From NCBI GenBank assembly GCA_947482665.1, contig CANKJK010000001.1:62001-126000 (forward strand): DNA of 64,000 nucleotides. The letters are read 5' to 3'. The number at the start of each line of letters is the position of its first letter. The stretch's first letter is position 1. Positions 1 through 64,000 of this stretch are shown here, in pieces. The DNA is from Acidobacteriota bacterium (lineage in GTDB: Bacteria; Acidobacteriota; Vicinamibacteria; Vicinamibacterales; UBA2999). The position numbers were made by a program, and so were the translations under genes. The notes below the pieces were generated by a model. The model did not search any database, was not told the origin of the DNA, and saw nothing but the letters and a program-made list of their open reading frames with translations.

Positions 1-1919
1 GGGAAGCTGCCGTCGGCCAGTTCGGAGAGGTCGCGTTGGTCCAGGAAGAGCCCGCCGGTGACCGGGCCTTCGCCCGTACCGGACATCAACGTATAACCCA
101 CGTTGGTGGAGAGGCGTCTCCAGCGTGGCGCGTCGAGCGTCAGCTCAAGGCCGCGGACGCGGGCCTGCCGGAAGGTGATCGGGATGCTGATGCCGGTGTT
201 CAGCAGCACGTCGTCGTCCGCGAAGTGGTCCATCCGCCGGTTGAAGACCGTGCCTTCGATTCGCCACTGACCGCGGATGGTCATGGCCAGACCCGATTCC
301 AGGAAATGCCCGCGCGAGGGCCGGACGGGGATGCGCAGGACCGAGTCTGACAGCACACTCACCTGCGCCGAGGAGGCCAGTAGCAGGTTCTCGAACGCAG
401 GCGTCTGGAAGGCGCGGTCGTAGGCGGCCCGCAGCACCACACCTCGTTGCGGCCATGACCATGCCGCGCTCACCCGGGGACTGAGCGCGTGCTCGGCGAC
501 GACGAGGCGGTAGGTGTCCCAGCGGACTCCGGCACGAAGCGTCAGGTGATCGCTCCGGATCTGGTCCTGCACGAACAGCGCACTCTCTCGGCCAGACTGG
601 CGGTCCTCGAACGCAAAGGTGTCCGGCGTGCCTGTCGGCACGGTCGAGACGTCCGTGATGCGATAGGCGAGTTGTTCGCGCACGCGGGACAGGCTCAGGT
701 CGCCACCTGCCTTCCATTCGTGCGCGCCACGTTGCCCGGTGAGGGTCGCCTTGATGTATCCCTCACGCAGGCCGCGGTCCTGGGTGAGGGACACAGGCGT
801 CGCGCGCGGGTTGGAGTCGAGGCCCGCAGATAGCGATCGCTGCATGGCGCGCACATCAAAGAGGAGCGGCGCGGCAAACACACGCCGGTAGGAGGCCTGC
901 GCCATCGTCTCGTCGTTCACGCGGCTCTGCCGCTGCCCAGCGGCCTCCTGCGCCGGTTCGTTCGGGACGAGGAAGCCCGCGCGGCCGTAACGCACGATGA
1001 CACCGACGCGGTCCGCTGCCGTGACGTCGCCTTCGGCGTGCACGCTGAGGCGCGCCGTTGACCCGCGGTTGGTGAGGTTGTCTTCGACCGGAGGATCCAG
1101 ATAGCGGTCGGTCCTGGTGCCGTTCGCGGTGGCGGCGATCATGCCCCGCGCCCACGCATAGGTGGCGCCGCCGGCAAGCTCGCCCGTCGCGAAACTCCCC
1201 GCTGCGCCTTCGAACGAGCCGTGGAGCCCACGTGTTGCCGGGCCGGATGTCTCCACTTCAATCACGCCGCCGAGCTTGCGCCCGTATTCGGCGGGGTACC
1301 CGCCGGTCAGGATCGTGACGGCGTGCAGGTCGCTCAGGTCCATCGAGGGCGCGAAGGCCGGCGAGCGGTTGTCCGTGAGTGGGAGCCCATCGACCACAAA
1401 CTGCGTCTGCACCTCGGAGCCGCGCGGATGCAGCGTGCCGTTGGACTCCTGCAGCCAGCCCGGCTCGCCGGAGACCAGATCGGGCAGGGTGCGCCCAGGA
1501 AGCGAGAAAGCCCGTGCGCCGAGACGGTCCGCGCCGATCCGTCGCTGGCTGCCGGTCTGACGGGGCGCTGCGAGTGTGGATGACGCCTCCACGAGGACTT
1601 GCGCCTGTATCGGGGCCGCACCCAGCACCAGTCGGAAGTCGGTCGGCAGTGCGGAGCGCACCTCAGCCATGCCTGTGACCGCGAGTCCCACGGCGGAGCT
1701 GGCGCTGATGCGGTAGGTGCCGAAGGGGAGCCGGGGGGCCACGGCACGCCCGCGGGCATCGGTGTGCAGGTGCTCGTGGACCTCGGCGCCGTCACTCGAC
1801 ACGTCCACCGCGGTCTGTACAGGCGCGCCCGCCGAGTCCGTGACGAGGATCCGCAGGTCGCCGGAGAGGGCAGGCGCGAACTGGAGCAGCATCAACGCGA
1901 TCGAGAAGAACGGCGTCAT
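1..1919 (-). CDS. TonB-dependent receptor, 3' end outside window
   Basis: An uninterrupted reading frame of 639 codons runs off the left edge, so the C-terminal part of the barrel is missing. Residues 1-20 look like a signal peptide. Residues 21-100 form a carboxypeptidase-regulatory-like beta-sandwich, as in SusC and Oar-type receptors. A plug domain follows at about 115-235, with the typical FVVDGLPL and GGYPAEYGRKLGG segments, and then beta-barrel repeats. It should sit in the outer membrane and import a substrate using TonB energy; the substrate cannot be told. A TonB-family protein lies at 11781-12542, but TonB links in trans, so partnership is only possible. The ATG at 1919 is preceded by TATCCT, a possible -10 box. 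Family is sure; specificity is unknown. Confidence 0.9.
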   Translation of the reverse strand, partial: MTPFFSIALMLLQFAPALSGDLRILVTDSAGAPVQTAVDVSSDGAEVHEHLHTDARGRAVAPRLPFGTYRISASSAVGLAVTGMAEVRSALPTDFRLVLGAAPIQAQVLVEASSTLAAPRQTGSQRRIGADRLGARAFSLPGRTLPDLVSGEPGWLQESNGTLHPRGSEVQTQFVVDGLPLTDNRSPAFAPSMDLSDLHAVTILTGGYPAEYGRKLGGVIEVETSGPATRGLHGSFEGAAGSFATGELAGGATYAWARGMIAATANGTRTDRYLDPPVEDNLTNRGSTARLSVHAEGDVTAADRVGVIVRYGRAGFLVPNEPAQEAAGQRQSRVNDETMAQASYRRVFAAPLLFDVRAMQRSLSAGLDSNPRATPVSLTQDRGLREGYIKATLTGQRGAHEWKAGGDLSLSRVREQLAYRITDVSTVPTGTPDTFAFEDRQSGRESALFVQDQIRSDHLTLRAGVRWDTYRLVVAEHALSPRVSAAWSWPQRGVVLRAAYDRAFQTPAFENLLLASSAQVSVLSDSVLRIPVRPSRGHFLESGLAMTIRGQWRIEGTVFNRRMDHFADDDVLLNTGISIPITFRQARVRGLELTLDAPRWRRLSTNVGYTLMSGTGEGPVTGGLFLDQRDLSELADGSF

Positions 1920-1949
1920 TGCCCCCGCAGGATAGCGCACGGGCCAGAT

Positions 1950-1978
1950 TTGACCGAGACACGGCGACCCCCTATTCT
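1950..1978 (+). promoter_or_regulatory. sigma-70 type promoter of the tandem Usp gene
   Basis: TTGACC and TATTCT are separated by exactly 17 bases, ending 72 bases before the ATG at 2051. No GG-N10-GC sigma-54 element of comparable quality was found in this gap. This Usp may therefore be expressed by the housekeeping sigma factor, unlike its neighbours. Confidence 0.55.
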
Positions 1979-2050
1979 CCACAGGAGTCGCAGAGTCCAG
2001 CGTGTCGCGTACCGCTGGAGCCTGCGGCGCGGGACGTATCGGAGGAGCAC

Positions 2051-2869
2051 ATGAGCCAGATCTCGGCGATTCGAACCATCCTGTGTGCGATAGACGACTC
2101 CGCGCATGCGCCAGCCGTGGCGTTTGCCGCTGCCGGGATGGCCGAACATCTCAAGGCTCGGCTCGTCGTCGTGCGGGTCGATTCGCGAGCCGACGGGTCG
2201 ACCAGCGAGCAGGCCGCCGCTCGCCAGGCGCTGGCGGAATTCATGATGGAGGGACTCCCGGGCGGACTCGGCTATCGCGATCAGGCGGAGTCCCGCCTTG
2301 TGGCGGGAGAACCGGCCGAAGCGATCCTGACGGCTGCTGTCGCCGAGCAGGCCGGATTGATTGTGATGGGGACCCGTGGCCGGGGAGCGATCTCGCGCAC
2401 CCTCCTGGGTTCCACGGCCAGAGACGTGCTGAAAGGGGCGTCGGTTCCGGTGGCCATCGTGCCGCCGTCGGACCCGGAGATCGTGACGGTGGTCGGTGCC
2501 CGCACCATCCCGCGATTTGGCATCATCCTCGTGCCCGTCGACCTGAAGTCTCCGGCTGCCTCTCAGCTGGCCCTGACGGGCCTCCTGGCCCCGGGGTCCG
2601 CGCATCGCCCGATGCTGCTGCATGTGACGGAGTCCGGTGCCGATCATGGATTGGTCCGCGAGCGGATGAACCCGCTCGGCCTCGGGGTCCCGGGTGGGCG
2701 TGGAGCGAAGTTGCTGGTGCTGGACGGCGACGTCGCGGACTCGATCGTGAAAGTGACGAAGAAGGACGATGTCGGCCTTGTGATCCTGGGCCGCGCCCAT
2801 GATGCCGCGGGCTCCGTGGCGTGTGCCGTTCTGGAACGCACACGCGCCGTGGTGATCGTCGTTCCCTGA
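2051..2869 (+). CDS. tandem universal stress protein (two Usp domains)
   Basis: The product is 272 residues with two UspA folds in tandem. The first half ends with the nucleotide-binding signature GTRGRG followed nine residues later by GS, as in ATP-binding Usp proteins. The second half lacks a clear G-2x-G-9x-G(S/T) pattern and is probably a degenerate, non-binding domain. The start at 2051 was chosen because GGAGGA lies directly upstream and the Usp fold begins at once; an upstream in-frame start at 1919 would add non-homologous residues. Convergent with another usp gene three bases away. Usp proteins support survival under starvation, low oxygen or redox stress; the exact role here is unknown. 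Confidence 0.9.
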   Translation: MSQISAIRTILCAIDDSAHAPAVAFAAAGMAEHLKARLVVVRVDSRADGSTSEQAAARQALAEFMMEGLPGGLGYRDQAESRLVAGEPAEAILTAAVAEQAGLIVMGTRGRGAISRTLLGSTARDVLKGASVPVAIVPPSDPEIVTVVGARTIPRFGIILVPVDLKSPAASQLALTGLLAPGSAHRPMLLHVTESGADHGLVRERMNPLGLGVPGGRGAKLLVLDGDVADSIVKVTKKDDVGLVILGRAHDAAGSVACAVLERTRAVVIVVP

Positions 2870-2871
2870 GC

Positions 2872-3384
2872 CTACTGCGCAGGAATCGCCAGCCCCAGGG
2901 GCAATGGGACGGTCTCTTCTACGGCCGCCCGGAGTCTTCCAACGCTCAGGACGGGGCAGGGTGCCGCGCGAACGATCTGTTCGGCGACGCTCCCCATCAG
3001 CAGGTGCGCCACACCGCTCCGGCCATGCGTGCCCATGATGATCAGGTCGCTGGCGGCTTCTGCCGCCATCTCAAGGATGGCGGGCACGGCCCGGCCCGGC
3101 CGGACGTGGATCCGGACATCCAGGCCTCGGCCCGAGAGGTCCCGTGCCTGGGACTCCAGCCTGTGACGGGCGCTGGAGGACAGGTCTTCAAGGACCATGC
3201 GGCGCTCCGGGCGCTCCAAGTCGCCCTCCCATGAGCCGAGCATCATCGGATCGTCGATGACGTGCAGGAGATCGACCCTGGCCCCGAACTGCTGAGCGAG
3301 GGTGGTGGCGCACGCGATGGCCGCCTCCGAGGGTTCGCTGAAGTCGACCGGTACAAGTACGCGAGTCACGGTGAATGTCGCCAT
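2872..3384 (-). CDS. universal stress protein (single Usp domain)
   Basis: The 170-residue product has one Usp fold. It opens with TRVLVPVDFS and carries the ATP-binding signature GTHGRSG with GS nine residues later. In-frame ATGs exist at 3399, 3390 and 3384. The last is preferred because GGGAG sits six bases upstream and homologous sequence starts there. A near-consensus sigma-54 promoter (3408-3422) lies just upstream. It belongs to the stress and redox cluster around the kinase/regulator pair. Confidence 0.88.
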   Translation of the reverse strand: MATFTVTRVLVPVDFSEPSEAAIACATTLAQQFGARVDLLHVIDDPMMLGSWEGDLERPERRMVLEDLSSSARHRLESQARDLSGRGLDVRIHVRPGRAVPAILEMAAEAASDLIIMGTHGRSGVAHLLMGSVAEQIVRAAPCPVLSVGRLRAAVEETVPLPLGLAIPAQ

Positions 3385-3407
3385 GGCCATCTCCCGCATC
3401 CTCGTCA

Positions 3408-3422
3408 GCGAATGGCGTGCCA
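3408..3422 (-). promoter_or_regulatory. sigma-54-like promoter of usp
   Basis: On the minus strand the sequence reads TGGCACGCCATTCGC. The -24 block TGGCACG is perfect, the -12 block is TCGC instead of TTGC, and the GG-N10-GC spacing is exact. The expected transcript start is near 3396, ahead of the RBS and the ATG at 3384. Confidence 0.6.
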
Positions 3423-3474
3423 GCCGGGCCACCGGCCGGGTTGAGCCACGGCCACCTCGATCCCGCCGAGGCCT

Positions 3475-3488
3475 GGGGGAATACACCC
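3475..3488. promoter_or_regulatory. possible enhancer (UAS) GGGAA element A
   Basis: The sequence is GGGGGAATACACCC, centred about 85 bases upstream of the transcript start expected from the sigma-54-like promoter at 3408-3422. It shares the GGGAA core and a C-rich right half with the elements near 6423, 8005, 9555 and 11393. The binding factor is inferred, not shown. Confidence 0.35.
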
Positions 3489-3498
3489 GGCGGAGTGG

Positions 3499-4896
3499 TT
3501 ATTCCATCGGTCCTGGCTGCGTGGGCAGATCAATGCTGGCGACTGTGCCGCCCTCAGGGGGGCACGCGACGGTCAGGGTCCCGCCGTGCAGTTCCACGGA
3601 ACGCTTTGCGATGGCCAGGCCGAGCCCGCCCCCGCGTGATTTCGTCGTAAAGAACGGTTCGAAGATGCGGTCACGAATCTCCGTGGGAATACCGGGTCCG
3701 GTGTCGGCCACCGTGACCCGCGCTCGGCCAGCGTCGGGATGGATCTGCACCTGCAGTGTCCCGTGACCTCCCATGGCCTGGGCCGCATTGATGAAGAGAT
3801 TCGAGAACGCGGCGCGGAGCATGCCCTGATCGGCCTGAATCGCCAGGGGCGCACCCTCGACCGTGCAGTCGACGCCCGCGCCAATCGGGTCTCGACGGAG
3901 CAGGGCCTGCGCTTCGCTGAGCACGCTGCGCAGGTCGAGAAGTCGCATCTGCGGGGGCTTGGGCTTCGAGAACTGGAGGAGGTCCGAGATGAGGTCGTTC
4001 AGCGCATCGGCGCGCTCGATGATTTCGTGCATGACCGCGGCGTCGGGGTCACCGGCGGGCCGGCGTCCCATGAGAATCTGCAGCGCGGCCTTGATGCCGG
4101 CCAGGGGATTCTTGACCTCGTGCGCCACCATGGCGGCCAGTTGTCCCACCCGTGCCAGGGCCTCCTGATTGCGGAGCCGTTCCTCGCCTGCCTTCCGCTC
4201 GGTGATGTCGCTTCGGATGGCGATGTACTGGTACGGATGACCCTTCGTGTCGAGGAAGGGGACGATCGTGGTATCCACCCAATAGAGGGACCCGTCCTTG
4301 GCCTTGTTCCGAATCTCACCGTGCCAGATCTGGCCTCGGCCAATGGTCTGCCAGAGTTCCTTCATGAAGGGCTTCGGATGCAGGCCTGAGTTGATCAGGC
4401 GGTGATCCTGCCCGATCAATTCCTCGCGCGAGAACTTCGAGATGCGACAGAACTTCTCGTTGACCTCGGTGATCCGACCCCTGACGTCCGTCGTGGCCAC
4501 AATGGCGGCTTCATCCAGGGCGTGCCGTAGTTCTTCGAGCCTCGTCACCTGTGAGGCTGAATGCGCTTCAATTCGCTTGAGGCGCACCATCAGCGCCGCG
4601 CTCAACCAGAACAAGAGAACCACCAGGGGCTGGTTGATGAAGGCCGAAGGCGGTGGTGGCGTGGCACCCCGCGCTGCCGTGTCTGCCAGGACGAGGATTG
4701 TGCTGGCACCAGCGGCCACCACCGGGTAGCGCAGCGAGTCGACGCCGAGTCCCAGCAGGATCACCACGATGTAGGCGACCCCCACGTTGTAGTCGAGGGG
4801 CAGTCGAAGATCGATCAGGAAGATGACCGACGCGAGCACGACTCCCGCTCCGATGAAGTATCGGCTGCTGGATGAGGTTCCGGACGGGCGATCCAT
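3499..4896 (-). CDS. membrane PAS-domain sensor histidine kinase
   Basis: With the start at 4896 the product has 465 residues. Four hydrophobic segments occur at about 13-30, 36-52, 57-71 and 88-104. A PAS/PAC domain follows at about 125-240, then a HisKA domain with the phosphorylated His259 in AHEVKNPL. The HATPase domain has its N-box around Asn366/Asn370, G1 at 398-400 and G2 GGGLGLAI. It should autophosphorylate and pass phosphate to the divergently encoded NtrC-type regulator 145 bases away. The PAS domain resembles redox or ligand sensors, but no heme or flavin ligand can be assigned. An earlier ATG at 5022 would add 42 unrelated residues and run into the promoter of the regulator, so it was not used. 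Confidence 0.9.
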   Translation of the reverse strand: MDRPSGTSSSSRYFIGAGVVLASVIFLIDLRLPLDYNVGVAYIVVILLGLGVDSLRYPVVAAGASTILVLADTAARGATPPPPSAFINQPLVVLLFWLSAALMVRLKRIEAHSASQVTRLEELRHALDEAAIVATTDVRGRITEVNEKFCRISKFSREELIGQDHRLINSGLHPKPFMKELWQTIGRGQIWHGEIRNKAKDGSLYWVDTTIVPFLDTKGHPYQYIAIRSDITERKAGEERLRNQEALARVGQLAAMVAHEVKNPLAGIKAALQILMGRRPAGDPDAAVMHEIIERADALNDLISDLLQFSKPKPPQMRLLDLRSVLSEAQALLRRDPIGAGVDCTVEGAPLAIQADQGMLRAAFSNLFINAAQAMGGHGTLQVQIHPDAGRARVTVADTGPGIPTEIRDRIFEPFFTTKSRGGGLGLAIAKRSVELHGGTLTVACPPEGGTVASIDLPTQPGPME

Positions 4897-5027
4897 CGCG
4901 CCACGATACCGGAAAAGTCCGGGGCCGCGCATCCGGGCGTGGATATTGCTCCCATCGCCGCAGACCACGGTAAATGAGGAGTTCGATGTGAAATCTTCCG
5001 CGTCAGGCGCAGAAAAATCCACGCCGC

Positions 5028-5033
5028 TATACT
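5028..5033 (+). promoter_or_regulatory. -10 box (TATACT), near-leaderless
   Basis: TATACT ends eight bases before the ATG at 5042, and no Shine-Dalgarno lies between them. The transcript should begin at or beside the start codon. No good -35 hexamer is seen. Confidence 0.5.
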
Positions 5034-5041
5034 ACGGGGCT

Positions 5042-6406
5042 ATGGCCAACGCCACGGTACTGGTTGTTGATGACGAAGCGCTTGTTCGCTGGTCGCTGCG
5101 GGAGCGGCTGGTTCAGGATCACTTCACCGTACTCGAGGCCGGCACCGCAGCGGCGGCGCTCGAACAGGCCGGCGAGGCGGTCGACCTCATCCTGCTGGAC
5201 TACCGGCTTCCTGACTCCGACGGCCTCGTGGTGCTCCGGAAGGTGAAAGAGCTGTACCCCGACACGCTGGTCATCCTGATGACCGCGCATTCGACAGTGG
5301 AAAACGCGGTCGAGGCCATGAAGCTGGGTGCCTTTCACTACATCAACAAGCCCTTCAATGTGGACGAAGTGGCGCTGCTGGTGGAGAAGGCGCTTGAGAC
5401 CAGTCGTCTGCGCCGAGAGGTGAAGTCCCTACGGAGTTCGGCCGGGCGTGAGTTCAGCTTCGAGGCGATCGTGGGGACGTCGCCCAGCATGGAGTCCATC
5501 AAGGCACTGCTCCGGCGGGTGGCGGTCAGTCCGGCATCGACCGTACTGCTGACGGGAGAGACCGGCACCGGCAAGGACCTGGTGGCGAAGTCCATCCACT
5601 ACAACAGCGACCGCGCAACCCGTGCGTTCGTCAACATCACCTGTTCTGCGCTGCCCGAGCATCTCCTCGAGAGCGAGCTCTTCGGGCACGAACGTGGCGC
5701 CTTCACGGACGCGCGCCAGCAGAAGCGGGGGCTGTTCGAGATCGCCGATGGTGGCACGGTGTTCCTCGACGAGATCGGGGAGATGACGCCGGCCCTTCAG
5801 GCCAAACTGCTCCGTTTCCTTGAGGAGAAGACCTTCAAACGCGTCGGGGGACTTCAGGATATCCACGTGGACGTGCGGGTCATTGCCGCCACGCACCGCG
5901 ACCTGGAGGCGGGCGTCAAGGACGGGCGCTTCAGGGAAGATCTCTTCTATCGTCTGCAGGTGATGCCCATCCACCTCCCGCCGCTGCGCGAGCGCAAGGG
6001 CGATGTCTCGCTGCTCGCCAACTTCTATGTGGACTCGTTCAACCGTGAGTTCAAGAAGCGCGTCAAGGGCATCGCGCCCGAAGCGATGCAGATGCTGGAA
6101 AGCTACGGGTGGCCGGGAAACATCCGGGAGCTGAAGAACGCCGTCGAGCGAGCAATGCTGCTGGTGGAACACGAGTGGCTCAGGCCTGAGGATTTCACGA
6201 CGCTGACCAGGACCGTGGGTGCGCCCTCGCGTTTCCAGCTCCCTCCGGACGGAGTGAATCTCGAGGACGTGGAGCGGCAGCTGCTGGTGCAGGCGCTCGA
6301 GCGTGCCAACGGGAATCAGACGCACGCCGGCCAGATGCTCGGGATCAATCGCGACCAGGTTCGGTACCGCATCGAGAAGTTCGGGCTGCAGATCCCCCAG
6401 AAATAA
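5042..6406 (+). CDS. sigma-54-dependent response regulator, NtrC family
   Basis: The 454-residue product has a receiver domain (acidic pair 10-11, phospho-acceptor Asp53, Lys103), an AAA+ domain with Walker A GETGTGKD (172-179) and Walker B GTVFLDE, and a Fis-type helix-turn-helix at the C-terminus (about 411-452). Such proteins bind upstream enhancers and use ATP to open sigma-54 promoters. The sigma-54 contact loop reads GAFTDA at 219-224 rather than GAFTGA. The gene is divergent from the histidine kinase and is followed by a sigma-54 promoter at 6495. It is the obvious candidate activator for the sigma-54 promoters found up to 11507. The start at 5042 was chosen because the receiver domain begins there; in-frame sequence upstream is non-homologous. 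Confidence 0.93.
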   Translation: MANATVLVVDDEALVRWSLRERLVQDHFTVLEAGTAAAALEQAGEAVDLILLDYRLPDSDGLVVLRKVKELYPDTLVILMTAHSTVENAVEAMKLGAFHYINKPFNVDEVALLVEKALETSRLRREVKSLRSSAGREFSFEAIVGTSPSMESIKALLRRVAVSPASTVLLTGETGTGKDLVAKSIHYNSDRATRAFVNITCSALPEHLLESELFGHERGAFTDARQQKRGLFEIADGGTVFLDEIGEMTPALQAKLLRFLEEKTFKRVGGLQDIHVDVRVIAATHRDLEAGVKDGRFREDLFYRLQVMPIHLPPLRERKGDVSLLANFYVDSFNREFKKRVKGIAPEAMQMLESYGWPGNIRELKNAVERAMLLVEHEWLRPEDFTTLTRTVGAPSRFQLPPDGVNLEDVERQLLVQALERANGNQTHAGQMLGINRDQVRYRIEKFGLQIPQK

Positions 6407-6415
6407 GTCGGCGGC

Positions 6416-6431
6416 GTGGGGAAGTTCTCAC
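6416..6431. promoter_or_regulatory. possible enhancer (UAS) GGGAA element B
   Basis: GTGGGGAAGTTCTCAC is an imperfect inverted repeat with GTG/CAC ends, centred about 98 bases upstream of the transcript start predicted from the sigma-54 promoter at 6495. It lies just after the regulator stop codon. It is the most symmetric member of the element family. Confidence 0.4.
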
Positions 6432-6494
6432 GCCGTCAGCGCCCTGTGTGTGCTGCGGCCTCCGTTTTCTCCCGCCTCTTGTCGGATCCACCTC

Positions 6495-6510
6495 CGGCAC
6501 TCTTGTTGCG
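6495..6510 (+). promoter_or_regulatory. sigma-54 (-24/-12) promoter
   Basis: CGGCACTCTTGTTGCG matches GGCAC-N5-TTGC with exact GG-N10-GC spacing. The predicted start, about 12 bases after the -12 GC, is followed by a strong RBS (GCAGGAGG) and the ATG at 6538. Confidence 0.75.
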
Positions 6511-6537
6511 TTACATCTTGGCAGCAGGAGGTATCCG

Positions 6538-6822
6538 ATGAGACTCTCCAGGAACTTGGTGACCGCGCGTGACGGGTTTCCCTTTCCGCCGACTTTCCGC
6601 AACGCGGGGGATATGGTGCCGTGGGTGCCGGAGGCCGAGGGCGCTGGTCTTCACTTCCATCCCGCCGGATTGATGATGCCGCCGGTTCGGGTGCGAGCGG
6701 TTCGCCAGCGTGAGAGACAGATGCTGAACCTGCCGACGCCTCTCAAACGGGATCGAGGCGGTTCGAAGACAGCCATCGGCGAGGGCAGTGCTGGCCGCAA
6801 GGCCCACAAAGTGGCTGCCTGA
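6538..6822 (+). CDS. small unknown protein under a sigma-54 promoter
   Basis: A 94-residue product of unknown function. It has no signal peptide and no membrane segment. The N-terminal half is Pro/Phe-rich (FPFPPTFRNAGDMVPWVPE) and includes the segment HFHPAGLMMPPVRVRAVR; the C-terminal third is strongly basic. The start at 6538 is fixed by GCAGGAGG six bases upstream. The sigma-54 promoter immediately in front and the adjacent sigma-54 activator argue that it is a real, regulated gene. The next gene is convergent, so this is a single-gene transcript. No family was recognised. Confidence 0.65.
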   Translation: MRLSRNLVTARDGFPFPPTFRNAGDMVPWVPEAEGAGLHFHPAGLMMPPVRVRAVRQRERQMLNLPTPLKRDRGGSKTAIGEGSAGRKAHKVAA

Positions 6823-6899
6823 ACCCACCTGATGTGCAGAGGGTCGGCGACGCCAGTTGCCGGCCTTCTGTCGTGTACGGGACACCGTCGACCGATGGT

Positions 6900-7889
6900 C
6901 TAGTGCCAGCTGCCCAGTGTCCGGAGATATGCGGCTCGTTCAATCGCCAGTGGGTCGCGTTGGCCGGCGAGGCTCGCGCGTCCGCGTATGTCGTCCAGCG
7001 AGATGACCTGATGGCGCTCCATCCATTGAGCGAGTCCTGCGGTCATGGCCCCCAGGCATTGCGGTCCCTCCCTGAGCAGCGCCGAAACCACCTGCATCGC
7101 GTTCGCACCCGCGAGCAGCGCCTTGATGCCGTCGGTAGCCGTGGCCACACCGCCAGTGATGGCCAGGTTGGCCCCGATTCGGCCATGGAGGGCGGCGACC
7201 CAGCGGAGGCGGAGGAGCAGTTCCTGGCTTGTGGACAGGTTCACCGCGATATGGGGCTGCATGGTTTCCGTGTCGATGTCCGCCTGATAGAGGCGGTTGA
7301 AGAGCACCAGGCCACCGGCTCCCGCGTCCACGAAGCGGTGTGCGACGCTGGCGAACGCCGTGAAAAATGGCGTCACCTTGACGGCGACCGGAATGGTCAG
7401 CAGCCGGGTCAGCGCCTGGACCATCCGCACCCATTCGTCTTCCACCACGGAACTCGCGAGGCGGGGATCGATGACGAGCTGATACAGATTCAGTTCGAGC
7501 GCTTGCGCGCCCGCCTGTTCGATGTCCTTCGCGATGGTCAGCCACGATTCCGCCGAGCCCCCGTTGATGGATGCGATCACGGGAATGCCGAGGGCGCGCC
7601 TCGCTGCAGCGACGTGCTCGAGATACTGGGCGGGCGTGGCCGGAAAGTGATCGGCGGCCGGGAAGTGCGTGAGCGTGGCGGCGAAGCGGGGGTCGTGCGG
7701 ATCCATGTGACTCACGCGTGCCGAGCGGTCGGACGACACCTGCTCCTCAAAGAGGGAATGCAGGACGACCGCTGCCGCCCCGGAATCTTCAAGCTGGCGG
7801 AGCGTGTCGATGTGCTGCGATAGCGGGGACGCCCCTGCGATGAAGGGGTGCGCCAGCGTGAGCCCGAGATACCGCGTCGTCATGGACAT
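6900..7889 (-). CDS. dihydroorotate dehydrogenase-like flavoprotein
   Basis: The 329-residue product is a TIM-barrel FMN protein of the PyrD/DHOD-like family. It begins with TTRYLGLTLAHPFIAGASPL, as class 1 dihydroorotate dehydrogenases do, and has the phosphate-binding glycines near ITGGVATATDG. Such stand-alone proteins often lie next to redox and anaerobic-metabolism genes rather than pyrimidine genes, and the true substrate is not established. It is divergent from a tandem Usp gene, and both have sigma-54-type promoters in the shared 215-base gap. GAGGT lies seven bases before the ATG at 7889. Fumarate- or NAD-linked pyrimidine synthesis is possible but less likely in this context. Confidence 0.82.
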   Translation of the reverse strand: MSMTTRYLGLTLAHPFIAGASPLSQHIDTLRQLEDSGAAAVVLHSLFEEQVSSDRSARVSHMDPHDPRFAATLTHFPAADHFPATPAQYLEHVAAARRALGIPVIASINGGSAESWLTIAKDIEQAGAQALELNLYQLVIDPRLASSVVEDEWVRMVQALTRLLTIPVAVKVTPFFTAFASVAHRFVDAGAGGLVLFNRLYQADIDTETMQPHIAVNLSTSQELLLRLRWVAALHGRIGANLAITGGVATATDGIKALLAGANAMQVVSALLREGPQCLGAMTAGLAQWMERHQVISLDDIRGRASLAGQRDPLAIERAAYLRTLGSWH

Positions 7890-7913
7890 GCCGTAGACCT
7901 CGATTCGTCTGCC

Positions 7914-7928
7914 GCGAAGCTTGTGCCA
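7914..7928 (-). promoter_or_regulatory. sigma-54-like promoter of the DHOD-like gene
   Basis: On the minus strand TGGCACAAGCTTCGC has a perfect TGGCAC -24 block and TCGC at -12 with correct spacing. The transcript would start near 7902, just ahead of the RBS and the ATG at 7889. Confidence 0.55.
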
Positions 7929-7997
7929 GGTGAACCGTCGAGCGGGGCTGAGCGCAGGTCCTCAACTGGCGCGCCCAATGCGGACTCCTGGCCGCGA

Positions 7998-8013
7998 GTG
8001 GGAAGTAATCCCC
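7998..8013. promoter_or_regulatory. possible enhancer (UAS) GGGAA element C
   Basis: GTGGGAAGTAATCCCC has GGGA and TCCC half-sites. It is centred about 86 bases upstream of the rightward sigma-54 start and about 103 upstream of the leftward one, so a single site could serve both divergent genes. A second GCGGGGAAACC half-site lies at 8026-8036. Confidence 0.4.
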
Positions 8014-8064
8014 GCCGCAGCCCAGCGGGGAAACCGTCTCTGGCGCATATTGATGCGCGAGACT

Positions 8065-8079
8065 TGGCAGTGCGATTGC
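8065..8079 (+). promoter_or_regulatory. sigma-54 promoter of usp-CBS operon
   Basis: TGGCAGTGCGATTGC has TGGCA at -24, TTGC at -12 and exact GG-N10-GC spacing. The RBS GGAGG (8093-8097) and the ATG at 8105 follow. Confidence 0.72.
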
Positions 8080-8104
8080 GGATGCTCCCAGCGGAGGTTT
8101 GCCC

Positions 8105-9001
8105 ATGACCACAATGCGACGCGTCCTGTGCCCGGTGGATTTCTCCGACGGTTGCCGGCACGCCGTTGACTTGGCTCTCGCTCTGGCGCGAGGTAGCGCG
8201 GGGCAGCTCCGGGCGGTACATGTGCTCCAGCCCGTTCCGGCGCTCGTGCCCTTTACCGACCCGCTCTCGCATCCGCCAGGGCTCTGGGCGCCGGAGGATG
8301 TGGAGGCAGTCCGTAAGGACGTCTTGAGGTTTGTCGCCGGAGAAGGCGCGGGGAGCGGGGTGCCGGTCGAGGCCGTGTGTCTTGAGGGCAATCCAGCGCG
8401 TGAGATTCTGCGCGATGCCGAAGCGGTGTCGACGGACCTCATCGTGATGGGCACGCACGGTCGAACGGGTTTCACCCGCCTCCTGTTGGGGTCGGTGACG
8501 GAGAAAGTGTTGCGTCACGCCCCGTGTCCGGTGCTGACCGTGCCCCCGAGGGCGCCTGACTCGGTCCCTGTTGATCAGCGCGCCTTCACGCACATCGTGG
8601 CAGCGGTGGACTTCTCCGACAGTTCGCAGGCCGCGCTGAAGGAGGCGCTGGCTCTCGCACGGCAATATCAGGCAGAGCTCACAGTCGTGCACGTCGTGGA
8701 ACCCGTGCCGACGTATGCCGATTCCGGAATTCCGGGACTCGATGCCGACATTGAGCGCGAGGCCGCTCATGGCTACCTCAAGGGACTCCTGGAACGCGTG
8801 GCGCCGGACTTTCCGGCCAAGCAGGTCGTGCTCATCGGTCACGCGGCCAAAGGCGTGCTCCAGGTGGCGGCGGGCGCCCACGCGGATCTCATTGTGGCAG
8901 GGGTGCACGGACGCAATGCGATGGATTTGATGTTCTTCGGGTCGACGGCCAACCGCCTGGTGCGCGAGGCGGCCTGCCCGGTACTGACAGTCAGGACCTA
9001 G
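8105..9001 (+). CDS. tandem universal stress protein
   Basis: The 298-residue product has two complete Usp folds. Both carry nucleotide-binding signatures: GTHGRTGFTRLLLGSV in the first half and GVHGRNAMDLMFFGST in the second. Unlike the protein at 2051, both halves therefore look able to bind ATP. The ATG at 8105 has GGAGG seven bases upstream; a TTG two codons earlier is less likely. It is followed nine bases later by a CBS-domain gene, forming an operon behind a sigma-54 promoter. Tandem Usp plus CBS proteins also occur together in the DosR hypoxia regulon of mycobacteria, which is a useful but distant parallel. Confidence 0.92.
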   Translation: MTTMRRVLCPVDFSDGCRHAVDLALALARGSAGQLRAVHVLQPVPALVPFTDPLSHPPGLWAPEDVEAVRKDVLRFVAGEGAGSGVPVEAVCLEGNPAREILRDAEAVSTDLIVMGTHGRTGFTRLLLGSVTEKVLRHAPCPVLTVPPRAPDSVPVDQRAFTHIVAAVDFSDSSQAALKEALALARQYQAELTVVHVVEPVPTYADSGIPGLDADIEREAAHGYLKGLLERVAPDFPAKQVVLIGHAAKGVLQVAAGAHADLIVAGVHGRNAMDLMFFGSTANRLVREAACPVLTVRT

Positions 9002-9010
9002 GAGGGTGAT

Positions 9011-9511
9011 ATGCGCGTGCATGAACTGATGAGTGCTCCGGTCATCAGCGTCAGGCCGGACGACACGGCGTCGGCTGCATGGAACCGGATGCAGGCGCAC
9101 TCGGTGCGGCATCTGGTGGTCTTTGACGACGAGCATGCCTTGGCGGGTGTCGTGTCGGCAGGAGACCTCGGCGGGCGCTTCGGATCAACGCTGCGTGACG
9201 CTCGCGTGGTGTCCGATGTGATGAGCCGTCACGTCGTGCAGGTGGCACCGGCGGCGACAGTGCGTGAGGCGGCCAACCTGATGCGTGGGAACTTGGTGGA
9301 ATGTCTCCCGGTGGTCGAGGCTGGCAAGGTCGTTGGCATTGTCACGAGCCTGGACCTTCTCGTGCTCCTCGGACATGGTGCGGAGAAGCCCGTGGCAGTG
9401 GCGCCGAGACCGGGCAGGCAGGACAAGCCGAAGCGCGCCGCCAAGAAGGCGCCCTCGCGAGGTCTGCGGACCTCTGGCGGCGGTTCACTGACGGCGACGA
9501 GGCGAGGATAG
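9011..9511 (+). CDS. two-CBS-domain protein
   Basis: The 166-residue product has a CBS pair, with repeats starting MRVHELMSAPVISVRPDD and VSDVMSRHVVQVAPAA, each ending in GVVSAGDL- or GIVTSLDL-type strands. The last 45 residues form a basic, low-complexity tail rich in Lys, Arg and Pro that could bind nucleic acid or be disordered. CBS pairs bind adenosine nucleotides and sense energy charge. TAGGAGG directly upstream gives a strong RBS. It is the second gene of the usp operon. Confidence 0.9.
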   Translation: MRVHELMSAPVISVRPDDTASAAWNRMQAHSVRHLVVFDDEHALAGVVSAGDLGGRFGSTLRDARVVSDVMSRHVVQVAPAATVREAANLMRGNLVECLPVVEAGKVVGIVTSLDLLVLLGHGAEKPVAVAPRPGRQDKPKRAAKKAPSRGLRTSGGGSLTATRRG

Positions 9512-9549
9512 GGGACTTCGTCGCGCTGATGGGGGATTTTCAGGCCGTC

Positions 9550-9561
9550 AGGGAATTCTCC
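9550..9561. promoter_or_regulatory. possible enhancer (UAS) GGGAA element D
   Basis: AGGGAATTCTCC lies about 86 bases upstream of the transcript start predicted from the promoter at 9616. It has the GGGAA core and a C-rich right half shared by the other elements of the cluster. Confidence 0.38.
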
Positions 9562-9615
9562 GGGAGGAGTTGCGGGAGGAGGCGCCTGATTCGTTCCCCT
9601 GGAGTGATAAGGGCT

Positions 9616-9630
9616 TGGCATTTGAATTGC
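9616..9630 (+). promoter_or_regulatory. sigma-54 promoter of the cytochrome genes
   Basis: TGGCATTTGAATTGC has TGGCA at -24 and TTGC at -12 with exact spacing. It lies in the 185-base gap in front of the five-heme cytochrome gene and leaves a leader of roughly 55 bases. Confidence 0.75.
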
Positions 9631-9696
9631 GGACGAGTGAGGCGCGCACGTGTGCTGGGGCTTGGAGCTGACCACGGCCGCGCAGGGGGGTGAGTG

Positions 9697-10512
9697 ATGC
9701 GGAAGCGCGTTGTGATGGTCATGATGGCGGTGTTGATGGGTGCAGGTGCGACCGCCGCGATGGCACAGGGGAGTAAGTGCGCCGACTGCCACTTCGCCAA
9801 CCCGGACGCGCCGAGGCGTGGGCACATGAGCGACTGGGATCGCTCTGCGCATGGACGCCAGAACATTGGATGCGAGAAGTGTCATGGCGGCAACGCCACG
9901 AGCTTTGAGAAACTGGTGGCGCACAAGGGCATCCTCTCGCCAGGGGACCGCAAGAGTCCCGTCCATCGGGCTAACCTGCCGACCACCTGCGGGTCGTGTC
10001 ATGCGGGGCAGTTGATGGAGTTCCAGAAGACACGGCACTTCCAGTTGCTGAAGACTGACGATAAACGGGGGCCAACCTGTGCCACCTGTCACTCGGACGT
10101 GGGCGATACGCTGCTGTCCCCCAAGGCGCTGGAGTCGCAGTGCAATGCCTGCCACGGACCTGGCAAAGCCGCGCCAAGGCCGGAACGGGCCAAGAACGCC
10201 AGGGCCATGCTGGAGAGCGTGCGGGAAGCGCGGCAGTTGCTGAAGCAATCGCGGGACATGATCAAGCAGGTCAAGGACCCGCAGCGCAAGGCGAAGCTCA
10301 CGCAGGACGCCGAAATGGTGGCGCTGGAGCTGAAGTTTGCTGTGGAAGCCGGACACGCCTTTGTCTACGACGGTTTGCAGGACCGAGTGAGTCGCGCTCG
10401 AACGAAGCTCACCGCCCTGTTTGACAGCCTGACAAATCCCACCGCGGGCGGCGCCGTGAAGCCTGTGCGCGGTGTGCCCGCGCCCTGGACGGCGCAGGCG
10501 CAGCAGCGATAG
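9697..10512 (+). CDS. periplasmic five-heme cytochrome c
   Basis: The 271-residue product has a signal peptide ending near AMAQG and five CxxCH heme sites (CADCH, CEKCH, CGSCH, CATCH, CNACH), all within the first 155 or so residues. The C-terminal 110 residues carry no heme and are helical and charged, resembling a coiled coil. It should be a periplasmic electron carrier or reductase subunit. The ATG at 9697 is preferred; a GTG lies one codon earlier and a G-rich RBS upstream. It is the first gene after a sigma-54 promoter, and the maturation proteins for its hemes are encoded at 22304-29383. The fusion of a heme head to a long helical tail is not assigned to a named family. Confidence 0.85.
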   Translation: MRKRVVMVMMAVLMGAGATAAMAQGSKCADCHFANPDAPRRGHMSDWDRSAHGRQNIGCEKCHGGNATSFEKLVAHKGILSPGDRKSPVHRANLPTTCGSCHAGQLMEFQKTRHFQLLKTDDKRGPTCATCHSDVGDTLLSPKALESQCNACHGPGKAAPRPERAKNARAMLESVREARQLLKQSRDMIKQVKDPQRKAKLTQDAEMVALELKFAVEAGHAFVYDGLQDRVSRARTKLTALFDSLTNPTAGGAVKPVRGVPAPWTAQAQQR

Positions 10513-10533
10513 TTGAGGTCAAACCCGTAAGGG

Positions 10534-10561
10534 GACCGGGGCGTGGCAACATGCCCCGGTC
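10534..10561 (+). promoter_or_regulatory. strong intergenic RNA hairpin
   Basis: A perfect nine-base stem (GACCGGGGC with GCCCCGGTC) closes a ten-base loop between the two cytochrome genes. No U-run follows, so it is not a classical terminator. It could be a processing or stability element that sets the ratio of the two cytochromes. Confidence 0.5.
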
Positions 10562-10581
10562 GCACGTTCCGGAGGTGCCAG

Positions 10582-10986
10582 ATGCGAGCAGGAAGATGCG
10601 GTGCGCTGGCGGGGGCGGTTCTGATGGCGGCGACGTGCGCCGGTGCGCAGACATCCGCACTCAAGTCCATCATGCGCGAGAAGCTGTCGCACTCCCAGCA
10701 GTTACTGGACGCGGTCGTGACCAGTCGGTGGGCTCCGCTTGAAGAGCACGCCCTGGCGCTGAAGAAGGTGACCGAGCGCCCCGCGTGGATGGTGTTGCAG
10801 TCTTCAGAGTACGCGCGTGACACCACCCGGTTCGTTCGGGCCCTTGATGATCTGCTGGATGCGGCCCGCCGGAAGGATCTGGAACAGACGCCGACGGCGT
10901 ATAACGCGCTCACGCTCTCCTGTGTGCAGTGTCATCGCCATGTGGCTCGGATGCGCCTCGCCGGCGCGGTGGCCGCCCGGCCCTGA
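10582..10986 (+). CDS. cytochrome c'-like monoheme protein
   Basis: The 134-residue secreted protein has a signal peptide ending near CAGAQ and a single CVQCH heme site close to the C-terminus, after a mostly helical body. A C-terminal CxxCH behind helices is the layout of cytochrome c' and cytochrome c556 four-helix bundles. Those proteins bind NO or CO, or act as electron carriers. The start at 10582 was chosen for GGAGGT six bases upstream and because the signal peptide begins there. It is probably co-transcribed with the five-heme cytochrome. Confidence 0.75.
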   Translation: MRAGRCGALAGAVLMAATCAGAQTSALKSIMREKLSHSQQLLDAVVTSRWAPLEEHALALKKVTERPAWMVLQSSEYARDTTRFVRALDDLLDAARRKDLEQTPTAYNALTLSCVQCHRHVARMRLAGAVAARP

Positions 10987-11009
10987 GACGGTGCGTTCAG
11001 CGCCGGCGG

Positions 11010-11222
11010 TCAACGTAGGCGATGGACGGGAACAGGCTGAAGCTGGAACTGGTCTTCGACGTCGGCTTCCTCCGGAAAGAAGATCGCCAGGCACGGATCG
11101 CAGATTGTGTGCGTCTGCGGATGCTCTGCCAGCCCTGTCGGATGAGCGTCACGCTGTCCAAGTGACGCACCACACCACGCACAGATGCGAGCCAGGCACG
11201 GTCGACTCTGTTGAGTGATCAT
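11010..11222 (-). CDS. small zinc-ribbon protein
   Basis: The 70-residue product carries two Cys pairs, CAWC and CDPC, spaced about 26 residues apart in the pattern ICAWCG...THTICDPC. This is a widespread small zinc-ribbon layout in Proteobacteria and Acidobacteria. Such proteins have no established function. It is convergent with the cytochrome c' gene, 23 bases away. No RBS is evident before the ATG at 11222. A sigma-54-like element (11236-11250) lies so close that the transcript would have almost no leader. Confidence 0.6.
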   Translation of the reverse strand: MITQQSRPCLARICAWCGASLGQRDAHPTGLAEHPQTHTICDPCLAIFFPEEADVEDQFQLQPVPVHRLR

Positions 11223-11235
11223 GCCGGGTGTTACA

Positions 11236-11250
11236 GCACGGCGTGTGCCA
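11236..11250 (-). promoter_or_regulatory. weak sigma-54-like element
   Basis: On the minus strand TGGCACACGCCGTGC has a perfect -24 TGGCAC, but the -12 block is GTGC. Spacing is exact. The predicted start would fall only about three bases before the ATG at 11222, which lowers confidence. Confidence 0.3.
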
Positions 11251-11385
11251 GCCCCGAGTGGTCCTCACGACGTCCCCTCTGTCCTATCTTGCCGCTTGCC
11301 GGCTCTTGCCACCGATAAGGCCGCTTCACCCGGCGCACCGAAACTGTCCGGTCGCCTTGCAGGAACGTCCTGTCATCCATTAGAG

Positions 11386-11400
11386 GCGGGGAATTTCCGC
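11386..11400. promoter_or_regulatory. possible enhancer (UAS) GGGAA element E
   Basis: GCGGGGAATTTCCGC is a near-perfect inverted repeat centred on AATT, about 126 bases upstream of the start predicted from the sigma-54 promoter at 11493. The gap from 11251 to 11385 shows nothing else recognisable. Confidence 0.42.
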
Positions 11401-11492
11401 GGCGTGCGGAGAACCTCATGGTTCAGGTAGGGGTGGGCTGAGGGTCATTGGCGTTTTCGCCGCCAGACACACTGACACCCTGTCGGCCGGGT

Positions 11493-11507
11493 TGGTCACG
11501 AGATTGC
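11493..11507 (+). promoter_or_regulatory. sigma-54 promoter of the DUF2892-tonB genes
   Basis: TGGTCACGAGATTGC has TGG and TTGC (then A) with exact GG-N10-GC spacing. AGGAGG and the ATG at 11532 follow. Confidence 0.65.
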
Positions 11508-11531
11508 ACTAGGGGCCGCCAGGAGGTTGCG

Positions 11532-11771
11532 ATGCAGTTCCTGCAATGGCCCAAGACGGTGCCCGGGCGGTTCGCTCGCGTCCTGCTGGGCGTGACCCTG
11601 CTCTGGATGGGTCATCGTGAACAGACGGTCAACGGGTTGCTGCTGATGATGCTGGGTCTGGTGCCGCTGTGCACCGCGCTCGCCAACATCTGCCTCTTGG
11701 ACGATGTGACCACCACGGTTGACGTCTACTTCCGGCCGCACCGGGAACACCTCCCGCGGCCGCGCACATAG
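11532..11771 (+). CDS. DUF2892-type small membrane protein
   Basis: The 79-residue product has two hydrophobic helices (about 13-30 and 35-52). The second contains GLVPLCTALANICLL, which matches the conserved GLVPLxTGLxxxCPLY block of the DUF2892 / YgaP-type membrane domain. In YgaP this domain anchors a rhodanese; here it stands alone. AGGAGG precedes the ATG at 11532. It is the first gene behind the promoter at 11493 and is followed nine bases later by the TonB gene. Confidence 0.75.
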   Translation: MQFLQWPKTVPGRFARVLLGVTLLWMGHREQTVNGLLLMMLGLVPLCTALANICLLDDVTTTVDVYFRPHREHLPRPRT

Positions 11772-11780
11772 GAGGGCGCC

Positions 11781-12542
11781 ATGTTTGAGGTGTATGTCAA
11801 CGGATTTCGCGGCACTCCACATCGGGAGTCTGTGCCGCTCGTCCTTTCATCCCTCGTGCATGGAGCCGGTCTGGCCGCACTCATAGTCGGGCCGCTGCTA
11901 TTTGCCACCAGCCAGGTGCCCGACGCGCCGTCCATAATGGCGTTTGTGGTGCCGAAGCCGGCGGCCGCGCCACCTCCGCCGCCCCCTCCTCCGGCGCCGG
12001 CCTCGGCACAGGCACAGGCGACGAAGCCCGTGGTCACCTCCAACCCAAACGCCGCGCCCATCGATGCGCCGGCCGAAATCACACCGGAGCCTCCGGCGCC
12101 TGCGGGCGCGGATGCCGGAATGCCGGGTGGCGTTGAGGGCGGTGTGGCTGGTGGCGTTCTGGGAGGAGTCGTGGGTGGGATTCCAACCGCCGCTCCGCCG
12201 CCCCCACCGCCCCCGCCGGCGCCACCTGCCCCTGTCGCGGCCAAGGGGCCAGTTCGCGTGGGGGGGGACCTTCAGACACCGGCGCTCCTGAAGCGGGTCG
12301 GCCCGGAATACCCGGAACTGGCCGTGCGAGCGCAACTGGAAGGCGTGGTGATTCTTGAGGCCATCGTGGATCAACAAGGGCGCGTGGAGGATGTGCAAGT
12401 GCTTCGCTCCATCCCCCTGCTGGACAATGCGGCCAAGGCGGCCGTGCGGCAATGGCAATACTCGCCACTACTGCTCAACGGAAAGGCAGAGCGTTTCATC
12501 GTGACGGTGACGGTCAGCTTTAAACTAAAGAGACAGAGTTGA
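11781..12542 (+). CDS. TonB-family energy transducer
   Basis: The 253-residue product has one N-terminal membrane helix (about 22-42). A long linker contains two runs of eight prolines flanking a Gly-Gly-Val repeat block (about 113-135). The C-terminal TonB domain (about 170-250) contains YPELAVRAQLEGVVIL and AVRQWQYSPLLLNG. It spans the periplasm to transmit proton-motive force to outer-membrane receptors. AGGAGG lies just upstream. Partner exbB/exbD genes are not in the window. Placement inside a cytochrome cluster behind a sigma-54 promoter suggests energised uptake that is needed when the cytochromes are made, for example of metals or heme; that is inference. Confidence 0.9.
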   Translation: MFEVYVNGFRGTPHRESVPLVLSSLVHGAGLAALIVGPLLFATSQVPDAPSIMAFVVPKPAAAPPPPPPPPAPASAQAQATKPVVTSNPNAAPIDAPAEITPEPPAPAGADAGMPGGVEGGVAGGVLGGVVGGIPTAAPPPPPPPPAPPAPVAAKGPVRVGGDLQTPALLKRVGPEYPELAVRAQLEGVVILEAIVDQQGRVEDVQVLRSIPLLDNAAKAAVRQWQYSPLLLNGKAERFIVTVTVSFKLKRQS

Positions 12543-12633
12543 TACTGTGTCCGTGCCTGCTGAAACACATGGCCGGGTGGTCGCAGCGTCATGGTGGCGC
12601 AACGTTGGCAGGCGGTCCTGAATGGGAGAGTTC

Positions 12634-12969
12634 ATGCGGAGAATCGTGATGAGTGGGGTGCTGGCCGGGGTGCTGGCCCTGGCGGTGAGTGCCGGAGCAG
12701 AGACGCCCGCCGAAAAAGGCGCGGCCGTGTTCGGCAGTCAGAAGTGTTCGATGTGCCATTCCGTCGCTGGAAAGGGAAATCCGAAGGGCGTGCTGGACGG
12801 CGTGGGTGGGAAGCTCAAGGCTGAAGAGATCCGTCAGTGGATTCTTGATGCGCCAGCGATGGCGGCCAAGACCGGCGCAGTGCGGAAGCCCGCCATGAAG
12901 TCCTACGCGTCGCTCGCCAAGGATGATGTCGAGGGTCTGGTTGCGTATCTCTCCACGCTCAAGAAGTAG
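12634..12969 (+). CDS. small class I cytochrome c
   Basis: The 111-residue secreted protein has a signal peptide ending near AGAET, a single CSMCH site, and the probable distal Met ligand in KPAMKSY near the C-terminus. This is the standard layout of diffusible class I cytochromes. GGGAG lies five bases before the ATG at 12634. It probably shuttles electrons in the periplasm between the cytochrome b/Rieske module downstream and the decaheme conduit next door. Only weak sigma-54-like matches lie upstream, so it may be read from the tonB transcript or from its own promoter. Confidence 0.88.
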   Translation: MRRIVMSGVLAGVLALAVSAGAETPAEKGAAVFGSQKCSMCHSVAGKGNPKGVLDGVGGKLKAEEIRQWILDAPAMAAKTGAVRKPAMKSYASLAKDDVEGLVAYLSTLKK

Positions 12970-12982
12970 TCGGGAGGCTGGT

Positions 12983-13912
12983 ATGCGGCGTGTTCTATGG
13001 GTGGTCGGCTCGGTTGCGCTGGTGCTCTTGGTTGCACATCCCGTAGCCGCGGGGGCGAGGCAGGCTGCGGCCCGCCCAGTGGCTGCGGCGGCGGTGGGCG
13101 CTGGGGATTTCGCAGGACAGGCGACCTGTCTGACCTGCCACGGAGAGAAGGACTACAAGGGCACACTGCACGGGATCTCGTCCCGTCCCGGCACTCCCGC
13201 GGCGACGCATGGATGCGAGAGCTGCCATGGCCCCGGGAAGGCGCACGCGGAATCCGGCGACGCCACCCTGATCAAGAATCCGCTCAAGCTGACACGCCAG
13301 CAGAGCAGCGAAATCTGCACGGCCTGTCATAAGCGGGGGACCCACGCGCTCTGGACTGGAAGCCCTCACGATCAGCGCAATGTCGGCTGTATCGGGTGCC
13401 ACAGCGTGCACACGCCCAAAGGTCCTGCGCAGATCAAGACGGCAAGCCAAAAGGAGCTGTGCGCCACCTGTCACAAGCCCGTGGTGAACCGGCTGCATCG
13501 CTTCAGTCACATGCCGGTGCGCGAAGGCAAGGTCGAGTGTTCGTCGTGTCACAACCCCCATGGGTCGACGAATACCGCGCTGCTCAAGGCCGGCACCACC
13601 GTGGATGAGTCCTGCACCAGCTGCCACGCCGAGAAGCGTGGACCGTACCTCTGGGAACATGCCCCGGTGGCCAATGCCTGTGTCACCTGTCATGACCCTC
13701 ATGGGTCGAACAATGAACGGATGCTGGTCTCGAAGGTGCCGTTCCTGTGTCAGCGGTGCCACGTGACCTCGCGGCATCCCCCGACCGCGTATGACGGATT
13801 CGTGCGCAACAACTCAACGAACGCCAACAAGATTATCGGGCGCGGCTGCGTGGTGTGCCACGCACAGATTCATGGGTCGAACGCGCCCTCGGGCAAGTCG
13901 TTCCTCAGGTAG
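12983..13912 (+). CDS. decaheme cytochrome c, MtrA/DmsE/PioA type
   Basis: The 309-residue product has a signal peptide and ten CxxCH sites in order: CLTCH, CESCH, CTACH, CIGCH, CATCH, CSSCH, CTSCH, CVTCH, CQRCH, CVVCH. Ten hemes in about 310 residues is the mark of MtrA, DmsE and PioA. The adjacent gene encodes the matching MtrB-type barrel, inside which MtrA-type wires sit. The ATG at 12983 has GGGAGG upstream. It is expected to pass electrons across the outer membrane, outward to metals or other acceptors, or inward from a donor. Direction cannot be read from sequence. Confidence 0.92.
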   Translation: MRRVLWVVGSVALVLLVAHPVAAGARQAAARPVAAAAVGAGDFAGQATCLTCHGEKDYKGTLHGISSRPGTPAATHGCESCHGPGKAHAESGDATLIKNPLKLTRQQSSEICTACHKRGTHALWTGSPHDQRNVGCIGCHSVHTPKGPAQIKTASQKELCATCHKPVVNRLHRFSHMPVREGKVECSSCHNPHGSTNTALLKAGTTVDESCTSCHAEKRGPYLWEHAPVANACVTCHDPHGSNNERMLVSKVPFLCQRCHVTSRHPPTAYDGFVRNNSTNANKIIGRGCVVCHAQIHGSNAPSGKSFLR

Positions 13913-13921
13913 GGGATACAC

Positions 13922-16219
13922 ATGCGGACGAACGTGCTGTGGATGGGCCTGGTCTCGGTGCTTTGCGCCGGAGGGCCAGTGTGGTCGCAGACGCCTCCTG
14001 CCGCGCCAGCGGCTGGGGCGGTGACCGGTGTCGTGGATGCTGGCGCGCGCGGGACCTCGGGGTCAGGTGACGAGGCTCGGTACGATCGCTATGGCGACCT
14101 GCGCACCGGCGTGTTCTCCCACGTGGTGTTCGGTCAGGCCGACGCCAGTCGCCTCTGGTCTTTTGGGGCGGACAACGTGGGCTATCGGAACCAGGAGTAC
14201 CGCTTTCGGTACGTAGGCGGTAACTCCTTCATCAAGGCGTCGTGGGACTCCACGCCGCTGAACTACAGCAACCTCACCTCGACACCGTGGGTGGAGCAGG
14301 CGCCGGATGTCTTTACGCTGGATTCGGCGGCGCGAGGGCTGGTCCAGAACAAGGCTCCTGGGATCGTAGGTGTGCCTTCGTCGGCGGCACAGTTGGCGAC
14401 TCCGTCGATCTTTCGTGGCCTGGCGACGCCCTTCGAGATGCGGTCCCGACGTGACACCGCATCGGCGTCAGTCCTGATGGATGCGACGCGCAACCTCGGT
14501 TGGACGGCGGCACTGACCACCACGCACAAGGGCGGGAACCAGCCGTACGGGGCCTCGTTCGCGTTCAATAACGCGAACGAACTGCCAATCACCGTCGACC
14601 ATCGGACCAACGACGTCTCGGCCGGGCTGGAATACACCCGCGAGCAGGGAATGATGCGACTGGGCTGGCAGGCATCCTGGTTTACCAACGCCGTTCACGA
14701 ATTGATCTGGGACAACCCGCTGCGGCAGACGGATACGACGCCGTTCGACGCCAGCGGGTACAGCAACGGCAACGGCCCGGCGCGCGGACGGATGGCGATG
14801 CCGCCCAGCAATCACATGTCTGCCGTCAGTGTCAGCGGCCTCTACAAGATGCCGGCGCACACCACGCTGAACGGGGTGGTGTCCTATACCGCCATGGGTC
14901 AGAATGACGCGCTGATTCCCTGGACGATCAACGACGCCATCGCGAATGCAGGAGTCTATGCCTCGTACCCCGGACTCGCGCGCCTGCCGCGTGCCACCGC
15001 CGAGGCTAGCGTGCATGGCGTCAATGGTCTGGTGACCCTGACGACGCGCCCGAACCGGGTGTTCGGAGTGACGACGCGGTACCGGTTCAATGATCACCGG
15101 AACCTGACGCCGGCGTTCGACGCGACGAATTACGTGCGCTTTGACGCCACGCCCTCTAACACCGGTGGGGTGACCGAACAGTTCGACATCCGCCAGAACA
15201 CCTTCGATACGACGGCCTCGATCAATCTGAAGAGCCGATCGACCGTGCGAGTCGGGTATACCTACGACGACTTCAATCGGACTGGCCGGGCATTCAGCGA
15301 TATGCACGACTTCACCGTGCGTGCCTCGCTGGACCACATGAGTACGTCATGGCTGACGGTGCGGCTGACGGCGGACCGCACGAGCCGAGTGGGATCAGGG
15401 TTCTCTGAGGCCTCGCTTGAGGACGGAGGTCTGCAGCCAGGGCTCCGTTTCTACGATGAGGCGGACCGTGACCGGAATCGTGGCACGGCGCTCGTGGTCG
15501 TCAGCCCGGTCTCCGCAGTCGAGCTGACCCTGAGCGCGACGGCAGGCAAGGACGTCTACAAGGGCGCGGGCCACGAGTTTGGTCTCCTGGATAACTCGAA
15601 CCGGTCCATCAACGCCGGCATCAGCTTCAGCCCGTCCGAGCGGGTCTCCCTGGGTATCACCGCTGGGCGCGAGGCGTTCAATTCGCTGCAGCGCTCGAGG
15701 AATGCCAACCCGCCCGGTTCGGACTATGGCAGCTGGACCGACCCGAACCGGACATGGGACCTGACGAACGATGAACACGTGAACGTCGTGGACCTCTTTC
15801 TCGACCTGACCCGTCTGTTCAAGCATCTGGACCTACGCGCCGACTACACCTACAGCGACTCGGACAACGCGTTTGTGCACAGTGGCCCGCGGATTGATGC
15901 GCTGTCGACCAACGCGATTCTCACGGCGGGTGACGCGCGCCCATGCGCGGCAGGTCTGACATCGTGCTTCGAGGCGTTGCCTCCCGTGACGAACGCCTGG
16001 CACCGGCTCTCGCTGGATGCGCGCCATATGTTCACCGCTCGGGTGGGCCTTGGTCTGGGGTATTGGTACGAGCGATTTGATGTGCAGGACTTCGCGCGGG
16101 TGGACCTGCCTGGGACGACGCTGCCGCGGATTGACTATCTCGGCGAGGTCAACACAGGCTACGGCAACCGGCCCTATCGGGGGAGCACGGTGTTCACGCG
16201 GCTGCTCTATCGCTTCTGA
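13922..16219 (+). CDS. MtrB/PioB-family outer-membrane beta-barrel
   Basis: The 765-residue product has a signal peptide ending near VWSQ and, after residue 60, alternating amphipathic strands rich in Tyr, Arg and Asp, ending in RLLYRF, whose terminal Phe fits an outer-membrane barrel. Early segments such as WSFGADNVGYRNQEYRF match the MtrB/PioB decaheme-associated family. It should form the sheath around the decaheme cytochrome encoded nine bases upstream. The short CxxC motif near the N-terminus of Shewanella MtrB is not visible, and no MtrC-like surface cytochrome follows. Compared with PioB from photoferrotrophs, the direction of electron flow remains open. Confidence 0.9.
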   Translation: MRTNVLWMGLVSVLCAGGPVWSQTPPAAPAAGAVTGVVDAGARGTSGSGDEARYDRYGDLRTGVFSHVVFGQADASRLWSFGADNVGYRNQEYRFRYVGGNSFIKASWDSTPLNYSNLTSTPWVEQAPDVFTLDSAARGLVQNKAPGIVGVPSSAAQLATPSIFRGLATPFEMRSRRDTASASVLMDATRNLGWTAALTTTHKGGNQPYGASFAFNNANELPITVDHRTNDVSAGLEYTREQGMMRLGWQASWFTNAVHELIWDNPLRQTDTTPFDASGYSNGNGPARGRMAMPPSNHMSAVSVSGLYKMPAHTTLNGVVSYTAMGQNDALIPWTINDAIANAGVYASYPGLARLPRATAEASVHGVNGLVTLTTRPNRVFGVTTRYRFNDHRNLTPAFDATNYVRFDATPSNTGGVTEQFDIRQNTFDTTASINLKSRSTVRVGYTYDDFNRTGRAFSDMHDFTVRASLDHMSTSWLTVRLTADRTSRVGSGFSEASLEDGGLQPGLRFYDEADRDRNRGTALVVVSPVSAVELTLSATAGKDVYKGAGHEFGLLDNSNRSINAGISFSPSERVSLGITAGREAFNSLQRSRNANPPGSDYGSWTDPNRTWDLTNDEHVNVVDLFLDLTRLFKHLDLRADYTYSDSDNAFVHSGPRIDALSTNAILTAGDARPCAAGLTSCFEALPPVTNAWHRLSLDARHMFTARVGLGLGYWYERFDVQDFARVDLPGTTLPRIDYLGEVNTGYGNRPYRGSTVFTRLLYRF

Positions 16220-16233
16220 GGACGAACGGACCT

Positions 16234-16674
16234 GTGGCTGACACGCAGAACGAGGACCGCCGCCGGTTTCTGGATGCCGTCCTGACCTTTGGGTTTGTAT
16301 CGACAGCGGTAGCTGTTGTGTATCCCGTGGCCCGGTATCTCGTTCCGCCGGCGTCAGAGGAGCCTGCCACGGCCAGCGCTGTGGCAGGGAAGTCAACCGC
16401 GATCGCGGTCAACAGCGGCGTCGTGTTCAAGTTCGGCACGAAGCCAGGCATCGTGGTGCGCGACCCTCGCGGAGAACTCCACGCCTTTAGCGCCGTCTGT
16501 CCGCATCTCGGCTGCACCGTGCAGTACCGCCCCGACACCTCGGATATCTGGTGCGCCTGCCACAACGCCGTGTTCGACGTGGAGGGGGCCATCGTGGCCG
16601 GACCGCCACCGCGGCCACTGGAGCGGCTCACGGTGAACGTGAGGGGCGGGGACGTGGTGGTCAGCCGTGGCTAG
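16234..16674 (+). CDS. Rieske iron-sulfur protein
   Basis: The 146-residue protein opens with a Tat-like RRRFL motif and one membrane anchor (about 13-38). The 2Fe-2S ligands lie in CPHLGC and CACH. It takes electrons from quinol at the Qo site of the cytochrome b encoded next, whose GTG start overlaps this gene by eight bases. The GTG at 16234 has GAGGA upstream. It belongs to a bc-type quinol oxidase module attached to the MtrAB genes. Confidence 0.93.
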
Positions 16675-17785
16675 CCACGATCGGCCCGGGCAGCCTGCCG
16701 GCGGCGGCTCTGGCGGGTTGTACGGGTGGCTCGACGAACGGCTGGGACTCTCAGCGATCCTGGCGTTTGCGTCGGAGAAGCGTGTTCCGGTCCACCGCCG
16801 TGAGTTCTGGTACGCGCTCGGAGGACTGACCCTCTTTCTGTTTGCCGTCCAAATCGCGACCGGGATTCTCCTGATCCTCTACTACCGGCCGAGTGGCGCG
16901 GAAGCCTACGAGAGCGTGCAGTTCATCGTGACGCAGGTGGAGTTTGGCTGGCTAATCCGAAACATCCATGGCTGGTCGGCGAACCTTCTGGTGGCCGCTG
17001 CATTCGCTCACATGTTCAGCGTGTGGCTGTTGAAGGCGTATCGCCAGCCGCGGGAGCTGACCTGGGTGAGTGGCGCCATTCTGCTGTTGCTGATGCTGGC
17101 GTTTGGTTTCAGCGGCTACCTGTTGCCCTGGAATGAACTGGCGCTGTTTGCGACGAAGGTGGGGACGGGGATCGTCGGCGCGGTTCCGTTCGTCGGACCC
17201 TTCGCGATGCGGGTGCTGCGTGGCGGTGACGATGTGACCGGTGCCACACTGTCTCGCTTCTATGGCTTCCATGTCGCGGTACTGCCCGCCGTCACCACGC
17301 TGCTCGTCATGTTCCATGTGTTGTTGGTGCAGCGGCAGGGGATGAGCGTGCCGCTGGACGTTGAGCGGCGGCAGGCATCAGGCGAGCCCGCGCGCAGCCG
17401 CCCTTTCTTTCCCGACTTCCTCTTGCGCGATGCCGTCCTCTGGTACGTCGCCATCGGAGTCGTAGCGGCGCTCTCCGCTTTCCTGCCCTGGGAACTAGGG
17501 AAGAAGGCCGACCCGTTTGCGGCCGTGCCACCGGGTATCCGGCCGGAGTGGTACTTCGTCGCGATGTTCCATACGCTGAAGCTGATTCCGGGACATGTGG
17601 CCGGCATCGAGGGCGAGCGCATCGGCATCTTCGGCTTCGGCCTCGCGGCGGTGCTGCTCATCGCCGTGCCGTTCTTGGATCGGCGCGCCAGCCGGGGAGA
17701 ACGCAGCCCGGTGTTTTCGCTGATGGCCTGGGCGGCCATTGTCTACGGCGTCGTCTTCACGATCGTGGGATACCTGGCGAAATGA
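16667..17785 (+). CDS. cytochrome b (b6 and subunit IV fused)
   Basis: The 372-residue membrane protein has heme-ligand histidines in NIHGW and FAHMF (helix B) and in FYGFH and MFHVLL (helix D). The Qo signature PEWY lies in the C-terminal half ([12 protein letters not shown]), so the b6 and subunit IV parts are joined. The GTG start overlaps the Rieske gene by eight bases, and its stop overlaps the next ATG. It should oxidise quinol and send one electron to the Rieske protein. No cytochrome c1 or cytochrome f gene is nearby; the following seven-heme cytochrome probably replaces it. Confidence 0.93.
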
Positions 17786-18855
17786 TTCGCGTGCTCACCC
17801 TGTTGGTGGTCCTGTGGGCATCCGTCTCGGGCGCCCAGCCTGCGCCGAAGTCTTCCGCACCTGGTGCGCCAGGCGGCGTGAACAGTTGCGCGACCTGCCA
17901 TGCCACGCTTGGCGATGCACGGCTGTCGGCTCCTGTTGCGGCGCACGCGGGGGATGTGCACGCCGCGCAGGGGCTGTCATGCGCAGACTGTCACGGTGGG
18001 AACCCGGCGGTGATGGACAAGGCCGCATCGATGTCGAGTGCCGCCGGCTTCAAAGGCAAGCTGGGCGGACAGGCGCAGGTGCAAGCGTGCGCGCGGTGCC
18101 ATGGAGACCCGGCTTTCATGAAGCGGTTCGCGCCCGCGATGCCCGTCGATCAGGCGGCGAAATACGCCACCAGCGGGCACGGGCGCCGGCTGGCGAGCGG
18201 CGACCTCGGCGTAGCGACGTGTGCGAGCTGCCACGGCGCACACGGCATCACGCGGGTGGCCGACCCCAAAGGACGCGTGGCACCCGCGCATATCGCGGCG
18301 ACATGCGGGTCGTGTCACGCCATGTTTGCCGCGCTGCTGGAAAAAAGCCCTCACCAGCCCGTCTTTGAGAAGGCCTGCGTGGATTGCCATGGTCATCACG
18401 CGATTGCGCCCGCAGATACGCTGCTCGGGACAGGCGATGGCGCCCTGTGTGGCACCTGCCATAGCGGCAATGACGACCCGGGGTTCCGGGCCGCAGGGGA
18501 GATGCGTCATGAACTGGACCATCTGACCGCCCGTGTCGCCGCCGCAGGGACGGTCCTCGAACGGGCCCGTCATGCCGGAATGGGAGTGGAGCGCGACGAA
18601 CCGGCACTCGCTCGCGCGCGTGACCAGTTGATACTGGCGCGGACAGAGGTGCATGGCTTCGACCCTGTGAAGGTGAAGGCCACGGTCACGATTGGTGAGA
18701 AGGCTGCGGACGAGGCCGAGGCGGGCGGCCTCAAAGCCCTCGACGAGCTTCGCTTCAGACGCCAGGGACTCGCGGCGACGTTGCTCCTGATTCTCGGCGT
18801 CGTGGTCGTGCTGACGCTCAAGATCCGTCAGATTGACCGGCGGCGGGCCGGTTAG
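17782..18855 (+). CDS. membrane-anchored seven-heme cytochrome c
   Basis: The 357-residue product has a signal peptide, seven CxxCH sites (CATCH, CADCH, CARCH, CASCH, CGSCH, CVDCH, CGTCH) in the first 225 residues, a helical region, and a C-terminal membrane helix ([17 protein letters not shown]) followed by basic residues. Orientation is therefore periplasmic heme domain, cytoplasmic tail. The ATG overlaps the cytochrome b stop, so the two are translationally coupled. It most likely accepts electrons from the Rieske protein in place of cytochrome c1 and hands them to periplasmic carriers. Multiheme-containing bc-type complexes are known in Geobacter and relatives. Confidence 0.88.
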
Positions 18856-18879
18856 GCCCGGCGCCGGTTTCACAGACCG

Positions 18880-19911
18880 TTAGCTGCCAGCCGGCTCCGG
18901 CTCGCGCCCGCCGATCCCCAGTTCCTTCCGCACGCGGTCTTCGATGGTCTGCGTGAGTTCGGGGTGCTCCTTCAGGTACTGCTTGACGTTCTCGCGGCCC
19001 TGCCCGAGGCGCTCGCCTGAGTAGGAGAACCAGGCACCGGTCTTTTCGACGATTCGCTTGTCCACCGCGAGATCCAGCAGGTCGCCTTCGCGCGAGATCC
19101 CCTCGCCGTACATCACGTCGAACTCGGCCTCACGGAAGGGCGGGGCGACTTTGTTCTTCACCACCTTCACTCTGGTGCGTCCACCGACCACGGCGTCCCC
19201 ATCCTTGATCGCGGCAATGCGGCGGATGTCGATGCGGACCGAGGAGTAGAACTTCAGGGCACGGCCGCCGGTCGTTGTTTCGGGATTGCCGAACATCACG
19301 CCGATCTTCTCGCGCAGCTGGTTGATGAAGATGAGGCAGGTCTTCGACTTGGAGACGACGCCTGTCAGTTTCCGCAGCGCCTGCGACATCAGGCGGGCCT
19401 GGAGGCCCATCTGCGCTTCGCCCATCTCGCCTTCGATTTCGGCCTTCGGTACCAGCGCGGCCACCGAGTCGACCACGACGACATCCACGCCACCTGAGCG
19501 GATCAGGACCTCCACGATTTCGAGCGCCTGCTCGCCGTTGTCGGGCTGCGACACCAGCAGGTTGTCGAGGTCGACGCCCAGCTTCTGGGCGTACTTGGCG
19601 TCCAGGGCGTGCTCGGCGTCTACGAACGCGGCCATACCGCCATTCTTCTGCGCCTGCGCAATCACCTGGAGAGCCAGCGTGGTCTTGCCGGAGGATTCCG
19701 GCCCGTAGACCTCGACGACGCGGCCGCGCGGCACCCCGCCGACCCCGAGGGCGTAGTCGATGCTGATGGCGCCGGTGGAGATCACCTCGATCGGGGCAAT
19801 GGAGCCCGTCTGGCCGAGGCGCATGATCGAGCCCTTCCCGAACTGCTTTTCAATCTGGCCGACGGCAATGTCGAGGGCTTTGTTGCGTTCTTTCTGGTCG
19901 TCAACGGGCAT
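18880..19911 (-). CDS. recA: RecA recombinase
   Basis: The 343-residue product is full length for RecA, with Walker [10 protein letters not shown] at 70-78 and the conserved segment [22 protein letters not shown]. It polymerises on single-stranded DNA, drives strand exchange and triggers LexA self-cleavage. The cytochrome operon ends convergently 24 bases away. A good sigma-70 promoter lies at 19996-20024. I see no obvious LexA box, but the operator of this phylum is not known to me. Confidence 0.98.
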
Positions 19912-19995
19912 CGAGATCTCCTTGGGCGCGGGGTTGGGCGCGCTGGCTGTGATGGTGGCAAACGGAGGTGACAGAGCAGGTCACAGCCGAAAGTG

Positions 19996-20024
19996 ATCCT
20001 AGGAACGTGCCGAGCGAAAGTCAA
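19996..20024 (-). promoter_or_regulatory. sigma-70 promoter of recA
   Basis: On the minus strand TTGACT and TAGGAT are separated by 17 bases, giving a start near 19989 and a leader of about 78 bases before the recA ATG. The rest of the 250-base gap (19912-20161) shows no gene. Confidence 0.65.
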
Positions 20025-20161
20025 GCGAAAATCCGTGCAGGTGCTCGGCTGCAGCCGTGTGAGATCAACAACTTACAGGTCGCACAGACTTTCGCCTCGC
20101 CAACCATATTCCGAGAAAGCCAGCGGCCCCGGAGGCAGGGGAGTGCGGCTTCTGCGCGGGG

Positions 20162-21343
20162 TCAGAGCCGCTCGACCGCGAGGGCGACCCCGTTGCCACC
20201 GCCGAGGCACAGCGTGGCGATCCCCCGCCGCAGATTCCGGTGCTTTAGGGCGTGCAGCAGCGTCGTGAGCACCCGGGAACCACTGGAGCCGATGGCGTGC
20301 CCGAGGGCGACGGCGCCGCCGTTGACGTTGACGCGGGTCGGGTCGATGGCCAGTTCACGGATCACGGCGACGGCCTGGACGGCGAAGGCCTCGTTGATCT
20401 CGAAGAGGTCCACGTCCCCCACGGCCCAGCCTGCCTTCGCTGCCACGCGGCGGACGGCGTCCACCGGGGTCATGAGGACGTACTTCGGAGCGAGGCCGCT
20501 GGTGGCCTGGGCGACGATGCGCGCCATCGGCGTCACGCCCTCCCGTGCCGCCCTGGACGCGGACATGACGACCAGCGCGGAGGCACCATCGTTGACCGGA
20601 GGTGCATTGCCGGCGGTCACGGTGCCGTCGGGGCGGAATGCGGGTCTCAGGGCTGCGAGTCCCTCTGGCGTGGTGTCGGCTCTGATGGATTCGTCGCGGT
20701 CCACGACGAGGTCGTCGCCCTTCCGCTGAGGAATCCGAACGGGGAGGATCTCGGCGGCAAAACGTCCGGTCGCCCTCGCGTCGGCGGCCTTGCGGTGACT
20801 CTCCGCGGCGAAGGCGTCCTGTGCCTCGCGGGTGACGGAGAACTCCGTGGCGACCACTTCGCCCGCGTGACCCATGTGCAGCTGCTCGAAGCTGCACCAC
20901 AGACCGTCGTTGATCATCGAGTCCACGATCTGGCCATTCCCCATGCGGAGGCCTTCGCGCGCCCGGTCGAGGAGATAGGGGCAGTTGCTCATGGACTCCA
21001 TACCGCCGGCCACCGCGACCTCGATGTCGCCCGTGGCGATGCCCTGCGCCGCGAGCATCACGGCTTTGAGTCCGGAGCCGCAGACCTTATTGATGGTCAG
21101 GGCGCCGACGCGATCGGGGAGCCCGCCCCGAAGCGCCGCCTGCCGGGCCGGCGCCTGACCGAGGCCGGCAGAGACGACATTGCCCAGGATGCACTCGTCC
21201 ACGGACGCTGGGTCGATGCCCGCGCGCCTGACAGCGTCGCGGACAACGAGCGCGCCGAGCTGGGGGGCTGTGAGTGATTTCAGACCGCCGAGGAATCTAC
21301 CGGTCGGGGTGCGTACGGCGGAGACGATGAGCGCGTCCTGCAT
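20162..21343 (-). CDS. acetyl-CoA C-acetyltransferase (thiolase)
   Basis: The 393-residue product is a full-length thiolase. The nucleophilic Cys lies in [11 protein letters not shown], the His in [14 protein letters not shown], and the second catalytic Cys in [11 protein letters not shown]. It joins or cleaves acetoacetyl-CoA. The VCGSGLKAV form and the length fit the biosynthetic AtoB/PhaA group better than fatty-acid FadA, but sequence alone cannot exclude a beta-oxidation role. It is the only fatty-acid-type gene in the area. TACAAT six bases before the ATG suggests leaderless expression. Confidence 0.93.
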
Positions 21344-21349
21344 GGCCTA

Positions 21350-21355
21350 ATTGTA
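21350..21355 (-). promoter_or_regulatory. -10 box (TACAAT), near-leaderless
   Basis: TACAAT ends six bases before the thiolase ATG, with no Shine-Dalgarno between. Confidence 0.5.
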
Positions 21356-21367
21356 GAGGGGAGGTTC

Positions 21368-21646
21368 CTACCGGACCACCACCTCGAATCCCGCCACCAC
21401 TCCGTCGCCGAGAAGCCGGGCCATGCGCGATCGAATCGTGGCGCTGGCCTTCTCGATCTCGCGCTGCCACGCGGCGCCTTCTGTCACAACCCGGAGTACG
21501 CGGCCCTGCAGGCTAACCGTGGTGACCTTGGCTAAGGCAGGACCCACGGCAAACCGCCAGACGAACTCCACCTTCTCGGGCGTCAGGGGCGCCTGACTGA
21601 CGACGCGAGTAATCGCGTCGGGCAGAAGCTGGGAGACGGGCACCAT
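21368..21646 (-). CDS. DUF721 / DciA-like protein
   Basis: The 92-residue product matches the DUF721 pattern: W..AVGPALAKVTTVSLQGRVLRV, then a Trp (AAWQREIEKA) and a C-terminal strand. DUF721 includes DciA, the ancestral loader of the replicative helicase, but short versions like this are poorly studied. It is divergent from maf, with a shared -10 region. Family assignment is likely; function is inference. Confidence 0.7.
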   Translation of the reverse strand: MVPVSQLLPDAITRVVSQAPLTPEKVEFVWRFAVGPALAKVTTVSLQGRVLRVVTEGAAWQREIEKASATIRSRMARLLGDGVVAGFEVVVR

Positions 21647-21675
21647 CGGAATCGGCGTCTGAGCGGGCTGCGGAG

Positions 21676-21682
21676 TAGTCTA
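21676..21682. promoter_or_regulatory. overlapping divergent -10 boxes
   Basis: TAGTCTA reads TAGTCT on the plus strand, five bases before the maf ATG, and TAGACT on the minus strand, about 30 bases before the DUF721 ATG. One seven-base element could serve both genes. Confidence 0.4.
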
Positions 21683-21686
21683 CGGC

Positions 21687-22256
21687 ATGCACCTGCCACG
21701 AGTCCTTCTCGCGTCGGCCTCACCGCGGCGCGCGGAATTGCTGACAGCGGCGGGCATCGTCTTCGATGTGATGCCCGCGGACGTGGATGAACGGCGTCTG
21801 CCCGGCGAACCGCCGGCGGTTTATTGTTCCCGGCTGGCTCGGATGAAGGCGGAGGCCGTCGCCGGACAGGCGGGCGGCCGCGTGAGCCTTGGCGCCGACA
21901 CGATTGTGGTGGTGGGGGAGGACGTCTTCGGCAAGCCGCTGGACGGCCCGGACGCCATTCGGATGCTGCGCCGGCTGTCGGGCCGGCGTCACGACGTGCT
22001 GACGGCGGTCGCGGTCGTCTCCGGGCAGGGGGTGACCGCCGCCGTGGAACGGACGTCAGTGGAATTCTCGTCCATAGAAGAAGAGGAGATTGCCTGGTAC
22101 GTGGCCTCCGGGGAGCCCATGGACAAGGCCGGCGCCTATGCCATCCAGGGGCTGGCGTCCAGGTTTGTGACCCGGATCGACGGGTCCTATTCAAACGTGG
22201 TCGGCCTGCCGGTCGCAGCAGTCTGTCGGCTACTACGCGACGTTGACCCTCAGTAG
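21687..22256 (+). CDS. maf: Maf nucleoside triphosphate pyrophosphatase
   Basis: The 189-residue product opens with [16 protein letters not shown], the Maf phosphate-binding motif, and contains [10 protein letters not shown] and KAGAYAIQG in the usual order. Maf proteins hydrolyse dTTP/UTP or modified nucleotides to monophosphates, cleaning the nucleotide pool. Full length. It lies about 50 bases ahead of the ccm operon and may be expressed with it or alone. Confidence 0.93.
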
Positions 22257-22303
22257 TTCGCGGGCTATCCTGAATCAACGCATTGCATCTGAAAGCCTTA
22301 CCT

Positions 22304-22732
22304 ATGAGTCAAAAGACCGTTCGTCTCGGGATTACGGGCCTGGTGCTGGTGCTGGCCTTCGGGGGACTGCTCTATTCGACCCTCAGCGAAGGGACTGAGT
22401 ATTACAAGCACGTGGATGAGGTGATGGTGAATCCGGACGCCTGGCGCGGCAAGCCGCTCCAGCTCCACGGGTATGCCGCGAACGTCGGCCGGAAGGCGGA
22501 GTCGCTTGATTACCGCTTCGATGTCGAAAGCAATGGCAGCACGATTCGTGCGTACTACACCGGTGTCGTGCCCGACACTTTCAAGAACGGCGCTGAAGTG
22601 GTGCTCAAGGGGACCCTGGGTCCCGATGGTTTTCATGTGAAGCCTGATGGCGTGATGGCAAAGTGCCCGTCGAAGTACGACGCCGCACCCGTGGCCGGGC
22701 AGGACGCCAAGCCCCGCGCGAGTCTGAACTAG
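22304..22732 (+). CDS. ccmE: CcmE heme chaperone, Cys (CxxxY) type
   Basis: The 142-residue product has one N-terminal membrane helix (8-27) and the CcmE beta-barrel with VMVNPDAWRGKPLQLHGY and YYTGVVPDTFKNG. The covalent heme site, normally HxxxY, reads AKCPSKYDA with Cys121 and Tyr125. Cys-type CcmE is known from Desulfovibrio and archaea, where heme attaches to Cys. It receives heme from CcmC and passes it to CcmF. ATG at 22304; a TTG seven codons earlier is less likely. First gene of the ccm operon. Confidence 0.93.
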   Translation: MSQKTVRLGITGLVLVLAFGGLLYSTLSEGTEYYKHVDEVMVNPDAWRGKPLQLHGYAANVGRKAESLDYRFDVESNGSTIRAYYTGVVPDTFKNGAEVVLKGTLGPDGFHVKPDGVMAKCPSKYDAAPVAGQDAKPRASLN

Positions 22733-22776
22733 GCCGGCCGGCCGGGTCCGGCATTCCGCGAAGAGGTCATCCCCTA

Positions 22777-25266
22777 ATGCCAGCTCTTGGCTCATTCCTG
22801 CTGCTCTTCGCCTTTGTCATCTGTGCGTACGCCATAGCGGCGTCCGTGGCCGGCGCCAGGCGACGCTCCAATCGCCTGATCGAATCCGGGATCGGCGCCT
22901 TCTACTTGCTGGCGGCCGTGATGACGGTGGCGTCCGTTGTCATCATCCACGCCTTCGTGACGGGCGATTACTCGGTCAAATACGTCCAGCACTACTCGGA
23001 CTCGGTGCAGCCGCTCTTCTACAAGATCACGTCCTACTGGGGCGGGCTCGATGGCTCGATCATGTTCTGGGTCTTCATGCTGTCGATCTTCGGCAGCGTG
23101 GCGATCTTTCGCAACCGGCAGCGGCACCGCGAGCTCATTCCGTATGTGGTCGCGATCATCTCCGCCGTCGAGATGTTCTTCCTCTTCCTGACCATCATTC
23201 ACAACAATCCGTTCTCGACCTACATCACCGAGGCGCCGGTGGATGGGAAGGGGCTGAACCCACTCCTCCAGAACTTCTACATGGCGATTCATCCGCCGAC
23301 CATGTATCTGGGCTTCGTGGGTCTGACCATCCCGTATGCGTTCGGCATGGCGGCCACTATTACCGGCTATCTCGATGATTCCTGGCTGCGCGCCGTGCGC
23401 CGCTGGACGATGATCAGCTGGTTCTGCCTCTCCTTCGGTCTGACGCTGGGCATGATCTGGGCCTATGAGGAACTGGGCTGGGGCGGTTTCTGGGGCTGGG
23501 ACCCGGTGGAGAACGCCGGTTCGCTGCCGTGGTTTACGGCGACCGCGTTCCTCCATTCCGTGATGGTGCAGGAGCGGCGCGGCATGCTCCGGGTCTGGAA
23601 CGTCTCGCTCGTCACTCTGACGTTCTTCCTCACGATCTTCGGCACCTTCATGACGCGCTCTGGTGTCGTGCAGTCGGTCCATGCGTTCGGCGAGAGCAAG
23701 GAGCTGACGCAGCTCTTCAGCCTCTTCATGGTGGCGATTCTCATCTTCAGCTTCAGCTGGATCATCTATCGCCTGCCGCTGCTCAAGGCCCGCAATGAGT
23801 TCGATTCCTGGATGTCGCGTGAGGCGGCATTCCTCGCGAACAACTGGATCCTGGTGTTTGCGGCGTTCTTCATCCTCTTCGCCACGATGTTCCCGACGAT
23901 CGCCGAGGCGGTGAACGGCGAACGCCTGACGGTCGGCCCGCCCTTCTTCAACAAGTGGCTGGTGCCTGTCGGCCTGATCCTCCTGTTCCTGACCGGCTAT
24001 GGACCTCTGCTCGCGTGGCGGAAGACGGCGCTGCCGAGTCTGCGGAACCAGTTCCTGGTCCCCACGGTCTCAGGACTCGTCGTCGGTGGAGCCGTGGTGG
24101 CTCTGGGTGTCCGTTTGTGGAGTTCCGGACTCTGCTTCGCGCTGAGCGGCTTTGTCGCCGGCACGATCGCGCAGGAGTTCTGGCGGGGCGCGAAGGTCCG
24201 GCAGGGCAATACCGGGACGGACGTCTTCACCGCGCTGGTCGGTTTGGTCTCGCGGAACAAGCGGCGCTACGGCGGGTACATCGTCCACGTCGGGATCACG
24301 CTGATGTTCCTGGGCTTCGCGGGTGCCGGCTTCCAGAAGGAGGAGACCGTCCTGCTCAAGCCCGGCCAGTCCGCCACCCTCGGTGGGTACACCGTGCTGA
24401 TGGACAAGCTGTCGGTGACCGACGACGGGCAGAAGCAGATGACGACGACCCACGTCACCGTGACAAAGGACGGGAAGCCCTTCGCCAAGATGTATCCCGC
24501 GCGGTGGGCCTTCCGCAAACATGAAGGGGAGCCGACCACGGAGGTCGCCATCCACCGTGGCTTTGCGGAAGACCTCTACCTGGTTCAGGCCGGGGCGGAT
24601 GTCGGCTCACAGACGGCGAGCATCAAGATCGTCATCAACCCGCTGGTGAACTGGATCTGGTTTGGTTTCGGCGTCCTCGCCATCGGCACCGGCATCGCGA
24701 TGCTGCCTGAACAGGTCCTCGCCCTGGCAGCGGCAAAGGTGCCCGAAGGGGCTGCGACGGCGGGTGCCGTGCTGCTGGCCGTGGTGTTGGCCGCGCCGGC
24801 GCTTCGTGCGCAGGAGGCTGCGCCGCCGGCGGTCACCCAGGAGCACATGGGCGTGCCAGGCGCCATCTCGCCTTCGAAGAACGCGCTCGAGGAACAGATG
24901 CGCCATGAGATGGCCTGCATCTGCGGTGCGTGCGGGCACGAACCGCTCACCAAGTGCACGTGTAGTCAGGCGGAGGATATGCGGACCGCACTCCGAGGGC
25001 AGATCGACGCTGGCAAGTCGAAGGACGAGATCATCTCCCACTTCACGGCCCTCTACGGCGGAACGCATTTCCTCGGTGCCCCTGTCGATAAGGGGTTCAA
25101 CCGTCTGGCCTGGCTGCTTCCCTATGTGGTCGGGGGCGTCGGGCTCGTGACCGTAACCACTATCGCGCGGAAGTGGACCCGCCCGGCCGCGGCCGGGCCG
25201 GCCGATGCGCCGATTGACGCGACACTGAACAACCGGCTTGATGATGAACTCCGCGACCTCGACTGA
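22777..25266 (+). CDS. ccmF: CcmF heme lyase fused to a CcmH-like domain
   Basis: The 829-residue product is longer than usual CcmF (about 650). Residues 1-650 form the multispanning CcmF core, with the heme-handling motif WGGFWGWDPVEN at 235-246 and conserved His in IHPPTMYLG. After a hydrophobic stretch near 660-685, residues 700-800 resemble CcmH/CycL: a Cys cluster ACICGAC (714-719), CTC, QAEDMR and a final membrane helix. CcmH normally has LRCxxC and reduces apocytochrome Cys. The fusion would join heme delivery and apoprotein reduction in one chain. The start at 22777 has GAAGAGG upstream. The stop overlaps the next gene. Confidence 0.9.
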   Translation: MPALGSFLLLFAFVICAYAIAASVAGARRRSNRLIESGIGAFYLLAAVMTVASVVIIHAFVTGDYSVKYVQHYSDSVQPLFYKITSYWGGLDGSIMFWVFMLSIFGSVAIFRNRQRHRELIPYVVAIISAVEMFFLFLTIIHNNPFSTYITEAPVDGKGLNPLLQNFYMAIHPPTMYLGFVGLTIPYAFGMAATITGYLDDSWLRAVRRWTMISWFCLSFGLTLGMIWAYEELGWGGFWGWDPVENAGSLPWFTATAFLHSVMVQERRGMLRVWNVSLVTLTFFLTIFGTFMTRSGVVQSVHAFGESKELTQLFSLFMVAILIFSFSWIIYRLPLLKARNEFDSWMSREAAFLANNWILVFAAFFILFATMFPTIAEAVNGERLTVGPPFFNKWLVPVGLILLFLTGYGPLLAWRKTALPSLRNQFLVPTVSGLVVGGAVVALGVRLWSSGLCFALSGFVAGTIAQEFWRGAKVRQGNTGTDVFTALVGLVSRNKRRYGGYIVHVGITLMFLGFAGAGFQKEETVLLKPGQSATLGGYTVLMDKLSVTDDGQKQMTTTHVTVTKDGKPFAKMYPARWAFRKHEGEPTTEVAIHRGFAEDLYLVQAGADVGSQTASIKIVINPLVNWIWFGFGVLAIGTGIAMLPEQVLALAAAKVPEGAATAGAVLLAVVLAAPALRAQEAAPPAVTQEHMGVPGAISPSKNALEEQMRHEMACICGACGHEPLTKCTCSQAEDMRTALRGQIDAGKSKDEIISHFTALYGGTHFLGAPVDKGFNRLAWLLPYVVGGVGLVTVTTIARKWTRPAAAGPADAPIDATLNNRLDDELRDLD

Positions 25267-25786
25267 GTCCTTCCAACCCTGGCAATTCTTTGCGTTGTCC
25301 GGCCTTGCGGCCGCGACGGCGCTCGTCTTCCTCGCGGTCTTTGTCTGGCATGTGGATCGGCCCGCGGCCATCCTGCTGAGCCTGATCGTGGCGGCGGCAG
25401 CATTCGCCGGGTATACGGCGTGGCGAACGGCCGCACCGCTGGCCGGTGATGAGGGCGCCTCGACCCCGGTGTCAGTCGGCGGCCGGACCCGCGCGGTGCT
25501 TGAGCGGGAGAAGCTCCTGACGCTGCGCGCGATCAAGGATCTGGAATTCGATCGCGCGATGGGGAAGGTGTCCGAAATTGACTTCGCCGAGATGACCGGG
25601 CGGCTGCGGTCCCGCGCGGTGGGGTTGATCCGCCAACTCGATTCCACGGTGAGTTACCGGGATGCGATTGACCGGGAGGTGGCGCGACGCCAGGTGGCCT
25701 TCGCGCCCTGTGCCGCCTGCGGCACAGGCAATGATGCCGATGCGAAGTTCTGCAAGTCGTGCGGCGCGGCGCTGGGGGTTCGGTAA
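25244..25786 (+). CDS. membrane protein with C-terminal zinc ribbon in ccm operon
   Basis: The 180-residue product has two hydrophobic helices (about 14-34 and 40-58), a helical middle region, and a C-terminal zinc ribbon with Cys in CAACG and CKSCG. It overlaps ccmF by 23 bases. ATG codons at 25241 and 25244 and a TTG at 25238 are all possible starts. Two helices followed by a coil recall the N-terminal part of CcmI, the apocytochrome chaperone, but the zinc ribbon is not part of CcmI. A CcmI-like role is inferred from position only. Confidence 0.75.
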   Translation: MNSATSTESFQPWQFFALSGLAAATALVFLAVFVWHVDRPAAILLSLIVAAAAFAGYTAWRTAAPLAGDEGASTPVSVGGRTRAVLEREKLLTLRAIKDLEFDRAMGKVSEIDFAEMTGRLRSRAVGLIRQLDSTVSYRDAIDREVARRQVAFAPCAACGTGNDADAKFCKSCGAALGVR

Positions 25787-27018
25787 TGCGCGGATATCGT
25801 GCGGGCGTATTCGTGCTGGTGCTGAGTCTGCTGGCCACAGCGGCAGGCGCGCAGGTCAATATGCCGGATCCGTCGATGATCAACGGGCGGGCCTTGCCTG
25901 CGCCGGAACTGCCGGACGGCACTGTGTCGGTGCGGACCGTGAAGGAATCGGTCGGCAACAACCTCACGGGGCAGAAGGTGACCGTGACCGCCGGATCAGT
26001 GACCAAGTCAGGTTCCACGGACGAACAGGGCCGCGCGATGTTCACCGGGCTGCCCGCTGGCGCGCAGGCCACCGCGCACGCCGCTGTTGCCGGCGAGGCG
26101 CTGGACTCGCAGCCGTTCGAGGTGCCGGCAAAGGGTGGTATCCGGATCATTCTGATCTCCGGGGTCAAAGAAGCGGCCGAACGGAAGGCGCGCGAGCAGG
26201 CAGCTGAAGCGGCGGCGCCACCAACAAAGGGCACGGTCGTCTTCGGCGGCGACTCCCGCGTCATGATGGAGTTTCGGGACGACGAACTGCGCGTGTTCTA
26301 TCTGCTCGATATCGTCAACAGTGCGCGGACCCGCGTCGACATCGGGGGACCGCTCGTGCTTGACCTGCCGAAGGATGCCGAGCACGTCACGATTCTCGAC
26401 GGCTCCACCACCTCGGCGACGGCAAAGGGCACCCGCGTGACGGTCGTGGGGCCGTTTCCTGCGGGCTCCACGCCGCTGCAGATTGCCTTCGGTCTGCCGT
26501 CCGGTAATGGCACGGTGACGATCACGCAGTCCTGGCCAGCGCGCCTGCAGCAAGTGCTGGCCATGGTCCAGAAGGTTCCGAATCTCCAGATCAGCTCTCC
26601 CCAGATTGCCGAGAAGGATGAGGCCCGCGCCCAGAGCGGCGTGCCCTACATTCTTGGTGGCGGTCCCGGTATTGCTGCCGGTGCCGCGACTGTCATTACG
26701 CTCACCGGTCTTCCCGTGCATCCGATCTGGCCGAGGAATGTGACGCTGGCCCTGGCCGTGCTCATTCTGCTGGCCGGCGCCTGGTTCGCCTGGTCGGGCT
26801 CTGCCGAGACGGTCCTCGACGCGCAGCGTCTGCGCGACCGCCGGGAGTCGCTGCTGGCGGAGTTGGTGAAGCTTGACGAGCAGCACCGGTCTGGCCGCGT
26901 GGATGGCTCGAAGTACGCCGCCCGCCGGCACAGGCTCGTCGCTGATCTGGAGCGCGTCTACGGGGAACTGGACGGCGTCCCGGGCGGCCGGTCGGGAGGC
27001 GGCGAGGCCGTCGCTTGA
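25786..27018 (+). CDS. secreted membrane-anchored protein in ccm operon, unknown
   Basis: The 410-residue product has a signal peptide, an Ig-like/carboxypeptidase-regulatory region (about 40-125), a further beta-rich periplasmic region, one membrane helix near 320-340 (ALAVLILLAGAWFAW), and a C-terminal cytoplasmic coiled-coil (about 345-400) with many Arg, Glu and Leu. It overlaps its neighbours on both sides (TAATG before, TTGA after), so it is firmly in the ccm operon. No family with a known role was recognised. It could bind apocytochrome or heme; this is only a guess from position. Confidence 0.75.
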   Translation: MRGYRAGVFVLVLSLLATAAGAQVNMPDPSMINGRALPAPELPDGTVSVRTVKESVGNNLTGQKVTVTAGSVTKSGSTDEQGRAMFTGLPAGAQATAHAAVAGEALDSQPFEVPAKGGIRIILISGVKEAAERKAREQAAEAAAPPTKGTVVFGGDSRVMMEFRDDELRVFYLLDIVNSARTRVDIGGPLVLDLPKDAEHVTILDGSTTSATAKGTRVTVVGPFPAGSTPLQIAFGLPSGNGTVTITQSWPARLQQVLAMVQKVPNLQISSPQIAEKDEARAQSGVPYILGGGPGIAAGAATVITLTGLPVHPIWPRNVTLALAVLILLAGAWFAWSGSAETVLDAQRLRDRRESLLAELVKLDEQHRSGRVDGSKYAARRHRLVADLERVYGELDGVPGGRSGGGEAVA

Positions 27019-27755
27019 CCGTCGCTGGATTCGATCACCTGGCCGTCAGTGACCTCTCCCGGCACTTCGGCCGCCGCCGGGCACTTTCCAACGTCACGTT
27101 TCAGGCGACCGCAGGCTCCATCCTCGGCCTGCTTGGCCCCAACGGCGCGGGCAAGTCGACGCTGATCTCGATGCTGGCGACGCTCCTCAAGCCCACATCC
27201 GGCACGATCCGGTATGGCTCGCTCGCCACGATTCAGGGTGCCGCGGACATGACCGGGGCGTCGGCGTCTGCGTTGCGGGGCGCCATCGGGATGCTGGGGC
27301 ACGACCTGTACCTCTATCCTGAACTCACGGCGGCGGAGAACCTGACGTTCTTCGCGGCGCTGTACGGCGCCGCGGATCCTCGCACCGACGCGTTGCGCGC
27401 GCTGGAGCGCGCCCGTCTCGCCGATCGGGCTCACGACCCGGTCGGGAGCTTTTCCCGAGGCATGCGGCAGCGGGTCGCGCTCGAGCGCGCGCTCATTCAT
27501 GGCCCCCGTCTGGTGCTCCTTGATGAGCCGTTCACCGGTCTCGATGACCGGTCCGTTGCGGCACTGACGGCGCGCCTCCGGGAGCTGCGTGGCGAGGGAC
27601 GGATCATCCTGCTGGCGACCCATGACCTGGACCTGGCCGAGGGGCTCTTCGACCAGGCGGTATTCATTCGCGACGGCCGGATGGTGGAACTGGCGACGCA
27701 ACCGCAGGCCCTGCGCACGCTGTATCAGTCAGTGATGGGGCAGCCGCAGGCATGA
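27015..27755 (+). CDS. ccmA: CcmA heme-export ABC ATPase
   Basis: The 246-residue ABC ATPase has Walker A GPNGAGKST, a signature FSRGMRQR in place of LSGGQ, and Walker B LVLLDEP followed by the THD switch. It begins at a TTG overlapping the upstream stop codon, and ends in a four-base overlap with ccmB. With CcmB, CcmC and CcmD it releases holo-CcmE. FSRGMRQR is a common CcmA-type signature. Confidence 0.92.
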   Translation: MTVAGFDHLAVSDLSRHFGRRRALSNVTFQATAGSILGLLGPNGAGKSTLISMLATLLKPTSGTIRYGSLATIQGAADMTGASASALRGAIGMLGHDLYLYPELTAAENLTFFAALYGAADPRTDALRALERARLADRAHDPVGSFSRGMRQRVALERALIHGPRLVLLDEPFTGLDDRSVAALTARLRELRGEGRIILLATHDLDLAEGLFDQAVFIRDGRMVELATQPQALRTLYQSVMGQPQA

Positions 27756-28435
27756 GCCGCTTCTTCCGCGTCGCCTGGATCGTGCTCCGCAAGGACCTCA
27801 CCGTCGAAATGCGGAGCCTGGAGATCTTCTCCACGTCGCTGTTCTTCGCGGTGTCGGTCGTTCTCTTCTTCGCGGTGGCCTTCGTGCAGGAAGGGCGCGC
27901 CCTCGACGGCGCCGCCGCAGGGATTCTGTGGATCGCGGTGGCGTTTGCCGGCACGCTCGCGCTCGGCCGGACCTTTGAGCGCGAGCGCCAGGCCGAGACG
28001 CTGCGGGCGTTGCTGCTGGCGCCGGCGGACCGGCCCGCGATCTATGTGGGGAAGCTGCTCGGCATCATCGCCCTGTTGCTGGTGACCGAGGTCGTCCTGC
28101 TGCCGCTCATCGCGTACCTGTTTCAGGCCGGCTTCTTCTCTCATCTCCTCTGGCTGGCCGCGATCCTGCTGGCGGGCACCGTGGGCTACTGCGCCGTCGG
28201 CACGCTCTTCGCCGCCATGCTGGTGCGCGCGCGCAGCCGCGACGTGCTGCTGCCGATCCTGTTGTATCCCATCGCGATTCCGGTCATCATTGCCGGCGTT
28301 CGGGCCACGGCCACGCTGGTGGCGCCTGAGTTCGATGTGGCGCTCGCGCGCTTCTGGCTCTCGTTGATGGCGGCCTACGACGTGGTGTTTGTCACCCTCG
28401 CCCTGTGGTCGTTTGAACCTCTGATGACGGACTGA
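27752..28435 (+). CDS. ccmB: CcmB heme-export permease
   Basis: The 227-residue product has six hydrophobic segments, opens with VLRKDLTVEMRSLEIFSTSL, and contains ERERQAETLRALLLAP, a CcmB hallmark. It forms the membrane part of the CcmAB complex. The ATGA overlap with ccmA couples the two. Full length. Confidence 0.94.
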   Translation: MSRFFRVAWIVLRKDLTVEMRSLEIFSTSLFFAVSVVLFFAVAFVQEGRALDGAAAGILWIAVAFAGTLALGRTFERERQAETLRALLLAPADRPAIYVGKLLGIIALLLVTEVVLLPLIAYLFQAGFFSHLLWLAAILLAGTVGYCAVGTLFAAMLVRARSRDVLLPILLYPIAIPVIIAGVRATATLVAPEFDVALARFWLSLMAAYDVVFVTLALWSFEPLMTD

Positions 28436-28440
28436 CGCTC

Positions 28441-29094
28441 ATGCCCAAGTGGTTCACGCCTGCCTCGGTGATCTGCGCGTTGATGTTTGCGGTCTCGCCG
28501 CTGCTCATCGCCAACGCCCCGTTCGAGTCGACGATGGGGCTCGTGCAGAAGATTTCCTACTACCACATGCCCTCGGCGTGGATCTTCCTGATCGCGGGCA
28601 TTGTCTGTGGCGTGGCGAGCATCCGGTATCTCTTCCAGGGGAATCTCTCGCAGGATCGGCTGGCGCAGGCCGCGGCTGAGCTGGTGGTGCTCTTCGGCGC
28701 GCTGGCGATTGTGACCGGGCCGCTCTGGGCACGAAAGGCCTGGGGGGTCTGGTGGCAGTGGGACGTCAGGTTGACCTCAAGCCTGATGGGGTGGATGGTC
28801 TCCGTCGCCTACGTGCTGGTGCGAAAGTACGGCGGCCCAGGGTCCGACAAGCTCGCCGCGGGCCTGGCCCTCTTCGGGATGGCCAACGTTCCCTTCATCT
28901 ATATCTCGGTGAACTACTGGCGCACGATTCATCCGAAGACGTCGGTGGTGCCGAAGCTGCCACTGCAGATGGGGATTCCGTTCTGGTTCTGCGTGGTGGC
29001 GTTCGTGCTGCTGTTCACGCTGCTCTTGCGGTTGCGCGTGCGTCTCGAGGAGCAGCGTGCCCGCGTTGACGAACTCTATCTGGCCCTGGACTGA
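28441..29094 (+). CDS. ccmC: CcmC heme-handling protein
   Basis: The 217-residue product has six membrane helices and the tryptophan-rich motif WGVWWQWDVRLT with flanking conserved His (YYHMPSAW and TIHPK). CcmC loads heme onto CcmE. It lies five bases after ccmB. Confidence 0.95.
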   Translation: MPKWFTPASVICALMFAVSPLLIANAPFESTMGLVQKISYYHMPSAWIFLIAGIVCGVASIRYLFQGNLSQDRLAQAAAELVVLFGALAIVTGPLWARKAWGVWWQWDVRLTSSLMGWMVSVAYVLVRKYGGPGSDKLAAGLALFGMANVPFIYISVNYWRTIHPKTSVVPKLPLQMGIPFWFCVVAFVLLFTLLLRLRVRLEEQRARVDELYLALD

Positions 29095-29098
29095 TCCG

Positions 29099-29383
29099 AT
29101 GATGACCCGTCTCCGCCGCCTTGCCCCCGTTCTCGCCCTCGCCGCGCTGCTGAGCCATGCGCCGGCTGTCTCGGCCCAGCAGGCCCCGCAGCAGATGGAC
29201 GAGTTCGTGCCGATCGACAAGCTGCCGCAGCAGGAGCAGATTCCGGCGGCCAACCTGCTGATTCCTGCCTACGCTTTCGTGTGGATCGCGGTCTTGGTGT
29301 ACGTCGGATCGATTGCGCGCCGGCTCGGTGGCGTGCAGCGGGACGTGGAGCGCCTGGAAGCCGACCTGAAGGCGCGGAAGTAA
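29099..29383 (+). CDS. ccmD: CcmD-like small membrane protein
   Basis: The 94-residue product has a signal-like first helix, a periplasmic Gln/Pro-rich stretch, and a second helix AYAFVWIAVLVYVGSIARRL followed by a short coiled coil. The second half matches CcmD, which stabilises the CcmC-CcmE complex. The extra N-terminal secretion signal makes it longer than the roughly 65-residue E. coli CcmD. It lies directly after ccmC. Two adjacent ATG codons (29099 and 29102) could start it. Confidence 0.75.
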   Translation: MMTRLRRLAPVLALAALLSHAPAVSAQQAPQQMDEFVPIDKLPQQEQIPAANLLIPAYAFVWIAVLVYVGSIARRLGGVQRDVERLEADLKARK

Positions 29384-29390
29384 GCGCCCC

Positions 29391-29543
29391 ATGCCCACCG
29401 CCGCGCATTTCATCTACATCCCGGGTGTACTGCTGCTCGGCATCGTGCTGGGCTTCATTCTCGGGTCCCGTGCGGCGGCGGACGCGCAGGCGGTTGACGC
29501 GAAGCGTCGGCAGGAGCGCGCCGCACGAGAGCGCCAGCCCTAG
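29391..29543 (+). CDS. tiny single-helix membrane protein at end of ccm operon
   Basis: A 50-residue reading frame starts at an ATG eight bases after ccmD. One membrane helix (GVLLLGIVLGFILGSRAAA) is preceded by PTAAHFIYIP and followed by a basic, charged tail. The close spacing and clean helix argue for a real small protein. The IPGxxxGxxLGF type of helix resembles short ccm-associated proteins, but no function is assigned. Confidence 0.6.
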   Translation: MPTAAHFIYIPGVLLLGIVLGFILGSRAAADAQAVDAKRRQERAARERQP

Positions 29544-29555
29544 AGGCCGTCCGGG

Positions 29556-30302
29556 TTAACGGGAATCGGGTCCGATTCTCGAAATCAGGATGGGCGGCAG
29601 TTCAGCCGCCCGCATCTTCCGACGTGTTTCCGCGGCGTCGTACTCCACCCGGTGCAAGTCACAGGTGTTTGCGGTGGTGTCGAGCAGCGCAAATGCGGCG
29701 CGCCAGTCGCCGTCGCGTGGCTGTCCCACTGACCCTGGATTGATCATCCACGCCGCAGTGCCCGCCAGCGTGACTGTAAGCGGGGCCGTGCCGCGTGGCG
29801 CAACCAGCTGTGCCGCGTCCGCGCTGCGTCCGAAGGCCCCGGCGACGTGGGTGTGCCCAAAGAGGCACACACGCCTGGTGGCAGCCTGACCGGCGAACTC
29901 CGCATCCTTGGCCGTGAACACGTAGGTATCCTCGTTGCGCGGAGAACCGTGACAGATCTGGACGTCGGCGTCGATGATCATCGGTCCCATAGGCAGGGCC
30001 GAGAGCACGCGAAGGGTATCGGGCGTCAACTGTCGCGCCGTCCACCGGATGGCGGTCTGCGCATGAGGATTGAACTCGTCGTCCGAGGTGAGCCCGGCAG
30101 CGACACGGTCGTGGTTGCCGCGGATGACCGTGGCCCTGGGCAGGCTCAGTACGCGAACGAGCACTGCGACAGGGTCGGGGCCATAGCCGACCAGATCGCC
30201 GAGCACGAGCGTGCGGTCGGCGCGCAGGTCGGCGGCCGCGGCCAGCACGGCCTCGGTGGCTTCCAGGTTGGCGTGGAGATCGCTCAGGACGAGATAGCGC
30301 AC
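29556..30302 (-). CDS. calcineurin-like metallophosphoesterase
   Basis: The 248-residue product has the metal-binding blocks in order: SDLHANLEA, LGDLVGYGPDP, RGNHD and FGHTH. The VGYGPDP form places it with the bacterial metallophosphatases that act on cyclic or small phosphodiesters. The GTG at 30302 is used because SDLH begins eight residues later; longer in-frame extensions would overlap aroK in another frame. It follows aroK by 13 bases and ends convergently with the ccm operon. Confidence 0.9.
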   Translation of the reverse strand: MRYLVLSDLHANLEATEAVLAAAADLRADRTLVLGDLVGYGPDPVAVLVRVLSLPRATVIRGNHDRVAAGLTSDDEFNPHAQTAIRWTARQLTPDTLRVLSALPMGPMIIDADVQICHGSPRNEDTYVFTAKDAEFAGQAATRRVCLFGHTHVAGAFGRSADAAQLVAPRGTAPLTVTLAGTAAWMINPGSVGQPRDGDWRAAFALLDTTANTCDLHRVEYDAAETRRKMRAAELPPILISRIGPDSR

Positions 30303-30315
30303 GGGATTGTCCGGC

Positions 30316-30813
30316 CTAGAACCCGATCCACTCCAGCAGGCGCTCGACGACTTCGTGGAGCGGGCGGGAGGCGTCGATACGGACATGGGCCAATTGGTAG
30401 GCGGCCTGGCGTCGTGCGTAGAGCTGCTCGAGTTGCGCGCGGTCCGCGGCCAGCGGCCGGCGGCCGTCCTGGGGAATTCGTTCGATGACTTTGGCGAGGG
30501 GAATATCCAGCCAGGCGACGGCGCCTGCGGCCAGCATCGTGGCCCGATTGTCCGGATCGATAAAGGTGCCGCCGCCGGTGGCGACCACCACCTCACGCGC
30601 CCCAGCCAGGCTCGAGACCACGTCGCGTTCCACCTGGCGGAAATAGGCCTCGCCGCTCTGCGCGAAGATGGCCGCGACGGTCTTCCGTTCGCGCGCCTCG
30701 ATCAGATCGTCGACATCCTCGGCGCGCCAGCCGAGACGCCGGGCAAGGGTCCGCGAGACGCTGGACTTGCCGGCGCCCATGAAGCCCACCAGATACAACG
30801 ACTCGGCTCTCAC
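30316..30813 (-). CDS. aroK: shikimate kinase
   Basis: The 165-residue kinase has P-loop GFMGAGKSS, the shikimate-binding DVDDLIE and RQVERDV, and the ATGGGT loop. It phosphorylates shikimate at the 3-OH. Its GTG start overlaps the aroA stop by four bases, so two consecutive steps of the chorismate pathway are coupled. Confidence 0.95.
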   Translation of the reverse strand: MRAESLYLVGFMGAGKSSVSRTLARRLGWRAEDVDDLIEARERKTVAAIFAQSGEAYFRQVERDVVSSLAGAREVVVATGGGTFIDPDNRATMLAAGAVAWLDIPLAKVIERIPQDGRRPLAADRAQLEQLYARRQAAYQLAHVRIDASRPLHEVVERLLEWIGF

Positions 30814-32111
30814 GCCCGCAGGGAATCGAGGATCGTGAAGAACTCGGGGTAGGACACGGCGGCGGCACCAGCGTCCTCGATGGTCGAGGGTCCGCTGGCG
30901 CCCAGCGCCGCGATAGAGAAGGCCATGGCCAGCCGATGGTCGCCGAGCGCGTCGGCTGTGCCGCCGGTCAGACGCCCGCCGCGGACATGGAAGCCGTCCG
31001 GACGCTCGTCAATCGAGGCGCCGAGCCGGCGCAGGCCATCCGCGAGGGAGGTGATGCGGTCGCTCTCCTTCACCCGGAGCTCCGCCGCGCCGCTGACGAT
31101 GAGTTCGCCGCCCAGTGAGGCGAGGGCAGCCAGCACCGGCAGCTCGTCGATGACGCCCGGCACTTCCTCGGGCGTGATCTCGGTGACGGCAAAGCCGCCA
31201 TGCCGCACCCGGATCGTGCCGATGGGCTCGGCGGAGGTGAAGACAGTGGGGGTGACCTCGATGTCGGCGCCCATGCGGCGCAGGACGTCGATGATGCCCG
31301 TGCGCGACGGATTCAGCCCGACGCCCTCGATGGTGACCTCGGAACCCGGCAACGCAGCTGCCGCGACCATCCAGAAGGCCGCAGAGGAGATGTCGCCAGG
31401 GACGGTGAGCTGACGAGCCGTGAGGTGGTGCCCGCCGGAGACGGAGACCGTCGTGCCGGACCGGTGGACGGCGACGCCGAAGGTTTCCAGCGCGCGTTCC
31501 GTGTGGTCGCGCGTCGCGATGGCTTCCGTCACACTCGTCGTGCCCTGCGCGTGCAGACCGGCCAGGAGAATCGCGCTCTTCACCTGTGCGCTCGGCACTT
31601 CGGTGGTGTAGGCGATGGGCCGGAGGTCACGTGTGCCGGTGATCTGCAGCGGCGGACGGCCGTCGACGGATGCGATGCGCGCGCCCATCTGTTCCAGGGG
31701 CACGATCACGCGCCGCATGGGTCGGCGGCTCAGTGATTCGTCTCCGCCGATCACCGTAGTGAAGGGGTGAGCCGCCAGCAGGCCGGAGAGCATCCGCATG
31801 GTGGAGCCGGAATTGCCGGCGTCGAGTGGACCGGCCGGAGCCAGGAGTCCGCCGAGGCCGCAGCCCGTAATCGTGACGTAGAGGCCCGTGCCGGCAGGCG
31901 AGGGCTGGCGATCAATGACGGCGCCCAGGCCCGAGAGGCACCTGAGCGTGGAGGCGCAATCGCCACCCGTGGAGTATCCGTCGATGGTGGTCGTGCCGGT
32001 GGCGAGGGCGCCGAGCAGTGCGTAGCGATGGGATATGGACTTATCGCCGGGAAGCTGGACGCGCCCACGCACCCGTGCGGCCGGCTCGACCGTAACGGCG
32101 CGCGAGGACAT
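30810..32111 (-). CDS. aroA: EPSP synthase
   Basis: The 433-residue product has LPGDKSISHRYALLGALA near the start, LDAGNSGSTMRML for phosphoenolpyruvate binding, and RVKESDR and GDHRLAMAF near the end, all typical of 3-phosphoshikimate 1-carboxyvinyltransferase. The ATG at 32111 is preferred: TATAGT lies seven bases upstream, so the mRNA should be leaderless. A TTG at 32129 would lie upstream of that predicted transcript start. Confidence 0.95.
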   Translation of the reverse strand: MSSRAVTVEPAARVRGRVQLPGDKSISHRYALLGALATGTTTIDGYSTGGDCASTLRCLSGLGAVIDRQPSPAGTGLYVTITGCGLGGLLAPAGPLDAGNSGSTMRMLSGLLAAHPFTTVIGGDESLSRRPMRRVIVPLEQMGARIASVDGRPPLQITGTRDLRPIAYTTEVPSAQVKSAILLAGLHAQGTTSVTEAIATRDHTERALETFGVAVHRSGTTVSVSGGHHLTARQLTVPGDISSAAFWMVAAAALPGSEVTIEGVGLNPSRTGIIDVLRRMGADIEVTPTVFTSAEPIGTIRVRHGGFAVTEITPEEVPGVIDELPVLAALASLGGELIVSGAAELRVKESDRITSLADGLRRLGASIDERPDGFHVRGGRLTGGTADALGDHRLAMAFSIAALGASGPSTIEDAGAAAVSYPEFFTILDSLRA

Positions 32112-32118
32112 GTCAGCG

Positions 32119-32126
32119 ACTATAAT
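32119..32126. promoter_or_regulatory. shared bidirectional -10 element
   Basis: ACTATAAT reads TATAAT on the plus strand (14 bases before the ATG at 32141) and TATAGT on the minus strand (seven bases before the aroA ATG). The two -10 boxes share four base pairs. Neither direction has a good -35. Confidence 0.6.
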
Positions 32127-32140
32127 CAAAGACCGGCTCG

Positions 32141-32578
32141 ATGCATAACGGGAACTCCGTCCGGCTCGACTTCTGGAGCGATATCGACATGCTCGATCTC
32201 GTCCAGAGCGTGAGCGATCACCTTGGGCGCCAGGCAGGTCTCGATGACGAGGCCCTGCACTGGGTCAGCGTGGCCGTTCGCGAATCGGTGACCAATGCCA
32301 TCCGTCATGGCAATGGGTCCGATGCGGGCAAGCGTGTCCACGTCGAGTTCACGTATCTCGGCGCGGAGGAAGGGCTCGCGATTCGCGTGCGCGACGAGGG
32401 GCAGGGCTTCGATCCGGACCACCTGCCGGATCCGCTGGCGCCGGAGAATCTCCTGAAGCCGAGCGGGCGCGGCATCTTCCTGATCCGCAGCTTCATGGAC
32501 GAGCTGGACGTGCGCCGGGCTCCGGAAGGTGGAATGGAGCTGGTGATGGTCAAGCGTCCTCAGCCGGTTCAGTCCTAG
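32141..32578 (+). CDS. RsbW-type anti-sigma / serine kinase ATPase
   Basis: The 145-residue GHKL ATPase has an N-box ESVTNAIRHGN, G1 DEGQGFDP, and GRGIFLIRSFMDEL, matching RsbW and SpoIIAB-like HATPase_c_2 proteins. Such proteins bind an alternative sigma factor or phosphorylate an STAS-domain antagonist. No antagonist or sigma gene is adjacent. It overlaps the inositol monophosphatase gene by one base, so the two are co-expressed. Confidence 0.88.
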   Translation: MHNGNSVRLDFWSDIDMLDLVQSVSDHLGRQAGLDDEALHWVSVAVRESVTNAIRHGNGSDAGKRVHVEFTYLGAEEGLAIRVRDEGQGFDPDHLPDPLAPENLLKPSGRGIFLIRSFMDELDVRRAPEGGMELVMVKRPQPVQS

Positions 32579-33396
32579 TGCCCGACTCCCGCTTCATCGA
32601 CACGGCCCGCGAGATTGTCCTCAGGGCCGGCGAGATTCAGGCTGCCCGCCAGGTCTCCGGGTTTCGCGTCGACAAGAAGGGTGTCACCGACCTGGTGACG
32701 GAAGTGGACCTTGAGTGCGAGCGGATGTGCCGCGCCGCCCTTGCCGAGCGCTTTCCGGATCACGACATCCTTGCTGAGGAACTGGGTGGGCCCGCCGCCG
32801 GGAGCGCGCCGTCGCGCTATCGCTGGATTTTTGACCCGCTGGATGGGACCACGAACTACGCCCATGGCCTGCCGATCTACTGCTCGTCTCTCGGTCTCGA
32901 GGTGGATGGCGAGCTCGCCGTGGCGGCCATTTACGACCCGAGCCGCAAGGAACTGTTCACGGCGGAACGCGGTGGGGGAGCGTGGCTGAACGGCGAGCGG
33001 CTGCGGACGTCCTCGACCTCCAGCCTCATCGACGCGTTGCTCGTGACTGGGTTTCCCTACGACGTGCGGTCCCAGCAGGAGGAGCTGATCGGAGTCTTCA
33101 CGGCGTTCCTGACCTCCACGCGGGCGGTGCGGCGCCTCGGGTCGGCCGCCGTGGACCTCTGCTATGTCGCGGCCGGCCGGTTCGACGGTTTCTGGGAGCA
33201 GCACCTGAAGCCGTGGGATGTGGCCGCCGGTGCGCTCATCGTGACGGAAGCCGGAGGCCGCATGAGCCGGATGGACGGTTCGCGGTTTGACGTCGCCGCC
33301 GGGAGTCTTCTGGCATCGAACGGCATCCTGCATGACGAGATGGTGCGGGTGGTGGCCGAGTTCCACGCCTCACGGGGCCGAGCCGGCCGGGCCTGA
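32578..33396 (+). CDS. inositol monophosphatase family enzyme
   Basis: The 272-residue product has the metal-binding residues of the family: LAEELGG, FDPLDGTTNYAHGLP, and PWDVAAGALIVTEAGG. It likely dephosphorylates myo-inositol 1-phosphate or a related sugar phosphate (SuhB-like); NADP or PAP phosphatase activity cannot be excluded. It starts at a GTG overlapping the previous stop codon. Confidence 0.92.
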   Translation: MPDSRFIDTAREIVLRAGEIQAARQVSGFRVDKKGVTDLVTEVDLECERMCRAALAERFPDHDILAEELGGPAAGSAPSRYRWIFDPLDGTTNYAHGLPIYCSSLGLEVDGELAVAAIYDPSRKELFTAERGGGAWLNGERLRTSSTSSLIDALLVTGFPYDVRSQQEELIGVFTAFLTSTRAVRRLGSAAVDLCYVAAGRFDGFWEQHLKPWDVAAGALIVTEAGGRMSRMDGSRFDVAAGSLLASNGILHDEMVRVVAEFHASRGRAGRA

Positions 33397-33397
33397 G

Positions 33398-34909
33398 TCA
33401 GAACGCGCGCGCGAGCGCGGGCCGAGCCGCGCGGCGGTAGAGCGTGACTCCGCCGCCCTCGCAGATGGGCGTCATGCCGGCGGCGAAGCCCGGTTCTCTG
33501 CGAAGTCTCTGTGCGAGCACGTCACCACCCTCGCCCTGTTCGTCCACGAGCATCCACCCGGCGACCGTCGCGGGCCCGCGCTCCATGGCCAGCTCCCAGA
33601 TCACGCCGGTGCCCTCGCTGATGAAGTCCGACAGGCGCAGTCCCTCGCCTGATAGCTCCTGCATGTAGTGCGCGAGCGACCCCATGCTCGCCACCACGAG
33701 TTCGCCTCGATAGGCCGGGCCCAGGCAGGCGGACACCGCCTGGCGGGCGGCTGCGGCCGGCCGGTCCCACTGGGCCTCGAGCACCATCGGCGCACGGGGC
33801 GAGAGCGGCGGTGCCTCGACAAGGATGAGTCCCAGCGCGATGGCCGCAGCAGCCCACGGCCAACGTCGGATCCGGCCCAGGCCGAAACCTGCGGTCAAGG
33901 TCAGCGCTGCCACCAGCGGCACCGCGTAGCGGATGCGGAACGGGTGGCCCTGGAAGAACGCGAGCGCGGGGAGCGCCGCGGCAGCGAGCGGGGCGAGCGC
34001 GACCCAGGCGGCCGCCTCTGCGCGCGCCCGGAGTCCGCCAAGGATGAGAAGCGCCGCGCCACCCAGGCCCAATACCGTGAGCGTCACACCCCCCAGCGCG
34101 CGTGCGCCCCAGAGGACGAGGCCCACATCGTGCACCGGCTGATGGAGCAGGGACGGCTCGGGGACGAAGAAGCCCGAGCTGACAAACCACGCCCCGACGG
34201 TGATCCAGCTGTTGAGCAGGAAGATGACCGCCGCCACGGCCGGCCATCGCGCGATCGCCCAGACCCGCCGGCCGATTCCCGGGAGCGCGTGTCCTTGCCG
34301 CCAGGCGGCCAGGCCAGCCAGGACGGTCAGCGCCGCGATGACGGGCCAGGCTTCGTAGCGTGTCCACGCCGCGGCGGCGAGGACCCATCCAAGACGCGAG
34401 GGCACCCGATCCGCGCCGCTCTGCACCCAGTCATAGGTCTCGGCGACCGCGAGCCAGAGGAGCCCAATCAGGAGCGGCTCCGTCATCGGGGTCGTGCCGA
34501 GGTAGAGCAGGTTCGGATTGAGGGCGAGGGCCAGCGCCGCGACCGTGGCGCCGGCTGCCGAGCCCGTGAGGCGCAACACGAGCCGAGCCGCCGCCCAGAC
34601 CGCCAGAGCCAGTGAGGCCATCGAGAGCGCCGAGGCGGACAGGCCCGTGCGGTACAGCGGGTCCAACTGCACCGGAAGCATGTTGAGCAGGTGGGGCAGT
34701 GGCAGCCACACGGCCCCGATTTGCTTCCAGCCCGGCGTGAGGGAATCGAAGACGCGCCGGGCCACGACGAGGTGTCCCTTGGTGTCGTAGTGGCTCAGGA
34801 CGATCCCCAGGCGGTGGTACCACCACCAGGCCGCGCCGCCCGCCACCGCGCTGCAACCGGCCAGCAGGGCGGGGAGCGCTCGGCGGCGGTCGTCTATAAT
34901 CGGCGGCAC
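33398..34909 (-). CDS. GT39-like polytopic glycosyltransferase
   Basis: The 503-residue product has about ten membrane helices and an early acidic loop SHYDTKGHLVVARRVFD. That loop fits the catalytic Asp of GT-C dolichol/polyprenyl-phosphate sugar transferases (GT39/ArnT-like). A C-terminal soluble region of about 100 residues follows. It probably moves a sugar from a polyprenyl carrier to a protein or lipid outside the membrane; substrate unknown. The GTG at 34909 is six bases after TATGCT, another leaderless start. Convergent with the phosphatase gene, leaving one base between the stops. Confidence 0.75.
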   Translation of the reverse strand: MPPIIDDRRRALPALLAGCSAVAGGAAWWWYHRLGIVLSHYDTKGHLVVARRVFDSLTPGWKQIGAVWLPLPHLLNMLPVQLDPLYRTGLSASALSMASLALAVWAAARLVLRLTGSAAGATVAALALALNPNLLYLGTTPMTEPLLIGLLWLAVAETYDWVQSGADRVPSRLGWVLAAAAWTRYEAWPVIAALTVLAGLAAWRQGHALPGIGRRVWAIARWPAVAAVIFLLNSWITVGAWFVSSGFFVPEPSLLHQPVHDVGLVLWGARALGGVTLTVLGLGGAALLILGGLRARAEAAAWVALAPLAAAALPALAFFQGHPFRIRYAVPLVAALTLTAGFGLGRIRRWPWAAAAIALGLILVEAPPLSPRAPMVLEAQWDRPAAAARQAVSACLGPAYRGELVVASMGSLAHYMQELSGEGLRLSDFISEGTGVIWELAMERGPATVAGWMLVDEQGEGGDVLAQRLRREPGFAAGMTPICEGGGVTLYRRAARPALARAF

Positions 34910-34915
34910 GGCGGC

Positions 34916-34921
34916 AGCATA
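34916..34921 (-). promoter_or_regulatory. -10 box (TATGCT), near-leaderless
   Basis: TATGCT ends six bases before the GTG at 34909, without a Shine-Dalgarno. Confidence 0.4.
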
Positions 34922-34956
34922 TCGCAGCGGCTCTATCCTCCAGACCCCCCTTCACC

Positions 34957-35550
34957 GTGCACGAATTCCTGACACATCTTCACGAACTGGCGCTCGCCGC
35001 CGGCGGCCCAGGGCTGTTCGGTGTGGCGTTTCTGGATTCTTCATTCGTGCCGCTGCCCGAGATCAACGACCTGCTGGTCGTGCTGATGGTGATGCGCCAT
35101 CCGCTCGGGTTGCCGTACTACGCGCTGATGGCTGCCGCCGGTTCGGTGGCAGGGTGTTACGTGCTCTACGCGCTGGCGCGCAGGGGCGGGTCGGCGTTCC
35201 TGCAGCGGCGCCTGAGCGCACGGCGGGGTGATCAGGTGCTCGCGCTCTATCGGCGCTATGGCCTGCTGACGCTGATGATCCCGGCGCTGTTGCCGCCGCC
35301 GGCCCCATTCAAGGTCTTTGTGTTGCTGGCGGGCGTTGCGGGCGTGAGCCCGGTGAAGTTTGTGACCGGCATTGCCGTCGCCCGCGCTGTCCGCTATCTG
35401 GCCCTCGGCTGGCTGGCGATCCGGTACGGCGATACGGCGCTGGTGCTGATGCGTACGCGCGGCCCCGAGGTGGCGCTGGCGGTCGTGGGCGTGATTGTGG
35501 TGATCACGCTCGTGTACTGGTGGGTGAAGCGGCGCAAGCCGGTAAACTGA
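34957..35550 (+). CDS. DedA/VTT-domain membrane protein (YqaA-like)
   Basis: The 197-residue product has the VTT/SNARE-associated architecture: a re-entrant segment near FLDSSFVPLPEINDLLV, the helix AAAGSVAGCYVLYALARRGG, and LLPPPAPFKVFVLLAGV, followed by a final helix and basic tail. DedA-type proteins flip undecaprenyl or other phospholipids, and YqaA-like members are poorly studied. GTG start. Confidence 0.8.
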   Translation: MHEFLTHLHELALAAGGPGLFGVAFLDSSFVPLPEINDLLVVLMVMRHPLGLPYYALMAAAGSVAGCYVLYALARRGGSAFLQRRLSARRGDQVLALYRRYGLLTLMIPALLPPPAPFKVFVLLAGVAGVSPVKFVTGIAVARAVRYLALGWLAIRYGDTALVLMRTRGPEVALAVVGVIVVITLVYWWVKRRKPVN

Positions 35551-35557
35551 GGACACG

Positions 35558-36394
35558 ATGGGGTATCGCAGCCAGCTTGAGGCCCGGATCGCCCGCAAGA
35601 CGACCAAGGCCATCACCGACTACGCGATGATCGAGGACGGCGACCGGGTGATGGTCGGCCTGTCCGGCGGCAAGGACAGTTGGGCGCTCCTGCAGATGCT
35701 CGACGAGCTCCGGCAGCGCGCACCGATCCGCTTCTCGCTCATCGCCGTCAACGTCGACTCCGGCTACAAGGACTACAAGCACGGCGTGATTGCCGAGACG
35801 TGCCGGGCCCGTGGATGGGAGTACCGGATCGAGCACACCGAGATCGGCGAGGTGATGGACGACATCCTCGAGGCCAACGCCACGCCCTGTTCGCTCTGTG
35901 CCCGCCTGCGGCGCGGCGTGCTGTACCGTCTGGCCGGCGAGGTGGGCGCGACCAAGATCGCGCTCGGGCATCACCTGGACGACTTCGTCGAGACGCTCCT
36001 GCTGAATGTGTTCTTTGCCGGCGCCCTCAAGGCGATGCCGGCCAGGCTCCTCTCGGACAACGGGGCGCACGTGGTCATCCGGCCGTTCGTGCATGTGACG
36101 GAGGATGAGACGCGGGCCTATGCGCGTGAGCGGGAGCTGCCGATCATTGGCTGCTGTTGTCCGGCCTGCGGGGACCTGAGCCTGCAGCGGCAGCGGATCA
36201 AGAAGCTCATCTTCGATCTCGAGCAGGAGCACCCGGGCGTCCGGCACTCGATGATCACGGCGCTTGGGAACGTGATGCCGAGGCATTTGCTGGACCGGCG
36301 GCTGAATCCCGTGGCCGATCTGGTTGCGGCGATCCCCGACGATGAGCAGGCGCCCTTGCCGACGCTGATTCCGCTCATCACATCCCGGCACTGA
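35558..36394 (+). CDS. ttcA: tRNA 2-thiocytidine synthase TtcA
   Basis: The 278-residue product has the ATP-pyrophosphatase loop GLSGGKDSWALL, CSLCARLRRGVLY (iron-sulfur ligands and the RRG motif) and a second Cys cluster CCCPACGD. This is the TtcA pattern for thiolation of C32 in tRNA. It lies seven bases after the DedA-like gene and six before dtd, forming a small tRNA-quality operon. Confidence 0.9.
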   Translation: MGYRSQLEARIARKTTKAITDYAMIEDGDRVMVGLSGGKDSWALLQMLDELRQRAPIRFSLIAVNVDSGYKDYKHGVIAETCRARGWEYRIEHTEIGEVMDDILEANATPCSLCARLRRGVLYRLAGEVGATKIALGHHLDDFVETLLLNVFFAGALKAMPARLLSDNGAHVVIRPFVHVTEDETRAYARERELPIIGCCCPACGDLSLQRQRIKKLIFDLEQEHPGVRHSMITALGNVMPRHLLDRRLNPVADLVAAIPDDEQAPLPTLIPLITSRH

Positions 36395-36400
36395 CACCGC

Positions 36401-36853
36401 GTGCGCGCCGTGGTGCAGCGGGTGACCGCGGCTCGTGTCGAGGTGGAGGGGCGCACCGTCGGAGCCATCGATCGAGGTCTGGTCGTCCTGGTCGGCGTGG
36501 CCGCGGATGACGGGCCCGATGACGTAGCCTACCTGGCCGCCAAGCTGCCTGTCCTGCGCATCTTTCCCGGAGAGAAAGGAAAGGAGATGGACCGGTCCGT
36601 GACGGATGTGGCGGGCGCACTGCTGGTGGTCTCGCAGTTCACGCTCTATGGCGACACCCGCGGACAGCGCCGGCCGTCCTTCATCGCGGCCGCGCCGCCC
36701 GATCGCGCGCGCCTGCTCTACGAAGACCTCGTGCGACAATTGCGCCTGTCGGGTGTGCCGGTGGACACCGGCGAGTTTCAGGCCGACATGCAGTTGCAGT
36801 TGACGAACGACGGCCCCGTGACGATCCTGCTCGATAGCCGTCGCCTTTTCTGA
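36401..36853 (+). CDS. dtd: D-aminoacyl-tRNA deacylase
   Basis: The 150-residue product has the two signature blocks of DTD: SQFTLYGDTRGQRRPSF and LTNDGPVTILLDS (the usual form is NGPVT). It removes D-amino acids and glycine from mischarged tRNA. GTG start. Full length. Confidence 0.95.
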   Translation: MRAVVQRVTAARVEVEGRTVGAIDRGLVVLVGVAADDGPDDVAYLAAKLPVLRIFPGEKGKEMDRSVTDVAGALLVVSQFTLYGDTRGQRRPSFIAAAPPDRARLLYEDLVRQLRLSGVPVDTGEFQADMQLQLTNDGPVTILLDSRRLF

Positions 36854-36864
36854 GAGACGTCCTG

Positions 36865-37719
36865 ATGGTGAATCCGCTCCGCTGGCTGCTCCTGTGCGGT
36901 CTGCTGCTGCCCAGTGGGGCCGTGCCGGCCTTCGCGCAGCAGCGGCCCTTGACGACCGAGGACCCCGAAACCGTTGGCGCCGGGCGTCTGCTGATTGAAG
37001 GCGGCGTCGACTACGGGCGCGGCGTGGACTTTCCGCTGTCCGGTCTTGCGGGCAATCTCCTGCGCGTGCCGCTGATCGGCGTCAGCGTGGGCCTGAGTTC
37101 CATCGCGGAACTGCAGATCGATGGGGGCGTGCACAACCGCCTCTCGATTACGTCGCGAACCAATGCTCCGTTCTCCCGGATGCTGCGCGACATGGGTGAT
37201 CACACCTCGGACGTCGAGGATATCGTCGTCGCGACCAAGATTCGCATGATGCCCGAGGGTGCACACCGTCCGTCGCTGGGCATCCGCTTCGCGACACGCC
37301 TGCCGAATGCCTCCAACGAGAGCGGGCTGGGCAGTGACACCACCGACTTTCAGGGCACCATCCTGCTCGGAAAGACCGTGCAGTCGGTGCGCATCGTCGG
37401 CAATATCGGCGCGGCATTCCTGAGCGACCCGGTGCACGGAGAGAGTCAGAACGATGTGGTGGTGTACGGACTCTCGTTTGCTCGCGCCATTACGACCGCC
37501 GTTGAGGTTGTCGGGGAAGTCAACGGGCGTTGGAGTACCGCGTCCGGCGTGGCTCCTGCGGGTACCGAGACCAGAGGCCAGGCCAGGTTCGGTGCGCGGT
37601 ACACCCACGGTCTCTTACGCTGGGATGCTGCCGTCATTGCCGGTCTCACGCCCTCGGACCCCGGCGTCGGCGTAGCGGCCGGGGTCACCTATGTGTTCAA
37701 TGCGTTCAAGGTGCCCTGA
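36865..37719 (+). CDS. outer-membrane beta-barrel protein, transporter-like
   Basis: The 284-residue product has a signal peptide ending at AFAQ, then QRPLTTEDPETVGAGRLLIEGGVDY, and alternating strands rich in Gly and Arg, ending with AAGVTYVFNAF. This resembles the MetA-pathway/phenol-degradation type outer-membrane barrels (PF13557-like). Substrate unknown. It overlaps dapF by one base. A phenol link should not be assumed. Confidence 0.7.
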   Translation: MVNPLRWLLLCGLLLPSGAVPAFAQQRPLTTEDPETVGAGRLLIEGGVDYGRGVDFPLSGLAGNLLRVPLIGVSVGLSSIAELQIDGGVHNRLSITSRTNAPFSRMLRDMGDHTSDVEDIVVATKIRMMPEGAHRPSLGIRFATRLPNASNESGLGSDTTDFQGTILLGKTVQSVRIVGNIGAAFLSDPVHGESQNDVVVYGLSFARAITTAVEVVGEVNGRWSTASGVAPAGTETRGQARFGARYTHGLLRWDAAVIAGLTPSDPGVGVAAGVTYVFNAFKVP

Positions 37720-38525
37720 TGGGACTGACGATCACCAAGGCGCATGCCTACGGCAATGATTTTCTGTTCGTGCCAGAGGCGGAGGTCCAGTCCGATCCGG
37801 TGGCGCTTGCCCGCGCGTTGTGTGCCCGGCATACGGGCGTCGGGGCTGATGGCCTGATCCTCTACACGGTGCGCCAGGCCGGTGCCACCATGCGGCTGTG
37901 GAATGCCGACGGGAGCCCGTCGGAACTGTCCGGGAACGGTCTGCGGTGTCTCGCGGCACTCGTGGCTCGCGAGCAACGGCTGGATCCGATGGTTCCCGCG
38001 CGTGCCACGGTGGCCATCGGCACCACCGCTGGCCTGAAGACACTGGACCTGCTGGCCGTCGAGGGCGCGCGCTACACCTTCCGCGCCGCGATGGGAGCGC
38101 CCACGGATCTGCGGCAGGCCGTGATCACCGTGGCTGGGGAGGCGGTGCCGGTGGTGCGGCTGGGGGTGGGGAATCCCCAGTGCATCGTGCTTGGGCCACT
38201 GCCGGACGAGACCCGCTTTCGGGCCATCGGTGGCGCGCTGGCGGTGCATCCCGCGTTTCCGGACGGCACCAATGTGGAGTTTGTGGCGGTCGAAGCGCCG
38301 GACCGCATTCGCATCCTGATCTGGGAGCGCGGAGTGGGGCCGACGACCTCGTCCGGCACCGGCTCCTCGGCCTCAGCCGTGGCAGCCGCGGCGTTTGGTG
38401 GAGCAGAGCGGTCCGTGGACGTCGTCGCCCCTGGTGGCACCCAGCGGGTCGAGTGGCGCGATGACGGCATCTACCTGACCGGTGATGCCGAGATGCTCGT
38501 GACCGGGGTCTGGCTGCCGAACTGA
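37719..38525 (+). CDS. dapF: DapF-family epimerase lacking both catalytic Cys
   Basis: The 268-residue product has the two-fold DapF/PhzF architecture with HAYGNDFLFV, NADGSPSELSGNGLRC and WERGVGPTTSSGTGSS. In true diaminopimelate epimerase the two bases are Cys in CGNGxRC and ACGSGAC; here both are Ser (Ser71 and about Ser212). It may be a Ser/Ser variant, a different isomerase, or an inactive relative. No other dap gene is adjacent. ATG at 37719 overlaps the previous stop codon. The fold is sure; the reaction is not. Confidence 0.8.
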   Translation: MGLTITKAHAYGNDFLFVPEAEVQSDPVALARALCARHTGVGADGLILYTVRQAGATMRLWNADGSPSELSGNGLRCLAALVAREQRLDPMVPARATVAIGTTAGLKTLDLLAVEGARYTFRAAMGAPTDLRQAVITVAGEAVPVVRLGVGNPQCIVLGPLPDETRFRAIGGALAVHPAFPDGTNVEFVAVEAPDRIRILIWERGVGPTTSSGTGSSASAVAAAAFGGAERSVDVVAPGGTQRVEWRDDGIYLTGDAEMLVTGVWLPN

Positions 38526-38576
38526 GGCGTGAGTTGCTGCGTACCCGACCGGGTGCGCGGGCGCGGTTTCCGAAAC

Positions 38577-39176
38577 CTAACGGGCCCGATGGGCGGGCTG
38601 GCGGTTGGCCGTGGCCGGGCGCTTGCCGGGTTGCAGCGTCGCAATGGCCGCCGCCACTCGTTCGGCCGCGCCGTGCGAGAGCCGATCCGCCGTCTCCAAA
38701 TCTCCACCCTCGACCTGTGCGCGTGCTTCTTGCAGGTCATGGGCAATCGTGTCCAGAGCCACACTGGCCGCCGAGGCGGCCCGGCGCAGCCCCCGCGTGC
38801 GGGCTGCGGCCGCAACGTCGGCACGCGCCGCGCGGTTCCGAGCCGTGGCGTCCTCGATCCGCTGCTGGAGCTGGGCGCGCAGCGCCTGCTCGCCGACCGT
38901 CGCTGCCTGGGCCGCCGTCTGGGCACGGTCGTGGCTGGCCAGTGCGTGGTTCAGTGCGAGCTTGAAGTCATGCGCCGCGACCGCGGCCGTACTCTTCTCA
39001 AAGGCGTCCTGTGCCGCCTTCAGATCGGCTGCAGCATACCGATCCGCATGGACGCGCTCGGCTGCCGCGATGGCAGTGCGGGCGAGGTCCATCTCCTTCG
39101 TTGGAGGCTCGCCGCACGCGGCCAGCACCAGGCATCCCGCCAGTGCGATGAGAGCTCGGCCGAGGCGACAGTGCAT
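38577..39176 (-). CDS. coiled-coil lipoprotein, DUF4398-like
   Basis: The 199-residue product has a lipobox LAACG at the end of a short signal peptide, giving lipidated Cys at about residue 21. An Ala-rich helical body follows, with repeated A..DLKAAQDAFEKS and A..HDFKLALNHALAS units typical of DUF4398/TPR-like lipoproteins. It probably sits in the outer-membrane inner leaflet. Function unknown. TATACT seven bases upstream of the ATG makes 39176 the likely start, preferred over the ATG at 39194 that overlaps the promoter. Divergent from radC. Confidence 0.78.
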   Translation of the reverse strand: MHCRLGRALIALAGCLVLAACGEPPTKEMDLARTAIAAAERVHADRYAAADLKAAQDAFEKSTAAVAAHDFKLALNHALASHDRAQTAAQAATVGEQALRAQLQQRIEDATARNRAARADVAAAARTRGLRRAASAASVALDTIAHDLQEARAQVEGGDLETADRLSHGAAERVAAAIATLQPGKRPATANRQPAHRAR

Positions 39177-39183
39177 AACTCTG

Positions 39184-39189
39184 AGTATA
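39184..39189 (-). promoter_or_regulatory. -10 box (TATACT), near-leaderless
   Basis: TATACT on the minus strand ends seven bases before the lipoprotein ATG. Confidence 0.5.
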
Positions 39190-39230
39190 GACATCGACCC
39201 GTCGCGCTGGCGAATTCTTCTGGAGGCGCG

Positions 39231-39902
39231 GTGAAGGAACTCGCTCCGCACGATCGCCCGCGAGAGAAGCTGGAACGGCACGGCGTCCGCGCCCTTGGAG
39301 ATAACGAACTACTCGCCCTGGTACTGGCCAGCGGTGCCAGAGGTCGGAATGTATTGGCCCTGGCGGCCGACCTGCTGGCGGGAAGGGGTATCCAGGGCAT
39401 GGCCGCACTCTCGCTGCGGGACCTGACGCGGCATCCGGGCATCGGGCGGGCGCGTGCCGCGCAGGTGCTCGCGGCGCTGGAACTCGGCCGGCGGACCCTG
39501 ACCACTCTGGGCGCGGAGCGGGTCCGGCTCGCCACTCCGCAGCAGTTGGCCTCGTGGCTGATTCCGCAGTACGGCGCGGCCCGCGTGGAGCAGTTCGGGA
39601 TTGTGATGCTGGACACCCGGCACCGGTTGATTCGGGCCACGATTCTCTCGGTCGGTTCGCTCGACGCGACGGTCGTGCATCCGCGGGAAGTGTTCCGGGA
39701 GGCGGCGGGGGAGTCCGCCTCGGCCATCGTGCTGTTCCACAACCACCCATCCGGCGATCCCACGCCGAGCCCGGACGACCTCGCGTTGACCCAGCGGCTC
39801 GTGCGTGCCGGTGACGTGATGGGGATCCGAGTGGTGGACCATCTCGTCCTCGCCCCGCAGCAGTATTACAGCCTGCTGGAGGCCGGCCGCCTTCCGCGTT
39901 GA
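39231..39902 (+). CDS. radC: RadC-family JAMM-domain protein
   Basis: The 223-residue product has an N-terminal helix-hairpin-helix region ([20 protein letters not shown]) and a C-terminal MPN/JAMM domain with HNHPSGDPTPSPDD, the zinc-binding motif. GTG at 39231 with GGAGG five bases upstream. RadC was once linked to DNA repair; its real function is unsettled. Extending the frame to far upstream starts gives non-homologous sequence over the lipoprotein gene and was rejected. Confidence 0.92.
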   Translation: MKELAPHDRPREKLERHGVRALGDNELLALVLASGARGRNVLALAADLLAGRGIQGMAALSLRDLTRHPGIGRARAAQVLAALELGRRTLTTLGAERVRLATPQQLASWLIPQYGAARVEQFGIVMLDTRHRLIRATILSVGSLDATVVHPREVFREAAGESASAIVLFHNHPSGDPTPSPDDLALTQRLVRAGDVMGIRVVDHLVLAPQQYYSLLEAGRLPR

Positions 39903-39931
39903 GAGGCATTTCGCCCTAAGATCTACGGGAC

Positions 39932-41233
39932 GTGACCACGCTCTATCTGGACTGCTTCTCGGGCGCCTCGGGCGACATGGTGCTCGGAGCGCTCATCGAT
40001 GCCGGAGTCCCGCTGGAGGACGTCCGGCACGCGCTGGGCCGCCTGGCGGTGGACCCCGCGGCCGTCTGGACTGAGCGCGTCGTGCGGACCGGAATCCGTG
40101 CGACAAAGCTGCAGGTCGTGGGCGAACGCGTACCGCAGTCTGGGCCCGCAACTGGACTCTCCCATGCGCATCCCCATCCTCACTCAGACGCCCAGGGACA
40201 CGCGCATACGGTGGGTGCGGAGGTCGGCACACCGTTGGACGTCAGCCCACGCGGCCCGCAGGCCGAGCATGGGCATCGGACGCTGCCGGAGATCGACGCG
40301 CTGATTGACGGGTCCGCCTTGAGGCCCGAGAGCCGCGACCGCGCCAAGGCGCTCTTTGCCAGGCTGGCGGCCGCCGAGTCCGAGGTGCATGGCATACCGA
40401 TGGAGTCCGTCCATCTGCACGAGGTCGGCGCGCTGGATTCGATCATCGACATCGTGGGCGCGGTCTTTGCCTTTGAGGCCATCGGGGCGGACGAGATCGT
40501 GGCGTCGCCGCTCAATGTGGGAAGCGGCACCGTACGGACCGCCCACGGTCTCTATCCGGTTCCGGCGCCGGCCACGATGAGGCTGCTCGCCGGGGTACCG
40601 ATCTACGCAGGCACGCAGGTGGCCGAGATGGTCACACCGACAGGGGCGCTGCTGGTCTCCAGTTACGCCCAGAGCTACGGCCCGATGCCGGCGATGACCG
40701 TCCGCGCGACGGGGTACGGCGCAGGCGGTCGCGAATTCCCGGAGACACCGAACGTGCTGCGCGCCGTCATCGGCACACGAGGGGCTGGTGCGCATGCGCA
40801 CGCGGTGTCGGTGATCGAGTGCGAGATCGACGATCTCAATCCGCAGATCCTCGGCGCGGTGATGGACCAGGTGCTCGCGGCCGGCGCGCTCGACGTGTTC
40901 TACACCGCCGTGCAGATGAAGAAGAATCGGCCCGGGACGCTTGTGACGATCGTGGCCCCGCCTGACCGGCGCGAGACGCTGACGGCGCTGCTCTTCAGGG
41001 AGACGACCACGATTGGCGTCCGGCACCGGGACATGGCGCGCGAGTGTCTCGCACGCGAATACCGGACCGTGCAGACGCCGCTGGGAGCGGTCCGGTTCAA
41101 GATTGCGTCCAGAGCGGGCACGATCGTCAATGCCGCGCCGGAATTTGACGACGTGCTGGCTCTGGCCACGGCGCACGGCCGCCCCCTCAAGGATGTGCAG
41201 GCCCTGGCGATGAAAGCGTTCCTCGAATCATGA
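39932..41233 (+). CDS. larC: nickel-pincer cofactor synthase LarC
   Basis: The 433-residue product matches DUF111/LarC: LYLDCFSGASGDMVLGALID at the start, a His-rich metal-binding loop (about 77-115, HAHPHPHSD and GHAH), HLHEVGALDSIIDIVG, and VTPTGALL. LarC inserts nickel into the pincer cofactor of lactate racemase-type enzymes using CTP. In Lactobacillus LarC needs a ribosomal frameshift; here it is one frame. LarB, LarE and LarA are not in the window. It overlaps metG by four bases. Confidence 0.9.
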   Translation: MTTLYLDCFSGASGDMVLGALIDAGVPLEDVRHALGRLAVDPAAVWTERVVRTGIRATKLQVVGERVPQSGPATGLSHAHPHPHSDAQGHAHTVGAEVGTPLDVSPRGPQAEHGHRTLPEIDALIDGSALRPESRDRAKALFARLAAAESEVHGIPMESVHLHEVGALDSIIDIVGAVFAFEAIGADEIVASPLNVGSGTVRTAHGLYPVPAPATMRLLAGVPIYAGTQVAEMVTPTGALLVSSYAQSYGPMPAMTVRATGYGAGGREFPETPNVLRAVIGTRGAGAHAHAVSVIECEIDDLNPQILGAVMDQVLAAGALDVFYTAVQMKKNRPGTLVTIVAPPDRRETLTALLFRETTTIGVRHRDMARECLAREYRTVQTPLGAVRFKIASRAGTIVNAAPEFDDVLALATAHGRPLKDVQALAMKAFLES

Positions 41234-43206
41234 AGCCGTTCTACGTTACGACGCCGATTTACTACATCAACGCGCGGCCTCATATCGGCCACGCCTACAC
41301 CACGATGGTGGCCGATGCGATCGCACGGTCGCGGCGTCTCCTCGGGGACGACGTCTTCTTCCTGACTGGCACTGACGAGCATGGCCAGAAGGTCGAGCGC
41401 GCGGCGCAGAAGGCCGGTATGGCGACGCCCGCCTTTGCCGACGAGGTGGCCGGCGCGTTCCGCCAGATGTGCACGGACCTGAACATCTCGAACGATGACT
41501 TCGTCCGGACGACCGAGGCCCGTCACCGGAAGGCGGCGCAGGCGCTGTGGCAGCGCGTGGTGGACGCCGGCGATATCTACAAGGGTGACTACGAGGGCTG
41601 GTACTGCACGGTCGACGAGATCTTCGTCCCTGAGACGCAGTTGGTGAACGGGACGTGTCCGACCTGCGGCGGCAAGGTTGAGCGTCTGAAGGAGGAGAGC
41701 TATTACTTCCGGCTCTCGAAGTATCAGCAGCCGCTCCTGGATTTCTATGCAGCCAATCCAGACTGCCTCCAGCCGCACTTCCGCCTCAACGAGATCCGGA
41801 CGTTCGTGGAAGGTGGCCTGCAGGACCTGAGCATCAGCCGGACGTCGTTCCAGTGGGGCATCCCCGTGCCGGGAGACCCGCGCCACGTCATGTACGTGTG
41901 GTTCGACGCGCTGACAAACTATCTGACCGCGCTGGGCTTTGGGGGCGATGGGGACGACCGCGTGGCGCGCTTCTGGCCGGGCGTCACGCATCTGGTCGGA
42001 AAGGAGATCATCAGGCAGCACGCGCTCTACTGGCCGGCCTTCCTGATGTCGGCGGGCCTGCTGCCACCCTCGCGCATCATTGCCCACGGCTGGTGGCTGA
42101 TGGGTGGCGCCAAGATGTCGAAGTCGGTCGGCAACGTGGCCCGCTATCAGGACTACACGCGCGTCTTCGGCGTGGACGGCCTGCGGTACTTCGTCATGCG
42201 GGAGATGCCGCTCGGCCTTGATGCCAATTTCTCGGACGAAGGCCTGTTGAACCGCTTCAACGCGGACCTCGCCAACGACCTCGGGAATCTGATCAGCCGG
42301 GCGACGACGATGGTGCATCGCTATTGCGACGGCGTCTTGCCGGCCGCAGATGCAGGCGACGCGCTGGATGCGGCGCTCGCCGTCGAGGCGGCCTCGGTCA
42401 TCCAGGACGTGCTCGGCGAGTTTGAGCGCTGCCAGACCAGCGCAGCCCTGCAGCGCACGTGGGAATTGGTCCGTTCGGTGAACCAGTACATCGTGAAGCG
42501 CGAGCCGTGGGCGCTGGCGAAGAATCCGACACAGCGAGCTCTGCTGGACACGACGCTCTATCACGCCGCCGATATGCTGCGCATCATTGCGGCGCTGACC
42601 GAACCCGTGATGCCCGCGGCCGTGGCTCGGATCAGGACAATGCTGGGCATCGCACCCGAGCCGTGGACCGGTCTCGCGCCAGGCACGCTTGCGCCGGGCA
42701 CCCGTCTCGGTAAGACCGAGGCACTCTTTCCAAGAATCGAACTGACCGTGGAGGACCTTCGAGCAATGTCGCAATCAGAGAACCCACCCGCCCAGGCGCC
42801 CGCCGCGGAACCGGCTCACCCCGTGGGAACACCGGCCACCGCAGCCGCACCTGCGCCGGTGGCGGCCGCGCCGGCGGTTGGGGAGCCCCGGATCAGCATC
42901 GACGACTTCATGAAAGTGGAACTGCGGGTGGGGAAGGTGCTCGAGGCGGAGGCCGTCCCCAAGTCGAAGAAGCTGCTGAAGCTGACCGTGGATGCGGGCA
43001 CGGAGCAGCGCACGATCCTCGCAGGTATCGCCGAAGCCTATACCCCGGAGCAGATGGTGGGGCGCACGATTGTGTTTGTGGCGAATCTCGAACCCCGCAA
43101 GCTGATGGGGATTGAGTCCAACGGCATGGTGCTCGCGGCCAGTGTCGAGGGTGGTCTGCCGACGCTGGTGAGCGTCGACAACGTACCCGGCGCACGCGTC
43201 CGTTAG
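41230..43206 (+). CDS. metG: methionyl-tRNA synthetase
   Basis: The 658-residue product has HIGH (18-21), KMSKS near residue 295, a zinc knuckle with CxxC (CPTC) in the connective domain, and, after a low-complexity Pro/Ala linker (about 520-550), a C-terminal EMAP/Trbp111-type tRNA-binding domain (ISIDDFMKVELRVGKV). It charges tRNA-Met. ATGA overlap with larC. Full length. Confidence 0.97.
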   Translation: MKPFYVTTPIYYINARPHIGHAYTTMVADAIARSRRLLGDDVFFLTGTDEHGQKVERAAQKAGMATPAFADEVAGAFRQMCTDLNISNDDFVRTTEARHRKAAQALWQRVVDAGDIYKGDYEGWYCTVDEIFVPETQLVNGTCPTCGGKVERLKEESYYFRLSKYQQPLLDFYAANPDCLQPHFRLNEIRTFVEGGLQDLSISRTSFQWGIPVPGDPRHVMYVWFDALTNYLTALGFGGDGDDRVARFWPGVTHLVGKEIIRQHALYWPAFLMSAGLLPPSRIIAHGWWLMGGAKMSKSVGNVARYQDYTRVFGVDGLRYFVMREMPLGLDANFSDEGLLNRFNADLANDLGNLISRATTMVHRYCDGVLPAADAGDALDAALAVEAASVIQDVLGEFERCQTSAALQRTWELVRSVNQYIVKREPWALAKNPTQRALLDTTLYHAADMLRIIAALTEPVMPAAVARIRTMLGIAPEPWTGLAPGTLAPGTRLGKTEALFPRIELTVEDLRAMSQSENPPAQAPAAEPAHPVGTPATAAAPAPVAAAPAVGEPRISIDDFMKVELRVGKVLEAEAVPKSKKLLKLTVDAGTEQRTILAGIAEAYTPEQMVGRTIVFVANLEPRKLMGIESNGMVLAASVEGGLPTLVSVDNVPGARVR

Positions 43207-43222
43207 GGCCGGGCTGGCTGTC

Positions 43223-44007
43223 GTGATCGATTCGCACTGCCATCTGGCGGGAGAGGAATACACCGCCGACCTCGCTGACGTCGCGTCGCGGGCGCAGGCC
43301 GCCGGGCTCTCAGGCGCCCTCGTGATCCTGGCAGCCGAGGATGCGGCGGAGGTGGCCCGCATGGCGTCCGTGTCTGCGGCGTGGCCGTCGGTGGTGTGCG
43401 CCACGGGCGTCCATCCTCAGTCCGCCGGGCTCTTCGCGGGCAACGCCGATGGGGCGGCGCTGGCGGTGTCCGCGGTGCTCGATGCGGAACCCCGGTGCGT
43501 GGCCGTGGGCGAGATTGGTCTGGACTACCACTACGACCATGCGCCTCGGGACGTGCAGCAGGCGGTGTTCCGTGCGCAGGTGCGTCTGGCCAGGAGCCGC
43601 CGGCTGCCGATCATCATCCACACGCGTGATGCCGAGGAGGACACCTTCGCGATCCTGGCCGAGGAGGCTGGTGGGGAGGTGCCCGGGGTCTTTCACTGTT
43701 TTACCGGAGACAGGGCGATGGCCCAGCGGGCGATCGACGCAGGGTTCTATATCTCGCTCTCGGGCATCGCGACCTTTCCGAAGGCACCGGAACTGCGCGA
43801 GGTGGCCAAGCACGTGCCCGCTGACAGACTCCTCATCGAGACAGATAGTCCCTTCCTCTCGCCCGTGCCTCACCGCGGATCGCGGAATGAACCTGCGCGG
43901 GTCGTGCACGTGGCTGAAGTCGTGGCCCGCGAGCGTGGCGTCAGCGTCGGGGAACTGGCGGATGGGACGACGGCGAACTTCCGCCGCCTGTTCGGGAGCG
44001 GGCAGTG

Positions 44008-44008
<1 letters not shown>
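43223..44008 (+). CDS. tatD: TatD-family metal-dependent DNase
   Basis: The 261-residue product has the amidohydrolase blocks IDSHCHL, VGEIGLDYH, PIIIHTRDA, FHCFTG and ETDSPFL in the TatD order. TatD proteins are 3'-5' exonucleases or deoxyribonucleases. GTG start at 43223, 16 bases after metG, a gene pair seen in many bacteria. Confidence 0.93.
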
Positions 44009-47150
<3,142 letters not shown>

Positions 47151-47158
47151 GCGCTCCC

Positions 47159-47164
47159 TATAAT
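47159..47164 (+). promoter_or_regulatory. -10 box (TATAAT), near-leaderless
   Basis: A consensus TATAAT ends six bases before the ATG at 47171; its first bases begin eight bases after the ligA stop. No -35 consensus is evident. Confidence 0.6.
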
Positions 47165-47170
47165 GAGGCG

Positions 47171-48670
47171 ATGACGCGCCCGTTCGTCGTGGCCTCGCTC
47201 GGTCTCACCGCGACCGTGGCGTTTCTCGTGGGCCTCATCGTGGCAGGCGGCCAGGCTCCGGCGGCGAGCCCTTCCTCCGGCCCGCCCGTGCCGCGCGAGT
47301 TTGCGGTGAGCGGCGCCTCGCTGTCGCTCCCGGGCGGCATCGCGGGGGCGACATCGTTCGCGGACGTCGCGGAGCATCTCAATCCAACCGTGGTGAACAT
47401 CGATGCCACCTCGCGTGGTCCCGGCTGGGATCGGCGTCAGACGCCCGTGCTGCCGGGGCGGCCCGACCTCTTTGATCGGCCCTTCGATCCGGACCGGGGA
47501 GAGGGACGAGAGGGGATAGGTACCGGGTTCGTGTTCGATCCCTCGGGACTCATCCTGACGAACCATCACGTCATCGCCGGGGCGGAGCGCGTCATGGTCC
47601 GCTTCGCAAGCGGACAGCAGGTGCGCGCGGCGATTGTCGGCTCGGATCCTGAGACAGACATTGCCGTGCTCAAAGTCGACACCGGCGGACTCCTGCTGGC
47701 TGCGCCATTGGGCGACTCTGATCGGTTGCGGGTCGGCGAGTGGGTCTGTGCGATCGGGAACCCGCTGGCCTATGAGCACTCGGTGACCGTGGGTGTGGTC
47801 AGCTTCATCGGCCGGAAGCTCTCGGAGACGTCGCTGGAGCGGTACATCCAGACGGACGCGGCCATCAATCTCGGAAACAGCGGTGGGCCGCTGATCAACG
47901 CGCGGGGTGAGGTCGTAGGCATCAACGCGGCGGTGTCCTCACGTGGAAGCAGCATCGGTTTCGCCGTGCCGATCAACCAGGCCCGGGCGATCCTGCCGGC
48001 CCTGATGGCTGACGGCCGCGTGTCGCGGGGCTTTCTTGGTGCGGTGGTCCAGCCGGTGACGCCGGAGCTGCGCCGCTCGCTCGGGCTCGGGGCCGCCACC
48101 GGGGCGTTGGTGCAGGACGTGGTCGCAGGGTCCCCTGCTGCGCGGGCCGGGCTGCGTCCCTATGACGTCGTCCTCGACGTGAATGGGGAGCCGGCCAGCA
48201 CCAACGACACGCTCGCGGCCGCCATGGCGTCGCTCCGGCCCGGCGCGCCGGTCACGGTGCATCTCATGCGGGATGGACGCACGGTCGCGCTGGCGACGCG
48301 CCTCTCCGAGCGTCCCCGGTCAGGGGCAAGCGAGGAGTCGCCGCCGGCCGCTGGCGCCAGGCTGGAGATGCGCGGCCCTGCACTGGGCCTGTTTGTGCGT
48401 GAGCTCGACCGCGAGTTCCGGATGCGATATCGGGTGCCCGATGAGGCGCGCGGTGTCGTGGTCTCGAAGGTGGAGCCCCTCAGTCCGGCCTCTGACGCCG
48501 ACATCGCCCGCGGACACGTCGTGCTGGAGATCAACCGACGGGAGACGGCGACCGTCGATGCCTTCCGCCGCGAAGTCGGCGCCGCCAGAGCCGGCGATGT
48601 GCTGACGTTCTATCTGTTCAATCCGGACCGCCAGCAGCGGGAGCTGCGGTCGGTCCACGTGGAGCCGTAA
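47171..48670 (+). CDS. HtrA/DegP-type serine protease
   Basis: The 499-residue product has one N-terminal membrane anchor, a trypsin-like domain with catalytic His (LTNHHV), Asp (DTDIAVLKV-type; here TDIAVLK) and Ser (GNSGGP), then two PDZ-like domains (about 295-385 and 400-495). It should degrade or refold misfolded envelope proteins in the periplasm. It is followed six bases later by a sigma-54 regulator, so stress response and regulation may be coupled. The TATAAT directly before the ATG suggests leaderless expression. Confidence 0.92.
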   Translation: MTRPFVVASLGLTATVAFLVGLIVAGGQAPAASPSSGPPVPREFAVSGASLSLPGGIAGATSFADVAEHLNPTVVNIDATSRGPGWDRRQTPVLPGRPDLFDRPFDPDRGEGREGIGTGFVFDPSGLILTNHHVIAGAERVMVRFASGQQVRAAIVGSDPETDIAVLKVDTGGLLLAAPLGDSDRLRVGEWVCAIGNPLAYEHSVTVGVVSFIGRKLSETSLERYIQTDAAINLGNSGGPLINARGEVVGINAAVSSRGSSIGFAVPINQARAILPALMADGRVSRGFLGAVVQPVTPELRRSLGLGAATGALVQDVVAGSPAARAGLRPYDVVLDVNGEPASTNDTLAAAMASLRPGAPVTVHLMRDGRTVALATRLSERPRSGASEESPPAAGARLEMRGPALGLFVRELDREFRMRYRVPDEARGVVVSKVEPLSPASDADIARGHVVLEINRRETATVDAFRREVGAARAGDVLTFYLFNPDRQQRELRSVHVEP

Positions 48671-48675
48671 TCCGC

Positions 48676-50067
48676 ATGCCTCGCATCCTGGTGATTGACG
48701 ACGAAGCTCCCATCCGCGATGCGCTGCGGATGATCCTGGAATACGAGCGGTTTGAATGCGTGGGCGCCGCGTCCGGCGCCGATGGGATGGCCCAGATCAC
48801 GCGCGAGCGGCCCGACGCGGTCCTGCTCGACATCCGGATGCCTGGCATGGACGGTCTGGAGGTGCTCCGCGCCATCCGAGCGATGGACGACACGCTCCCG
48901 GTCATCATGATCTCGGGTCATGGCACCCATGCGACGGCCTTTGAGGCCGCCAAGGCGGGCGCGTTCGATTACGTCGAGAAGCCGTTAAGCAGTGAGCGCG
49001 TGCTCCTGACGATCCAGCATGCGCTGACGCAGTCGGAATTGCGGTCCGAGAACCGGGAACTGAAGCTGGCGATGGAGGCGCGCTATGAGCTGGTCGGCGA
49101 GAGCGCCGCTCTCCGGCGGGTGCTGGCGTTGGTTGCGAAGGCGGCGCCCACCAACGCAACGGCGCTGCTGCTCGGTGAAAGTGGTGTCGGCAAGGAGCTG
49201 GTCGCGCGTGCCATCCATCGAAACAGCCCGCGCGCGCCTCAGCGTTTCGTGCAGGTGAACTGCGCTGCGATACCAGAGGAGCTGATCGAGTCGGAGCTCT
49301 TCGGGCACGAGAAGGGGTCCTTTACGGGCGCCGCCGACAAGCAGATCGGCAAGTTCGAGCAGGCCGACCGCGGCACCATCTTCCTGGATGAAGTCGGGGA
49401 CATGAGTCCAAAGACGCAGGCCAAGGTGCTGCGCGTGCTCCAGGAGCAGGAAGTGGAACGGCTGGGCTCGGCGCGGACGATCAAGGTGGACGTACGAGTC
49501 GTGGCGGCGACCAACAAGGACCTCGAGGCCGCTATCGCACGGGGGGAGTTTCGCGAGGATCTCTTCTTCCGGCTGAACGTGATTCCGATCGTGGTCCCGC
49601 CATTGCGGGAGCGGCGGGAGGACATTCCCGCGCTGGTGGCCCACTTCGCCACGCGTCTGTCCGCCGAGCACAATCTGCGCCCGGTTCGGATTGCACCCGG
49701 GGCGATCGAGGCACTGCAGCGCCAGCGCTGGCGGGGCAACATCCGTGAACTGCGGAACACCATCGAGCGCCTGATGATCATGGCGCCAGGAGACATTGTG
49801 CGCGTCGAGGACCTGCCGGCCGAGTGGCGCGGCGGAGAGGCCGGCGTGACGGCGCCGCCTGGCGAGGGCGCGGCCGTGCCCTCGCCTGCGCCGGAGGCAT
49901 CCACGCTGCGTGAGTTCAAGGACGTGGCTGAGCGCGCCTTTCTTGTTCGGAAGTTGCGCGAGCATCACTGGAACATCTCGAAGACCGCGGATGTGATCGA
50001 TACGCCCCGTAGCAACCTGTACAAGAAGCTGGAGCAGTTCGGCATTTCCCAGGAGGCCGATGGGTAG
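48676..50067 (+). CDS. sigma-54-dependent response regulator (NtrX-like)
   Basis: The 463-residue product has a receiver domain (Asp52), an AAA+ domain with Walker A GESGVGKE (167-174), a GSFTGA loop (214-219) in place of GAFTGA, Walker B GTIFLDE, and a Fis-type DNA-binding end (DTPRSNLYKKLEQFGI). GSFTGA with this receiver type is seen in NtrX-like regulators. No kinase is adjacent. It is probably co-transcribed with the HtrA gene and may respond to envelope stress. Confidence 0.93.
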   Translation: MPRILVIDDEAPIRDALRMILEYERFECVGAASGADGMAQITRERPDAVLLDIRMPGMDGLEVLRAIRAMDDTLPVIMISGHGTHATAFEAAKAGAFDYVEKPLSSERVLLTIQHALTQSELRSENRELKLAMEARYELVGESAALRRVLALVAKAAPTNATALLLGESGVGKELVARAIHRNSPRAPQRFVQVNCAAIPEELIESELFGHEKGSFTGAADKQIGKFEQADRGTIFLDEVGDMSPKTQAKVLRVLQEQEVERLGSARTIKVDVRVVAATNKDLEAAIARGEFREDLFFRLNVIPIVVPPLRERREDIPALVAHFATRLSAEHNLRPVRIAPGAIEALQRQRWRGNIRELRNTIERLMIMAPGDIVRVEDLPAEWRGGEAGVTAPPGEGAAVPSPAPEASTLREFKDVAERAFLVRKLREHHWNISKTADVIDTPRSNLYKKLEQFGISQEADG

Positions 50068-50074
50068 CGGGTGC

Positions 50075-50080
50075 CATAAT
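50075..50080 (+). promoter_or_regulatory. -10 box (CATAAT) of rnpB
   Basis: CATAAT lies five bases before the first base of the P1 helix of the RNase P RNA. Confidence 0.45.
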
Positions 50081-50085
50081 GGGAT

Positions 50086-50665
50086 GTCGCAGTCGGCTGG
50101 ACGGCCGCCGGTCGTCGCACCTGGGTTCTCGGATCGCCGGCCTGCAAAGGCTGGCGGGTCGTGGCTCAAAGGGCGGTGGCGGGAGGAAAGTCCGAACTCC
50201 TGAGAGCAGTGCGCCGGGTAACGCCCGGGCAGAGCAATCTGACGGAAAGTGGCACAGAAAATATACCGCCCGGGTGGGGCGGGTTGGTGGGTAAGAGAGT
50301 GGCTGCCACTCTCGATCACGGGAGCAGCAACTCCTTACCCAAGTGAGCCGGGACGTGAACTGGTGGTCGAGGAATCCATCATTCCGGCAACAGCTTGGAC
50401 CCACGAACCCGTCTCACTTGGGTAAGGGTGAAAAGGTGCGGTAAAAGCGCACCGCGCTCGTGGCAACACGAGTGGCAGGCCAAACCCCGCACGGAGCAAG
50501 ACCAAATAGGGTGGCGCCATGAGGACTGCTCGTCCCAGGCCACCGGGTAGGTCGCTGGAGCTCACGAGCGATCGTGAGACTAGAGGAATGGTCGTCTCTC
50601 GTGCGCGGTGCCGCAAGGCACCGTGTCACGGGAACAGAATTCGGCTTACAGGCCGGCTGCGGCAC
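50086..50665 (+). ncRNA. rnpB: RNase P RNA, type A, with enlarged P12
   Basis: The core landmarks of RNase P RNA appear in order: GAGGAAAGTCC (CR-I), an ACAGAAAATATACCGCC block, GGTAAGGGTGAAAAGG, GCGGTAAAAGCGCACCGCG, TGGCAGGCCAAACCCC, GCAAGACCAAATAGGG and GAACAGAATTCGGCTTACAG (CR-V). The 5' GTCGCAGTCGGCT and 3' GGCCGGCTGCGGC ends pair as P1. Total length is about 580 bases against the usual 350-400. Most of the excess lies between 50270 and 50425, where P12 normally has about 20 bases. A GC-rich P19 hairpin (GGTGCC-GCAA-GGCACC) is present near 50610. It processes tRNA 5' ends with the RnpA protein. Confidence 0.95.
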
Positions 50666-50675
50666 TTAGCACATC

Positions 50676-51842
50676 ATGCGGATCCGTTCTGGAGTCAGTC
50701 TCGCTGTTGCCGTGGGCGTCGCCCTGCTGACGGGCGTGCGGGCACAGCAACCCCCGTCCAGCGCCGGCGCGCTGGCGAATAGACCGGGCGCCAACCGCGC
50801 ACCTGAGTTCCCCGTTCCGTCGATCACGGACTACAAGCCGCGGTCGACGCTCGTGACGGCGCAACATCCTGTGCCCCGCGCGAAGTTCCCCGTCATCGAC
50901 ATCCACAGCCACCAGCCTGCCCCGATCACGCCGGCCCAGTTCGAGACCGTTGTCGCGGCCATGGACCAGCTGAACCTGCAGGTGCTGGTGAATGCCTCTG
51001 GGGCGAGCGGGGACCGCCTGGTCCAGTCGATGGCCGCGATCAAGGCCACCCGGCATCCTGGCCGCATGGTGATGTTCTCGAACATGAACTTCACCGATGT
51101 CGGGCCCGGTTACGGCGCGAAGGCGGCGCGGCAGCTTGAGGCCGACGTGAAGGCCGGTGCGCTCGGACTCGGCGAGATCATGAAAGGCTTCGGTCTCCGG
51201 GCAAAGCGTGCTGACGGCACGCGTCTCACGATCGATGACCCTGAGTTGGATCCTCTTTGGGATGCCGCGGCGCGTTTGAAGATTCCCGTGCTCATTCACA
51301 CAGGCGAGCCGCAGGAGTTCTTCCAGCCCATCGACATGGCGAACGAGCGGTGGCTGGAGCTCTCGCTCTATCGCGACCGGCGGCTGCCCGAGGGGCAGTT
51401 TCCGCGCTTCGAGGCGTTGATGGCCGAGCGGAATAACTTGTTCCGGCGTCATCCGAAGACCACCTTCATTGCCGCGCACTTCGGCTGGCACGCCAACGAT
51501 CTTGGCCGCCTCGGAACGCTCCTCGATGAGATGCCGAACGTCTACGTCGAGACGGGCGCCATCCTCGCCGAGCTTGGGCGGCAGCCGCGAGCGGCGCACG
51601 ACTTCTTCGTGAAATACCAGGACCGGGTCATCTTCGGGAAGGATAGCTACCAACCTGACGAGTACCCGTACTTCTGGCGAACCTTCGAGACCTCAGACGA
51701 GTATTTCGACTACTACCGCGACTATCACGCGTTCTGGAAGCTGTACGGGATGGGCCTTCCAGACGTGGTGCTGCGGAAGCTCTATTACCAGAATGCGTTG
51801 CGGCTCATGCCGGGCCTGCCGCGTGAGGGGTTTCCCCGCTAG
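50676..51842 (+). CDS. secreted amidohydrolase (Amidohydro_2 type)
   Basis: The 388-residue product has a signal peptide, IDIHSHQ as metal site 1, LIHTGEP and IAAHFGWH as internal His blocks, and FGKDSYQPDEYPYFWRTFE with the catalytic Asp. The pattern fits the ACMSD-like amidohydrolase 2 family, but the substrate is unknown and secretion is unusual. It begins only ten bases after rnpB. No separate promoter is evident. Confidence 0.82.
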   Translation: MRIRSGVSLAVAVGVALLTGVRAQQPPSSAGALANRPGANRAPEFPVPSITDYKPRSTLVTAQHPVPRAKFPVIDIHSHQPAPITPAQFETVVAAMDQLNLQVLVNASGASGDRLVQSMAAIKATRHPGRMVMFSNMNFTDVGPGYGAKAARQLEADVKAGALGLGEIMKGFGLRAKRADGTRLTIDDPELDPLWDAAARLKIPVLIHTGEPQEFFQPIDMANERWLELSLYRDRRLPEGQFPRFEALMAERNNLFRRHPKTTFIAAHFGWHANDLGRLGTLLDEMPNVYVETGAILAELGRQPRAAHDFFVKYQDRVIFGKDSYQPDEYPYFWRTFETSDEYFDYYRDYHAFWKLYGMGLPDVVLRKLYYQNALRLMPGLPREGFPR

Positions 51843-51848
51843 GGTGCC

Positions 51849-52790
51849 ATGGCGCGCTACCTCGTTACCGGCGGTGCCGGGTTCATCGGGTCTCATCTGA
51901 CTGGCGCGCTGCGCGCGCGCGGCGATTCGGTCCGCGTGGTTGACGATCTGTCGAGCGGTCGGCTCGACAATCTGGCCGGATTCTCGGAGGTCGAGTTCAT
52001 ACAGGGCGACCTCGCGGATGCGGATGTGGCGCGGCGGGCTGTGCACGAGATCGACTACGTGCTGCATCTGGCGGCGATTCCCTCGGTGCCGCGCTCGGTC
52101 ACCGACCCGGTCAGAAGCCATCGCGCCAATGTGGATGGGACGCTCAATATCCTGGTGGCCGCCCGCGACGCGGGTGTGAAGCGGCTGGTCTTCGCCGGGT
52201 CCTCCTCTGTCTATGGGAGTGAGCCGGGGCTTCCGAAGCGCGAGTCGATGCCGACGGCACCGATGTCTCCGTACGCATTGCAGAAGCTGACGGGCGAGAT
52301 CTACTGCCGGCTGTTTCACCGGCTCTACGGACTTGAAACCGTGGTGACGCGCTTCTTCAATGTGTTTGGGCCTCGGCAGGATCCCGGCTCGCCCTACTCG
52401 GGTGTGATTTCGCTCTTTGTGACGGCGCTCGCCACTGGGCGACGGCCGCTGATCCATGGGGAAGGTGGGCAGACGCGTGATTTCACCTACGTCGAGAACG
52501 TGGTGGATGGCGTGCTGCGGGCCGTCACGGCCCCCAAGGCGGCCGGCGAGGTGTTCAACGTGGCGACGGGGCACCGTGTGTCCCTGCTCGACCTGCTGGG
52601 CGCGTTGGCCCGGGAGATGGCGGCGTCTGCGGACCCTGAGTTTGCGCCCGCCCGTGCGGGCGACGTGCGCGACTCGCTGGCGGACATCAGCAAGGCGGGG
52701 GAGTTGCTGGGATACTCGCCCGGTGTCTCGTTTGACGAGGGACTGCGCCGCACGATTGCGTGGTATCTGGCCTCCCAGGCTGGCCGCTAG
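51849..52790 (+). CDS. NAD-dependent sugar epimerase/dehydratase
   Basis: The 313-residue SDR enzyme has GGAGFIGSHL for NAD binding, DLSSGRLDNL, and the catalytic SSSVYG...SPYALQK (Ser-Tyr-x3-Lys). Closest in pattern to UDP-glucose 4-epimerase or WbpP-like enzymes. It would make a nucleotide sugar for envelope polysaccharide. It lies six bases after the amidohydrolase. Confidence 0.88.
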   Translation: MARYLVTGGAGFIGSHLTGALRARGDSVRVVDDLSSGRLDNLAGFSEVEFIQGDLADADVARRAVHEIDYVLHLAAIPSVPRSVTDPVRSHRANVDGTLNILVAARDAGVKRLVFAGSSSVYGSEPGLPKRESMPTAPMSPYALQKLTGEIYCRLFHRLYGLETVVTRFFNVFGPRQDPGSPYSGVISLFVTALATGRRPLIHGEGGQTRDFTYVENVVDGVLRAVTAPKAAGEVFNVATGHRVSLLDLLGALAREMAASADPEFAPARAGDVRDSLADISKAGELLGYSPGVSFDEGLRRTIAWYLASQAGR

Positions 52791-52832
52791 CGGAGGCGCG
52801 AGCCTGACGCGCCCGCGGTGTGCCGGAGTGGC

Positions 52833-52838
52833 TACAAT
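52833..52838 (+). promoter_or_regulatory. -10 box (TACAAT), near-leaderless
   Basis: TACAAT ends six bases before the ATG at 52845, with no RBS. Confidence 0.5.
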
Positions 52839-52844
52839 GGCGGC

Positions 52845-53069
52845 ATGCCGTTGTTTGATTACACCTGCCGGGGTTGCCAGCACACCTTTGAACACCTGAC
52901 CCGCCAGGGGCATGAGCCGGCGTGTCCGAAGTGCGGCAGCACGGACGTCGAGAAACAGATGTCGATGTTCTCGGTTGGCGCGCCCGTGCCGACCGCGGCC
53001 CAGAAGGAAGCGACCCGCATCGAGCGGGCCGGCTGGGTGCCTGTCGGAAAGCCGTTCCGGAAGCGCTGA
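52845..53069 (+). CDS. FmdB-type zinc-ribbon regulator
   Basis: The 74-residue product starts with MPLFDYTCRGC and has a second CPKCG pair, the FmdB/CxxC_CxxC_SSSS signature (regulatory protein FmdB family). The family is widespread and small; a role in gene regulation is claimed from formamidase operons, but function is not established. It is expressed from a near-leaderless promoter. Confidence 0.85.
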   Translation: MPLFDYTCRGCQHTFEHLTRQGHEPACPKCGSTDVEKQMSMFSVGAPVPTAAQKEATRIERAGWVPVGKPFRKR

Positions 53070-53087
53070 CGGCCAGGGCCGGCGCGC

Positions 53088-54224
53088 TCAGCGCGCGACC
53101 GGCTTGAGGCCCTTGTAGAGGAAGCGCTGCACGCGGCGTCCGTCGACGCCCTCGCCGACGTACAGGTTGCCCTTCTTGTCGGTCACCACGTAAGCGGAGG
53201 AGTTGAACTGCCCGCCGAAGTGGCCACCCTGCCCGAACGATCCTAGAATCTCCAGGTCAGACCGCCGCAGAATCCAGACGCGCATATTCCGCGGGTCCGC
53301 ATCGTAGAGGAACTGCTGCTCCGGGTCCGTGGAGAAGGCGAGCGTGTCCACGGTGCCGCGCGGCGTCTTAGGCAGGATGAACTTCTCGCGAACGAAGGTG
53401 CCGTCGCGCTTGAACACCTGGATCCGGTTGTTGCTGCGGTCGCCGGCGTAGACCAGGCCATCCTTGCTGACCGCAACCCCGGTGAGAGTCTGGAACTGCT
53501 TTGACGGCGGCTGGTCGGTGCCGGCCGGGTTGAACTTCCATGGCACGGAGTCGTCCGGTGTGTTGCCGTAGGCGCCCCACATCCGCTTGTACGCCCCCGA
53601 ATCCGCGTCGAACACAATGACGCGGCGGTTCCGGTAGCCGTCGGCGACGAAGAGTTCGTTGGTGGCGGGGTCGACCCACGGAGCCGGTCCGCCCAGGATC
53701 TTCGGGTTGGTGCTCGTCCCCTCTTTGTGGCCGGGTTCGCCGATCTGCAGCAGGAACTTACCCGTCCTGGAGAACTTCAGCAGCATGCTGTCCGAGGGGG
53801 ACCCGAGCCAGACGTTGTCCTTGTGGTCCACGAACAGGCCATGCTCGCTGTCGACCCACGGGGTGCCCGGGCCCGGACCGCCCCAGCCCTGGAGATAGTT
53901 GCCGGCCTGGTCGAACTCGATGATGGGTGGTGCCGGGAAACAGCAGGGGGCATCAGGGAGATTGAAGCCCGCGCCCCGCTCCTGCTCGGTGATGGACGAG
54001 GGCCGGTGCAGCACCCAGATGTGGTCGTGCGTATCGGCAGCCACGCCGATGAGGTTGCCGAGAATGCGGCCGCCGCTGAGCGGCTTCGGCCAGTACGGGT
54101 CCCACTCGAACTGGGGGACCATCTGCGTCGCCTTTGGCGCGGCGGCGCCGAGTCCAAACGACAGCGCGAGGGTGAGTCCAGCCGAGACGGCCGCCAGACG
54201 GATGATGTGAGCGCGAGCCGGCAT
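53088..54224 (-). CDS. secreted NHL-repeat beta-propeller protein
   Basis: The 378-residue product has a signal peptide (ending near LGAAAP) and repeated NHL-like blades such as GVAVSKDGLVYAGDRSNNRIQVF, here spaced about 45-60 residues. NHL propellers of this secreted type resemble the peptidyl-alpha-hydroxyglycine amidating lyase fold, but that activity should not be assumed. AGGAGGAGG lies eight bases before the ATG at 54224. The gene runs convergently toward the FmdB gene. Confidence 0.75.
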   Translation of the reverse strand: MPARAHIIRLAAVSAGLTLALSFGLGAAAPKATQMVPQFEWDPYWPKPLSGGRILGNLIGVAADTHDHIWVLHRPSSITEQERGAGFNLPDAPCCFPAPPIIEFDQAGNYLQGWGGPGPGTPWVDSEHGLFVDHKDNVWLGSPSDSMLLKFSRTGKFLLQIGEPGHKEGTSTNPKILGGPAPWVDPATNELFVADGYRNRRVIVFDADSGAYKRMWGAYGNTPDDSVPWKFNPAGTDQPPSKQFQTLTGVAVSKDGLVYAGDRSNNRIQVFKRDGTFVREKFILPKTPRGTVDTLAFSTDPEQQFLYDADPRNMRVWILRRSDLEILGSFGQGGHFGGQFNSSAYVVTDKKGNLYVGEGVDGRRVQRFLYKGLKPVAR

Positions 54225-54272
54225 CGAGCCTCCTCCTGATGTCGCCACCGCGCAGCCGCGGTGGATTGGGCG

Positions 54273-55331
54273 TCAGCCCAGTTGCGTAATGGTGACGTCG
54301 AGCGTCCGCACTTCGCGGGGCGCCTGCTGCCACTGCACGAGAATCGGACTCTGATACGTCCCTTCGATGAGCCCCGTGGAGCCATCGGGGCGCTCAGCGA
54401 CGAGCAGGCTCACCGAGCGGCGCATGCGGAAGAACCGCGCGGCCGGAACAGCCAGCGTGCGGGCGAGGACTTTCTCCACCATCGACCCACGCAAGCCGAG
54501 CGAATCGAGGCCGGAATTGAGGACGCGGACGAAGTCGTACTTCGCATAGCCCAGGGCTTTTCCAGGCACGGCGAAGGGATTGGCCAGCATGTGCCGCGAC
54601 TTTTCCGCCGCGAACCGGAGCGGATTCTTCAGCACTTCCGCCAGGTCGTGCCGCATCAGGAGTGTTTCAAACTCGTTGACGGTCAGGCCGGAGTGGCGCT
54701 CTGCCTCGGTCAGCGAGAGCCGGATTCGGCCTCGGTGCACGCCCGACCGTTCAACCAGTTCGGTCAGTTGCTCGGTGATGCCAAGGCGCGGGTCCTTCAG
54801 ATTGATCGAGTCAATGTGATGAGACGAGACCGGCACCTGGATCCGTGCCCGTGCCACGACGATCTCCCGGTTGAAGCCAATGACGCGCGCGAGTCTCCGG
54901 CGGGCCCGGCCTTCACTGACGCCGTCCAGTTCGACGAAGCAGACCGGCTCATCTGAGCGGTTGGGATGGGTGACGCACGACCGCAGGCCACCGGCGATGA
55001 ACGCCAGGTGAGAGTCGGCGTTGCGCGGCTCCACGGCGCGCTGCTCGGCGTCGAGGTCCTCGCGGCGGTCCAACTGGTCGTGTTCGTAGCCCGCGCCCTC
55101 GGGAAAGATGTGCCGGAAGGCCTCGACGTACGTGGGGACGCCCGTCGGACTCAGGCGCTGGGCCAGACTGCGATCGAGGAATCCGGCCGTGGTATGCGCA
55201 GACCAGTAGAGACACTGGTCGTAGTCCCGGAGCGCGTCGTGTTCGTCCTTGAACCGCGAACGGAGCTCCACGACTTCGAAACGGGCCTGCGGGGCCAGTT
55301 CAAGCGTGACGTCGAGAGGCTTGGCGGGCAT
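54273..55331 (-). CDS. YjbQ/UPF0047-like protein with long C-terminal region
   Basis: The 352-residue product has, in its first 200 residues, CLYWSAHTTAGFLD, GYEHDQLDRREDL, and NADSHLAFIAGGLRSCV, matching the UPF0047/YjbQ core motifs (WSPHTTAG, YxH, NADAHL). The remaining 150 residues match nothing I know. YjbQ proteins are 130-140 residues, so this is a divergent or fused form. ATG at 55331 is likely; an in-frame start at 55415 gives an unrelated extension. Function unknown. Confidence 0.6.
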   Translation of the reverse strand: MPAKPLDVTLELAPQARFEVVELRSRFKDEHDALRDYDQCLYWSAHTTAGFLDRSLAQRLSPTGVPTYVEAFRHIFPEGAGYEHDQLDRREDLDAEQRAVEPRNADSHLAFIAGGLRSCVTHPNRSDEPVCFVELDGVSEGRARRRLARVIGFNREIVVARARIQVPVSSHHIDSINLKDPRLGITEQLTELVERSGVHRGRIRLSLTEAERHSGLTVNEFETLLMRHDLAEVLKNPLRFAAEKSRHMLANPFAVPGKALGYAKYDFVRVLNSGLDSLGLRGSMVEKVLARTLAVPAARFFRMRRSVSLLVAERPDGSTGLIEGTYQSPILVQWQQAPREVRTLDVTITQLG

Positions 55332-55421
55332 CGGCAAGGGCTGGTTCCCTGACGAGAACTGGGGGTAGCGTAGCACAGGCGGCACGACCGGTTGTGGTGG
55401 GTCCGAGACGAGCACCCAGGC

Positions 55422-55451
55422 TTGGTGACGGGCCTGCTCCGCGCGTAGGAT
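55422..55451 (+). promoter_or_regulatory. sigma-70 type promoter of bfr
   Basis: TTGGTG and TAGGAT are separated by 18 bases. GGAGG and the ATG at 55472 follow. This gene therefore has a normal leader, unlike many neighbours. Confidence 0.45.
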
Positions 55452-55471
55452 GACCTCTGGAGGCCTGACAC

Positions 55472-55951
55472 ATGCGTGGGAACGACACGGTTATTGCTCT
55501 ACTGAACGAAGCCCTTCGGGAGGAACTCTCGGCGATCAATCAGTACTTCCTGCACGCCGAGATGTGCATCAGCTGGGGCTATACCAAATTGGGCGCCTTC
55601 ATCCGGAAGCAATCCATCGACGAAATGAAGCACGCCGAACAGATCATCGAGCGCCTGCTGTTTCTCGACGCGGTGCCGAAGATGGACTATCTCCCCCTCA
55701 ACGTGGGGCAGACCGTCCGGGCGCAACTGGAGGCGGACCTGCAACTCGAACTGAACGCGGTTGCGATGTACAACAAAGCCGTCCGCGCGTCCCGCGAGGC
55801 CGGGGATGATGTCTCGGCGGATCTCTTCAAGACCCTGCTGGCCGACGAGGAGCGCCACGTGGACTGGCTCGAGGCCCAGCACCATCAGATCAAGGAAATG
55901 GGCTACGAGATCTATCTCTCCAACCAGACGGGCGGGCCGGCGGCCGAATAG
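55472..55951 (+). CDS. bfr: bacterioferritin
   Basis: The 159-residue ferritin-like protein has the four-helix bundle ligands: Glu in EELSAINQYF, Glu and His in IDEMKHAE, Glu in LELNAV, and Glu/His in DEERHVDW. The Met of DEMKHA corresponds to the heme-ligating Met52 of E. coli Bfr, so it probably binds heme. It stores iron and detoxifies Fe(II). GGAGG before ATG. Iron storage fits an organism with so many cytochromes. Confidence 0.95.
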   Translation: MRGNDTVIALLNEALREELSAINQYFLHAEMCISWGYTKLGAFIRKQSIDEMKHAEQIIERLLFLDAVPKMDYLPLNVGQTVRAQLEADLQLELNAVAMYNKAVRASREAGDDVSADLFKTLLADEERHVDWLEAQHHQIKEMGYEIYLSNQTGGPAAE

Positions 55952-55963
55952 CTGAAGACCGCA

Positions 55964-56058
55964 TGAGCGGGTCCCGGCGCCGAACGGGAACCCTCTGCTG
56001 CGCGCAGTCCGATGAGGGCGAGCACGGCGTGGGGCGTTTCGGCGACAGGACCCGCTCA
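55964..56058. repeat. nested inverted repeat after bfr
   Basis: Perfect 11-base arms (TGAGCGGGTCC and GGACCCGCTCA) enclose 73 bases. A second inner pair (GCGCCGAACG with CGTTTCGGCG) can extend the stem. No U-run follows. It lies in the 139-base gap between bfr and the next promoter. It may be a structured RNA or a transcript end; its role is unknown. Confidence 0.55.
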
Positions 56059-56078
56059 CGCAAAGCCCGCACCGCTGC

Positions 56079-56084
56079 CATACT
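56079..56084 (+). promoter_or_regulatory. -10 box (CATACT), near-leaderless
   Basis: CATACT ends six bases before the GTG at 56091, with no RBS. Confidence 0.45.
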
Positions 56085-56090
56085 GGCGTC

Positions 56091-58200
<2,110 letters not shown>

Positions 58201-58217
<17 letters not shown>

Positions 58218-58560
58218 AATCTGGCTCCGCGGCGATAACCATGCGACCACGGAGGCCATCGCGGATATACCACGTGATCCGAAGGCGTGGACCGAGGGAG
58301 ACGTGACCTACGTACTCACGGCCATGCTTCGAGCCATTGATCGGGCCAAGCACCCGGACGCCGAGCCCGACCGGCCCGTCTCCCTGCGGGGCTTCAGCTG
58401 GATCGTCAACCCGTTCGAGGGTGGCGTGGTGATCGCCATCGAGATGACGTTGGGCGCGATTGTGGCTGGTCCGTTCGATGTGCCCGAGGCCCTGCTGACG
58501 ACCCTGATTCAGCGGGCTCTGGTGGCAGCCAACCCTCCAGTCTCCGTCGCCGTCCACTAG
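58201..58560 (+). CDS. hypothetical protein ending inside a repeat
   Basis: The 119-residue product has alternating strands and helices ([48 protein letters not shown]) and no signal peptide. It was not recognised. It overlaps the DUF255 gene and is translationally coupled to it. Its TAG stop codon lies in the first bases of the inverted-repeat element at 58557, so the original C-terminus may have been longer. Confidence 0.7.
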
Positions 58561-58722
58561 CAGCCCGTGGTGCAAGTCCTGCGTTGCACCGAGACGGACG
58601 AGGCGCCCCGATGGCAAGGCGCGATGACCGAAAATGCCGGGAGTATTTGACGGAAGAGCCACGCAGCCAGCGGGGATGCATCGTTCGTCGAATGCCGTGA
58701 GACTTGCACCACGGGCTGCTAG
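58557..58722. repeat. 166-bp palindromic element with 22-bp perfect terminal inverted repeats
   Basis: The arms 58557-58578 and 58701-58722 are perfect reverse complements (left arm begins CTAGCAGCCCGTGG). Inside them a second, imperfect pair extends the palindrome (GACGGACGAGGCGCCCC near 58590 with GGGGATGCATCGTTCGTC near 58675), leaving an apex of about 60 bases. Terminal CTAG at both ends could be part of the element or a target duplication. There is no coding capacity. This looks like a MITE or a large structured-RNA hairpin. Confidence 0.8.
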
Positions 58723-59093
58723 GCGACAGAGGGGCCGGGCGCAAGGACTCGATCCTTGGCGTCTCGGCCATGGGTTCCGGTGGATGGCCTGTCGGCCAAC
58801 CGTGAGAAAATCGTCAGGTCCCACGTCGTGGCCTGGGGTTGTGAGACCGTTGGCTGCGGTGGTGACCGGGGCGATCCAGTTGGTGCGCGGACGTGCGAAG
58901 CCGCGAGCGACGGTGGGGTAGCGCTCGTCGATGGGACGACCACGATCGGCCGGGACAGCCTGTTCTGGCCGGCAGGGCTGGCCTAGGATGGAACCTGCCT
59001 CTGGGTGGGTGAGTACACGTTCTCGAACCGGGTGACCTGGGTGTCCCGGCGGGAGAAGCCCGGTTCCGACCGGTTCATGCGAAGGATGGTCCG
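58723..59093. other. gap without a recognisable gene
   Basis: About 370 bases between the repeat element and bioB. Short open frames on both strands have no family resemblance and no RBS. I see no tRNA, no known riboswitch and no BirA-type operator. The last 20 bases contain GAAGGA, the RBS used by the TTG start of bioB. Confidence 0.6.
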
Positions 59094-60116
59094 TTGATAC
59101 CGACTGCCTCGAAGGGCCGCGCCACGCGGCATGACTGGAGCCTCACCGAGATCGAGGCGCTCTACACGCAGCCGTTTGCCGACCTGGTCCTTCAGGCGCA
59201 GCTGACGCATCGCGAGTGGCATGCGCCCAATGAGGTTCAAGGCTGCGTGCTGCTCAACATCAAGAGTGGCGGGTGTCCTGAGGACTGCGCCTACTGCCCG
59301 CAGTCGGCGCACTACGAGGCCGAGGTGCCGCGCGATGCCCTGATGGACGTGCCGTCGGCACTCGAGGCGGCTGCGGCTGCCCGAGCGCAGGGCGCCACGC
59401 GTTTCTGCATGGGGGCGGCGTGGCGCGAAGCACCGTCCACCGGTAAGGCCTTCGACCAGGTCCTGGACATGGTGCGAGGGGTGCGCGCGCTTGGCATGGA
59501 AGCCTGCTGCACGCTCGGGATGCTCAACGAGCGTCAGGCGGAGGCACTCGCCGAGGCCGGGCTCACGGCCTACAACCACAATCTCGACACCGCGCCGGAG
59601 TTCTACGGTTCGATCATCACGACCCGTACGTATCAGGACCGGCTTGACACACTCGCGCGTGTCCGCAAGGCCGGGATCACGGTGTGCTCGGGCGGCATCA
59701 TCGGGCTTGGCGAGAGCCGGCGCGCCCGGTACGGGCTGCTGCAGCAGTTGGCGAACCAGACGCCGCATCCGGAGAGCGTGCCAATCAATCTGCTCGTGAA
59801 GGTGGAGGGGACACCCCTGGCGGACCGTCCCGACGAAGACCCGCTGGAGCTGGTTCGGATGATCGGCACCGCGCGCCGGCTCATGCCGGCCTCGTATGTG
59901 CGCCTCAGCGCCGGGCGGATGTCACTCTCGGACGAGGCGCAGGCGCTCTGTTTTCTCGCGGGCGCGAATTCCGTCTTTATGGGAGACCGGCTGCTCACAA
60001 CCCCCAACCCTGACGCCGACGACGACATGCGGCTCTTCAACCGCCTTGGCATGCACCTGCGGCCGCAGGGCGCCGAGGCTGCTGGCGCGTCCCTGCCAGG
60101 GCATGGGCGTTCCTGA
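59094..60116 (+). CDS. bioB: biotin synthase
   Basis: The 340-residue radical SAM enzyme has Cys61, Cys65 and Cys68 in CPEDCAYC, then [12 protein letters not shown] and GGIIGLGE as in BioB. It inserts sulfur into dethiobiotin. The start is a TTG with GAAGGA seven bases before it; no ATG is possible upstream in frame. It overlaps bioF by 14 bases, opening a bioB-F-D-A operon. Confidence 0.96.
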
Positions 60117-61263
60117 GCGGCTCGGCGCGCGCATCGCGGCCCGGTTGGCCGCGCTCGACCGCGAAGGGCTGACCCGTACCCTCGCGGGCCCTTCGGGGAT
60201 CGATCTCTCCTCGAACGACTATCTGTGCCTGTCGCGTGACCCGCGTGTGGTGGCGCGTCTGGTCGAGGGCGTCCACGAACATGGTGTGGGCAGCACGGGC
60301 TCGCGCCTGCTGCGAGGCGAGCGAGCATCGACGTCCCGCCTGGAAGCGCGGTTCGCGGCATTCAAGGGCGCGGCCCGCTCCCTCTATTTCTCCAGCGGCT
60401 ACCTGGCCAATCTCGCCGTGGTGGCGACATTCGCCGAGCCTGGCGATCTCATCATCTCGGACGGGCTCAATCATGCCAGCCTGATTGACGGCATCCGCTT
60501 GGCCAAAGCCGAGCGCGCGATCGCGCCTCACGCGGATCCGGCCGCGTTGGAGCAGCTGCTCGCGAATCGCCGGACCACGGGGCAGGCCTTCGTCGTGACG
60601 GAGTCGATCTTCAGCATGGACGGCGATGAGGCCCCGCTGGCCGACTACGCGGAGATCTGCCAGCGGCACGGCGCGGCGCTCGTCGTGGACGAGGCGCATG
60701 CCGTCGGCATTTACGGCCGGCGCGGGAGCGGGCTTGTTGAAGAGACCGGAACGGAGGACGGCGTCTGGCTCACGGTGAACACGGCTGGTAAGGCGCTTGG
60801 GGTCAGCGGAGCGTTCGTCGCCGGTGACGCGCCGGCCGTTGACTATCTGATTCAGCGTGGGCGGCCCATGCTGTTCTCGACGGCTGCGCCTCCGGCGCTC
60901 GCCGAGGCCATCGGCGAGAGCCTCGCGATTGTCGAGGGTGAACCCGCGCTGAGGGGACGCGTGCGCGCGCTCGCGAGTCTGCTGCGGAGCGCTCTGAGAG
61001 ACCGGCAGCTGCCGGTCATGGACGGTCGGTCGCAGGTGGTGCCGATCCTCGTCGGCGACAACGAGCGGGCCGTCGCCCTCAGTCGAGACCTGCAGGCGCA
61101 GGGGTTCGACGTGCGGGCCGTGCGTCCGCCGACGGTACCCGCCGGCACGGCGCGCCTGCGCGTGTCCGTGAACACCGGACTGACCGAGACGGTGCTGCAT
61201 GATTTCGTTGCCGCGCTGGCGGCGAACTGGGAGCGGACCACGCTGTGCGCGGCGTCTTCGTAA
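60103..61263 (+). CDS. bioF: 8-amino-7-oxononanoate synthase
   Basis: The 386-residue PLP enzyme has [34 protein letters not shown] and the Schiff-base Lys in [12 protein letters not shown]. It condenses pimeloyl-ACP and alanine. ATG at 60103 overlaps bioB; the stop overlaps bioD by 19 bases. Confidence 0.95.
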
Positions 61264-61901
61264 CCGGGACGGACACCGGCGTTGGCAAGACGGTCGTCTC
61301 CGCGGCGCTGGTGCACGCGCTTCGCGCCGACGGGGCCGTCGGCTACTGGAAGCCCGTGCAGACCGGCATCGAACAGGACGACGACACGGCGACCGTGCGC
61401 CAGCTGGCCGCCTGCCGCGATGAGGAACTGTGGCACCGCGGCGTGCGGTTGCCGCGGCCCCTGTCCCCGCACCTGGCAGCGCGTCTGGCTGGTGTGTCGA
61501 TTGATGTGGCGAGCGTGCAGGCGGACGCGCCGACTGATGCCAGCCGCTTCTGGGTCGTTGAAGGTGCTGGTGGTGTGCTCGTGCCGGTCAATGAGCGGGA
61601 GCTGATCGTGGATCTGATCGCGGCGCTCGGCTTGCCGGTGGTCGTGGCCGCACGTTCCGGGCTTGGCACCATCAATCACACGCTCCTGACGGTGGAGGCA
61701 CTGCGCACCCGCAGGTGCGTGGTGACCGGGGTGGTCATGGTAGGACCATCCAATCCGGAGAATCGGGATGCCGTGACGGTGCGGACCGGCGTGCCCGTAT
61801 TCGCAGAGCTACCGTTGCTGTCGCCGCTCACGCCCGAGGTGCTCGGCCCATGGGCCTTCGGTGCCTGTCGGGCCGCCACCCGGTCGTGGAGGGACGCCTG
61901 A
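61245..61901 (+). CDS. bioD: dethiobiotin synthetase
   Basis: The 218-residue product has a P-loop GTDTGVGKT, YWKPVQTG, and VEGAGGVLVPV. It carboxylates and cyclises DAPA to dethiobiotin. GTG start within the end of bioF; its stop shares a base with bioA. Confidence 0.95.
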   Translation: MRGVFVTGTDTGVGKTVVSAALVHALRADGAVGYWKPVQTGIEQDDDTATVRQLAACRDEELWHRGVRLPRPLSPHLAARLAGVSIDVASVQADAPTDASRFWVVEGAGGVLVPVNERELIVDLIAALGLPVVVAARSGLGTINHTLLTVEALRTRRCVVTGVVMVGPSNPENRDAVTVRTGVPVFAELPLLSPLTPEVLGPWAFGACRAATRSWRDA

Positions 61902-63244
61902 TGCGCGGCGGCGATCTGGCGGCTCGTGATCGGGCGGTGCTCTGGCACCCGTACACGCAGGCCCTGGGGAGTCCGGCTCCGCTGGAGGTCGTGGGCGGGG
62001 AGGGCGCGTATCTGCACACCGCGGATGGCCGCCGGGTCTTCGACGGGATCTCGTCGTGGTGGGTGAACATCCACGGCCACGCGCACCCGCGGCTGAATGC
62101 CGCGCTGGCATCGCAGGCCGCGACGCTGGAGCATGTAATGTTCGCGGGCTGCACGCACCCACCGGCCGTAGAACTGGCCGAACGCCTCGTGGCCGCCACC
62201 CCGCGCGGACTCAGTCGCGTGTTCTACTCCGACAACGGCTCGACGGCCGTCGAGGTGGCGCTGAAGATGGTGCACCAGTACTGGCGCAATCGGGGAGAGC
62301 CGCAACGCCGGGTCGTCGTCGCGCTCGAACACGCCTACCACGGTGATACGGTCGGCGCGATGTCGGTCAGCGAGCCGTCTGTCTTCACGGCCGCGTTCAC
62401 GGACCTGCTGTTCCCGATCGTGCGAGCGGCCTCGCCCTATGCCTACCACTGCGGGCGTTGCCGCGCCGAGGGCGCCTGCACGCTCGCGTGCGCGGCGTCC
62501 CTCGAATCCATCCTGGCGGAGCGCGGGCACGAGGTGTCGGCCGTTCTCATCGAGCCGATGCTGCAGGGTGCGGGAGGCATGGTGGTGTGGCCTGTGGCCT
62601 TCCTGCGTGATGTTCGGCGGATCTGCGATGCCCACGGCGTCCTGTTGATCGCGGACGAAGTGCTGACAGGATTCGGACGGACGGGCACCCTGTTCGCGTG
62701 CGAGCACGCCGACGTGACGCCGGATCTCATGTGCCTCTCGAAGGGGCTGACCGCGGGCTACCTCCCGATGGGTGTCACGCTCGCGACGGACGCCATCTAC
62801 GAGGCGTTCCTCAGCAACGATCGCACCCGGACCTTCTTTCACGGGCACTCGTTCACCGCGAATCCTCTCGCGTGCGCGGTGGCGCTGGCCAGCCTGGACA
62901 TCTTCCGCGAGGAGCCCGTTCTTGAGCGCGTCGGGGTGATTGGTGCGCGGTTGGCGGCTGGACTGGCCGGGCTGGGTGGGCTGCCCTGTGTGGGCGAGAC
63001 CAGGCAGATCGGGGCCGTCGGCGTCGTGGAACTCGTCTCCGATCGGTCGAGCCGCGAGGCGGGTGGGTATCTGGATGGGATTGGTCCGCGGCTGGCCGCG
63101 GCGTTTCTGGCGCGGGGCCTCTTGCTGCGGCCCCTCGGGAATATTCTCTACGTCATGCCGCCGTATGTGACGACACCGGCGGAGGTGGACTGGGTGATGG
63201 GGGAGGTGCGGGACGTGCTCGCTGAACTGGGCCCGCCGTCATGA
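61901..63244 (+). CDS. bioA: DAPA aminotransferase
   Basis: The 447-residue class III aminotransferase has LWHPYTQ and SSWWVNIHGH near the start and the PLP Lys in LMCLSKGLTAGYLPMG. It converts KAPA to DAPA, here placed last in the operon although it acts between BioF and BioD. ATG at 61901 overlaps the bioD stop. Confidence 0.95.
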   Translation: MRGGDLAARDRAVLWHPYTQALGSPAPLEVVGGEGAYLHTADGRRVFDGISSWWVNIHGHAHPRLNAALASQAATLEHVMFAGCTHPPAVELAERLVAATPRGLSRVFYSDNGSTAVEVALKMVHQYWRNRGEPQRRVVVALEHAYHGDTVGAMSVSEPSVFTAAFTDLLFPIVRAASPYAYHCGRCRAEGACTLACAASLESILAERGHEVSAVLIEPMLQGAGGMVVWPVAFLRDVRRICDAHGVLLIADEVLTGFGRTGTLFACEHADVTPDLMCLSKGLTAGYLPMGVTLATDAIYEAFLSNDRTRTFFHGHSFTANPLACAVALASLDIFREEPVLERVGVIGARLAAGLAGLGGLPCVGETRQIGAVGVVELVSDRSSREAGGYLDGIGPRLAAAFLARGLLLRPLGNILYVMPPYVTTPAEVDWVMGEVRDVLAELGPPS

Positions 63245-63258
63245 GGAGGAACGCCGAG

Positions 63259-63861
63259 ATGACGCGGAAGTGGACCGTGGCGATGAGTGGCATTCTGGCC
63301 GTCGTGGTGCCGGTGTGGATGGCGGCCCAGGGCGCCCCCACGCGGATCACGGTGGAGAGTCCGTCGATGCAGGACGGACAGCCCATGCCCGCGGAGTTCA
63401 CGGCCGACGGCCGGAACACCTCGCCGGGACTGCGATGGAGCGGCGTGCCAGCAGCCACGCGGGAGTTGGCCGTTGTGGTGACGGACGACGACTACGTCTG
63501 GTCAGTGCCGTCTCCTGTGCCGCTGCTCCACTGGGTGATGTTCGGGATCAAACCCTCGGTGCGGGAGCTTGCCGAGGGTATGCCGACGCAGGAAATCATT
63601 CCGGCGCCTCCGGAACTGGCCGGCGCGTTTCAGGCGCACACGACGTTTGACGTCAACGGATACCGGGGGCCCCAGCCGCCGGTAGGCCAGACGCATCACT
63701 ACCGCTTCCGCGTGTTGGCCCTCGACACGGTCATCGACCTTCCGCCCGGGTCTCCGGCGAGTCAGGTCTGGCAGGCCTTCCAGGGCCACATCATCGGCGA
63801 GGGGAGCCTCGTCGTGTCGTATGCGCGGACGCCGAAGCCGGTCAAGAAGCCGGTGGTCTAG
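63259..63861 (+). CDS. YbhB/YbcL-type PEBP family protein, secreted
   Basis: The 200-residue product has a signal peptide (ending near WMAAQG), FTADGRNTSPGLRWSGVP, and a PEBP ligand pocket including GPQPPVGQTHHYRFRVLALD. PEBP homologues of bacteria are of unclear function. The ATG at 63259 is used because AGGAGG lies nine bases upstream; an ATG at 63241 overlaps the bioA stop and is not excluded. Confidence 0.85.
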   Translation: MTRKWTVAMSGILAVVVPVWMAAQGAPTRITVESPSMQDGQPMPAEFTADGRNTSPGLRWSGVPAATRELAVVVTDDDYVWSVPSPVPLLHWVMFGIKPSVRELAEGMPTQEIIPAPPELAGAFQAHTTFDVNGYRGPQPPVGQTHHYRFRVLALDTVIDLPPGSPASQVWQAFQGHIIGEGSLVVSYARTPKPVKKPVV

Positions 63862-63902
63862 CCTTCCCGACCGGGAGTGGCGCGCCAGCACAAAAGTGCC
63901 GA

Positions 63903-63908
63903 TACTGT
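63903..63908 (+). promoter_or_regulatory. -10 box (TACTGT), near-leaderless
   Basis: TACTGT ends six bases before the ATG at 63915. No RBS is seen. Confidence 0.4.
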
Positions 63909-63914
63909 AGACGT

Positions 63915-64000
63915 ATGCGAACGCTATTTGTCCGAACCCTCTTCCTGCTGGCGCTTGTCGCGCTGGCTCGGCCTGTTGTGGCGCAGACGACGCCGGTGTC
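63915..64000 (+). CDS. start of a secreted protein, cut by window end
   Basis: The first 28 codons are visible: a signal peptide (MRTLFVRTLFLLALVALA) with a cleavage site near VVAQT. The mature protein lies beyond the window, so its family cannot be named. Confidence 0.55.
   Translation, partial: MRTLFVRTLFLLALVALARPVVAQTTPV

Follow-up and report, generated by a model that had tools for sequence, protein, structure and literature searches.

A 94-codon ORF located behind a sigma-54 activator gene in the window, the stretch of 64,000 nucleotides analysed here, is probably the remnant of a gene for a small heat-shock protein (Hsp20) of the class with a long N-terminal arm. The gene would have belonged to a sigma-54 stress regulon and would have lost its alpha-crystallin domain. 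We favour this reading because an ORF related to it is found at the same position in a second genome, G029, behind a 16.3-bit sigma-54 site, because that relative is a truncated Hsp20, and because genes with similar sites cluster around the regulator. We infer Hsp20 descent of the small gene, its activation by the neighbouring regulator and its loss of function. A decaying relic is most likely, and a functional arm-only peptide is less so.

The ORF (6538-6822, + strand) starts with an ATG codon, 131 bases after the stop codon of a gene coding for an NtrC-type response regulator with receiver, sigma-54 AAA+ and Fis HTH domains (5042-6406, +). A gene for a PAS histidine kinase (3499-4896, -) diverges from the latter. 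A ribosome-binding site of the AGGAGG type, GCAGGAGG (6524-6531, +), ends approximately 7 bases before the ATG. The ORF has no strand-mate before the convergent gene of a DHODH-like protein (NF005741; 6900-7889, -). Both the 94-residue ORF with a strong ribosome-binding site behind a sigma-54 activator gene and its status as the sole gene of its transcript, as proposed in an initial sequence-only reading, were borne out. Based on codon usage, the correct frame has the best coding score of the six, and this score is lower than those of 98.5% of equal-sized slices from the genes of the window; the coding signal is real, though weak. A single-sequence AlphaFold model showed a disordered protein (pLDDT 55), which, like the weak coding signal, is consistent with decay. 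Searches of Pfam and NCBIfam with the protein yielded no match.

Small RNAs adjoining sigma-54 activators are known in other systems, and the locus might similarly produce a small RNA from its sigma-54 promoter, in which case the ORF would be incidental. Nevertheless, the region has no match in Rfam and no unusual RNA fold (z-score of -0.06), and on these results we rejected a small RNA as an alternative. The similarity at the protein level between the window ORF and its G029 relative also argues against this possibility, which we consider very improbable.

The small gene is preceded by a -24/-12 promoter-like site, cCGGCAC-TCTT-GTTGCg (6495-6510, +). Its GG-N10-GC spacing is correct, its -24 element is at position -43 from the ATG, and it scores 10.9 bits with the hand-made, approximate weight matrix on which all promoter calls rest. 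By itself this site is weak evidence, because about 10 sites scoring at least 10.9 bits are expected by chance in the GC-rich window of 64 kb, where sites as strong are no commoner than in first-order Markov shuffles. Its placement upstream of a start codon has a p value of ~0.009 per 130 bp. The sigma-54 promoter initially described was confirmed as a site, although on its own it is near chance in the window. We looked for a sigma-70 site for the small gene and found none, and sigma-54 control appears likely from these sequence features. Just past the stop codon of the regulator gene lies an inverted repeat, CGGCGTG-N10-CACGCCG (6412-6435, +), perfect over 7 bp with a 10-bp spacer, which is probably the near-palindromic element noticed earlier. 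It could be a regulator site or a terminator stem, and it does not recur at the sigma-54 promoters of the other genes in the window. An upstream activator motif common to these promoters was rejected, as the inverted repeats differ from promoter to promoter.

Around the small gene, 7 of the 15 gene starts tested have sigma-54 sites at p <= ~0.011, where ~0.2 would be expected. In addition to the small gene, they are those of a Usp gene (2872-3384, -; site at 3422, -), the DHODH-like gene (site at 7928, -), a tandem Usp gene (8105-9001, +; site at 8065, +), a multihaem cytochrome gene (9694-10512, +; site at 9616, +), a second cytochrome gene (start at 12637, +) and a gene coding for a 70-residue CxxC protein without a Pfam family (11010-11222, -), whose site is strong (14.4 bits). 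In five of the seven, the -24 element is found 38 to 43 bases before the start. The site of the CxxC protein gene is only 28 bases before the ORF start, which may be wrong. A CBS-domain gene (9011-9511) comes next after the tandem Usp gene. Judging from its gene content, the cluster around the two-component pair looks like a sigma-54 stress regulon, in which the small gene would be included by its close upstream -24/-12 site with GG-N10-GC spacing. In genomes of the same family, the regulator and the kinase are grouped with various Usp, CBS, cytochrome and Hsp20 genes. Many of these genomes have two copies of the response regulator flanking the kinase (L122, L123, L124, L125, L126, L128 and L130). 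Since six other genes within ~10 kb carry similar sites, the small protein is not the only or dedicated output of the regulator, and the dedicated control initially ascribed to it is not supported.

The DHODH-like and tandem Usp genes have divergent sigma-54 sites, and the two inverted repeats found between these sites, TCCCCGC-N9-GCGGGGA and GCGCAT-N4-ATGCGC (8009-8058), represent candidate shared regulator sites. Adjoining the putative stress regulon, genes for multihaem cytochromes are found together with that of an outer-membrane porin, MtrB/PioB (PF11854, E 1e-78), at positions 9694-16219 of the window, with sigma-54-like sites preceding two of the cytochromes. A role of this gene cluster in extracellular electron transfer or respiration is likely.

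G029 has the closest regulator, with 86% identity to that of the window, and the best G029 match to the window protein lies 281 bases behind this orthologous regulator. It is a 78-residue ORF that follows the strong sigma-54 site mentioned above (pairwise E of 3e-7). The two proteins share the motif RDxGFPFxxxFRxxxxxPWxPExE, and their common core, RD-GFPF..TFR....PW.PE.E.A, corresponds to positions 6565-6645 (+) of the window. In the 28 codons of this core, there are 9, 9 and 17 differences at codon positions 1, 2 and 3, respectively, and the larger number of changes at third positions is a weak sign of constraint at the protein level. The C-terminal ends of the two ORFs differ. With the window protein, no match was obtained at E 0.001 in 43 genomes of the family, and no third member was detected when 193 genomes of the class were searched with a profile, or in scans of GTDB contigs, in which the close-relative and profile scans recovered G029 alone. 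The genus of the window organism is represented by one genome in the set. The regulator of G037 likewise has 86% identity to that of the window; in this genome, the DHODH-like gene directly follows the regulator gene and there is no small ORF. In total, the small ORF is found behind two of the orthologous regulators examined (~25 genomes). The search for homologues that always follow the same regulator, as suggested in the sequence-only reading, thus revealed a partly conserved frame behind the orthologous regulator in G029, but this was the only occurrence.

These distributions bear on the proposal that the gene codes for an anti-activator, an adaptor or a small effector. Its position behind the regulator gene in two genomes, with a sigma-54-like site, might suggest a dedicated small regulator of the two-component system. 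Nevertheless, an anti-activator or adaptor would be expected to co-occur constantly with the regulator, and most orthologous regulators have no such gene behind them, including that of G037 at equal distance. Together with the six other genes that share the candidate control and the truncated-Hsp20 identity of the G029 relative, these observations make such a function highly unlikely, and nothing in our analyses points to it.

The identity of the G029 relative was established as follows. The C-terminal part of this ORF, PWAPEVESAERDHHGFVTLDLPG, resembles the start of an alpha-crystallin domain, and the genomes of the family harbour Hsp20s of a long-arm class. Using a profile of six long-arm Hsp20s, the G029 ORF scored 16.0 bits, compared with at most 6.2 bits for 2000 shuffles, and it aligned up to the LPG..EE sequence inside the crystallin domain. 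BLASTP comparisons with single long-arm Hsp20s gave an E value of 1e-6 in a tiny database, and in an open search of 193 genomes with the G029 protein, Hsp20s were the top two and at least 10 of ~47 matches. A PDB search with this protein yielded no match. Because of its profile score and the Hsp20 matches in the open search, the G029 ORF is, by its sequence, an Hsp20 cut off just inside the alpha-crystallin domain. The description of the window protein as belonging to no known family therefore needs revision. The motif W-x-P-x-[IV]-[DE] that ends the arm in the long-arm class of Hsp20/alpha-crystallin proteins (PF00011) of this Acidobacteria family is recognizable in the G029 relative. In contrast with PF00011 proteins, the alpha-crystallin domain is missing from the window protein and is cut just after its start in the G029 relative. 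A sigma-54-like promoter, as found before the small gene, is typical of the long-arm class, with an upstream site at p <=0.02 in 10 of the 12 intact genes. No intact long-arm Hsp20 was found in the window genome (G000) or in G029; the Hsp20s there, including the one left in the window genome, belong to other classes. As the G029 relative is a truncated Hsp20 of a class whose intact genes in sister genomes mostly have sigma-54-like sites, and neither genome has an intact member, our reading of the window gene is that of a relic of an Hsp20 arm. In G029, the truncated gene overlaps a nosL-like gene by ATGA (L032 3056-4215), and thus the sigma-54 promoter left behind by the chaperone gene probably now drives a NosL-cytochrome operon.

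Direct comparisons of the window protein with Hsp20s gave no significant match in Pfam or in profile tests. No Pfam match to the alpha-crystallin domain was obtained, and no remnant of it was detected in six frames. With a profile of the arms including the G029 relative, the window protein ranked about fourth among 2001 sequences (p ~0.002), and with a profile of arm and tail that also included this relative, approximately 1% of the shuffles matched its score. It was not singled out by an arm and tail profile without the crystallin domain. We also compared the window protein with the C-terminal tails of Hsp20s, for which a motif of the hydrophobic-P-hydrophobic type is expected. Its last 32 residues (6724-6819, +) tentatively resemble the last 32 of one intact Hsp20 (L091) in a C-anchored alignment, with an ungapped score of 36, compared with 18 for the best non-Hsp20 tail among 2123 ORFs; this likeness did not reach significance when gaps were allowed or profiles were used. 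It is only suggestive, because it was first noticed by eye and tested afterwards, the fit is poorer for the other Hsp20s, and the p value was ~0.1 in a joint test with gaps. The putative homology of the window protein with the arms of Hsp20s of the same clade is thus transitive, through the G029 relative. The lack of a direct significant match would be expected if the gene coded for an unrelated, lineage-specific small protein, with the likeness to Hsp20 arms being confined to the G029 gene or convergent. However, the synteny, the promoter and the core shared with a gene of clear Hsp20 origin make this rather unlikely.

Other features also count against a relic. The open frame, promoter and ribosome-binding site are kept in two lineages, whereas their loss would tend to be expected in a dead gene. 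Furthermore, the -24 element is 43 to 50 bases from the ATG in the window gene and its G029 relative, compared with 65 to 109 bases in most intact long-arm Hsp20 genes. In small heat-shock proteins, clients bind to the N-terminal arm, and so an arm without the rest of the protein could have a function, as a stress-induced disordered mini-chaperone or as a modulator of the remaining Hsp20. The conservation of the frame and its signals in two genera and the pattern of codon differences in the core are in favour of a functional arm. Against it are the small family of two members, their different C-terminal ends, the weak coding score and the fact that the sole remaining Hsp20 of the window genome is of another class. 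We consider a functional arm unlikely. It is slightly less likely still that an Hsp20 devoid of its alpha-crystallin domain survives as a disordered stress peptide that consists of the arm alone and is induced through sigma-54.

In the relic reading that we favour, the ancestral long-arm Hsp20 gene would have been a member of a sigma-54 stress regulon under the control of the adjacent kinase and regulator. The alpha-crystallin domain would then have disappeared, leaving a portion of the arm together with the promoter and the ribosome-binding site. The divergent PAS kinase would phosphorylate the regulator, which would activate the sigma-54 holoenzyme at several nearby promoters. Because, in this proposal, the promoter outlived the loss of the protein core, the small gene would probably still be transcribed alongside those for the Usps, the DHODH-like protein and the cytochromes. 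Its product may be a peptide of ~10 kDa that is for the most part disordered.

We found no sigma-54 Hsp20/Usp regulon described for Acidobacteria in the literature searched. In mycobacteria, the DosR dormancy regulon places Hsp20, Usps and a CBS-domain protein under two-component control, and DosR is a LuxR-type regulator that is not known to use sigma-54. The window is similar in its candidate two-component control of Hsp20, Usp and CBS genes but differs by the candidate use of sigma-54. The low-oxygen stress clusters of Pseudomonas putida are similar in content, with Hsp20, universal stress proteins and respiratory genes, and they have been attributed to the Fnr-type oxygen-related regulators FnrB and Anr (PMC7801951). 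They are under Crp/Fnr control, whereas candidate sigma-54 sites and an NtrC-type response regulator are found in the window. An apparent orphan with its own promoter becomes a traceable case of probable domain loss. Our analyses also expose a candidate sigma-54 stress regulon of Usp, Hsp20, CBS, DHODH-like and cytochrome genes around one two-component pair that has been maintained throughout a family of Acidobacteria.
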